From the NCBI GenBank assembly GCA_012518645.1, contig JAAYRS010000050.1, positions 1-44,134 of the forward strand: DNA of 44,134 bases. Reading direction: 5' to 3'. Shown here in pieces: positions 1 to 44,134 of this stretch. This DNA is from Bacillota bacterium (GTDB lineage: Bacteria > Bacillota > Limnochordia > Darwinibacteriales > Darwinibacteriaceae). The notes beneath the pieces were generated by a model. It saw nothing but the letters and a program-made list of their open reading frames with translations, was not told the origin of the DNA and did no database searches. A program made the position numbers and the translations under genes. Positions within the stretch are counted from its first letter, which is position 1, and each line of letters begins with the position of its first letter.

Positions 1-663
1 AAGCATTCCCAACCATGATCACGGAGAACTGGATTAGCGCCCACGTCAATGCCTACAATTACTTCGGTGGAGTTACGAGAATTATCATTCCCGACAACTT
101 GAAAACCGGGGTGATCAAGAATACCCGTTTCGAAACCGTTTTAAACCGCAGCTACAACGAGATGGCCGCCTACTACGGTACCGCAATCATTCCCACAAGG
201 GTCAATCACCCAAAGGACAAGCCTAATGTGGCAGGCACTGTAGGTCATACCGAAACCTTGACCTGCGCCGCCCTGAAAAATAAAAAGTTCTTTAGTATTC
301 AAGAATTAAACGAAGCAATATCCAGCAAACCAAAAGAATTCAATTCCAAGCCTTTCCAAAAAAGGCAAGGAAGTAGATTGACTGCATTCCTGGATGAAGA
401 AAAGTCATTTCCCAAGCCTTTACCCGCTTCCCCACACGAACTGGCAGTATGGTCGACTGCCACGGTTCGATCTGATTATCTCATAACCGATGGTAAACAA
501 GTACTCCGTCCCATTTGATTTAATTGGAAAAGAGGTTCATGTTCGGTTAACTAGCCATACCGTGGAGGCCTTCTTTAACGGTTCAAGGGTCGCCTCCTTT
601 TCACGGAAACAATGCAGAAAAGCGACCTCATCATTAAAGTTGATACAGCTGATTGCAAACTAA
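1..663 (+). pseudogene. IS21-family transposase IstA, C-terminal part, frameshifted
   Basis: Frame open to the window edge (AFPTMITENWISAHVNAYNYFGGVTRIIIPDNLKTGV, IstA-like). Stops at 518, but the family C-terminal motif continues in another frame from about 490: MVNKYSVPFDLIGKEVHVRLTSHTVEAFFNGSRVASFSR, stop at 661-663. Confidence 0.85.
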
Positions 664-1165
664 GGCCCAAATGCTGCGTTTATCTACCTATAAATTCATC
701 GAGCAGGGACACCACTTGATTCTTGAAGGGGCATCGGGCAACGTAAAGATTTGGATTGCTTGCGCAATTGATATTGCCGCCTGCCGCAAACTTAAAAGTG
801 TTCGTTACATACGGATGCCGGAGCTGTTAACAGAACTTAACGTGGTAAAAGGTATGGGCACTTTCAAAAAGGCAATCAAGGCATTCCAAAAACCTGATCA
901 CCTCATCGTAGATAAATGGCTGATTCGTTGCCTTACGACACAGGAATCATATGATCTTTTGGAGATCATCGGGGCCAGAATCTATTTTGGTTCCCAGATT
1001 CTGTGCACGCAGTATGCCCCAAAGGGCTGGTACGAACGGATAAGCCCCTCCAACGACGCGCCAATCCCAGAGGCAATAATTGACAGAATCATCCATAACG
1101 CTGTTGAAATCATTATTGGCGACAACGTCTCCATGAGAAAAAGACATGGTCTGAAAGCCATCTGA
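653..1165 (+). pseudogene. IS21-family helper ATPase IstB, N-terminally truncated, degenerate ATPase motifs
   Basis: IstB-like LILEGASGNVKIWIACAIDIAACRKLKSVRYIRMPELL...HLIVDKWL...LLEIIGARIYFGSQILCTQ...IIDRIIHNAVEI. The N-terminal ~90 aa typical of IstB are absent. Confidence 0.8.
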
Positions 1166-1228
1166 AGGAGCCAGGCGAGCCGGGATAAGCTAAAGTAAAA
1201 ATAGGGACTAAAGAGGGTGGCACCCGGT

Positions 1229-1270
1229 CCGTGACACTGGCCTTATTTATCCGTGAACATGGCCTTATTT
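1229..1270 (+). repeat. Two near-identical 20-bp direct repeats, probable IS21 terminal repeats
   Basis: CCGTGACACTGGCCTTATTT (1229-1248) and CCGTGAACATGGCCTTATTT (1251-1270), 22-bp period, just downstream of the istB remnant. IS21 ends often carry multiple repeats. Confidence 0.55.
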
Positions 1271-1382
1271 GATAGTAATACAGAGTTAATCGTGATCACG
1301 GCGGATTCAAGACCAAAAAAACATCCAAAGTTACTCTAGCACCTGGTCTTACCTCAATTCCTAAATCCCCCTGTTTTACCAT

Positions 1383-2117
1383 CTACAAAAATTTTTCTAA
1401 CGCTATTGCAAAATCTTTATAATCTCTTATATCAATACACTTAATGCCAGATTTCAAAACTGGCTCATCATTACCGCCATGACCAAAATCATCTCCAACA
1501 TAGAGAATTTCATCTTTCGACACATTCTTTTTCTCCGCAAATTCTCTTAGGGCAAAATATTTGTTATAAGGTTTCGGCACAATATCAAAGGATGAAGAAC
1601 CGCCGATAAACACATTATAACTTTTAAAGCCTTGTTTTACCGTTTCATATATTTTCCGTCTTTTAGAACGATCAGGATCAAACCTGAGTTTTTCTTGAAG
1701 CGACGCTTTTGTCCCTAACAAAGGATAGGTGATTACTCCAGATTCGTGAAATTCAACCGTATCACCCTTGAATTCTGCATAAGAGGTTTCTCCGCGGATT
1801 TTATTGGCAATTTCCAAGATCTCCGATCGTCTAGCTGGCACTTTATGATTCTTAATAAGCTTAAACTGCGTCAAACCACTTTTTAGGATGGTAGTCGATT
1901 CCTGCATCCCATAATTTCCTATAATATCAATTGGAAATTCTTTCAACTGGTGGTACACTCTTTCACAAGAACCGGCTGCGACCATAACAACAAAATAATC
2001 CTCTTTAAGTTTTGCCAAAACATTTCTATTTCGGGCATCGATCGGCGTTTTATGTTGAGTCAAGGTCCCATCTAGATCAAATCCAATAAGCTTTATTCTT
2101 TTTGACATCTCAGACAA
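1383..2117 (-). CDS. HAD-superfamily hydrolase (type IIB, phosphomannomutase-like)
   Basis: FDLDGTLTQ HAD motif I; GGSSSFDIVPKPYNKYFAL and ILYVGDDFGHGGNDEPVL resemble the PMM/HAD-IIB C-terminus. Confidence 0.75.
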   Translation of the reverse strand: MSEMSKRIKLIGFDLDGTLTQHKTPIDARNRNVLAKLKEDYFVVMVAAGSCERVYHQLKEFPIDIIGNYGMQESTTILKSGLTQFKLIKNHKVPARRSEILEIANKIRGETSYAEFKGDTVEFHESGVITYPLLGTKASLQEKLRFDPDRSKRRKIYETVKQGFKSYNVFIGGSSSFDIVPKPYNKYFALREFAEKKNVSKDEILYVGDDFGHGGNDEPVLKSGIKCIDIRDYKDFAIALEKFL

Positions 2118-2322
2118 TAAACCCCCTTATTATACTGGTCCAAATCCTAGGATCGTTTTGGTGCAAAAACTTCGTAATGCGCCTTTGCCTGTCAATAGTC
2201 ATTTGCGAAAATCACATGGAAATACATGTTTATAAAAACAAAATCATAACGTAAGGAAAATGAACAGGCATACCTTGTGAACGTCCCTGAACGTCAACAT
2301 AAAGTGCAAAATTACGCTCATT

Positions 2323-3069
2323 TTAGACCTTTTTCGCCACATCCACAACCCAATCTGGATGGTCCGAACATATTCCATCCGCACCAATTTGCACTAATCT
2401 CTTAATTTCGGATTTAGAATTGGAAGTTGCAAGAACAACGAGGTTATGATTATGCGCTTTTGCAATTAATGCTTCGTCTAGTTGCGTGTTTCTGGGCAAA
2501 ATAGGGTGGATTACATCTGCCCGTGCTATCTGTGCAGCCCTTAGCCAATCAATTGAATTATGTCGATACAGGATACCAGTCTTGAGATTGCTTTCCATGA
2601 TTTTAAATTGGCGAACAATTGAATGGTTAAACGAGATTATTTCTACCTGCTTCAGTGAACCATATTTCTCGATTATACTAAGAACTGAAAATATATTTTT
2701 TTCGTCTTCCCAGCCAACTTCGTCCTTAATCTCTATCATGGCACCTACTTTTCCATTTAAGTATTTCAACTCATCCGAAAAAAGGGGGATTCTAGTCCTT
2801 TTATATTCCGGTGAATACCACCCGCCTGCATCGAGTAAGCACAACTGCGCATGTGTTAAATCACTTACTTTTCCCCTACCATTTGTCGTTCTATCCACAT
2901 GTTCATCGTGAATAACCACAACGCGACCGTCAGCTGTTAATCGCAAATCAAATTCCACTGAAGTTGCACCCAATTCAACAGCCTTTTTAAAGGAAGACAT
3001 AGTGTTTTCCGGGGCATAGGCTGCAGCCCCTCGATGTCCAACAATTTCGAATCTCTCAAACATGTACAT
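2323..3069 (-). CDS. Glycerophosphodiester phosphodiesterase (GDPD)
   Basis: VGHRGAAAYAPENTMSSFKKAVELGATSVEFDLRLTADGRVVVIHDEHVDRTTNGRG is the canonical GDPD N-terminus. Confidence 0.93.
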   Translation of the reverse strand: MYMFERFEIVGHRGAAAYAPENTMSSFKKAVELGATSVEFDLRLTADGRVVVIHDEHVDRTTNGRGKVSDLTHAQLCLLDAGGWYSPEYKRTRIPLFSDELKYLNGKVGAMIEIKDEVGWEDEKNIFSVLSIIEKYGSLKQVEIISFNHSIVRQFKIMESNLKTGILYRHNSIDWLRAAQIARADVIHPILPRNTQLDEALIAKAHNHNLVVLATSNSKSEIKRLVQIGADGICSDHPDWVVDVAKKV

Positions 3070-3116
3070 TACCGCAGTTCATCCCTTCGCAAATAACGTT
3101 TTTCTTCTAATGTTCT

Positions 3117-3974
3117 TTAACCCTTTATTCCAGTTGATGCCACCCCTCGAACAAAATATTTTTGACTGAAAAGAAATACAATAACCGAAGGAATCAACGC
3201 TATGGCCGAAGCAGCCATAAGATAATGCCAGGGAACTCCCCCAGTCTCACTAGCCATTTTAAAACGAGATAGGCCTATAGGAATTGTCCTGAACCTATCG
3301 GAGTGGGTCACAATGAGCGGATAGAAATAGCTATTGTAATGGGAGATGAATCCAAATACCATAAATGTAATAATCGTAGGTACACTTAACGGAATCATAA
3401 CGTGGCGAATAATCGTTAGGTGAGAGCCTCCATCAATTTTTACTGCATCTAATAAATCTTGAGGGATTTGCATGAAGGCTTGCCTCACTAAAAATATCCC
3501 AAAAGGGCTTGTCAACATTGGAATGATCAGTCCATAATAGGAATCTATCCAACCAAAATTAGATACCATCAAGTAGACCGGTATTATTCTGACTTCAAGC
3601 CTTACCATCATCAAGGAAAGCACACTTAGAAAAAGAAGGTTTTTACCAGGAAAAGTAAGCCTGGCAAAGGCATAGGCAGCTAAAATAACTGTGAAAAATT
3701 GCCCGATTATGATAGACGTAGATACAAATATACTATTAAACATGTACTTCGAAAAGGGGGCTTGCACCCATGCTTCGGTATAATTAGACCATTGTGGCTT
3801 AGCAGGTAACCAAACAATAGGCACCTCAAAAATCTCCAAGGGCTTTTTCAGTGAACTCGAAATCATCCAAAAAAAAGGAAGTGCAACCAGAATTGCAAAG
3901 AGGAGAATGATTACAAATCGAAAAACCTTCCCAATTTCCTTTTGAAATAGACGATGTGTTTGGTAGATTTTCAA
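3117..3974 (-). CDS. Carbohydrate/glycerol-phosphate ABC transporter permease (UgpE/MalG-like)
   Basis: Multiple TM helices, EAA-loop region LLDAVKIDGGSHLTIIRHVMIPLSVPTI. Confidence 0.88.
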   Translation of the reverse strand: MKIYQTHRLFQKEIGKVFRFVIILLFAILVALPFFWMISSSLKKPLEIFEVPIVWLPAKPQWSNYTEAWVQAPFSKYMFNSIFVSTSIIIGQFFTVILAAYAFARLTFPGKNLLFLSVLSLMMVRLEVRIIPVYLMVSNFGWIDSYYGLIIPMLTSPFGIFLVRQAFMQIPQDLLDAVKIDGGSHLTIIRHVMIPLSVPTIITFMVFGFISHYNSYFYPLIVTHSDRFRTIPIGLSRFKMASETGGVPWHYLMAASAIALIPSVIVFLFSQKYFVRGVASTGIKG

Positions 3975-3985
3975 GTTTCTTCACC

Positions 3986-4867
3986 TCAAATTTCATAATG
4001 AACCCATTTAGTCGACAATCTAAACTGCGAAATTGTAAAGATTAGCAACATCACCAAAGTGACTGTTGAAATAGCGGCCGCGGAGCCACCCTGGAAGGCA
4101 TTGAATGCACGTTGATAAATATAGTAAACTAAAAGATTTGTGCTGTTTGCAGGACCACCATCTGTTAAAACCGCCGGTAAATCAAATTCTGTTATAGTTT
4201 CAATGACCAAAATCACTAACACAAACAGAGTTGTCGACGATAACAACGGTAACGTAATGTACACAAGCTTTTTCAACGGGCCGGCACCATCAATTTCTGC
4301 AACCTCATACATTTCCTGCGGAATATTCTGTAACCCACCGATATATAGAACAGAAAAGTACCCAATTCCTTTCCATATTGAAATCAAACCAAGAGCAGGT
4401 AATGCCCAATTAACACTGTAAAACCAACCGGGGCCCAAAATTCCGAGTTTTCCAAGTAAAAAATTGACTAACCCATATTCCGGTTCCAAAATATACATCC
4501 ATAGAAAGGCAATATTGACTGTAGGAACGATCCAAGGAACAAAAAAAAGTCCTCTAAAAACGTTTTGGCCAAAAACACCTTTTGTAAGTAACAAAGCCAA
4601 GGATAAAGACAGGATTATTGTAGGCGGTATTTTAAGTAAGGCATAAAAAAACGTATTTTTTATCACTTTCGGAAATAGGCTATAGGAGGTAAATAGGTCC
4701 TTATAGTTTTTAAAAGCCACATATGTCTTCTGAGTAACAAAATTCCATTTATGAAGACTAATCTCCACGTTTTGAACCACCGGAATTAGACCAAAAACCA
4801 CAACAAGGGTCATAGCCGGAAGTATCAGTAGGTAAGGCACCAAGTGTTTTTCGTAAAAGCGTTTCAT
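3986..4867 (-). CDS. Carbohydrate/glycerol-phosphate ABC transporter permease (UgpA/MalF-like)
   Basis: LILPAMTLVVVFGLIPVVQ N-terminus; EAA loop EMYEVAEIDGAGPLKKLVYITLPLL. Confidence 0.88.
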   Translation of the reverse strand: MKRFYEKHLVPYLLILPAMTLVVVFGLIPVVQNVEISLHKWNFVTQKTYVAFKNYKDLFTSYSLFPKVIKNTFFYALLKIPPTIILSLSLALLLTKGVFGQNVFRGLFFVPWIVPTVNIAFLWMYILEPEYGLVNFLLGKLGILGPGWFYSVNWALPALGLISIWKGIGYFSVLYIGGLQNIPQEMYEVAEIDGAGPLKKLVYITLPLLSSTTLFVLVILVIETITEFDLPAVLTDGGPANSTNLLVYYIYQRAFNAFQGGSAAAISTVTLVMLLIFTISQFRLSTKWVHYEI

Positions 4868-4893
4868 AAATAAACTACCCCCCCAATAAATTA

Positions 4894-4929
4894 TTGTATC
4901 TTGGGGCTTTATAAAGCCCCAAGATACAA
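4894..4929. repeat. Perfect 36-bp palindrome between binding-protein and permease genes
   Basis: TTGTATCTTGGGGCTTTA|TAAAGCCCCAAGATACAA, 18+18 bp with no mismatch. Confidence 0.95.
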
Positions 4930-4963
4930 CTCACCTTCTTAATACCACTTCCCCTTTTATTTA

Positions 4964-6223
4964 TCAATTAATCAACTTAATTGCCTCTTCCAAAACTTCA
5001 AAAGCGTCAACTTGACTAATAACAATTTCTTGAACGGCACTCTCGAAAACATTGATAATGTCAAGGAATACTTCTGAAGAAGGTATTTTTTGGGCGTACG
5101 GCAATTGATTAACAGCAGTTTTGTAATTTGGCTTTTCACTATAAAAATCAGTCATTTCAGGTGTATCAAGTGCTGGCAAGCAAGTTGGCATATACCCCGT
5201 ACTTTGGGACCAAAACGCTTGTGTGTCGGCTTGAACAAAGTATTTGATTACCTCCCAAGCGGCATCTTTTTGCTCCTTAGTTAGATTTTCAGCCATGAAC
5301 AGGCTTCCCCCGCCGTTAGGTACAACAAATTCACTATCCTTAAATCGAGGTACAAAAGCCGTTTTTAGATTTAATTCTTCATCAAATCCTGCCAGAGAGC
5401 CAATTGACTGTATATACATGCTGATTTTCCCTTGGTTAAAATCTGCACGGGCTCGATCGCCAGCGCTAAACACCGTTCCTGCATAGACCCTCGCGGTGCG
5501 ACTTACATTTACCATATCCGAAATTAGATTTAATACCTCGGCAACTTCCGCAGATGCAAACATCGGTGTACCTGTTTCAGGATCAGCCAAATTACCACCA
5601 TTTGACCATATCATGGGTGTGAGTGTCCACCAATGTAAGTTGGGACTAAACCCATGTCTTATTATCCTGCCATCATCATCGACAATAGTTAACTTTTCGC
5701 TATACTCAATTAATTCCTCCCAGGTTTCTGGGGCCTCGGTTCCCAAACCAGCTTCTATAAAATGATCTACATTATAGTAAAGCACCGGGTTACTTCTGTT
5801 AAAGGGAATTGCCAAAAATTGATCTTTGTACCAGCTATCTACAAGTAATCCCGGTTGGAAATGTTCAAAACCGATCTCAGGATCATCTTCTAAATACCCG
5901 CTTAAATCCGCGAGAGCACCAGTCGGTCCGAAAACTCCCGTCCCCTCGATAGGAAGCTGAACTAACGCGGGAGGATTCTTTGCTGCAATTGAAGCCATAA
6001 ATTTCTGTTGTAAATCGTAGTAAGAACCTTGATAATGCACGTGGAGTTCTACATCGTTTTGACTTGCATTAAATTCCTCAGCAATTTTCTCCAATGTTGG
6101 CCCCGGAATACCACCCATTGCATGCCAAAGATCAATTTTGATTGGGGCTGCATTAACCGATTGTATTCCAAAACTTAGAACACACAATACTAACACACCA
6201 AATAACAGTTTTTTTGGTTTCAT
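4964..6223 (-). CDS. Extracellular solute-binding protein, UgpB-like
   Basis: HVHYQGSYYDLQQKFMASIAAKNPPALVQLPIEGTGVFGPTGALADLSGYL...FLAIPFNRSNPVLYYNVDHFIEAGL. Start moved to MKPKKLLF (signal peptide), preceded by AAAGGAGTG. Confidence 0.88.
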   Translation of the reverse strand: MKPKKLLFGVLVLCVLSFGIQSVNAAPIKIDLWHAMGGIPGPTLEKIAEEFNASQNDVELHVHYQGSYYDLQQKFMASIAAKNPPALVQLPIEGTGVFGPTGALADLSGYLEDDPEIGFEHFQPGLLVDSWYKDQFLAIPFNRSNPVLYYNVDHFIEAGLGTEAPETWEELIEYSEKLTIVDDDGRIIRHGFSPNLHWWTLTPMIWSNGGNLADPETGTPMFASAEVAEVLNLISDMVNVSRTARVYAGTVFSAGDRARADFNQGKISMYIQSIGSLAGFDEELNLKTAFVPRFKDSEFVVPNGGGSLFMAENLTKEQKDAAWEVIKYFVQADTQAFWSQSTGYMPTCLPALDTPEMTDFYSEKPNYKTAVNQLPYAQKIPSSEVFLDIINVFESAVQEIVISQVDAFEVLEEAIKLIN

Positions 6224-6368
6224 TAACAAACACTCCTTTGAGATTTTTGGTATAACACGAAACAGTTTTTTCCATATCACCTCTTTTCTCCTCAAAAACC
6301 GGAACAACTTATTAGCGTGTTGCAACCATCATCACATACCTCAAGAAATATATTGTTCTTCATCTGTA

Positions 6369-7712
6369 TCACTCTTTGAAAATCAGCATATCAGCATAGG
6401 TCTTCAAAAAATTTAAATCCCACAGCAGCTGCAAAATGGTGTAGCGAGCCCGAATTTCTTTAGCATATAATAAGGCTTCATAGACCAACGTTTGATCCAG
6501 TCCCACCTCTGATGGTGCAGTAAAGCCTCCTACATCCGCCAGAAGTTTAGCAATTTGCCCCGGATCCGGAACAGCGTTTAGTACCTCAACAATCTCTTCC
6601 CAACGTTCCGCAATAACTCTTATCCGTTGTTTATGCTGCTCAATATTGTTTTTCTGCGACTTTTGTTCCAAAAGAATTACTTCCTGGGCCCCATCCCTGT
6701 ACATTTCCTTGATTTCGTTTTCCCAATTATCTAGGGCCGGGGGATTTATGTTGGCTATTATACCTGGATCCAATTCCTCTTGCCGCAAATATTTATACAG
6801 TTCGGCAATTAGTACAGTCGCAATACCCACCTTTATTCCGTGTAGAATAGACGGCTTGTTTTCGAATTGAAATCTCACCTCCCAAAAATGGGATAAATGA
6901 TGCTCGCTGCCCGCAGATGGCCTGGAGCTGCCGGCATAACCCATAGCAATACCGGAAAGAACCAAGGCTTCCATTAATTCCGCAATGGCTTCCGGTTTCC
7001 CAACATCGATCCCTTTCCGCACAGCAATAGCTTTCTCTAGGCTGTGTTTTGCTAATTCCACAACCTTTGCACAATAATATTCGTTATTTATTATCCTTGA
7101 AAGCTGCCAATCCGCTAAACAAGTGTACTTGCCAATCAGGTCACTATAGCCTGCAATGATCATGTTCTTGGGCGCCGTTGCTAAAATATTTACATCCGCG
7201 ATGATCGCCTGGGGCATCTCGCAGTTAAACGTTGTCTTATAATTGGACTTAAGTAAAGCTGCCCCCTTGGAAGCCAAGCCGTCTGTAGAAGGAGCCGTGG
7301 CCACAATATAATAGGGGATCTTAAGCCGATAACTAACAAAGCGGCATAGATCTATAATTGTGCCCGTACCCACCGCTATTATCAAATCCGTATCGGGATG
7401 CATATTCATTAAAAGGCTTCCCGCTGCGCGCTCATCGGGGATTAATTCACCGTCTTGAAAAACGTGCGAAGAGTAACTTATATCTTTCTCAGAAAGAAGT
7501 GATAAGAGCTTTGAACCAGCTACTCTGTAAGTATTATGATCCGATACAACGAAAGGCCGCTTAAATTCATCTTTTCGAAGCATTGAACCTATTTTTTCCA
7601 AAGCACCTGCGGAGATTTCTACAGTGCCAAGTTTAACCTCATGAGTCCTGCCGCAATCGCAATGAAATGCTTGCCCTAAAACATCAGTTAATTCCATCTC
7701 GCTTATGTCCAT
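6369..7712 (-). CDS. sn-glycerol-1-phosphate dehydrogenase (AraM/EgsA family)
   Basis: AVGTGTIIDLCRFVSYRLKIPYYIVATAPSTDGLASKGAALL; DLIGKYTCLADWQLS; metal-ligand regions GSEHHLSHFWE and ILHGIKVGIATVL. Start moved to MDISEM. Confidence 0.88.
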   Translation of the reverse strand: MDISEMELTDVLGQAFHCDCGRTHEVKLGTVEISAGALEKIGSMLRKDEFKRPFVVSDHNTYRVAGSKLLSLLSEKDISYSSHVFQDGELIPDERAAGSLLMNMHPDTDLIIAVGTGTIIDLCRFVSYRLKIPYYIVATAPSTDGLASKGAALLKSNYKTTFNCEMPQAIIADVNILATAPKNMIIAGYSDLIGKYTCLADWQLSRIINNEYYCAKVVELAKHSLEKAIAVRKGIDVGKPEAIAELMEALVLSGIAMGYAGSSRPSAGSEHHLSHFWEVRFQFENKPSILHGIKVGIATVLIAELYKYLRQEELDPGIIANINPPALDNWENEIKEMYRDGAQEVILLEQKSQKNNIEQHKQRIRVIAERWEEIVEVLNAVPDPGQIAKLLADVGGFTAPSEVGLDQTLVYEALLYAKEIRARYTILQLLWDLNFLKTYADMLIFKE

Positions 7713-8393
7713 TTTCGTCCTCTTTTCTCCTTCGGCGCCGTATGTTATTACCACCTCTGGTTTTTATCCCAACTAGTTTTCTTTATCTTCATAAGACTAC
7801 CAATTCTAAGAGCATGTTGAAATCTTGTTTTAAACGGATTGTTTATGCCCCTTAGTGCCCATTTCGTCATAATCATGCACATAATAGCTTTATGCCTGCT
7901 TTTAAGATAATATTGATAGATTATCTACCAAACTCGTTTTTGGTATTTATAATTTGTCGTTCAATTTGATCATACCAGAAGGCCCTTTTCCGCATCATAT
8001 CCATTTTTATTTAGTGCCTTATCTACATATAGTTTGATTTCATTGTGTTAAACGTATTAAATACCTCTGCAGCGGAGTAGGGAGCAGTCCTTTATAATGG
8101 GCCATCTATATTACTAACCTTAACGGATACGCAACATTAGTATATATTTTGCTCTTGTATTTTACAAGGTGTTGTGCTAATCTTGAATAAAGAGCATGAT
8201 CCCGCAGCATTTTTGGCATATGTAAGCACAAACACGCATCCAAAAGAGCAAAAATATCTATTTCTTGGTAAAATCGAATTTCTGAAACGGTTTTTATCAA
8301 ACAGAAAATGTCTGTTTTTTTAAACTTTCATAAGGAAGAATCCGGAGTCCAATTGGGGTCAGCGCTTTCTTCGACTAAAAAGGGAGGATTTTC

Positions 8394-9188
8394 ATGATTA
8401 AAGAACTATTAGCCCAAAAAAAAGTGACAGTTGCCGGCCATCGGGGATATAAAGCTAAATTCCCGGAAAACACCATTTTATCCTTTGCTGAGGCTATAAA
8501 ATTAGGGGTGGATATGCTGGAGATTGACCTTAATATGACTCGGGACAAAGAGATTATTATCATCCACGATACAACCTTGGATCGTACTACTAACGGGAGC
8601 GGTCCTGTTAGAAACTATACGCTTGCTGAAATTAAAAAATTAGACGCCGGAAGTTGGTTTGAAGGCCGTTTTAAGAATTTAACGGTGCCAACTTTGCTGG
8701 AATTGATTCAACTGCTGCAGGATGATGCTCAAATGCTCTTAAACGTAGAAATTAAGGACCGGACCGAGGAAATGGCGGATGCCGCCGTAAAGCTTTTAGC
8801 AAAGGAGGGCCTAATCGAAAGATGTGTCTTCACTTGTTTTGATGCTGCCATCCTGGGCTACATATCCGATAAATACAGTTTGAAAACCCAAGGCTTTCCA
8901 GGACATAAAATGGACAATTTCATTCCCGGCGAAAACGGCACCTACGGAAAAATGTGGGCAGTTGGAATTGAAATGAGCCTGTTAACTCCTAGGCTGGTGC
9001 AAGAATTTCAAGAAAGAAACATTCTGGCCTGGTCCTATTGCCCCGACACCGATGCTGAAGTAATGCATTCTCTTGATTGCGGGGCCACTTTGATGACTTG
9101 TAACGATCCGCGGCCGGCTTTGAGGATTTTAAGAAAAAAAGGACTGCGGCGGTTAACCGAGTCCTCTGAATTTATTAAAGAAATATAA
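8394..9188 (+). CDS. Glycerophosphodiester phosphodiesterase (second GDPD)
   Basis: VAGHRGYKAKFPENTILSFAEAIKLGVDMLEIDLNMTRDKEIIIIHDTTLDRTTNGSG. Confidence 0.93.
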   Translation: MIKELLAQKKVTVAGHRGYKAKFPENTILSFAEAIKLGVDMLEIDLNMTRDKEIIIIHDTTLDRTTNGSGPVRNYTLAEIKKLDAGSWFEGRFKNLTVPTLLELIQLLQDDAQMLLNVEIKDRTEEMADAAVKLLAKEGLIERCVFTCFDAAILGYISDKYSLKTQGFPGHKMDNFIPGENGTYGKMWAVGIEMSLLTPRLVQEFQERNILAWSYCPDTDAEVMHSLDCGATLMTCNDPRPALRILRKKGLRRLTESSEFIKEI

Positions 9189-9199
9189 GGGTGAGATCA

Positions 9200-9967
9200 A
9201 TGTTAAATCTGGAAAGGATTAATCACATTTTACAGGATTTAAGAACAAAAAAGGCCGTCTACGTCGATCAACTGGCCAAAGAGTACTTTGTAAGCCCCTC
9301 CACCATCAGGAGGGATTTAGATACTTTAGAGAAGAAGGGCTTGATTCGCCGCACCTATGGAGGCGCCATTTTAATCGAACCTTCCAGCAGCGAGATCCCT
9401 TATGGGATTAGAAAAAGTGAAAATCAAGCCGCTAAAAATATTATTGGGGAATTAGCGGCCGATCTGGTTATGGATGATCAATTTATCTTTCTTGATGTGA
9501 CCAGCTCCGTTTCATTTTTAGTGCGCCACCTGCAAAACCGGACTAATTTAAAAGTTTTAACCAACAGTGCTCAAACAGCTTTGGATTGTTTGGACAACCT
9601 TCCTTCGGCTCAAATTTTTTGTACCGGGGGCTGGATGACCTCATTTTCCCGCGGTTTTGTAGGAGAAACAGCGAGGCAGCGCATCGCCGAATTTCATACC
9701 GATTTATTGTTTTTCTCGGCCCGTTCCATCTCGTTAGAAGACGGCATAACTGATGTCAACGAAGAAGATATTTACCTTAAACAACAAATGATTGCCTCAA
9801 CGCGTAAATCGGTTTTTCTCTGCGACCACACTAAATTTGATAAAACTTCCTACCGCCTAGTCTGCCAAATTGAGGATCTTGATTACCTGGTCACCGATCA
9901 GCGGCCTTCCAACCTTTGGCTATCACGTTTAGAATCTTCAGGAGTTGAGGTAATTTATCCTGAATAG
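9200..9967 (+). CDS. DeoR/GlpR-family transcriptional regulator
   Basis: HTH VDQLAKEYFVSPSTIRRDLDTLEKKGLIRRTYGGAIL; C-terminal sensor domain. ATG at 9200 preferred over GTG at 9191 (SD AAGGGTGAG). Confidence 0.93.
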   Translation: MLNLERINHILQDLRTKKAVYVDQLAKEYFVSPSTIRRDLDTLEKKGLIRRTYGGAILIEPSSSEIPYGIRKSENQAAKNIIGELAADLVMDDQFIFLDVTSSVSFLVRHLQNRTNLKVLTNSAQTALDCLDNLPSAQIFCTGGWMTSFSRGFVGETARQRIAEFHTDLLFFSARSISLEDGITDVNEEDIYLKQQMIASTRKSVFLCDHTKFDKTSYRLVCQIEDLDYLVTDQRPSNLWLSRLESSGVEVIYPE

Positions 9968-9972
9968 GTGTA

Positions 9973-10890
9973 CTATTTCTCTTGCTCCCAAAGCCCCAAT
10001 TGAACGGGCGCGGCGATCCGTTCTTCCGCTAATTGGCAATAGCGGGGCTCCAGCTCGTAACCGACATATTTTCTGCCGGAAAGACGGGCAGCTAAACAAG
10101 TGGTGCCGGAACCGAGGAAGGGATCTAAAATAATGTCATTTTGATAAGAAAAAAGCCTTAAAACTCTGTCTGCCAAAGCTAGGGGAAAAGGAGCGGGATG
10201 CCCAATTTTACGAGCCGATTCGGGGGGGATCTGCCAGATAGAGAGAGTCGCTTCCAAAAATTGATCCCTGCTGATATCAGAACTGCCCTGATCAGGCCTG
10301 CTGAAATCATCTTTCGCAAATACCAATAAATACTCGTGGAGATCCCGCAGACGGGGAGCTTTAGCTGAAAGCCAGGAACCCCAGGCGCAATTTCCTCCCA
10401 GACCCTGCCCCTTTTGCCAAATAATTTCTCCCGCCGGCAAAAGGCCGACAGCAGTGTGCAGTAGGTAGAAATAAGCGTGGAGGGGTAAATAAGGTTTGCG
10501 CCCTAAGTTGGCAATATTGATAATATAGCGCCCGCCGGGAACCAAAACGCGGTAGACCTCCCGGGCCACATCTAAAATAAGACGGAAATATTCGTTTAAA
10601 GTTAAATCCTGGTCGTATTCTTTGCCCACATTGTAGGGCGGGGATGTAAAAGCCAGGCCCACCGCCTGGTCAGGTATTTCCCCCATCCGTTGGGAAGAAC
10701 CGCAATAAATACGGTTAACCCACTCTTCTTCCGGGCGGGCAGCTACACTTTCTTTTAGCTGACTGGCCTTGGAAAGCAAATCCGCTATTAGTTGAAAAGA
10801 TACCCCTTTGTATAAATTCCTATTGTAAAACTCTGCGGCATCATGGCTTTCCCTTTTCCCGGAGCCAAACTTTCTAGTCTTTGTTCCCAT
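9973..10890 (-). CDS. Site-specific DNA methyltransferase (amino-methyltransferase, N4-C or N6-A)
   Basis: Catalytic motif IV FTSPPYN precedes SAM-binding motif DPFLGSGTT (beta-class order). Confidence 0.88.
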
Positions 10891-10962
10891 TTACTTCACC
10901 GCCTCCTAAATTTGTTTCGCTGTGCTACTTGGATAAACCTGCACCCATAGCGCCCTCCCATA

Positions 10963-10971
10963 TGTTATAAT
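10963..10971 (+). promoter_or_regulatory. Extended -10 promoter upstream of dinG-like gene
   Basis: TGTTATAAT (TGn-TATAAT), with AAAGGCGGTGAG SD and TTG start downstream; no clear -35. Confidence 0.5.
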
Positions 10972-11000
10972 CAAAATAAGACTAAAGGCGGTGAGCGACA

Positions 11001-12935
11001 TTGGCTTTTGACTCTCAAGGACTGCTGGGCCCAGAAGGCCTGCTGGCTCAGGCGCTTTCTAACTACGAATACCGGCCCCAGCAAGTTGAAATGGCTGATC
11101 ATATTTACGAAGCGCTGAGGAATGAAACCCACGGGATTATCGAAGCCGGGACCGGAATCGGTAAAAGCCTAGCTTACCTTCTTCCCCTAATCTACTATAC
11201 GGTAGAAGAAAATAAACGGGCAGTAGTGGCTACCCACACGATCACTCTGCAGGAACAGCTGTTCCAAAAAGATATCCCTTTTCTCCGGGAACATTTACCC
11301 TTTGATTTTGCCGCCGAGGTTTTTAAAGGAAGGCGTAATTACCTCTGCCTGCGCCGCTGGGAAGAATTTGTGCGCAGCGGGGATAAACGCTTGAAAGAAT
11401 TGGATCTGGAGGCACTTAACCTCTGGGCTCAAACTACCGAAAGCGGTGATCTCAGCGAAGCCCCGCTTTACATCCCTCCTCAAGTCCAGTTAGCCATTTG
11501 CTGTGAAAAAGAAAGCTGCCCCGAAGAATTATGCTCCCATTTTTCGGGCTGTTTTTATTGGAATTTGCGGCACCGCCTTTCTAAAGCCCAGCTAATAATT
11601 ACCAACCAAGCCATGCTTTTGGCGGATCTGCGGGCCCGAGGGCGCGTTTTGCCCAACTACCACAGTGTTATCGTCGACGAGGCGCATAACCTGGAGGAAG
11701 TGGCCACGGGTGCTTTCGGCTATGAACTAAAACAATCCGGGTTTTTAGCCTATTACCGCATCGGTTCTCAATTAGAAAACACCTTGCGGGATATGGTCCC
11801 GGAATACGTGATCTCCGATTTACGTCTACTTTTAGATCAACTGTTAAAAGAAGCAACCCAGTATTTCCGAGAAATCAAACCTTTGATCACAGGCTATACC
11901 CTGCTTCTAACTGAAGATAACCGGGCCCATTTCGGGCAAACTTCCCTGCCCAAGCATCTCGAAGATCTAAGTGCGCTTCTAAAAGAATGTGATTTAGAGG
12001 AAAACGAAACTTCCGGACTGCTAACTCAATTCGTTGATTTTACCGCTGAACTTAAAACCACTTTAGACTTGATCCTCTCCGGGACGGATCCCAGCTACGT
12101 CTATTGGGCCGAAATCCAAAACGGGGCTCCGGCAGTAATCGCGGCCCCCATTCAAATTGACGATTTCCTTCAAAACACCTTATTTGAACACACCCCGGCA
12201 GTTATCCTTACCTCTGCCACTCTCAGCACTAATCGCTCCTTCGATTATATCCGGGGAAGGTTGGGTTTTTCAGAAGCAGAAGAGCTAATCTTGGGCTCCC
12301 CCTTTGCCTACGAGCGCCAGGCCCTGCTTTGTGTCCCCGCCGGAGCCAAAAACCCCAAGCACCCCCATTACCCCCAGCAGGCGGCTTACTCCATCCTGCA
12401 CACTGCAGCTGCAGCCCAAGGGGGGGTTTTAGTCCTTTTCACCAGTTACAGTCTTATGGACCAAGTAGCGAAATTGATTACGCCTAAACTAAACGAGGTA
12501 GGCTACACCCTTTTTAAGCAGGGAGACGGGCCCCGTTTGGGCTTAATCCAGGATTTCGAAAAAGAACCCCGCTCCCTTCTTTTTGGGACCAATAGTTTTT
12601 GGGAGGGGATCGATATCCCCGGAAGCGCCTTAAAAGCAGTAGTGATCACCCGCCTTCCCTTTGCTGTTCCCGATCGCCCCATTACAGCGGCCCGTTTAGC
12701 CGCAGTTGAAAGAAGCGGCAGAAACCCTTTTTTCGAGTACAGCGTGCCTCAGGCAATCCTTCGCCTAAAACAGGGCTTTGGCCGCCTTATCCGTACTTCC
12801 CAGGATTTAGGAGCAGTTGTTATTCTAGATCAGCGCCTGCTCCAGGCAAGTTACGGTTCCCAATTCCTGGCCTCGCTGCCCCCGGCCCGCTTTAGCAGGG
12901 ATTTAGACGATCTCCGCCGGCTCTTGGGAAATTAG
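11001..12935 (+). CDS. DinG/XPD-family ATP-dependent helicase
   Basis: Walker A EAGTGIGKSLAYLLP; DEAH box VDEAHNLEEVA; Cys cluster CCEKESCPEELCSHFSGCFYW; C-terminal QGFGRLIRTSQDLGAVVILDQR. TTG start. Confidence 0.92.
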   Translation: MAFDSQGLLGPEGLLAQALSNYEYRPQQVEMADHIYEALRNETHGIIEAGTGIGKSLAYLLPLIYYTVEENKRAVVATHTITLQEQLFQKDIPFLREHLPFDFAAEVFKGRRNYLCLRRWEEFVRSGDKRLKELDLEALNLWAQTTESGDLSEAPLYIPPQVQLAICCEKESCPEELCSHFSGCFYWNLRHRLSKAQLIITNQAMLLADLRARGRVLPNYHSVIVDEAHNLEEVATGAFGYELKQSGFLAYYRIGSQLENTLRDMVPEYVISDLRLLLDQLLKEATQYFREIKPLITGYTLLLTEDNRAHFGQTSLPKHLEDLSALLKECDLEENETSGLLTQFVDFTAELKTTLDLILSGTDPSYVYWAEIQNGAPAVIAAPIQIDDFLQNTLFEHTPAVILTSATLSTNRSFDYIRGRLGFSEAEELILGSPFAYERQALLCVPAGAKNPKHPHYPQQAAYSILHTAAAAQGGVLVLFTSYSLMDQVAKLITPKLNEVGYTLFKQGDGPRLGLIQDFEKEPRSLLFGTNSFWEGIDIPGSALKAVVITRLPFAVPDRPITAARLAAVERSGRNPFFEYSVPQAILRLKQGFGRLIRTSQDLGAVVILDQRLLQASYGSQFLASLPPARFSRDLDDLRRLLGN

Positions 12936-13328
12936 CTCCACATCGTAAAGAGGGCCGTTTTTTAAAACCCTTACTTTCTTGATGCCCTGATCCACTAAAA
13001 TTTCAGTAGGGCGCATTTTGCGCGTCACCTGGTATAAAGTGGAGCGAATAGTCGATTCGTTGACATCTTGGCGCTGTTGGCCAAACTCGGCCACTACGGC
13101 CCGGGCAGGAACCCCTTCCGGAGACCGCTGCGCCAGCATATAAAGGGATTCCACGATTTGGCTGGTTAACGACTGCTCCCCGGCCCGGCGGCGGCCTTTT
13201 TCCTTTAACAAATTATCCAATTGGCGCAAATCCTGCTCTTTTTTGGCCAGCCGTTCCTCAACTTCCCTAATTTCCCCCTCCAAAATTTCCCGGGCCTGCT
13301 GCAACGATTCTCTATATCCCATCTCCAT
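12903..13328 (-). CDS. Hypothetical protein, N-terminal coiled coil plus winged-helix-like C-terminus
   Basis: 141 aa; heptad-like N-terminus (EILEGEIREVEERLAKKEQDLRQLDNLLKEK). 3' end overlaps dinG-like gene convergently by 33 bp. Confidence 0.65.
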   Translation of the reverse strand: MEMGYRESLQQAREILEGEIREVEERLAKKEQDLRQLDNLLKEKGRRRAGEQSLTSQIVESLYMLAQRSPEGVPARAVVAEFGQQRQDVNESTIRSTLYQVTRKMRPTEILVDQGIKKVRVLKNGPLYDVELISQEPAEIV

Positions 13329-13388
13329 CCCCTTCCTGTCCTTCTTATATTACCTATTATGATCATTATCTTCAGGTAATATTACCGG

Positions 13389-14414
13389 TTAAGAGGGTTC
13401 GTGTTTTTTTCGTCCGGCCCAGCGAAAGGCAAAAAAAGCAGAAATAGCCCCGCCCAAAAGGACGGGAATATAAAAGACTACTGTCCGCCAAATTACAATA
13501 AAGGTGCCCAAGGTATCTTTCGGCAGAGCCTGCTCCAAAGCCAAGTAGGCAACCAGCTCCGCCGCCCCCGCCCCTCCCGGGATAGGTGAAAAAACAGGGG
13601 CGATCCCCAAAAGCACAGAAAGCGAATAACGAAAAAAACTCCCGAAAACGCCAAAGCCGCACAACAAAACAAAACCCGCCGCATAATACACTAGATAGTA
13701 AAGAAAGGCCATAAGTAATGATCGTAAATAAAAGGACTTCCGCTGCCCCAGGAGAATTTTGTATGTTTTTTGGAATTCTTTAAGCCAGGAGGCGGTTTTC
13801 AAATCCGAGTATTCTTTTAGACGCTTTTTGCGGCTCATAAAAAGCCCCGGCAGGCGCTTGCTTTTAGCGGCAAGGTAAAGCAGCACAAGTAAAACGAAGA
13901 TATAGGCGGCTAAAATCAACTGCAGGCAGACTAAATAATTTGCCAGGCCTGAAGGAGATCTTGTTAAGTTAGGCAAAACAGAAATTGCTAAAATTGAAAG
14001 GCAGATCTGGCTGCCTATACCCCCTGCGGTCACCGCGGCGGTTGCTTGAGGTACACTCATGCCCCGGCGATAAAAATAATAGACAATTAAGGCACCGCCG
14101 CCGCCGGCAAAAGGGGTAACCAAAGTTAAAAAATTGGCGGCAGCTAAAACAAAGCCCAGCTGCCACCAAGGCAGGCTGTGGCCCAAGGCCCGGGCTAAAA
14201 CGCCTACCCTTTGACCGTCGATAAACCAGGAAACCATAACTAAAAGAACCGCTAGAAAGAAAAAATGCGCTGGGTAGCTGGCCAATTCCTGGATAACCTG
14301 GGCTGGAGTAGCAACTTTAGAAAACAAGACAGCCAAGGCAAGGCTGCTGCCGAGCAAGGCTGCAATGATCCCTTTCCAGGGAATTTTCCACGAAACTGTT
14401 TCTGGATTCCGCAT
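13389..14414 (-). CDS. Lysylphosphatidylglycerol synthase TM region/UPF0104 flippase-like membrane protein
   Basis: Polytopic; WWQLGFVLAAANFLTLVTPFAGGGGALIVYYFYRRGMSVPQATAAV and SPIPGGAGAAELVAY motifs of the family. Confidence 0.87.
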   Translation of the reverse strand: MRNPETVSWKIPWKGIIAALLGSSLALAVLFSKVATPAQVIQELASYPAHFFFLAVLLVMVSWFIDGQRVGVLARALGHSLPWWQLGFVLAAANFLTLVTPFAGGGGALIVYYFYRRGMSVPQATAAVTAGGIGSQICLSILAISVLPNLTRSPSGLANYLVCLQLILAAYIFVLLVLLYLAAKSKRLPGLFMSRKKRLKEYSDLKTASWLKEFQKTYKILLGQRKSFYLRSLLMAFLYYLVYYAAGFVLLCGFGVFGSFFRYSLSVLLGIAPVFSPIPGGAGAAELVAYLALEQALPKDTLGTFIVIWRTVVFYIPVLLGGAISAFFAFRWAGRKKHEPS

Positions 14415-14417
14415 GGT

Positions 14418-15893
14418 TTAATACCTCAATCGCTCCGAATGTTCAATCAAATGGCTTTTAGGATAATAACGCTTTAAAATACTAAGATAATCGGACCCTG
14501 CCTCTGCCAGGCCTTTAGCCCCCCACTGGCTCATGCCCAGGCCGTGTCCGCTGCCCCCTCCAAAAATAATAACTGATTCTAAAGATCCGTCTTCGTCCCG
14601 CTGACATTCTAGGGTAAAAAATGCACTGGGCAAAAGAGGAAAGGAGGAAAGAACATCGCCGGTCCTTTTTAAACCGGAGGGTCTTAAAGCTGAACGGATC
14701 TGCAGTTCACCCTGTATACTGGTTCTTCCCGTACTGCCCTCAATTTCCAGGCTGGCAACCCGGCCTTCTTGATCCCGCGACCCAATTTTAAGATCCCTTA
14801 TTTTCCCGAGGGAACCCGGCAGATGATTTTTTAGGGAAGCCTCTAATTCTTTCTTGCTGAAGGTACACTTCCAGCGAAACCAGGGGGAATTGCCCTCCAG
14901 GGCAAGGGATTCCATCTGTTCCCATTCAGCGCGGGAAGTCAGAGGCCCTCCGGGAGATGTGGAATAAAAATAAGTGGAGGCGATCGTGCCTGTTTCGCTA
15001 ACCAGAATTTCACCTGCAGTCGCCTTAATAGCTTCCGTTGCAGCCGCTGCCTCCGCTTGATTATTATAAACTTGGGAATTTGTACTGTCGCTGACATGAA
15101 AACCTAAATGCCCTTCCCGGGAATAGATGGCTTGAGCCACGGCATAGGTCCGCGAAGCCACGGCTTGGGCTTTTAAAGCCTCCTTAGGCCAAGTGATGGG
15201 CATTTCACTAGGCACCACCTGATAGAGGTATTCTTCCAAATCAACCTCGTTGATAGCCAGAAATTGGTTGGGGCCCACAACTGTTAGTTCAATCCTGCCC
15301 CGGTACTGGGGATAGAACCTTGTGGATGAACCTCGCCGAAATGAATTTATTTGAATTTTTCCGCCGGGATCCGCCCACAGGTATAAACGCCGTTCAAACT
15401 CCCAAAGGTTTCCCTGTCCGTCTTCAAAAAACAATTTTCCTTCCCGAGCGGAAACAACCCCTTCTCGGCCCTCTTCGATAATAAAGCCTCTTCCCGTTCC
15501 CGTTTCTTCTACAAAAAGCTTAGAGGTGGGGGAAAAAATTAATTCCTGGTGCTCAATACCTTCAAACTCTGCCTTGCTTAAAGCAACCCTCATCGTCCTA
15601 ATATAAAGAGGATCGTAGACATCAAAACGGCTGACTTCCCCCTGCTCCAAGGTGGGCACCACTTCTTGAAACCCCACCTTGACCCCTTCTAAGGGCATGG
15701 GGTAAAACTCCCCTTCCCAGTGATGAAAAGCTTCCACACCCTCTTTTAAAGGTAAAATACCGTGGTGTTCGAATTCCACACAGGAAGCGGAAATACGCAT
15801 AACCTTATCCGCAGGCAAAATAAGGGGCTTTCCCAGAGCATCGGCAGACCAGCAGAGCATAATTAAAAGGAGAGAGAAATAGGTCTTTTTCAT
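14418..15893 (-). CDS. SpoIID/LytB-domain protein
   Basis: INEVDLEEYLYQVVPSEMPITWPKEALKAQAVASRTYAV...VSDSTNSQVYNN and GGGSGHGLGMSQWGAKGLAEAG; signal peptide. Confidence 0.92.
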   Translation of the reverse strand: MKKTYFSLLLIMLCWSADALGKPLILPADKVMRISASCVEFEHHGILPLKEGVEAFHHWEGEFYPMPLEGVKVGFQEVVPTLEQGEVSRFDVYDPLYIRTMRVALSKAEFEGIEHQELIFSPTSKLFVEETGTGRGFIIEEGREGVVSAREGKLFFEDGQGNLWEFERRLYLWADPGGKIQINSFRRGSSTRFYPQYRGRIELTVVGPNQFLAINEVDLEEYLYQVVPSEMPITWPKEALKAQAVASRTYAVAQAIYSREGHLGFHVSDSTNSQVYNNQAEAAAATEAIKATAGEILVSETGTIASTYFYSTSPGGPLTSRAEWEQMESLALEGNSPWFRWKCTFSKKELEASLKNHLPGSLGKIRDLKIGSRDQEGRVASLEIEGSTGRTSIQGELQIRSALRPSGLKRTGDVLSSFPLLPSAFFTLECQRDEDGSLESVIIFGGGSGHGLGMSQWGAKGLAEAGSDYLSILKRYYPKSHLIEHSERLRY

Positions 15894-17047
15894 CTTTCTT
15901 CAAATTCCTTTTGAACGGCTTCAAGTAAACTGGGGTTAGTGAAAAGATCAACAACGGTCATTGCTAAAGCCTGAGCAGCTACAACAGCGGTTTTGATTCC
16001 CGCGGGGCTTAGGCTCGCTTCAGCAAATTGAGGGGTGTGAGCTGTTAACCCTGCGCCTATGCTCAAATAAGGATGGATAGCGGGGACAACGTGGGAAACA
16101 TTACCCATATCCGAAGATCCTTTCCCTTCGGCGTATTCCTCAATCTCTGCAACCCCCAGTTCCTGTAAGTTAGCCCCAAAAGCCAAGGCTAAAGCCCTGT
16201 TGGTAACAAGATTATCATTAGAAGGCTCAAATTGCCGCCAATACACTGCGGATCCGGTGGTTAAGGCAGCACCCCTGGCTGCTGCTAAAACTTTTTCCAG
16301 AAGCGCATCCAACAAATCCCGCCGCGGAGCCCGCAGGTAAAATCGAGCTACGGCTTTGTCCGGTACAATATTGGGGGCCTGGCCCCCTTCAGTAATGATC
16401 CCGTGGAAGCGAATCCTTTCATCCAGGTGCTGCCGCAAGGCGTTGAGGCCATTAAAAAATTGAATTACTCCATCCAAAGCATTGATCCCCTCTTCCGGCG
16501 AATCGGCGGCATGGGCCGGTTTTCCCCGGAAAATGAATTCGTAGGCATCAAGAGCATTGCTGGTACTAATTAAAATATTTTGCGAAGAAGGATGGAACAT
16601 CAAAGCCGCATCAACTTCTTCGAAAACCCCCGCCTTCACTAAAAGAGCTTTACCTGCCCCCGTTTCTTCACCGGGTGTGCCCAGCACAGTCAACTGCCCG
16701 CCCAGTTCCTGCAGAAACGGTGCCAAGCCTAAAGCTGCACCAACACTAGCGGCCCCAATTAAGTTATGCCCGCAGGCATGCCCTATTTCCGGCAGAGCAT
16801 CGTACTCGCATAACAGAGCCGCGTTTGGTTTTCCGGGGACTCCTAGGCGCCCCCGAAAGGCGGTTTTTAATCCGGCTAGGCCTGCCTCCACTTCATACCC
16901 GCCCTTCTTTAGTGCAGCCTGCAGCAGGCGGCTAGCGTTATGCTCATCGAAACCCAATTCGGGATGCTCCCCAATCTCTAAGGCCAGCTGTTTTAAAATA
17001 GGGCTTTTAGCCTCCACTTCTGCTTTTACTTTAGCTTTCCAATCCAT
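15890..17047 (-). CDS. M20-family metallopeptidase/amidohydrolase (AbgB-like)
   Basis: HPELGFDEHNASRLL, ALLCEYDALPEIGHACGHNLIG, GTPGEETGAGKALLV, MFHPSSQN. Overlaps the SpoIID-like gene by 4 bp. Confidence 0.9.
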   Translation of the reverse strand: MDWKAKVKAEVEAKSPILKQLALEIGEHPELGFDEHNASRLLQAALKKGGYEVEAGLAGLKTAFRGRLGVPGKPNAALLCEYDALPEIGHACGHNLIGAASVGAALGLAPFLQELGGQLTVLGTPGEETGAGKALLVKAGVFEEVDAALMFHPSSQNILISTSNALDAYEFIFRGKPAHAADSPEEGINALDGVIQFFNGLNALRQHLDERIRFHGIITEGGQAPNIVPDKAVARFYLRAPRRDLLDALLEKVLAAARGAALTTGSAVYWRQFEPSNDNLVTNRALALAFGANLQELGVAEIEEYAEGKGSSDMGNVSHVVPAIHPYLSIGAGLTAHTPQFAEASLSPAGIKTAVVAAQALAMTVVDLFTNPSLLEAVQKEFEER

Positions 17048-17148
17048 ATAAAGTCACCTCAGCTGCCTTCCGGCCAGATTTTTAAAGCTAAGACAGGCTG
17101 CCAAACAAAGCCGAACCCCTTTCTCCTTCTCCCCTAGAGACGGAAATG

Positions 17149-17157
17149 TGATATAAT
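17149..17157 (+). promoter_or_regulatory. Extended -10 promoter upstream of the 5'-3' exonuclease gene
   Basis: TGATATAAT (TGn-TATAAT), TTG start at 17190. Confidence 0.45.
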
Positions 17158-17189
17158 GAACAGGAAATGCTGTCTAAAGGAGTAATAAC

Positions 17190-18044
17190 TTGTCTAAAAC
17201 CTGCCTCGTCCTCGACTGTTTTGCCTTACTCTACCGCGCTTTTTTCGGTTTGCCAACTACTATCCGCGCTCAGAACGGACAAGCCATTAATGCCGCCCTA
17301 GGGTTTTATAATTCCGTTTCTTCCCTTATCAACCAGTTCCAACCGGATTACCTGTTTGTGGCTTCAGATCATCCGGCGCCTACCTTCCGCCACTTACTCT
17401 ATTCTGATTATAAAGCCCAAAGACCTCCTATGCCTGATGAGCTGCGCAGCCAAATACCCCTGGTGGAAAAAATGATTGAAAGCCTAAGACTCCCTCTCTT
17501 ACAGCTGCCCGGCTACGAGGCAGACGATGTCATCGGCACCATAACCAAATATATTCCCAAGGATACCCACTGCTATATCATCACTACCGACCAAGACACC
17601 TTACAGTTGGCCTCGGAGCAGGTCACCATTGTCACTCCCAACCGCAAAGCAAATAAGATGTTTACTCCTGAATTGGTTCGGCACCAACTGGGAGTGGGGC
17701 CGGAATCGGTTCCCGATCTAAAGGCTTTAATGGGCGATGCCAGTGACAATATTCCCGGGATCCCCTTGGTGGGCCCAAAAACAGCGGTGCGCTGGCTTAA
17801 ACTTTACGGTTCCTTAGATCAGCTTTTAAGCCAAGCCCATCTTTTGCCGGGTAAAGCCGGGTCTAATTTAGCCCAAAGGCGGGAAGAAGCCTTACTCTAC
17901 AGGCGCCTGGCTACAATTGTCCGCAACGTCCCCGCCCTTCCCTGTTGGCGGGCGGGGCGCCTGAATTTTGATCAAAACGAAGTGCGCCGCACCTTGGATT
18001 CCATCGGGATTAGGGCATCCGTCCCCCAAGTAGGCTCAGCCTAA
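17190..18044 (+). CDS. Stand-alone 5'-3' exonuclease (PolA N-terminal domain/FEN-like)
   Basis: LVLDCFALLYRAFFGLP; LPGYEADDVIGTI; ITTDQDTLQLA; LMGDASDNIPGIPLVGPKTAVRWL. No polymerase domain follows. Confidence 0.92.
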   Translation: MSKTCLVLDCFALLYRAFFGLPTTIRAQNGQAINAALGFYNSVSSLINQFQPDYLFVASDHPAPTFRHLLYSDYKAQRPPMPDELRSQIPLVEKMIESLRLPLLQLPGYEADDVIGTITKYIPKDTHCYIITTDQDTLQLASEQVTIVTPNRKANKMFTPELVRHQLGVGPESVPDLKALMGDASDNIPGIPLVGPKTAVRWLKLYGSLDQLLSQAHLLPGKAGSNLAQRREEALLYRRLATIVRNVPALPCWRAGRLNFDQNEVRRTLDSIGIRASVPQVGSA

Positions 18045-18099
18045 ACCAACCCCGTTTTATTAAATCCTGAATGTTTTAACTCCAATTATTTGATTATTC

Positions 18100-18128
18100 T
18101 TGACATAGTTTTGACAACTGTGTACAAT
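18100..18128 (+). promoter_or_regulatory. Consensus sigma-A promoter TTGACA-N17-TACAAT with a duplicated -35 hexamer
   Basis: TTGACA 18100-18105, second TTGACA 18111-18116, TACAAT 18123-18128; SD AAAGGAGGTG at 18135-18144. Confidence 0.8.
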
Positions 18129-18160
18129 ACAATCAAAGGAGGTGTGCTTCGATCTGGCTC

Positions 18161-18688
18161 TTGCTTTTTTTGCATCTATTCAGCGCCCTAAGCCCTTATG
18201 AACAAACAAAATACGAGGGAACTGTCCCGCAGCAGTCTTCCTGGGATTGCGGCCCCGCGGCCGCTGCCACAGTTTTGGAGTTAGCGGGGATAACCCCTTC
18301 CCCTTGGCCTGAAAATACTCCAAACCAAACCATTTCCCTAGCCCTTCTAGCCGATTATTTTCATGATCACGGCTTAGAGGCAGTAGGTTATAAAGTTAAT
18401 TGGGAGCAGCTTCAATATTTTTTCGAAAACTTCCCAAACCGCCCTTTATTGGCCCACCGCTCCTCAGATGAAGGGCATTTTGTTGTCCTGCTCGGTTTTG
18501 CCGGGAAATACCCGGTGCTGGCAGACCCCAGCGCGGGACTGCGGGTTTTAGCCCCAAGTCTATTCCGCAAGGATTTCCAGGGCTATATCCTTCATTTTCC
18601 CCAACTTCCCGAGCTAAACCGAGTTCAAGAACTTCTTTTTCTAGGCGGACAGCGGTTAAATTTGCTTCAAAACACTATAAATTTTTAG
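18161..18688 (+). CDS. C39-like cysteine peptidase domain protein, secreted/membrane
   Basis: VPQQSSWDCGPAAAATVLELAGI (Cys region), EGHFVVLLGF (His), VLADPSAG (Asp); hydrophobic N-terminus. Confidence 0.78.
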   Translation: MLFLHLFSALSPYEQTKYEGTVPQQSSWDCGPAAAATVLELAGITPSPWPENTPNQTISLALLADYFHDHGLEAVGYKVNWEQLQYFFENFPNRPLLAHRSSDEGHFVVLLGFAGKYPVLADPSAGLRVLAPSLFRKDFQGYILHFPQLPELNRVQELLFLGGQRLNLLQNTINF

Positions 18689-18698
18689 GAGGGATTTT

Positions 18699-19295
18699 TT
18701 GATCCAAAAAAATTTGATTATAATTGTGATCATCTGCCTCTTTTTAAGTTCCACAACTGTCCAGGCCTCCTGGGTTTGGGAAATAGCTGTTTGGAATTCA
18801 CCGCACGGGCAGCAACAGATCTTTTCCACTGAACTCTGCCGCGCTTGGAAGTTCCGCCGATTTTGGCGGGCAGAGCTGGCCGCAGCCGGCCAATTTACGC
18901 GGCCTGGGCCGGGCCAAGGAGAGGATCTTTTCCAGCCCCGGGCCTCTCTTCTTTATCGGCCTTCCTTAAGAGAAGCAACCCATGGTAAATTTAGTCTAAC
19001 CTATCACCCCAAAGTTAGCCGCTGGGAGTTGGCAGCGGGCTTGGAAGTAATGGCAGATCCTCTCTTGCTCTCCGCAGCGCTTCAGGGAAATAACCGGGAG
19101 GCCGGCCTCAATTTGGGTTTGGTTTTTGCTGCCAATGAAAGGTGGGCCTTGGGAGCCCACCTTCACTACACCCGAAATTCTCTTTATACTTTTCAAGTTC
19201 ATCATTCCAAGGCTCAAAACACGATCCAAACTATTAGTTACAGCCGCAGCCTGGACGGTTCCTTGCAGCGCCTGGGCTTAAAGCTTACTTTCTGA
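18699..19295 (+). CDS. Putative outer-membrane beta-barrel-like protein
   Basis: Signal peptide (IVIICLFLSSTTVQA); alternating amphipathic strands; ends LQRLGLKLTF with terminal Phe. SD AGGAGGG, TTG start. Confidence 0.5.
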   Translation: MIQKNLIIIVIICLFLSSTTVQASWVWEIAVWNSPHGQQQIFSTELCRAWKFRRFWRAELAAAGQFTRPGPGQGEDLFQPRASLLYRPSLREATHGKFSLTYHPKVSRWELAAGLEVMADPLLLSAALQGNNREAGLNLGLVFAANERWALGAHLHYTRNSLYTFQVHHSKAQNTIQTISYSRSLDGSLQRLGLKLTF

Positions 19296-21080
19296 AAGCT
19301 CTTCCAATTCGTCTAAAAGCTGGGCAAACACCCCCATGGCCCGAACAATAGGTTCTGGTTTGTTCATGTCCACCCCCGCCTGCCGCAGAAGGTTAAGGGG
19401 GTAATCGGAACCGCCGCTGCTTAAAAAGGTCAAATAACGCTTTACGGCTGTTTCCCCTTCTTCCAAAATTTGTTGGGCTAAGGAAATAGCTGCTGAAAAA
19501 CCGGTGGCATACTTATAGACATAGAAGGGACGGTAGAAATGGGGTATTCTAGCCCATTCCAACGCAATCTGTTCATCCACCACCAGGTCCTCCCCAAAGT
19601 ATTTTTGGTTTAACTGGTAATAGATCTGAGATAGTTGTTCGGATGTAATCGGGAGGCCCCGGCTTACTTGCTCGTGAATTATCATTTCAAATTCAGCAAA
19701 CATGGTCTGACGGAAAACCGTCCCCCGAAACTGCTCTAAATAATGGTTAAGAAGATAAGCCCGCCTTTGAGGATCTTCTGTCTTTTTCAGCAAATGGTCA
19801 ATTAAAATTGCTTCATTCAAAGTGGAGGCAACTTCCGCTACGAAAATAGTGTATTGGGAATTAATAAACTCTTGGCTTTTGTTGGAGTAATAGGTGTGCA
19901 AAGCATGGCCTAACTCTTGGGCCAGGGTGAATACATTGTCTAAAGTCTCCTGATAATTTAGGAGCACATAAGGATGAACGCCATAGGTGCCCCAGGAATA
20001 AGCCCCGCTGGTCTTACCCCTGCTTTCCGTCCAATCGATCCAACCATCTTGGAAACTCCGGTTTAAGTCCTTTAGGTACTCCGCACCTAAAGGCTGCAGC
20101 CCTTCTTGAACCATGGCGATAGCCTCTTCCCTGGGAATTTCCAAATGCTGGTCTTGAACCATGGGCACGTAAAGATCGTACATATGCAGCTGATCCAAGC
20201 CCAAAAGTTTAGTCCGCAAACGAACATAGCGGTGCAGAAGGTGCAGGTGACTGTGAATAGAGTCAATTAAATTCGTGTAAACTTCCGGCGGGACATTATC
20301 CACATCCAAGGCCATTTCTAAAGACGAATCATATTTCCTCACTTTGGAAAAATATAGTTCTTTTTTTACCGCGGCCAAGTAGGTTGTCCCCAACGTATTT
20401 TTCCAGCTTCCATAGGTATTGTACATAGCCTCAAAAGCACCCTTGCGGACCTCCCGCTTTTTGGATTCCAGAAGCTTGATATAGCGGCCGTGGGTTAATT
20501 CCACCATTTCCCCCGCATCGTTTTCTACATTGGGAAACTTTAGATCGGCGTTGTTAAACATGCGAAAGATATTGCCCGGCGCCTCTGCTATTTCCCCCGC
20601 CGCAGCCAACAATTCTTCCTGTTCGGCGGGAAGTGTGTGTTCTTTCATCCTGAATAGGTTTTCTAAATAGTGTTCGTAAACAGCGAGCCCCGGAACCTCT
20701 TTAATCCAACCACGAACAACCTCTTGTTCCAAATCCAAAATTTCCGGCTCCAAGAATGCCCCGGCGGCACTTAATTCCACTGCCGCGGCCGTAGCTTGAG
20801 CCGCATAGCCTTGATAGAGAGAATTGGCGTTATCTTCATCTTTCCTCATTTGTGCGTAGGAAATAAGATGCCCCAGCAGAACCCCAAGTTCATCGTGGAC
20901 CTGCAAAGCAGTAAGGAGGGATTTTCCCGATTTGATCGTACCCCGCAGTGACTCTACTTTTTCTCTGCTGGCTTTAGCCTTTTCCAAATCTTGTTCCCAA
21001 TCCTGGTTTGTGGCGTAGATATCTTCTAAACGCCATTTTAGTTCTTCCCTTATTTCTTGACGTTTGGGAAGTTTGCCCAT
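19278..21080 (-). CDS. Oligoendopeptidase F-like M3 peptidase with altered zinc motif
   Basis: Full-length PepF architecture; FTLAQELGHALHTYYS and FVAEVASTLNEAILIDHLL. The usual HEXXH reads QELGH. Confidence 0.9.
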   Translation of the reverse strand: MGKLPKRQEIREELKWRLEDIYATNQDWEQDLEKAKASREKVESLRGTIKSGKSLLTALQVHDELGVLLGHLISYAQMRKDEDNANSLYQGYAAQATAAAVELSAAGAFLEPEILDLEQEVVRGWIKEVPGLAVYEHYLENLFRMKEHTLPAEQEELLAAAGEIAEAPGNIFRMFNNADLKFPNVENDAGEMVELTHGRYIKLLESKKREVRKGAFEAMYNTYGSWKNTLGTTYLAAVKKELYFSKVRKYDSSLEMALDVDNVPPEVYTNLIDSIHSHLHLLHRYVRLRTKLLGLDQLHMYDLYVPMVQDQHLEIPREEAIAMVQEGLQPLGAEYLKDLNRSFQDGWIDWTESRGKTSGAYSWGTYGVHPYVLLNYQETLDNVFTLAQELGHALHTYYSNKSQEFINSQYTIFVAEVASTLNEAILIDHLLKKTEDPQRRAYLLNHYLEQFRGTVFRQTMFAEFEMIIHEQVSRGLPITSEQLSQIYYQLNQKYFGEDLVVDEQIALEWARIPHFYRPFYVYKYATGFSAAISLAQQILEEGETAVKRYLTFLSSGGSDYPLNLLRQAGVDMNKPEPIVRAMGVFAQLLDELEELSESKL

Positions 21081-21205
21081 TTTTAGTCCGCTCCTTTGTC
21101 TTCTTTATTCTTTCCTTCTTTCTCCTTAAATGAATCCTATCCTCCCTTAGGTGCAAAAACAGGATCTTTTTCGTTTATGTGGAAATAGAAATTGAGGTGA
21201 AGGCT

Positions 21206-23350
21206 ATGAATACCCCAGAGGTTTTTGCCCTCGATATTGGAACCAGGAAAATTGCCGGTTTGTTGATGTCACCGACAGAAGAAGGCTTTGTGATTAATCA
21301 CGGCTCATTATATCAGCAACTGCCTAAAGCCATGGCTGACGGGCAAATACATCATATTGACGCCGTAACTAAAATAATTTCTAGAGTTAAAAAGGAACTG
21401 GAAGAAAAAAGCGGCCGAGACTTAAAGCAAGTGGCAGTAGCGGCCGCTGGACGTTCTTTAATCACCCGCACCGGCAGAAGCAGTATTGCATTAAGGCCTA
21501 ACCAACGCCTTTCCGCCTCCGAAGTGAAGGCTTTAGAATTAGAGGCAGTGTGGTCCGCTATTAAAAAACTATCCGCTGACGGGCAAGAAGGAGTTTTAGA
21601 CAGCTATCTCTGTGTTGGCTACAGCACTGTCCACTATTACTTAGATCAAGAGCCCATTGGCTCTTTACTTGGGCACCAAGGCAGGGAAGGCCAGGTTGAA
21701 GTCATTGCCACCTTTTTGCCGCGCATCGTTATCAACTCCTTGGGGACTGCTTTGGAAAATGCCGGATTAGAAATGGCCTCTTTAACCCTGGAACCCATTG
21801 CCGCCATGCATATAGTAGTGCCGGCCACCATGCGCATGCTGAACATTGCCTTAGTAGATATAGGAGCAGGCACTTCTGACCTGGCCATTTCAGCCCAAGG
21901 CACAGTTCGGGCTTACGGCATGGTTTCCAGTGCCGGTGATCAGATTACTAAAGAGATTTCTAATCACTTTTTACTTGATTTGGCTGTGGCGGAGCAGGTT
22001 AAAGTAAACCTCCGGCCGGGTAAAACTACGAGATGCCGCGATGTTTTCGGAAATGAGCTGGCGCTTAGCTACGAACAAATCTTAGAGGTGATTCATCCCA
22101 AAACAATAGAGTTAACGGAAAAAATCGCCCAGGAAATCCTCCGCCTCAATGACGGTCCGCCTAAAGGCATTATTTTAATCGGCGGAGGCAGCCTTACACC
22201 CAAATTGGCCCCCCTTTTGGCCAAGATTTTGGACCTGCCGGAAAATTTAGTCCGCGTCCGCGATCGGACTAATCTTCCGGTGGTAGAAGGCGCCCCCCAC
22301 TTCAGCGGACCGGAAATAATTACACCTATCGGTATCGGCTGCACTTACCTGGACGGATTAGCCATGGAGTTAACGCACGTTACCGTTAATGATGAAAAAC
22401 TCCAATTTTTGAAATTAACCTCCTCCACTGTAGGCGATGCCCTTGTTAACAGCGGGCTCACCCCGGCCGATCTTATCGGCAGGCCGGGCCCTGCTTACAC
22501 TGTGGAAATTAACAACCGCTGCGTTTCTATCCCGGGCACTATGGGTAAGCCCGCCCTAATTTTAAAAAACGAGAAGCCGGCGGAGTTGGAAACAAATTTG
22601 AATGAAGGGGATCAAATAACTGTTACCCCCGGTGTTCCCGGAAAGTCACCTCAAATAACAGTGGGGGAATTTGTGGATGCGGAAAGCTACACTTTTGAAA
22701 TCACCTTAAACGGATCCCCTTTGACAGTGGAACCCATCCTTTTAGTGAATAAGGAACCGCAAAACAAAGACTATCTAATTCAAGATCGGGATAAAATCAC
22801 ATTGCAACCGATAACTAATATCCGGGAATTATTACAGCATTTAGATCTTCCCCTGCAGCGGGAAATCCGTTTTAAACTAAACGGGAAAGAAACAACAGCC
22901 CTGGAAAAAATCAAGGTGCTGATTAATGGAAAAGAAAAACCATTACAAACAGCGTTACGTCAAGGCCAAAACATAGAATTTCGGCATGAAAAATGTACTC
23001 TTGGCGACATCTGCCGGCCGGCGCAGGGCCCTGTTAGCATTACCGTCACCATTAACGAGCAGCCCTTTAAATTAAGCCCTCCGCAATCAATCCCTCTCGT
23101 GAACGGCGAAAAAGCCTCTTTTGATCAAATCATCAAACAAAACGATGTAATCGAATACCAAGCCGGAAGAGAGCTTTTGAATTCTTTTATCGTCACGGAC
23201 ATCTTTCGGGACTATCAGCCCGAAGAACCTTTTCTTAAAACTGGAGGCAAGATCCTAGTCAACGGGGAAGAAGCCGGCTTTACCACCCCTTTAAAAAACG
23301 GGGATAAAATTGAATTGATTTCTTTGGAAACGGGAGAAGTGGCTACCTGA
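21206..23350 (+). CDS. FtsA-like actin-fold ATPase with long C-terminal beta-grasp-like extension
   Basis: ALDIGTRKIAGLL, VDIGAGTSDLAI, LIGGGSLTPKL; C-terminal repeats of the ILVNGEEAGFTTPLKNGDKIELI type. Start moved to ATG at 21206 (SD GAGGTGA). Confidence 0.8.
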   Translation: MNTPEVFALDIGTRKIAGLLMSPTEEGFVINHGSLYQQLPKAMADGQIHHIDAVTKIISRVKKELEEKSGRDLKQVAVAAAGRSLITRTGRSSIALRPNQRLSASEVKALELEAVWSAIKKLSADGQEGVLDSYLCVGYSTVHYYLDQEPIGSLLGHQGREGQVEVIATFLPRIVINSLGTALENAGLEMASLTLEPIAAMHIVVPATMRMLNIALVDIGAGTSDLAISAQGTVRAYGMVSSAGDQITKEISNHFLLDLAVAEQVKVNLRPGKTTRCRDVFGNELALSYEQILEVIHPKTIELTEKIAQEILRLNDGPPKGIILIGGGSLTPKLAPLLAKILDLPENLVRVRDRTNLPVVEGAPHFSGPEIITPIGIGCTYLDGLAMELTHVTVNDEKLQFLKLTSSTVGDALVNSGLTPADLIGRPGPAYTVEINNRCVSIPGTMGKPALILKNEKPAELETNLNEGDQITVTPGVPGKSPQITVGEFVDAESYTFEITLNGSPLTVEPILLVNKEPQNKDYLIQDRDKITLQPITNIRELLQHLDLPLQREIRFKLNGKETTALEKIKVLINGKEKPLQTALRQGQNIEFRHEKCTLGDICRPAQGPVSITVTINEQPFKLSPPQSIPLVNGEKASFDQIIKQNDVIEYQAGRELLNSFIVTDIFRDYQPEEPFLKTGGKILVNGEEAGFTTPLKNGDKIELISLETGEVAT

Positions 23351-23484
23351 TTGAGCAGGCCGGCCCTCTAGCATAATACCCGCTGTTCGCACAGGCGGTT
23401 CCAGGGTTTTGCCTTTAATTTTGGAGTAATAATTTTAAAACAAAGTAGGTCCGCTTCTAAATAAGTATGCGCGTAAGGCACTAA

Positions 23485-23519
23485 AAAACGATAGGGAAAA
23501 TAAATTTCGCTATCGTTTT
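23485..23519. terminator. Hairpin downstream of FtsA-like gene
   Basis: AAAACGATAGgGAAA-ATAAA-TTTCgCTATCGTTTT: 10+4 bp with one G:G mismatch. Confidence 0.55.
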
Positions 23520-23549
23520 CTTAGCCTTATATGAAATTGAATTTAGAAC

Positions 23550-23960
23550 TTAAAATACTTCCGGCTCACCGAAATAATCACCCGCAAGACGGATAAACTT
23601 CATCCCGGTATCCGATAAAAAACTTGTGTTAGTCATGATTGTCAATGTCAGAAAAGGGCTTTGTTTGATATCTATCAGCCGGAAAATAGGTTCTTTAAAA
23701 AATATTTCGCCCTAATACGGGTCTGAATTGTAATCCGCATTCCCCAGGTTCTTTTTTTCAAATTCATTCTATCAGAATTATTTGGAACTGTCATTTTCAA
23801 TTTCCACGGAGTTTGGAACAGGATCATCAAAAAACACTACTTCTAAATGCTCTTCTAAAGATGCAATTTGTTTTGGTTTTCAGCCGCTTTAGAAAAATGA
23901 TTATATCTTTTGATGGCTTCGAAACACAAGAAACACGATAATCCCAAAATCCCCACTTTC
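23550..23960 (-). pseudogene. Decayed coding remnant of unknown family
   Basis: Minus-strand protein-like stretches AIKRYNHFSKAAENQNK, QIASLEEHLEVVFFDDPVPNSVEIENDSSK and MTVPNNSDRMNFEKKNLGNADYNSDPY*GEIFFKEPIFRLIDIKQSPFLTLTIMTNTSFLSDTGMKFIRLAGDYFGEPEVF*, in different frames and with an internal TAG at 23712-23714. Confidence 0.5.
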
Positions 23961-24085
23961 CATCTTAAAACCTAAGATATCGTGGAATTACTATCAAGTA
24001 TCCGTAATTACGGATCTTTGCGATTACGTTATTTCTACTGCCGATAATTATTGTTTCTTACACCTTTCCGGGCCCCGATCCCAGT

Positions 24086-24113
24086 CAAAGCCCCGCGATT
24101 AGGCGGGGCTTTG
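24086..24113 (-). terminator. Hairpin terminator after the DUF3298-like gene
   Basis: CAAAGCCCCGC-gattag-GCGGGGCTTTG. Confidence 0.75.
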
Positions 24114-24115
24114 AA

Positions 24116-24775
24116 TTACTCTAAGGGAAAAGTAAATTTCTGAATTCCGGAGACATAAGGGGCTATTTCATAAAGCCCGAAATAAACGACTATGCTCTTT
24201 TCCTGAAGGTAAAACCCCTGCGGTTCTTGGAACATATCCGCGGTAAACTCAGGGATTAAAAACCGGGCAGGATCTTTTTTTACCTCCCCGTTGATAATTT
24301 CTGCCAGCCGGGCCCGCTGCGCCGGCTCGGGAAGAACGTCTTCAAATTCTAAAACCTGCCCCGTAGTTAAATCAAGGTTGATAGCTTCTAAATAGGTCAT
24401 CCCGTGGGCCCCACCCGTATATTGGTAAAAAGTCAGGGTAAGGCTTAATAGACCGCCTTTATTCAACCTTACTTCGTAATCTACCAGCCCCGCGTGGGGA
24501 AAAGCAGCTTGGGGATACATTTCTTTGGTTTTTTGAGCAGATTCCAAAGTTTCCCGGATAAAGCCTTCTACCCGCAGCTTAATTACCTCATTAATCTCAG
24601 ACTGCCATTTTGGGTTCATTGCTGCCCCAATTTGGGGAATCACTGCTTCAATTTCAACCCAAGGGTCCTTTTTCAAATAGTGATGTTCGTAAAGAAAGGC
24701 CTTGTTTGGAAAACCACCCAGAATTCGCGATTGGTAAGGACTTCCATAAGCAACACAGCTTAAACTTAGAAGCAC
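24116..24775 (-). CDS. DUF3298/DUF4163-domain secreted protein (RsiV/PdaC-like)
   Basis: FYQYTGGAHGMTYLEAINLDLTTGQVLEFEDVL is the DUF3298 signature region; N-terminal signal. Confidence 0.8.
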   Translation of the reverse strand: MLLSLSCVAYGSPYQSRILGGFPNKAFLYEHHYLKKDPWVEIEAVIPQIGAAMNPKWQSEINEVIKLRVEGFIRETLESAQKTKEMYPQAAFPHAGLVDYEVRLNKGGLLSLTLTFYQYTGGAHGMTYLEAINLDLTTGQVLEFEDVLPEPAQRARLAEIINGEVKKDPARFLIPEFTADMFQEPQGFYLQEKSIVVYFGLYEIAPYVSGIQKFTFPLE

Positions 24776-24827
24776 GGTAATTACTAAAAGAACAATTTTG
24801 GGCCTCGTACTAATGCACCTCCTCCAG

Positions 24828-25280
24828 CTAATAGTAACGCCAGTTTTGTTTCAGATGAGCGGACCCCAAACGATCAACGTAAACGGCTGAATCGCAAAAA
24901 ATCTGGATTAGCCTTGCCTGAGATGAAAGGGGCCAGGGGCAAAGTTTTTCCGCCACAGCATACTCTTCGCTAGCTGAAGCCAGCACCTCGGCGGTACCAA
25001 AAAACTGGACTCCTTTAATTTGATGATAATCTTCCTGAAAAGGTGAGGCCACCAAGAGGCAGACTTCCCCGTTAACTTCTAAATTATCAAACTTACTGCC
25101 GCCTTGCGAAGGAATATAAATGTGGAAATTGTCATCTAAAAAATATTTTACAGGGCTAACCCTTAGCCCAGCTGGGCCCATCGTGCCTAAAGCCCCCGTA
25201 TCTCTGCTGCGGGCAAAAGAAAGGATGGCTTCTTTCAATTCTTCTTGAGTTAACTTATCCTCAAAGAGTGTGGTGGACAT
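24828..25280 (-). CDS. Pyridoxamine 5'-phosphate oxidase-family protein
   Basis: GALGTMGPAGLRVSPVKYFLDDNFHIYIPSQGGSKFDNLEVNGEVCLLV and VQFFGTAEVL. Confidence 0.82.
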   Translation of the reverse strand: MSTTLFEDKLTQEELKEAILSFARSRDTGALGTMGPAGLRVSPVKYFLDDNFHIYIPSQGGSKFDNLEVNGEVCLLVASPFQEDYHQIKGVQFFGTAEVLASASEEYAVAEKLCPWPLSSQARLIQIFCDSAVYVDRLGSAHLKQNWRYY

Positions 25281-25341
25281 AATTTTTTCCTTTCTGTTTT
25301 TGCTACTAGAGTGCCCTTTTGGTTTCTAAATCATGCTAAAA

Positions 25342-25363
25342 AAAGGGCTCCCGGGAGCCCTTT
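25342..25363 (-). terminator. Perfect 22-bp palindrome, probable terminator of the lipoprotein gene
   Basis: AAAGGGCTCCCGGGAGCCCTTT immediately downstream of the minus-strand gene. Confidence 0.7.
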
Positions 25364-25369
25364 GGTTTC

Positions 25370-25795
25370 TTATTTAAATTGTACTGTAGACTTTGCAGTT
25401 GAGTTTTTAGTCCCCTCCACCAGCAACTCTAGGATGTATTCTTTACCTTTTAGTTCTTTCTCATATTCCGTGGCCGAAAGATCGGCAACACCCTCCAAAC
25501 TAACAGGATCCATAGGTACGGACACAGTACCAAGGGGCCCTACCGTAACCGTTTTATCTAACGTAGCGGTTTCCGGGCCAAATAAGAAATCTTCCCCATC
25601 TTTAATAGAAATCGTGACGGTATTTATAGTGAATTTGCCAAATCCTGAAAGTTTAGCTTTTAGCCCCAGATCAAGCGTTTCTTGCCCCCGTTCGATAGTA
25701 AGGGGGCTATCCATCAAGAAAGTTACCGATGCGGACAAACAACCAGCTAGTAAAACCGTTATTAATAGCAGACTAATAACACTTATTCTTTTCAT
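25370..25795 (-). CDS. Lipoprotein (LEA14/WHy-like fold possible)
   Basis: MKRISVISLLLITVLLAGC lipobox; beta-rich remainder. Confidence 0.75.
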   Translation of the reverse strand: MKRISVISLLLITVLLAGCLSASVTFLMDSPLTIERGQETLDLGLKAKLSGFGKFTINTVTISIKDGEDFLFGPETATLDKTVTVGPLGTVSVPMDPVSLEGVADLSATEYEKELKGKEYILELLVEGTKNSTAKSTVQFK

Positions 25796-25925
25796 AGTGT
25801 GAACCTCCCATCTGATGATAGGGAGAGTTCTTCGAGCAGGCACATTTTCCTGCCATTCATTAAAAATTTAGGATAATCTTGGTGAACGGGCCAAGATCCG
25901 GAAGGAGTTTTAGATAATATGTACG

Positions 25926-26855
25926 TTAAAACATTTCAAGCCCGCAGACGGGTTCCGGGCCCAAATTATTGGAAGTAGACTCTAAGTTGGTAATTACTTG
26001 CTCGTCGATTTCCAGCTTCTTAGCGAGCAGGCTGGAAAGGTAAGCGCCCTTAGCGGGAGCCAACGGTGCCGCTTGTAATCTCGCCCCGGGATACAATCCG
26101 GTTACCACCGAACACACTTTCTCCAAAACAAGAGTACAATCCAGAAGAACTTTGCCGTAAAGCCCAATTACCGGATCAAGAACCTGCATATGCCGGGCCA
26201 TTTTCACCACCAGACGGATCAATTCATGAGCTATATCGGTAATGATCTCCAAAGCTAAGGGATTGCCCTTCTCGGCCAAACGGTTTAAGGACAAAGCCGC
26301 AGTAGCAAATTTATCGTGTTCAGGAACGCAGCGATTATCTTGGATAATTTGAAGCAGCCCCCGCAGGCCAAAAGCCCCGGATTCGTTCTCTATTTTCTTA
26401 AAAATCCGCCGGAATAAATCCCTTACCAGAAACTGTTGGCAAAGGCGGAAGCGCAGCCCGGCGAAATCATCGTAAACAACAACCCCAGTTTGGCCCCCCA
26501 TCAGCACCATTCTTTCTTTCCCGGGAACTCCTAAAGTACAAGTAGTAACAAAATCAGTAGTTTGAATTTCCGCTTCTTCCAACACACCCTGGACCAAGTA
26601 ACAAAGATTGCCGCTTTTTTCGGCAAAATTTGACTTGTAGGTAAAACTAACCATCTTCAATTTCTTCCGTTTCCGCCAGCCAATTGTTTCAGAAATAAGG
26701 TTTTTGAAATTCTGCCTGGCCAGTTCCGGCTGATGAAAGTGAAAATTGACCGAACCGCCCCTGCTGGCAGCGATAACGTTTCCCCGGGAGTCCCCCACCA
26801 CCGCGGTTGCGGTTTGATTATTATCCGCAACCCCCAAAAATAGCTTACTATTCAT
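25926..26855 (-). CDS. BadF/BadG/BcrA/BcrD ATPase-family (N-acetylglucosamine kinase-like) protein
   Basis: LFLGVADNNQTATAVVGDSRGNVIAASRGGSVNFH; LMGGQTGVVVYDDFAGLRFR. Confidence 0.75.
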   Translation of the reverse strand: MNSKLFLGVADNNQTATAVVGDSRGNVIAASRGGSVNFHFHQPELARQNFKNLISETIGWRKRKKLKMVSFTYKSNFAEKSGNLCYLVQGVLEEAEIQTTDFVTTCTLGVPGKERMVLMGGQTGVVVYDDFAGLRFRLCQQFLVRDLFRRIFKKIENESGAFGLRGLLQIIQDNRCVPEHDKFATAALSLNRLAEKGNPLALEIITDIAHELIRLVVKMARHMQVLDPVIGLYGKVLLDCTLVLEKVCSVVTGLYPGARLQAAPLAPAKGAYLSSLLAKKLEIDEQVITNLESTSNNLGPEPVCGLEMF

Positions 26856-27050
26856 ATTGTTGCTCTAGTAGTTCCACTTGCTTCAACTTCAGCTATACCC
26901 AAGATTCTGTCTATTTACCCTATACCGGCTGCGAACTACTCTTTTCCGCCCCCTTTACAATGTATTTCCTTCTTAGTTTATCCTTTATAATATAACATGA
27001 ACTTAATATAAAAGGCAACTACCAGCTCAGTGTTTTTACATATTATTTAC

Positions 27051-28025
27051 CTAAAGGTCTGTTTCTATTTTAGGCTCCGCTTTTACTGCCACCGCGGCCA
27101 GAAGTTCTTCAATTATACCGGCGGCACTGATGCCCCTTAGTTCGGTGCGGGTCTTCAATCTTAAACGGTGAGCCAAAACAGGGACAGCCATTTTTTTAAC
27201 ATCATCCGGGAGAATGAAATCCCGGCCGGAAAGGGCAGCCCAAGCCTGGGATGCCCTTAGCAAAAAGAGGCTGCCTCGGGGCGAAACACCCAGCCGCACT
27301 TGGGAGTGAGTGCGGGTACTTTGAACTAAGCGCACAATGTAATCGCGGACAGAGTCCTCCACAAAAACTTCGGTGACGGCGTTTTGCAGTTCTGCCACCT
27401 GGGTTGGATCCGTGCAAGCGGTTAGTTCGTGAATAGGGTGTTTTTTTTGCAGCCGGTGAAGAAGCCTATCCTCTTCTTCCAAGCTAGGATAACCCAAATC
27501 CAAGCGGACCAGGAAACGATCCAGCTGCGCTTCAGGCAAGGGGAAGGTACCCTCGTATTCTATTGGGTTTTGAGTAGCTAAAACCAAAAAGGGCTGCTCT
27601 AACTGATAAGTAACGCCATCCACAGTAACTTGGCCTTCCCCCATCGCTTCTAAAAGGCTGGATTGGGTTCGGGGGGTGGCTCGGTTGATTTCATCCGCTA
27701 AAACAATCTGGGCCAAAACAGGGCCGGGGCGGAAGACAAAATCGTTCAGTTTTTGGTCATAGACAGATACCCCGGTAATGTCAGAGGGAAGCAGGTCAGG
27801 AGTACACTGGATGCGGCTGAAAGTACCGCCAAAAGAGATAGCCAAAGAACGGGCTAAAATAGTTTTTCCCACACCGGGCACATCTTCCAGCAATACATGG
27901 CCGCCGCTTAGTAAAGCGGCCAAAAGAATTTTAATTTCCATTTCTTTACCCACAATGACCCGAGAAATATTTTCCTTCATTTTCTGCCCAAACTTTTGAA
28001 CAGACGAAATCGGTAATTGAATCAT
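27051..28025 (-). CDS. MoxR-family AAA+ ATPase
   Basis: HVLLEDVPGVGKTILARSLA; DEINRATPRTQSSLLEAMGEGQVTVDG; LATQNPIEYEGTFPLPEAQLDRF. Confidence 0.95.
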   Translation of the reverse strand: MIQLPISSVQKFGQKMKENISRVIVGKEMEIKILLAALLSGGHVLLEDVPGVGKTILARSLAISFGGTFSRIQCTPDLLPSDITGVSVYDQKLNDFVFRPGPVLAQIVLADEINRATPRTQSSLLEAMGEGQVTVDGVTYQLEQPFLVLATQNPIEYEGTFPLPEAQLDRFLVRLDLGYPSLEEEDRLLHRLQKKHPIHELTACTDPTQVAELQNAVTEVFVEDSVRDYIVRLVQSTRTHSQVRLGVSPRGSLFLLRASQAWAALSGRDFILPDDVKKMAVPVLAHRLRLKTRTELRGISAAGIIEELLAAVAVKAEPKIETDL

Positions 28026-28029
28026 AGTT

Positions 28030-29484
28030 TTATTCTTCCTTCCCCAGATTTTTAATCTCTTTAATTAGATCCGAACCAAGAGCCATAATTTTGCTTTGCT
28101 CATTAGGGCCGAGCCTGTCTCTTCCGTAACGGACTCGGTGGTAACCGGCAATAAAAAGAGCAATATTGTTCTTACCTTCCTTCAGCTTTTTTTGCAAACA
28201 GAAGCCGTATTCCCCGGCAGTGTGATCCGCCCGGAATGAAACCCCTTTTTTTCTGCCTAGGCGCACCATCCGGCGAAATTGAGCCCTAATATTTCTAGGT
28301 TCCGGCCAAGAGGAAAACCGCAGCCTGGAAAAGAGAAATTCCTCTTTGACACCCGCAGGCCGAGGCGAAAAAACATTTTCCTCCGGCTCTGCCCAAGCAG
28401 CACCGGTCAATTTTTGCCAGACCCGCTTTAAGGCCTTAAAAACCCTGACAGCTAACTTAGGCAAACCCCGCAGCCCGCCTAGCTCTTTTTTACTGAACTC
28501 GACAATCAGAAAACCTAAAAGGATGAGGAAAAAGATGAGCACAATTCCGCCCGCGGAAAGAAGATAAATTAATAAAATGACCGCAATCCACCAGGAAGGC
28601 TCGGCTTCGGAGGGGGGAGGGAGAAAACCGGGGCCTCCCGCCGCTGCCGGAAAGTCAGAGCCGGCCTCTCTTTTTAGAGCCGGGCCCTCCAGAATCCGCT
28701 GCAGAAAACCGGCTAAGCGAGGGCCAATCTTTTCCAAAGAAAAAGGCGAGTAATTGACGGGAGCCGCATTGACGGCCAGAAGGGCAACAACAAGAAAGAC
28801 GGACAAACTTTTTAGCCAAATTCGGCTTAAACCCGGCTGGATCTTCGCCTGAGCATACTCCCACAAAATTTGCAGGCGAAAAAGATAAGCCCCGGTTTGC
28901 AAAACCAGGAGGCAAAACAAGGATCCAGTTGTTAAAACCCCCAGGCGAACCCGTGTTAGGGAATCTAAAACAAAATTCGATCGCTCAGCAATAATGGCTA
29001 AAACAACAGCACCGGAACCGAAAGCAAAGAAGCGCCTCCAAAAATATTCCACGGCCGGCCCAGCACCGTAACCCTTACTTTCCAAGGATTCGTACTCCCA
29101 GTTAATTGCTGAAGGGGGATAGTCGCTCAAGTACGCCGACTTAATTTCCATTTCTGCAAACTGCCGGCCATAGCCCCTGGCCAGAAGCCAAGCGCCTCCA
29201 ACCAGCAAACTTTCCACCGCAAGAGCTTTGCTTCCGGCACTTAGGAAATAAAGGGGAGATAAAAATAAAGATAATTCCAAAACCCGGCCTAAGAGAGGAA
29301 CTTGAGGCGTTAAAAAATAGGCGGCGAAATAGGAACTTTCCAAAGCCGCCGTGAAAAGCAAAGGATAAAGCCAGGAACTAAAAGACCAGCCCTGCACAAA
29401 AAGGGCAGCATATTGACCCGTAAGGGAAACCAGGCAAAAAGAAGCCAAGGCCGCTCCAAAAGGTAAAAATCGCTTGATCATCAC
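28030..29484 (-). CDS. Membrane protein with DUF4129-like C-terminus
   Basis: Several TM helices; C-terminal IRAQFRRMVRLGRKKGVSFRADHTAGEYGFCLQKKL...FIAGYHRVRYG. Confidence 0.72.
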   Translation of the reverse strand: MMIKRFLPFGAALASFCLVSLTGQYAALFVQGWSFSSWLYPLLFTAALESSYFAAYFLTPQVPLLGRVLELSLFLSPLYFLSAGSKALAVESLLVGGAWLLARGYGRQFAEMEIKSAYLSDYPPSAINWEYESLESKGYGAGPAVEYFWRRFFAFGSGAVVLAIIAERSNFVLDSLTRVRLGVLTTGSLFCLLVLQTGAYLFRLQILWEYAQAKIQPGLSRIWLKSLSVFLVVALLAVNAAPVNYSPFSLEKIGPRLAGFLQRILEGPALKREAGSDFPAAAGGPGFLPPPSEAEPSWWIAVILLIYLLSAGGIVLIFFLILLGFLIVEFSKKELGGLRGLPKLAVRVFKALKRVWQKLTGAAWAEPEENVFSPRPAGVKEEFLFSRLRFSSWPEPRNIRAQFRRMVRLGRKKGVSFRADHTAGEYGFCLQKKLKEGKNNIALFIAGYHRVRYGRDRLGPNEQSKIMALGSDLIKEIKNLGKEE

Positions 29485-30719
29485 AGCCGTGCGCCCTCCT
29501 TTTCCCGAGCCGTAAAGATCTGTAAAGGGGCCTCTTTTGGCCGATGCAAAAGCCGCGGGTGGCGGATTTTAGAACCGGCCACAAAAATATGGACCCGATA
29601 ACCGTTTCGCACCAGTTCTTCGGCCCGGCTCACTATTTCAACACTGTCTTTTGGAATTACCAAAAATAAGAAGGCAGCTGAGCCCTTCCTTCTACTTTGC
29701 TCAGCCAGAATTGTTTCAAAGCCAACCTTTTTCTGGGTTTCAATCCCGGCTAAAATAGTTAGAATTTGAACAAGCTGGGCAGTGCCCTGCCGCGGCCTTA
29801 AGCGCAAAATCGGCCCTGAACCGGTAAGATTGATCTTTTCTTGCGCCAAGCGGCGGGTCAGGACCCCGTTAGCTGCAAAACCGAGAGCTGCACCTGATCT
29901 CAGCAGCGCCGCGCTTAAAGAGGCAGCAGTACTTACCGCTAATTCAGTTTGCAGATGATGCTTTTTCGACTCGTAATCGCCTCGATCAAGGTTCAGAAGA
30001 AGAAGGCAGGTTACATTGACAGTATGTTCAAATTGCTTGACCTGAAGGGAATTGGTGCGGGCGGTGGCCGGCCAGTGCAGGGTCCTGAGGGGATCACCGG
30101 CTTGACAAGGCCTGACCCCCGCTAATTTCGTCGGATCGGGATAAATCCTTTTCTGGGCAGTAATAGGCCCGATTACTGCCGCAGAAGTCAAATTTAAATC
30201 CTCCAGGTTATAAATGCGGGGGTAAACTAGCACAGTTTGGGGATCATCTACAAGAAAGCGCTGCGTGCTTAAACCGAAAAAATCTCCGATAAAAATCTCG
30301 ATTGGCCCTAAAACATAAACACCTCTTTGACGGGCTGTAAGCAAAGCGGGTACTTCAACGCGGGAACGGCCCGGTAGGGAAAACACGCCCTTTTTAGGGC
30401 GGGTGCCCGCTAAATCCGTCGGAATGCGATCCAGGCCGGAGATCCAAGCAAAAGGCAAGCGGGATTTGTTTTCGACCTGGAAAACCACTTCCTTTTGCTC
30501 TCCCGGAAAAAGGGACAATTGAGGAGTAAGGCGTCTAACAGCTATTTGCTCCGTAAGCCGCCTTTGAAAAAGACGGAGCCCAAAAAACAAGATCAACATC
30601 AAATAAGCCCAATTATAAGCTGTCCTTGTTTCAAATAAAAAGGCAGCCAGCAGCGCCAGCATTGATAGAAATTGCCACTTAATCAAGGCCATTGCCCCCC
30701 TGCTGATACCTTTCTTCAC
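29481..30719 (-). CDS. DUF58-domain protein
   Basis: PTKLAGVRPCQAGDPLRTLHWPATARTNSLQVKQFEHT is the DUF58 core; two N-terminal TM segments. Confidence 0.9.
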   Translation of the reverse strand: MKKGISRGAMALIKWQFLSMLALLAAFLFETRTAYNWAYLMLILFFGLRLFQRRLTEQIAVRRLTPQLSLFPGEQKEVVFQVENKSRLPFAWISGLDRIPTDLAGTRPKKGVFSLPGRSRVEVPALLTARQRGVYVLGPIEIFIGDFFGLSTQRFLVDDPQTVLVYPRIYNLEDLNLTSAAVIGPITAQKRIYPDPTKLAGVRPCQAGDPLRTLHWPATARTNSLQVKQFEHTVNVTCLLLLNLDRGDYESKKHHLQTELAVSTAASLSAALLRSGAALGFAANGVLTRRLAQEKINLTGSGPILRLRPRQGTAQLVQILTILAGIETQKKVGFETILAEQSRRKGSAAFLFLVIPKDSVEIVSRAEELVRNGYRVHIFVAGSKIRHPRLLHRPKEAPLQIFTAREKEGARL

Positions 30720-30796
30720 CCGGGGGGGGAATTCCTGTTGATTTTTAGGCCTGTTCAGTTATACTAAGGACGAATAAAAACTAAGGAGTTTGCAAG

Positions 30797-31390
30797 ATGA
30801 CCTGGGAACTAATGTCTTTCCCCTTCATCGCGGCTTTAATCGGTTGGGGAACCAATGTTATTGCCATCAAAATGCTTTTCTGGCCTCGGCAGCCCATCCG
30901 GATTTTTGGCTTCAGCCTCCGGGGCGTTCTGCCTAAACGCCAAAAGGAGATTGCCAGCAGTATTGGGCAAATAGTAAATGAGGATCTACTGCCCAGCGAT
31001 GATCTTCTAGAAGCGGTAAATACTAAGGAAAACCGTGAAAAAATAGTTGATTTGATCTGCGGGAATTTGGAAGACAAAGCCGGCCGCTTTCTACCTTTTT
31101 TCATTCCGGAAAACGCCAAAGAAAAAATTAAGGGGCACCTCCGCGGCATAGTTGGATCGGAAATAGAAACATTGTTTTCCCAGTTGAGCACAACTTTCAG
31201 CACCGAACTGGAAACCCGGAACTTGCTGGGTAATCTAGTAGAGGAAAAAGTCAATTCCTTTGATTTTTTCCAATTGGAAAACTTGATCTTAAAAGTAGCG
31301 AAAAAAGAACTCCGTCATATTGAATTCTTAGGTGCCGTCCTAGGCTTTTTTATCGGGATTATCCAGGTTTTGATCCTGATGATTTTTTAA
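30797..31390 (+). CDS. DUF445-family membrane protein
   Basis: FIAALIGWGTNVIAIKMLFWPRQPIRIFGFSLRGVLPKRQKEIASSIGQIV. Confidence 0.88.
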   Translation: MTWELMSFPFIAALIGWGTNVIAIKMLFWPRQPIRIFGFSLRGVLPKRQKEIASSIGQIVNEDLLPSDDLLEAVNTKENREKIVDLICGNLEDKAGRFLPFFIPENAKEKIKGHLRGIVGSEIETLFSQLSTTFSTELETRNLLGNLVEEKVNSFDFFQLENLILKVAKKELRHIEFLGAVLGFFIGIIQVLILMIF

Positions 31391-31420
31391 AAACCCCCAT
31401 GCGCCGGGGGTTTCTTTTTT
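31391..31420. terminator. Terminator between convergent genes
   Basis: AAACCCCC-atgcgcc-GGGGGTTT then CTTTTTTT. Confidence 0.85.
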
Positions 31421-32076
31421 TATTTCTTAATAAAAATTTGGGTAGTGTAATAGCTTGTCCCCCTTTGGAAAATACCAACCCCGATGTGAGTATAGCCGGA
31501 ATACATAATGTTGGCCCGATGGGCTGAACTGCCCATAAACAAAGGGTGAATCCGGGCAAAACTACCGGTCCTGGCTATGTTTTCACCGGCCAGGGCATAG
31601 CTGATCCCGGCCCTATTTAACATATTATAAACCGAACCCAAGTTGGGGGAAATATGATCGAAATAACCGGCAACAGCCATATCCCGGCTTTTTTCCTTGG
31701 CCAAGGCAACCAAGTTTAAATCTACTTGGAGGGTTTTCAAACCCCCGCTCACCCTTTCCCGGTTAACTTGGTTAATCAGGTTCTGTTCCTCGCTGGTCAA
31801 GGATGAAACCGGCGGGGGCGTTATCTCTTTCGGCGGTCTGCCCGGCTGCACCGGCAGAAGCGGGCTGCCCGGATTGCTCGGGGTCGCGGGAGGTGTCGGC
31901 TGAGGGCGCTGGGAAGGAAAACTGGGCTTAAAATCAATTTGGGGCCAAAGACTTGTGTTCCAGGTAGGCTTGGGAAGAATGGGGGCACTGGAAGCCCACC
32001 AATCCCAGGAACTGGCAGATACAGCGGATACTGCAGTAAGTAGGATCAATAGAATCAGGACAAGGGATCTTTTCAC
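31420..32076 (-). CDS. Secreted CAP-domain (SCP/PR1, YkwD-like) protein
   Basis: NLINQVNRERVSGGLKTLQVDLNLVALAKEKSRDMAVAGYFDHISPNLGSVYNMLNRAGISYALAGENIA; Pro-rich linker. Confidence 0.9.
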   Translation of the reverse strand: MKRSLVLILLILLTAVSAVSASSWDWWASSAPILPKPTWNTSLWPQIDFKPSFPSQRPQPTPPATPSNPGSPLLPVQPGRPPKEITPPPVSSLTSEEQNLINQVNRERVSGGLKTLQVDLNLVALAKEKSRDMAVAGYFDHISPNLGSVYNMLNRAGISYALAGENIARTGSFARIHPLFMGSSAHRANIMYSGYTHIGVGIFQRGTSYYTTQIFIKK

Positions 32077-32153
32077 ACAAAATTCCTCCTATAACATTTT
32101 CTAGTTTTATTATAGCAGGAAAAGAAGGCCGGTTGAGAAGCCAATTTGTACCA

Positions 32154-32456
32154 TTATCCCCCGCCCCCTCCCAACATGTTTTGCAGTTTTTCTTGAATCA
32201 ACTCCAAAGACAATTCTCCGCGGCAGCAGATCTGCCCGGCAATGATCACCAAGGGTAAATTCTTTTCCCGATGCCGGGGGCTAACCCTTCCTTGAAAACT
32301 ATCGGCATCAAAGAACCGAACCTGCACAGCGGAACCCCAATGCCGGCGGATAGCTCTTTGCAGATAAATAAGGGCCTCTTCCAGAGGGATTTGCTTCCTT
32401 CAACCTCCGCAAAAACGAATTGGGGTGCTGCGCTTAGCGTAAACGATTATTTCCAT
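32154..32456 (-). CDS. Candidate selenoprotein: 100-aa thioredoxin-fold-like protein with CxxU motif (in-frame TGA at 32400-32402)
   Basis: MEIIVYAKRSTPIRFCGG[U]RKQIPLEEALIYLQRAIRRHWGSAVQVRFFDADSFQGRVSPRHREKNLPLVIIAGQICCRGELSLELIQEKLQNMLGGGGG*. SD GAGGTGG just upstream. Frame open except for one TGA. Confidence 0.6.
32366..32392 (-). promoter_or_regulatory. Candidate bacterial SECIS hairpin
   Basis: Downstream of the UGA: CCUCU-GGA-AGAGG (32375-32387), apical loop starting 18 nt after UGA with G first; possible lower stem AAAU/AUUU (32389-32392 with 32366-32369). Confidence 0.5.
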
Positions 32457-32483
32457 TAAACCCACCTCAGGCCATTCTATGCC

Positions 32484-33758
32484 TTAATCTTTGGGAATGA
32501 CCCTGCGCCAAATGCTGGCCGTCCGGCTTTCCGGCCGGGTTTCGATTTCCTGTAAGCGCCTCTCTAACTGGGTTACCCGGCTTTTCAGCTTCTCGGTTTC
32601 TTCCTTCCAACTAATCTTTTCCCGTTCCAGTTTTCTTTCGTTGACTGCCAAGCGGCTTTCCAACCGCTCCAGCCGGTTTCTCCAAGGCGTTAAATCCGGA
32701 GCCGGAGGTATTTTTGGGAGAACAATGCTCTTTTGCCAGCTGCCAATTTCCGCCTTGAATTGCGCCCATTCTTCAAAGAGGGAGGCCATTCCCCGCTCTA
32801 GATCGGATTTCGGCTGCACTTCCGGTTCTTCTTCCTCAGCAGGCACCGCTTCAGTTTCAGCCGGGCCCGGATCTGTTTTTTTCGCTTTCTTCAGCTCCCA
32901 GCCCGCTAAAAGAAAGGAACCCCAACCGGGCATTGCCGCCGCCCGCTCTTGGAAATGATAATCCTCTAAAGGCAAAAGCTGAGGCCCGCTTTGTGAATCT
33001 ATGTTCAGGTAATAAAGGTTTCCCGCTTCTAACCAAAAAACGCCGCATTCCTCTTGGCAGGTATAACCAATCCGGGAAGCCCGGCCGGCTTGGGAAGAGA
33101 GAGCTTGGCCCGAGGACCAGGTGTTGTTTTTTGCTTTGAAATTAAGCACCGCCGATTCTTCCTTCCCTTCCAGCCAAAACAAACGGAGTTGAGGGCCGGG
33201 GATCAGCTGGGGATGGCGGCAGTCCCCGGCTCTTAAGACCACGGTTCCGCTCCAAATACGCTTATTTAAATCAAAAGCGCGATAGAGCAAATGCCCAGCC
33301 TGCTGCTGACAGTATACTAGGTAGAGATAATCCTCGTTTCCCAGGACACTAAAATCAAGCCGGCTGTTGGCCGCTGCCAAAAAGGGGGGTGACCAGCGCC
33401 CATCATAAATTTGGTGGCGCAGGGCGGGCCCGGAGCCCGAAGCCTGTTTTGCAAAGTAAAATAAATGTGCCTGCCCCTGCGCATCGGCAATTAACCGTCC
33501 GCCCCCATGATAAATAGAGCTTAATTCCAGCTGCTCGCGGAACAATGGTTTTTGACCTCGGTAGTGCCAGGCCCAATTTGATTTTTGAAAAGCAACTATA
33601 TGTAGCTGATTGGAAACCGCGGTGAGGGCAAAATCCTGGATTTGAGCCCCTAATTCTTTGCCGGCACCTTCGGGCCCGTACAGTTTCAACTTTCCGGCCG
33701 TCAATTCCGCGGCCTCGTATTCCGGGTGAGAAATTTTAATCAACATTATCACACCCAC
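32484..33758 (-). CDS. Hypothetical protein: beta-propeller-like N-terminus and C-terminal coiled coil
   Basis: Repeated beta-rich units (IVAFQKSNWAWHYRG, AHLFYFAKQ, LYLVYCQQQ, LRLFWLEGK, CGVFWLEAG), then a long Glu/Lys/Arg/Leu heptad region. Confidence 0.65.
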   Translation of the reverse strand: MGVIMLIKISHPEYEAAELTAGKLKLYGPEGAGKELGAQIQDFALTAVSNQLHIVAFQKSNWAWHYRGQKPLFREQLELSSIYHGGGRLIADAQGQAHLFYFAKQASGSGPALRHQIYDGRWSPPFLAAANSRLDFSVLGNEDYLYLVYCQQQAGHLLYRAFDLNKRIWSGTVVLRAGDCRHPQLIPGPQLRLFWLEGKEESAVLNFKAKNNTWSSGQALSSQAGRASRIGYTCQEECGVFWLEAGNLYYLNIDSQSGPQLLPLEDYHFQERAAAMPGWGSFLLAGWELKKAKKTDPGPAETEAVPAEEEEPEVQPKSDLERGMASLFEEWAQFKAEIGSWQKSIVLPKIPPAPDLTPWRNRLERLESRLAVNERKLEREKISWKEETEKLKSRVTQLERRLQEIETRPESRTASIWRRVIPKD

Positions 33759-33869
33759 CTCCTCCTAGTTTAGAATATGCACAAGCCCCAATATTAAGAT
33801 TTTTTTTATAACTGCTAGTCACCCCCTTCTCCCACCCGCATATGATGGTCTAGGAAAGGAGGTTTCAAC

Positions 33870-34508
33870 ATGTCTCACTGTACAGATCACGACGGCGGTT
33901 TCCAAAGAGAGTGTATTTACGTAACTAAAGTCTATAACGAGTGCAAGATCATCGAGTGCCCCACTTACAATATCCCTATCCCCCCCACCTGTCCCCCGGT
34001 TGTAAATGTGGTGGATTGCGCTTTGTCCGAAATTGACACGGAGGGGTTCGTTACCAGTTCCGGTGAAATAAGCCTTACTGTTAACTTTGTCCTGAACGTG
34101 GAATATGACGGCAACGGTACTCCCCAATTTATTGAACAGACTGCTCAATTCCGCCGCAACGGGCTGCGTTTAGAAGGTGTCGTTCCCGCCATGGATGTAA
34201 TCATCCTGCCCTTGCTGACTTGCGTCGGCTGCAGACCGGGTGAAAACGGGTCCAGCATCGAATGCGATGTAGGTGTCTATTTGGTGGTAAAAGCCGTAGC
34301 TTTAGTCCAGATGGAAGTCATGGGCAGATTTTGTCCGGAACCGCCGCTTTGCGAAGAGGTTTCACCTTTGGGCTGCACCGAATGGCTGGCTTTGGCCGAA
34401 TCAGGAGCCTTCTGGCCGCCATTCCCGCCCCAGCCGCCCAGGAGGGCGCCCCAGGATCCCCGGCCGCGGCCGCCGGTCTACCCAAAAAGGCCGCTTAGGG
34501 CCGATTAA
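33870..34508 (+). CDS. Cys-rich spore-coat-like protein with Pro-rich tail
   Basis: MSHCTDHDGGFQRECIYVTKVYNECKIIECP...CPPVVNVVDC...; tail PPFPPQPPRRAPQDPRPRPPVYPKRP. SD AAAGGAGG. Confidence 0.6.
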   Translation: MSHCTDHDGGFQRECIYVTKVYNECKIIECPTYNIPIPPTCPPVVNVVDCALSEIDTEGFVTSSGEISLTVNFVLNVEYDGNGTPQFIEQTAQFRRNGLRLEGVVPAMDVIILPLLTCVGCRPGENGSSIECDVGVYLVVKAVALVQMEVMGRFCPEPPLCEEVSPLGCTEWLALAESGAFWPPFPPQPPRRAPQDPRPRPPVYPKRPLRAD

Positions 34509-34525
34509 TTTTGGAATACACCCCG

Positions 34526-34557
34526 CCAAATCCAGCCTTCCAGCTGGATTTGGTTTT
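34526..34557 (+). terminator. Rho-independent terminator after the Cys-rich gene
   Basis: CCAAATCCAGC-cttcca-GCTGGATTTGG followed by TTTT. Confidence 0.85.
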
Positions 34558-34667
34558 AAACCAACTTTGGACAAACTTAAAAACCTGCCCTAACAGCTAA
34601 GAACAGCCTGCAGTTAACAGGAATATGCTAAAAGACGTCAAATGTAAAGAGCAGGGGGGAGATAGTG

Positions 34668-34988
34668 ATGAAACTGGTAATAACTGTAATTGAAGATAAT
34701 GATGCAGCTTTCTTAATGGAAGCCCTTGTGGAAAACGGTATTCAAGCCACCAAATTAGCCAGTACCGGCGGATTTTTGCTCCAGGGCAATACCACCCTTT
34801 TAATCGGGGTAGAAAAAGAAAAGGTAGAGCGTGTCTTGGAAATCATCCGCACTACCTGTGCACCCCGGAAAAAGGTTATTCCGCAAATCACTCCTGAATT
34901 ACCTACCAGTGTAAGTGTGCCCATTGAAATCGAGGCGGGGGGAGCTATTGTCTTTGTGCTCGATGTGGATCAGTTTTTAAAACTATAA
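34668..34988 (+). CDS. darA: Cyclic-di-AMP receptor, PII-like (DarA/PstA, DUF970)
   Basis: MKLVITVIEDNDAAFLMEALVENGIQATKLASTGGFLLQGNTTLLIGVEKEKVERVLEII. Confidence 0.9.
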   Translation: MKLVITVIEDNDAAFLMEALVENGIQATKLASTGGFLLQGNTTLLIGVEKEKVERVLEIIRTTCAPRKKVIPQITPELPTSVSVPIEIEAGGAIVFVLDVDQFLKL

Positions 34989-35654
34989 ATTAGCTAAAAG
35001 AATTAAAAGCACTAAAGTGTTCGCAACTCCGTGGGCAATAATAGGAGTAAAGATATTTTCTGTGCGGATAAACATGAAACCTAGAAGAATGCCGGCAGCT
35101 AAAACAGGGATAAACTGGATCAGATAAAAGTGGAGCAGGGCAAAGATTAAAGCAGCTAAGAAGGTGGATTTTACCGCGCCCAGCCTTTCTTTCCAAAAAT
35201 CTAAAAGCAGGCCCCTGAAAAATAGTTCCTCACTTAGAGGGGCCCCCATAATCAAGAGAAGCATAATCCCTTGCACAAAAACAGGGTTGCTGCTGCCTAG
35301 AAATACTTCTACCCCAGCCCGTTCCCTGGCGATAAGCAGCTCTGTTAATTCGCTTCCTAAAAGCCGGGTGCTGGCAGTGAGGACAAGAGCCCCCAGACCG
35401 GTGTTAAGAAAAAAAAGCCCCAGGCCCCAGAAAAGGCCTTCCACTATTTTTTTAAAGGAAAGTAATTGATAAATTTCGGGCCTGGAGCCGGCCAAGCCCC
35501 CGGTAATAAATAATGCTTGCTGAAGCAGGATGAGGCTGAAATAAATTCCCTGGGAGGGCTGTAAAAAGCGGCTCAGCACCGTTAGGACAAACCAGCCCCC
35601 AAAAACAAAACAGATCCAAAACCTCTGTTTTTTTCTAATTGTAATCTTTTTCAC
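34983..35654 (-). CDS. CPBP-family intramembrane metalloprotease
   Basis: GAPLSEELFFRGLLLDFW; ALLHFYLIQF; IIAHGVANTLVL. Confidence 0.9.
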   Translation of the reverse strand: MKKITIRKKQRFWICFVFGGWFVLTVLSRFLQPSQGIYFSLILLQQALFITGGLAGSRPEIYQLLSFKKIVEGLFWGLGLFFLNTGLGALVLTASTRLLGSELTELLIARERAGVEVFLGSSNPVFVQGIMLLLIMGAPLSEELFFRGLLLDFWKERLGAVKSTFLAALIFALLHFYLIQFIPVLAAGILLGFMFIRTENIFTPIIAHGVANTLVLLILLANL

Positions 35655-35673
35655 CTCCCGGCAGGATCAGCCC

Positions 35674-37200
<1,527 letters not shown>

Positions 37201-37304
37201 CTAAATAGCAACCGAAAAGGCGGAAGAAAGCAGGAAACTGCGCCTAATATTAGAAGTAGAGATGGGTGAACTGATTTGTAAGCATCATTCAAGGAGGTAC
37301 AGTT

Positions 37305-38195
37305 ATGGAAATACGAAAAGTAGCGGTACTGGGCGCGGGACGCTTAGGCCGGGGTATTGCTGAATGCGCCGCCCATAAAGGCTATGATGTCATTCTTTTT
37401 TCCCAAGGGGCCCGCGGGCAGGATGCCTTACGCCGGATAGAAAGAAGTTTAGATCGCAAGCTGGCTAAATGGGCGATTACCGAACCGGAAAAAAGGCTGA
37501 TTTTAGGTAAAATTAGCTACACCCTAGATCTTAAAGAATTAAGCAAAGTAGATTTGGTGGTAGAAGCCACTATCGATCAGTTTTACACAAAACAAGAACT
37601 GCTGCGGACAGCGGACCATCTCTGCCGGCCGGATGTAGTTTTTATTACCACTAGTTCAACTTTGAAAGTTTCCGATTTGGCCCGGGTTATCAGCCGCAAT
37701 GATTCTTTAGTAGGGCTTCATTTTATTCCTCCCGTGCCGAGTGTGCCGGTTGTGGAGATGACCACCGCCTATAATACATCATCAGCGGCAATCGAAACCG
37801 CTAAGCATTTCGCTTCCCGTTTAGGCAAAAAAGTCCTAACAATCCAGGAAAGCCCCGGCTTGGTTAATCCCCGTTCTTTGATGATTTTGGTGAATGAAGC
37901 CGCCTGGATGCTCAGTGAAGGGGTAGCGGATGTACGGACTGTGGAAACAATAATCAAAGAAAGCTGGGGCATGCGTCAAGGACCCCTGGAGATTGCGGAT
38001 CGGCTGGGTTTAGATTTGGTATTAAACTGGATGACCCAACTGCAGGCAGAATTTGGGGATCGTTATGCACCTTGCCCTCTTTTAAGGCTCTACGTCCGGG
38101 AAAAACGCTTGGGTCTTAAAACGAGACTGGGGTTTTTCGCCTATACAGAAGACGATGTCCTCGTTTTCGAGGAAGAACAGGAACAGGAGGACTGA
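37305..38195 (+). CDS. 3-hydroxyacyl-CoA (3-hydroxybutyryl-CoA) dehydrogenase family
   Basis: VAVLGAGRLGRGIAECAAHKGYDVILFS; VGLHFIPPVPSVPVVEM; PGLVNPRSLMILVNEAAWMLSEGVA. Confidence 0.88.
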   Translation: MEIRKVAVLGAGRLGRGIAECAAHKGYDVILFSQGARGQDALRRIERSLDRKLAKWAITEPEKRLILGKISYTLDLKELSKVDLVVEATIDQFYTKQELLRTADHLCRPDVVFITTSSTLKVSDLARVISRNDSLVGLHFIPPVPSVPVVEMTTAYNTSSAAIETAKHFASRLGKKVLTIQESPGLVNPRSLMILVNEAAWMLSEGVADVRTVETIIKESWGMRQGPLEIADRLGLDLVLNWMTQLQAEFGDRYAPCPLLRLYVREKRLGLKTRLGFFAYTEDDVLVFEEEQEQED

Positions 38196-38198
38196 AAA

Positions 38199-39386
38199 AT
38201 GAAAATTTTTGTATTAAACTGCGGTTCATCCTCAGTAAAATATAAACTGTATGCCATGAAAAACGAGGAAGTCCTAGCTGAAGGGCAGGTAGAACGAATC
38301 GGCCAAGATAATGCCGTGATTTCCCACCAATCCAGAGGCAAAGAAAAGGTCCTCAAGACCATGTCTATTTTAGAACATACTGTGGCAATCAAAGAAAGTT
38401 TGAGGCTGGTAACCCACCCGGAACACGGGATCATTGCCAGCACTGACGAAATCGATGCTGTCGGCCACCGCGTCGTCCACGGCGGCGAATCATTTTCCGA
38501 TTCTGTTTTAATCGATGAGCGCATTAAACAGATTTTGGATTCTTTAGCCAGTCTGGCCCCCCTGCACAACCCCGCTAATGTCCTGGGTATCCGGGCCGCA
38601 GAAAAAATTATGCCCAAAACACCGCAGGTAGCAGTGTTTGATACTGCTTTCCACGCCAGTATCCCGCCGCATGCCTATCTATATGCGATACCCTACAGTG
38701 TCTATCAAAGGCATAAGATCCGGCGCTACGGCTTTCACGGAACCAGCCACAAATACGTGACGCAAAGAGCCGCGGAAATGATGGGCAGGGATCTCCGGGA
38801 ATTAAAAATCATTTCCTGCCATTTAGGGAATGGCGGCAGCATTACCGCTGTCAAACAGGGCCGGTCGGTGGATACCTCCATGGGCTTCACCCCCTTGGAA
38901 GGCCTAGTTATGGGCACCCGCAGCGGAGATATTGATCCCGGCGCCATCTTTTATCTGATGGAACAAGAAGACCTAAACCTTTTTGAAATCGATTCCATGC
39001 TGAACAAACATTCCGGCCTGTACGGTGTAGCCGGCGTAAGTGATATGCGCGACATAGAAAACGGGATCAGAGAAGGGGATAAACTCTGTCAAATCGCCTT
39101 TGATCTTTACGAATACCGGATCCGCAAATATATCGGGGCCTACACCGCTGCCATGGACGGGGTAGATGCCATTGTCTTCACGGCAGGCATCGGGGAAAAT
39201 GTCCCCTTGGTCCGGAAAGCAATTTGCTCTAAGCTTGGTTTCTTAGGCGTTAAAATTGATCCGGAAAAGAACGAAAAAAGATCGGTCGATCTAGAGCTTT
39301 CCACTCCTGATTCCAGGGTTAAAGTGTTTACCGTTGCTACCGACGAGGAGGTAATCATCGCCAGGGATACAGCAAAAATTTTATAA
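38199..39386 (+). CDS. ackA: Acetate kinase
   Basis: VLNCGSSSVKYKLY; GHRVVHGG; VFDTAFHASIPPHAYLYAIP; YGFHGTSHKYV; CHLGNGGSITAV; FTAGIGENVPLVR. Confidence 0.97.
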   Translation: MKIFVLNCGSSSVKYKLYAMKNEEVLAEGQVERIGQDNAVISHQSRGKEKVLKTMSILEHTVAIKESLRLVTHPEHGIIASTDEIDAVGHRVVHGGESFSDSVLIDERIKQILDSLASLAPLHNPANVLGIRAAEKIMPKTPQVAVFDTAFHASIPPHAYLYAIPYSVYQRHKIRRYGFHGTSHKYVTQRAAEMMGRDLRELKIISCHLGNGGSITAVKQGRSVDTSMGFTPLEGLVMGTRSGDIDPGAIFYLMEQEDLNLFEIDSMLNKHSGLYGVAGVSDMRDIENGIREGDKLCQIAFDLYEYRIRKYIGAYTAAMDGVDAIVFTAGIGENVPLVRKAICSKLGFLGVKIDPEKNEKRSVDLELSTPDSRVKVFTVATDEEVIIARDTAKIL

Positions 39387-39448
39387 CCCTGGAGGAACGA
39401 AACCTCAAAGCTTTTTTCCGTGACTTTTAAAGTTGTGGTGAGGCGAAG

Positions 39449-39497
39449 TTCTTCCGCCTGGGCTTAGGTTGATTAAAAGCCGGCTGAGGCGGAAGAA
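39449..39497 (+). promoter_or_regulatory. Long hairpin between ackA and the AI-2E/YtvI-like gene
   Basis: TTCTTCCGCCT (39449-39459) pairs exactly with AGGCGGAAGAA (39487-39497), with nested GGCTT/AAGCC; a CTCTTTTTG tract follows. Confidence 0.6.
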
Positions 39498-39635
39498 TAA
39501 GGCCTCTTTTTGCTACCACCGGCAGGGCCAAAAAACCGGATTTTCCGGATTTCTTGTAAGCCCGGCAGTGTATAAAGTCGATTGCCAAGGGAGAATAATC
39601 GTACTATACTTAAAAAGACGAAAGGAGGTTTTGGT

Positions 39636-40706
39636 GTGGGCTTACTGCGGGGGATTGTTACACCAAAAAGAGTTGTTCTGGCAGCAGTAATTATCGCAAT
39701 TGCAGTTTTGTTTTCTAAACAGCTCGCGACCACTTTTTTACCTTTCCTAATCGGTCTGGGATTTGCAATTTTACTGGAGCCGGTGATAGGTTTTTTAGAA
39801 CAGCAACTCCGTTTTCCGCGGGGCTTGGCCGTCCTGACAACGTTGGTCGCCGTTACCCTTTTAACCTGGTATACTTTGTTTCTAATCGTCGGCAAGATAA
39901 TTACTGAACTAACAGATCTAGCATCTTTATTACCACTTTACCGAGAAACCGTAACCGATTTAACCAACGAACTCTTGGGGCAATTTGAAAGACTGAACGA
40001 AAACCTGCCGCCCATGGTCAGTTTAAACATCCAGCACAGCGTGAAAGAATTTCTGCTTACTCTGGAGGCAACGACCAAGGATCTAATCAATCAGGTCTTA
40101 GCGGCGTTTACCAGCTTGCCTGTTTTTTTAGTAGTCAGCTTGGTCAGTTTAGTTTCCACGTTTTTCATTGCCAGAGACAAGGATCTGATTGTAGATACCC
40201 TCATGGGTTTTGTCCCTTTTCGCCTTCAGGAACAGGTTAAGGAAACAAGGAAAAGGGTGGCCATCGATTTATTCGGTTTTATTAAGGGCCGTATTTTAAT
40301 GCTGATTATTTCCGTACTTATTGCCGGGGTTGGTTTGTTTTTGATCGGAACCCGTTATTGGCTTTTAATTGCCATAGCCATCGGAGTTTTGGATAACATC
40401 CCCATTGTGGGCCCGGGGATTATTTTCACGCCTTGGGTTGCTGTAAGCGTCCTTTTAGGCAACTTAAACCGAGCCGTGTATCTCACAATTCTCTACTTAG
40501 TTATCTTTTCCGTCCGGCAGCTTTCGGAACCCAAAATCATGGGTGATTCCGTAGGAATTCACCCCTTGGTTATGCTGCTGGCCATTTACGGCGGTATCGT
40601 TTTTTTTGGTTTCTTAGGAATTTTCCTAGGTCCAATCTTAGCCATTCTAATTAGGGCAGCTACCTTATCGGGATTGTTCAAATTCCCTCCTTATCCGGAA
40701 AAGTAA
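39636..40706 (+). CDS. AI-2E family transporter/YtvI-like sporulation membrane protein
   Basis: LLIAIAIGVLDNIPIVGPGIIFTPW; ILYLVIFSVRQLSEPKIMGDSVGIHPLVMLLAIYGG. GTG start at 39636 with AAAGGAGG SD preferred. Confidence 0.88.
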   Translation: MGLLRGIVTPKRVVLAAVIIAIAVLFSKQLATTFLPFLIGLGFAILLEPVIGFLEQQLRFPRGLAVLTTLVAVTLLTWYTLFLIVGKIITELTDLASLLPLYRETVTDLTNELLGQFERLNENLPPMVSLNIQHSVKEFLLTLEATTKDLINQVLAAFTSLPVFLVVSLVSLVSTFFIARDKDLIVDTLMGFVPFRLQEQVKETRKRVAIDLFGFIKGRILMLIISVLIAGVGLFLIGTRYWLLIAIAIGVLDNIPIVGPGIIFTPWVAVSVLLGNLNRAVYLTILYLVIFSVRQLSEPKIMGDSVGIHPLVMLLAIYGGIVFFGFLGIFLGPILAILIRAATLSGLFKFPPYPEK

Positions 40707-40720
40707 TCCCGGCTTTAGTT

Positions 40721-40749
40721 AGGCCCCCAGTATAGAAGGGGGCCTTTTA
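40721..40749 (+). terminator. Rho-independent terminator
   Basis: AGGCCCCC-agtatagaa-GGGGGCCT then TTTATT. Confidence 0.88.
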
Positions 40750-40789
40750 TTATAAACTAAAGACAACTTAAAGCGGAAGGAATGAGATC

Positions 40790-41419
40790 ATGATCCCCTT
40801 GCCCCTCAGCGCAGTGCTGCTCGGTCTAATCACCGCCGCCCTTTATTTCGGATTCGGCCAGCGAATTCTAGATCGGATGCGCCTGCGCGGATCTACAGCC
40901 TTTTTGATCTTAATTTTAATGATCGGAGGGCATTTCCTTCCCACTCTTGCTTTAGGGCCCCGGCTGGGATTAAATCTCGGCGCGGTGATCCCCCTGGGAG
41001 TTGTAATCTACCTTTTGGCCACAACCTCTGCCCGGGAAAGAAAAAAGGCAGCTTTAATCAGCACTCTTACAGCCTTTCTCGTTCTGCTCACCGACAAGGC
41101 ATTGCCCCCTGACCCCGGATTTTTAGATCCGGTTTTCAGCGGAGGGCTTTTTGCCGGCATTTTAGCCTACCTGGGAGACCGTTCCCGCCGCGGGGCGTTT
41201 ATCGCCGGCATTTTAGGGATCCTTCTGGCTGATTTGATTGTGCTGCTGGAAATCAGCGCGGGAGACATTCCTCAGCAATTTATCATTGGCAGCGGAGGAG
41301 TTTTTTCCGGTTTGGTAATCAGCCCTTTCCTGGCGGTGATTTTAGCTGAAGGGATTGGGGAAATCCGAGAGAGAATCAAGCGCTCCGCCTTAAAGCAAGG
41401 AGGCAACGAAAATGACTAA
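40790..41419 (+). CDS. DUF1614-like membrane protein
   Basis: Polytopic; GGHFLPTLALG, LGAVIPLGVVIYLLAT, FLDPVFSGGLFAGILAYLGDRSRRGAFIAGILGILLADL. Confidence 0.75.
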   Translation: MIPLPLSAVLLGLITAALYFGFGQRILDRMRLRGSTAFLILILMIGGHFLPTLALGPRLGLNLGAVIPLGVVIYLLATTSARERKKAALISTLTAFLVLLTDKALPPDPGFLDPVFSGGLFAGILAYLGDRSRRGAFIAGILGILLADLIVLLEISAGDIPQQFIIGSGGVFSGLVISPFLAVILAEGIGEIRERIKRSALKQGGNEND

Positions 41420-42515
41420 AAGCCTGAGGATAACCGCCATTATTTTAATCCTGGTTTTAAATCTAACCTCCCCGGCCTATTCCGAAGAGGAAGAACCCTG
41501 GGGCGATTTTCTCAGCGCCGGCTCTTATTATACTTTGCTGGATCCTGACAACGAAGTTTTGCTGCAGACCGGGCGGCGCATCTACCCCGGCGATGAATTC
41601 CTAAGCGGAGAGAATAAGCTTTACAAAGTGCAGACCGCGGATGATAAACAGCAGACGGCTCAAGCGGAGTTGCTTGAAATAGTTGAGCTGGAAGTGTTTC
41701 CCTGGGAACAGTTACAGCGGGAGCTGGAGTTGAATTTAGCTGCGGCAGAGGCGGAAGAAGAAAAGGGGAAAACCCGGGGCAAAATTGCAATTTACCATAC
41801 CCACAATGCCGAAAGTTATGTCCCCAGCGAAGGGACGGACAGTATTAACGGCAAAGGCGGCATCCACCGCGTCGGGGCCGCTTTCGCGCAGGCCTTGGCT
41901 GCTTTGGGCATCGATGTTGATTATTCGGAAAAAATGCATTTGCCCCACGATCGAGGGGCTTACCGCCGGTCGCGGGAAACGGTTTTAGAACTTTTAGCAA
42001 AACACCCCGATGCCATTTTTGATGTTCACCGCGACGCCGCGCCCCAATCCGCCTATGCCCTCCAACTAGGCAACGAATGGATTACCCGGATTCAATTTGT
42101 GGTGGGCAGACAGAACCAAAATCTGGGAATCAACCGCAAATACGCCCTTTCCTTAAAGAAAATTGCAGATGATCTTTATCCGGGTTTAGTTAAAGGCATT
42201 TTTTTTGGCAGAGGCAACTACAACCAGGATCTCACCCCTTTAAGCCTCCTTTTGGAAGTAGGGGCCCACACTAATAGCCGCCCGGCTGCGGAACGGGGTG
42301 TCAGCCTTTTTAGCGAAGTCGTTGACTTTTACTTTTACGGGCCAAAGGCGGAGGCCGCCGGCAGGGATCAAGGGCAGGCTGCCCGCAGAAGCATCACAGG
42401 GCTGCTCTTTTTTGTGGCAACGGGCCTAGTTGTTTTTTTCGTAATTAATGCCGGGGGTTTCCTCCCCGCTTGGGAACGTTTGAAAAGGCTTGCCCGGGGT
42501 TTAAAGGTAAAATAA
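41412..42515 (+). CDS. spoIIP: Stage II sporulation protein P
   Basis: IAIYHTHNAESYVPSEGTDSINGKGGIHRVG; DAIFDVHRDAAP; LLLEVGAHTNS; C-terminal TM helix. Overlaps upstream gene by 8 bp. Confidence 0.93.
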   Translation: MTKSLRITAIILILVLNLTSPAYSEEEEPWGDFLSAGSYYTLLDPDNEVLLQTGRRIYPGDEFLSGENKLYKVQTADDKQQTAQAELLEIVELEVFPWEQLQRELELNLAAAEAEEEKGKTRGKIAIYHTHNAESYVPSEGTDSINGKGGIHRVGAAFAQALAALGIDVDYSEKMHLPHDRGAYRRSRETVLELLAKHPDAIFDVHRDAAPQSAYALQLGNEWITRIQFVVGRQNQNLGINRKYALSLKKIADDLYPGLVKGIFFGRGNYNQDLTPLSLLLEVGAHTNSRPAAERGVSLFSEVVDFYFYGPKAEAAGRDQGQAARRSITGLLFFVATGLVVFFVINAGGFLPAWERLKRLARGLKVK

Positions 42516-42517
42516 AA

Positions 42518-42537
42518 ACCGGATCCGCGGATCCGGT
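42518..42537. terminator. 20-bp perfect palindrome between convergent spoIIP and lysS
   Basis: ACCGGATCCGCGGATCCGGT. Confidence 0.65.
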
Positions 42538-42555
42538 GCAATCCAAACTGATAGA

Positions 42556-44046
42556 TTAGGGACGGGGGCGCATATGGGGAAAAAGAAGGACATCCCGGAT
42601 GGAGACTGAATCGGTGAAAAGCATTACCATCCGATCAATCCCTAAACCGAGGCCCCCCGCCGGCGGCATCCCATATTCTAAAGCCCGGACATAATCTTCA
42701 TCCATCATATGGGCTTCATCATCGCCCTTTTTCCTCTGTTCCGCCTGTTGTTGAAAGCGCCGCTTTTGATCAAGAGGATCATTTAGTTCTGTAAAACCAT
42801 TGCCTACTTCCCAGGTAACCACAAAAGGTTCAAAGCGGTCGGTTAAATTGGGGTTGTCCCGTTTCCTCCTAGCTAAAGGGCTGACATCTACAGGGTGATC
42901 GGTAATGAAAACCGGTTGGATCAAGCGCGGCTCCACAAATTGATCAAAGAAGCCTTCCACCACATTACCATAGGAAGCCTGGTCCCCAACTGCGACCCCT
43001 TTTTCTTGGGCCGCTTTTCTGGCTTCCCGGGCGCTAAGACCCGTTAAATCTATACCCGAATATTCCTTAATCGCTTCCAACATAGGCTTTCGGGGCCAGG
43101 GAGGGGTTAAATCCAATTCTTGACCTTGAAAGACTACCGCGGTGGATCCCCCTATTTCCAGGGCAATATGGGCGAAAATTTCTTCGGTCAATTTCATCAT
43201 ATCCTCAGCATTGCCATAAGCCTTATAAATCTCGCAAGAAGTGTATTCCGGGTTATGTTTAGTGGAAATCCCTTCGTTACGGAAGTTCTTACCAATCTCA
43301 AAGACCTTCTCAAAACCACCGACTAAAAGCCTTTTTAAATACAATTCGGGGGCAATGCGCAGGTATAGATCTAGATCAAGTGCGTTATGGTGAGTAGTAA
43401 ACGGGCGGGCGTTGGCCCCCCCGGCAATAACGTTAAGCATAGGGGTTTCCACTTCAATATAGCCTTTTTGGATTAAAAAATCACGAAGGCTTTGGATAAT
43501 TTTACTCCTAGTTTCAAAAACGCGGCGTACCTTGGGGTTTACAATTAGGTCCAAATAGCGCTGCCTATAGCGTAAGTCAACATCTTTAAGACCGTGCCAT
43601 TTTTCGGGCAGGGGCCTCAAGGATTTAGCTAAAAGTTTTAATTCCTTTACCTCAACACTAATTTCGCCCCGCCTTGTTTTAAAAACCCGGCCTTTTATGC
43701 CTACAATATCACCGATATCCAGTTTCTGCAGAAATTCGTATCCTTCCTCGCCTAAAGTATTAATTCGAAAATAAAGCTGGATTCGGCCCGAGGAATCCAT
43801 AAGATCAGCAAAACTGGCCTTCCCATGCGTGCGCATGGACATTAAACGCCCGGCCAAGGCTGTTTCCTCCGCTTCTAAGGAATCAAAATTATCCACAATT
43901 TCCTGGGCTTGATGAGTACTGACAAACTTCTGGCCGAAAGGATCGATCCCCAAGTCGGAAATGGCCTTCAGCTTATCTCTGCGTACCGCCATAAGCTCGT
44001 TCAATTCGCGTCTTTCTTCTCCTTGTTCATTTTGCTGATCCTGCAC
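42556..44046 (-). CDS. lysS: Lysyl-tRNA synthetase, class II
   Basis: RYRQRYLDLIVNPKVRRVFETRSKIIQSLRDFL; FEIGKNFRNEGISTKHNPEYTSCEIY; GLGLGIDRMVMLFT. GTG start, SD TAGGAGGT. Confidence 0.97.
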   Translation of the reverse strand: MQDQQNEQGEERRELNELMAVRRDKLKAISDLGIDPFGQKFVSTHQAQEIVDNFDSLEAEETALAGRLMSMRTHGKASFADLMDSSGRIQLYFRINTLGEEGYEFLQKLDIGDIVGIKGRVFKTRRGEISVEVKELKLLAKSLRPLPEKWHGLKDVDLRYRQRYLDLIVNPKVRRVFETRSKIIQSLRDFLIQKGYIEVETPMLNVIAGGANARPFTTHHNALDLDLYLRIAPELYLKRLLVGGFEKVFEIGKNFRNEGISTKHNPEYTSCEIYKAYGNAEDMMKLTEEIFAHIALEIGGSTAVVFQGQELDLTPPWPRKPMLEAIKEYSGIDLTGLSAREARKAAQEKGVAVGDQASYGNVVEGFFDQFVEPRLIQPVFITDHPVDVSPLARRKRDNPNLTDRFEPFVVTWEVGNGFTELNDPLDQKRRFQQQAEQRKKGDDEAHMMDEDYVRALEYGMPPAGGLGLGIDRMVMLFTDSVSIRDVLLFPHMRPRP

Positions 44047-44062
44047 AAAATTACCTCCTATT

Positions 44063-44134
44063 TTATCTGGAAACCTTCAAAATTTCATAACTTAAGGTCC
44101 CATCCAGAACTTCCACTTCTACAATAACACCAGG
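44063..44134 (-). CDS. greA: C-terminal end of probable transcription elongation factor GreA (partial)
   Basis: Minus strand at window edge: PGVIVEVEVLDGTLSYEILKVSR*, GreA-like C-terminus; greA-lysS adjacency is common. Confidence 0.5.
   Translation of the reverse strand, partial: PGVIVEVEVLDGTLSYEILKVSR

Follow-up and report, generated by a model that had tools for sequence, protein, structure and literature searches.

Is a small minus-strand gene that seems to be broken by a stop codon a relic, or is it intact, with the stop codon encoding selenocysteine (Sec), a rare amino acid? The question is raised by a locus in a 44,134-nucleotide stretch of a Bacillota contig (JAAYRS010000050.1), referred to here in its full length as the window. 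From the genome comparisons reported below, the gene is very probably intact and its TGA very probably encodes Sec. In this paper we describe the reading frame, its homologues, the Sec machinery, the hairpin downstream of the TGA and the predicted fold and neighbourhood of the product.

Methods

The genome to which the window belongs (G000) is 2.06 Mb in size and 93% complete. Because the tRNA-Sec model scored 40-52 bits in nearly all genomes, and the one such case that was checked was a tRNA-Leu, the line for the presence of tRNA-Sec was set at 60 bits. When GTDB and viral contigs were searched with the window protein alone, no matches were obtained, probably because the patterns came from the divergent window copy; an alignment of close relatives carrying X at the Sec position was successful.

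Hairpins were compared with the published bSECIS model, in which the loop lies 16-37 nt after the UGA, G is found in the first two loop positions and the stem has 4-16 bp. The published energy threshold is -7.5 kcal/mol or lower, and is a prediction filter, not a selenoprotein-defining property. Minimum-free-energy z-scores after codon shuffling were uninformative for the closest relatives, and synonymous recoding was therefore adopted.

Results

The first-pass annotation had described a minus-strand frame interrupted only by a TGA at codon 19 and provided with an ATG and the Shine-Dalgarno sequence GAGGTGG, all of which can be read directly in the sequence (Table 1). Translation from the ATG at 32456 to a TAA terminator gives the product MEIIVYAKRSTPIRFCGGURKQIPLEEALIYLQRAIRRHWGSAVQVRFFDADSFQGRVSPRHREKNLPLVIIAGQICCRGELSLELIQEKLQNMLGGGGG*. 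Between the two flanking genes there is no open reading frame of 80 or more amino acids.

Table 1. Features of the candidate selenoprotein locus (positions in the window)
Feature	Position	Strand	Basis or remarks
Candidate selenoprotein CDS	32154..32456	-	100 codons + TAA; one TGA; homologues in other genomes
In-frame TGA, proposed Sec codon 19	32400..32402	-	Column 19 Sec/Cys in 27/27 aligned homologues
CGGU (CxxU) motif, codons 16-19	32400..32411	-	Sequence and homologue alignment
Ribosome-binding site GAGGTGG	32462..32468	-	Read directly from sequence
bSECIS-type hairpin CCUCU-GGA-AGAGG	32375..32387	-	Covaries; more conserved than coding requires; lost in Cys homologues
Upstream gene, 424 aa, C-terminal coiled coil	32484..33758	-	Same strand as selenoprotein gene; no confident Pfam family
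Downstream CAP-domain protein, YkwD-like	31420..32076	-	PF00188 44.4 bits; TIGR02909 below cut-off
Cys-rich protein, 212 aa, 12 Cys	33870..34508	+	Conserved; divergent from operon; no Pfam match

Homologues were matched in 26 of the 61 related genomes searched (25 besides the window's own). Bacillota MAGs such as JAKOTU010000068, UBA3914, UBA4996 and UBA5493 are among the named records with the gene, and the overlooked gene is present in dozens of related anaerobic bacteria. Within the same family the gene occurs in 20 of 23 genomes, each copy having a single in-frame TGA, located in the CGGU motif, a recurrence well outside what chance would give, and the three genomes without it (G003, G004, G011) are also without tRNA-Sec and SelB. 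The first-pass annotation had taken Cys or Sec in homologues aligned across the TGA as the mark of a selenoprotein, and every one of the 27 aligned homologues has one or the other at column 19. Other stops or frameshifts at the site, which it held to speak against one, were looked for in relatives and none was found. Among six close relatives dN/dS stays well below 1 on either side of the TGA (downstream, dN of ~0.1-0.2 vs dS of mostly ~0.9-1.7), and by this measure selection is purifying on both flanks. An extra TAA reported in L021 is that gene's own terminator, and the partial match G015:C1 (L042) is due to chance.

Machinery for Sec insertion is present in G000, where selA, selB, selD and tRNA-Sec were all found. 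The tRNA-Sec (72.5 bits; anticodon TCA by ARAGORN) directly adjoins selB (319 bits), selD scores 384 bits, and a 455-aa ORF adjacent to selB was recognised by eye as SelA.

Cys forms of the gene occur in two other families of the same order, in G034 (YGGC) and G025 (CQGC). Both lie between the same neighbours as the window gene (IMP dehydrogenase, a DarA-like gene, the Cys-rich gene, the coiled-coil gene and the CAP gene) and are thus positional orthologues. Neither genome has a tRNA-Sec or SelB above the true-positive range; in G035, which shares its family with G034, CGGU occurs together with tRNA-Sec and SelB. Class-wide, 27 of 28 genomes with the Sec form have a tRNA-Sec above 60 bits or SelB over the cut-off, the exception being G022, an assembly 88% complete in which neither was detected, and tRNA-Sec and SelB are found in none of the four Cys-only genomes (G025, G034, G049, G069). 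When column 19 is masked, the protein tree requires at least four Sec/Cys changes; hairpin presence tracks Sec in nearly every pairing on the tree, the four pairs being too few for sign-test significance.

Both forms are also seen in a single genus, in which L087 (G051) has CYGU and a complete hairpin and L088 (G069) has CYGC and a decayed hairpin; as read from the two genes, this is a natural Sec-to-Cys exchange. At L089, two Cys-form paralogues lie about 2 kb apart (matches 5187-5480 and 7584-7856) in G049, a genome without tRNA-Sec or SelB.

The stem of the candidate hairpin begins 12 nt, and its loop 17 nt, after the UGA. The apical loop has three bases, GG(G/A), and the stem is 5 bp long in the window copy, as against 5-8 bp in relatives, so that the window hairpin (17 nt, GGA loop, 5 bp) has the published bSECIS geometry. 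At -4.7 kcal/mol it falls short of the published energy threshold and is weaker than any other in its family, and longer stretches have a different minimum-energy fold; the 42-nt folds of five relatives have energies of -9 to -12 kcal/mol. In the 20 same-family genes, 118 of 120 inner pairs are formed, vs 71.3 +/- 3.9 under synonymous recoding (maximum 85; 118 reached in 0 of 1000), and in 24 further, more distant Sec genes 132 of 144 are formed, vs 77.0 +/- 4.7 by recoding; these nulls treat the sequences as independent, though relatives are not, and covariation across distant subfamilies is therefore the stronger point. The covariation score is 0.435, compared with 0.199 after shuffling and no more than 0.21 after sliding; double-sided pair changes number 35 vs 11.7 shuffled, and the exchanges seen in the stem across these subfamilies are GC/AU, CG/UA/AU and CG/UA. 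Cys homologues form only 1-3 of six pairs in register. Conservation and covariation together argue that the RNA hairpin is under selection.

A thioredoxin fold, with a likeness to DUF1462/YuzD, had been suggested for the product from its layout, and at the profile level the suggestion holds: a profile search returned 1xg8 (DUF1462) first, with an E of 2.6e-5, and the top Foldseek matches were thioredoxins and 1xg8 (TM 0.63 on query), all with E above 0.001. DUF1462 is assigned to the thioredoxin clan (PMC3091736). An AlphaFold2 model of medium confidence (pLDDT 75.6) has the elements E2-7, H25-43, E45-50, H51-54, E69-72, E75-79 and H84-95, that is, the order beta-alpha-beta-alpha-beta-beta-alpha with the redox motif after strand 1, and from this model the window protein is predicted to have a thioredoxin fold. 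Matches to TATA-binding protein and to PDB 6zxw were rejected as chance.

PF07315 is matched by 22 of 27 members at E of 1 or less (best 3.6e-9). Against its gathering cut-off of 25 bits the Cys orthologue L036 passes with 37.2, L020 reaches 15.7 and the window protein has no match, and the latter is therefore termed a distant relative of DUF1462, not a member. Like DUF1462/YuzD (PF07315; PDB 1xg8, S. aureus SA0798), it is a small single-domain protein of predicted thioredoxin fold with a CxxC-type loop after strand 1 and a PLV strand near the end; unlike them, it has Sec replacing the second Cys, and neither it nor any CGGU member tested reaches the cut-off, the scores being lower or absent. 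NF041239 (Moorella type), the CC/Se motif family whose description comes closest, is likewise a small (~91 positions) Bacillota CxxU selenoprotein, but its model matches other loci in some genomes and none in the window's genome, and no aligned member matches it at the NCBIfam cut-off of 40 bits. Selenoprotein W-like proteins (PF10262) and other CxxU thioredoxin-fold selenoproteins share the CxxU after the first strand and the thioredoxin-type fold, whereas no Pfam match to PF10262 was obtained.

The upstream coiled-coil gene adjoins the selenoprotein gene in 11 of 11 close loci, as well as at the Cys orthologues L093 and L094, and is a probable operon partner. The divergently encoded Cys-rich protein looks like a spore-coat-type protein; it is found at 61-68% identity beside the gene in close relatives, and near the gene in distant subfamilies. 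At distant loci one neighbour was judged by eye to be a SleB-like cortex-lytic enzyme. The conservation of CAP/YkwD, Cys-rich and, at distant loci, SleB-like neighbours suggests by association a spore or envelope setting, and our guess is that the selenoprotein has a role tied to these spore- or envelope-type genes. Elsewhere in the window, the DUF445 protein at 30797-31390 (+) is a real gene, and the minus-strand ORF overlapping it (30781-31254) is probably spurious.

Discussion

The reading that best accommodates these results is a new family of Sec-containing thiol/selenol oxidoreductases. We consider it very likely that the window gene encodes a small cytosolic thioredoxin-fold selenoprotein whose UGA is read by SelB with the guidance of the hairpin and whose Sec19 is reactive in redox chemistry. 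What the sequences themselves show is the reading frame, the Sec machinery, the conservation across genomes, the Cys orthologues and the hairpin; from these we infer Sec insertion at the UGA, and redox chemistry would be its use. SelB and Sec-tRNA(Sec) would decode the UGA as Sec, the short hairpin directly downstream guiding SelB. The reactive group would be Sec19, placed in the CGGU loop that follows the first beta strand, and a Sec19-Cys16 selenenylsulfide would form during reduction or exchange of a partner's disulfide or other oxidised group.

The first-pass annotation had placed Sec where the resolving Cys of a CxxC motif would sit. The CxxU motif stands; the resolving role is the less likely one. 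Position 19 is invariant as Sec or Cys, and Cys16 is replaced by Tyr in L035 (YGGC) and shifted upstream in the SGGUG subfamilies; Sec19 is for this reason more likely the attacking or essential group. Judged from the alignment, the reactive group is probably Sec19, usually partnered by Cys16.

The Sec protein might instead act as a metalloid or metal chaperone binding As(III), Hg or similar, like the thioredoxin-fold ArsD, and we retain this reading as a rival because the wider family gives weak ArsD matches. ArsD (PF06953/NF033727) has the thioredoxin fold and a Cys near the same loop; L101 matches NF033727 at 2e-5 and PF06953 at 3.3e-5, alignment A1 matches NF033727 at 0.0053, and Foldseek also returned the ArsD structures 3ktb and 3mwh. 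Every such match is below the cut-off, however, the window protein itself has none, and no ars genes were seen around the window gene, nor any arsenic or mercury genes among its named neighbours, which makes a chaperone unlikely.

The in-frame TGA taken by itself could be read in another way, as Trp or Gly by a code change or by leaky readthrough with a near-cognate residue. TGA is the normal terminator of 8 of the 35 genes called in the window, which excludes a genetic-code change; the alternative to TGA at this site in homologues is Cys, and in no case Trp, Gly or Arg, and the genome has Sec machinery, so that such a reading is very improbable. That the TGA is a true stop in a pseudogene without a full-length product, as the interrupted frame and the weak window hairpin might suggest, is a negligible prospect, largely refuted by genome comparisons in which the identical TGA is kept in 20 same-family genomes, the sequence on either side of it is under purifying selection, further stops are absent, Sec and Cys replace each other at column 19 and the hairpin is under selection.

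Beside the selenoprotein thus favoured for the window, other DUF1462-like Bacillota subfamilies have one TGA in CYGU, CHGU, ECYTU or SGGUG motifs and the same type of downstream hairpin (L038, L039, L083-L087, L096, L099, L101, L102, L104, L106, L109, L111, L113, L118, L119, L123, L124). Two Sec candidates, L103 (DCGUGCSSGDAGC) and L117 (SGGUG), are without the hairpin seen in the others; they could rely on a different SECIS type or could be false candidates. Of the NCBIfam selenoprotein models of June 2026, none scored over its cut-off for any member tested (best sub-threshold, NF047660), including ten representatives of these subfamilies. DUF1462, YuzD and PF07315 have no entry in the 2026 catalogue of 119 prokaryotic selenoprotein families (PMC13188914). 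No DUF1462/YuzD selenoprotein was found in the literature covered, which included few subscription papers, and an earlier mention is possible. In that literature DUF1462 is named in a single paper, which deals with the assignment of folds, and the occurrences of YuzD proved to be spelling noise. We offer only tentatively, as something we rather doubt, a large unreported DUF1462-like selenoprotein superfamily across Bacillota (CGGU, CYGU, CHGU, ECYTU and SGGUG) with a shared compact SECIS and, in this class, a sporulation/envelope neighbourhood, on which reading the gene would be a candidate for a redox step of sporulation that depends on selenium.

If the selenoprotein reading is true, the known selenoproteins gain a family with several subfamilies that neither the newest catalogue nor the NCBI annotation models contain, and annotation of these genomes will therefore call a stop or miss the gene. 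The family would also supply clean natural Sec/Cys orthologue pairs, one from a single genus, and in these the hairpin is lost where Sec is lost, so that SECIS evolution becomes directly testable.
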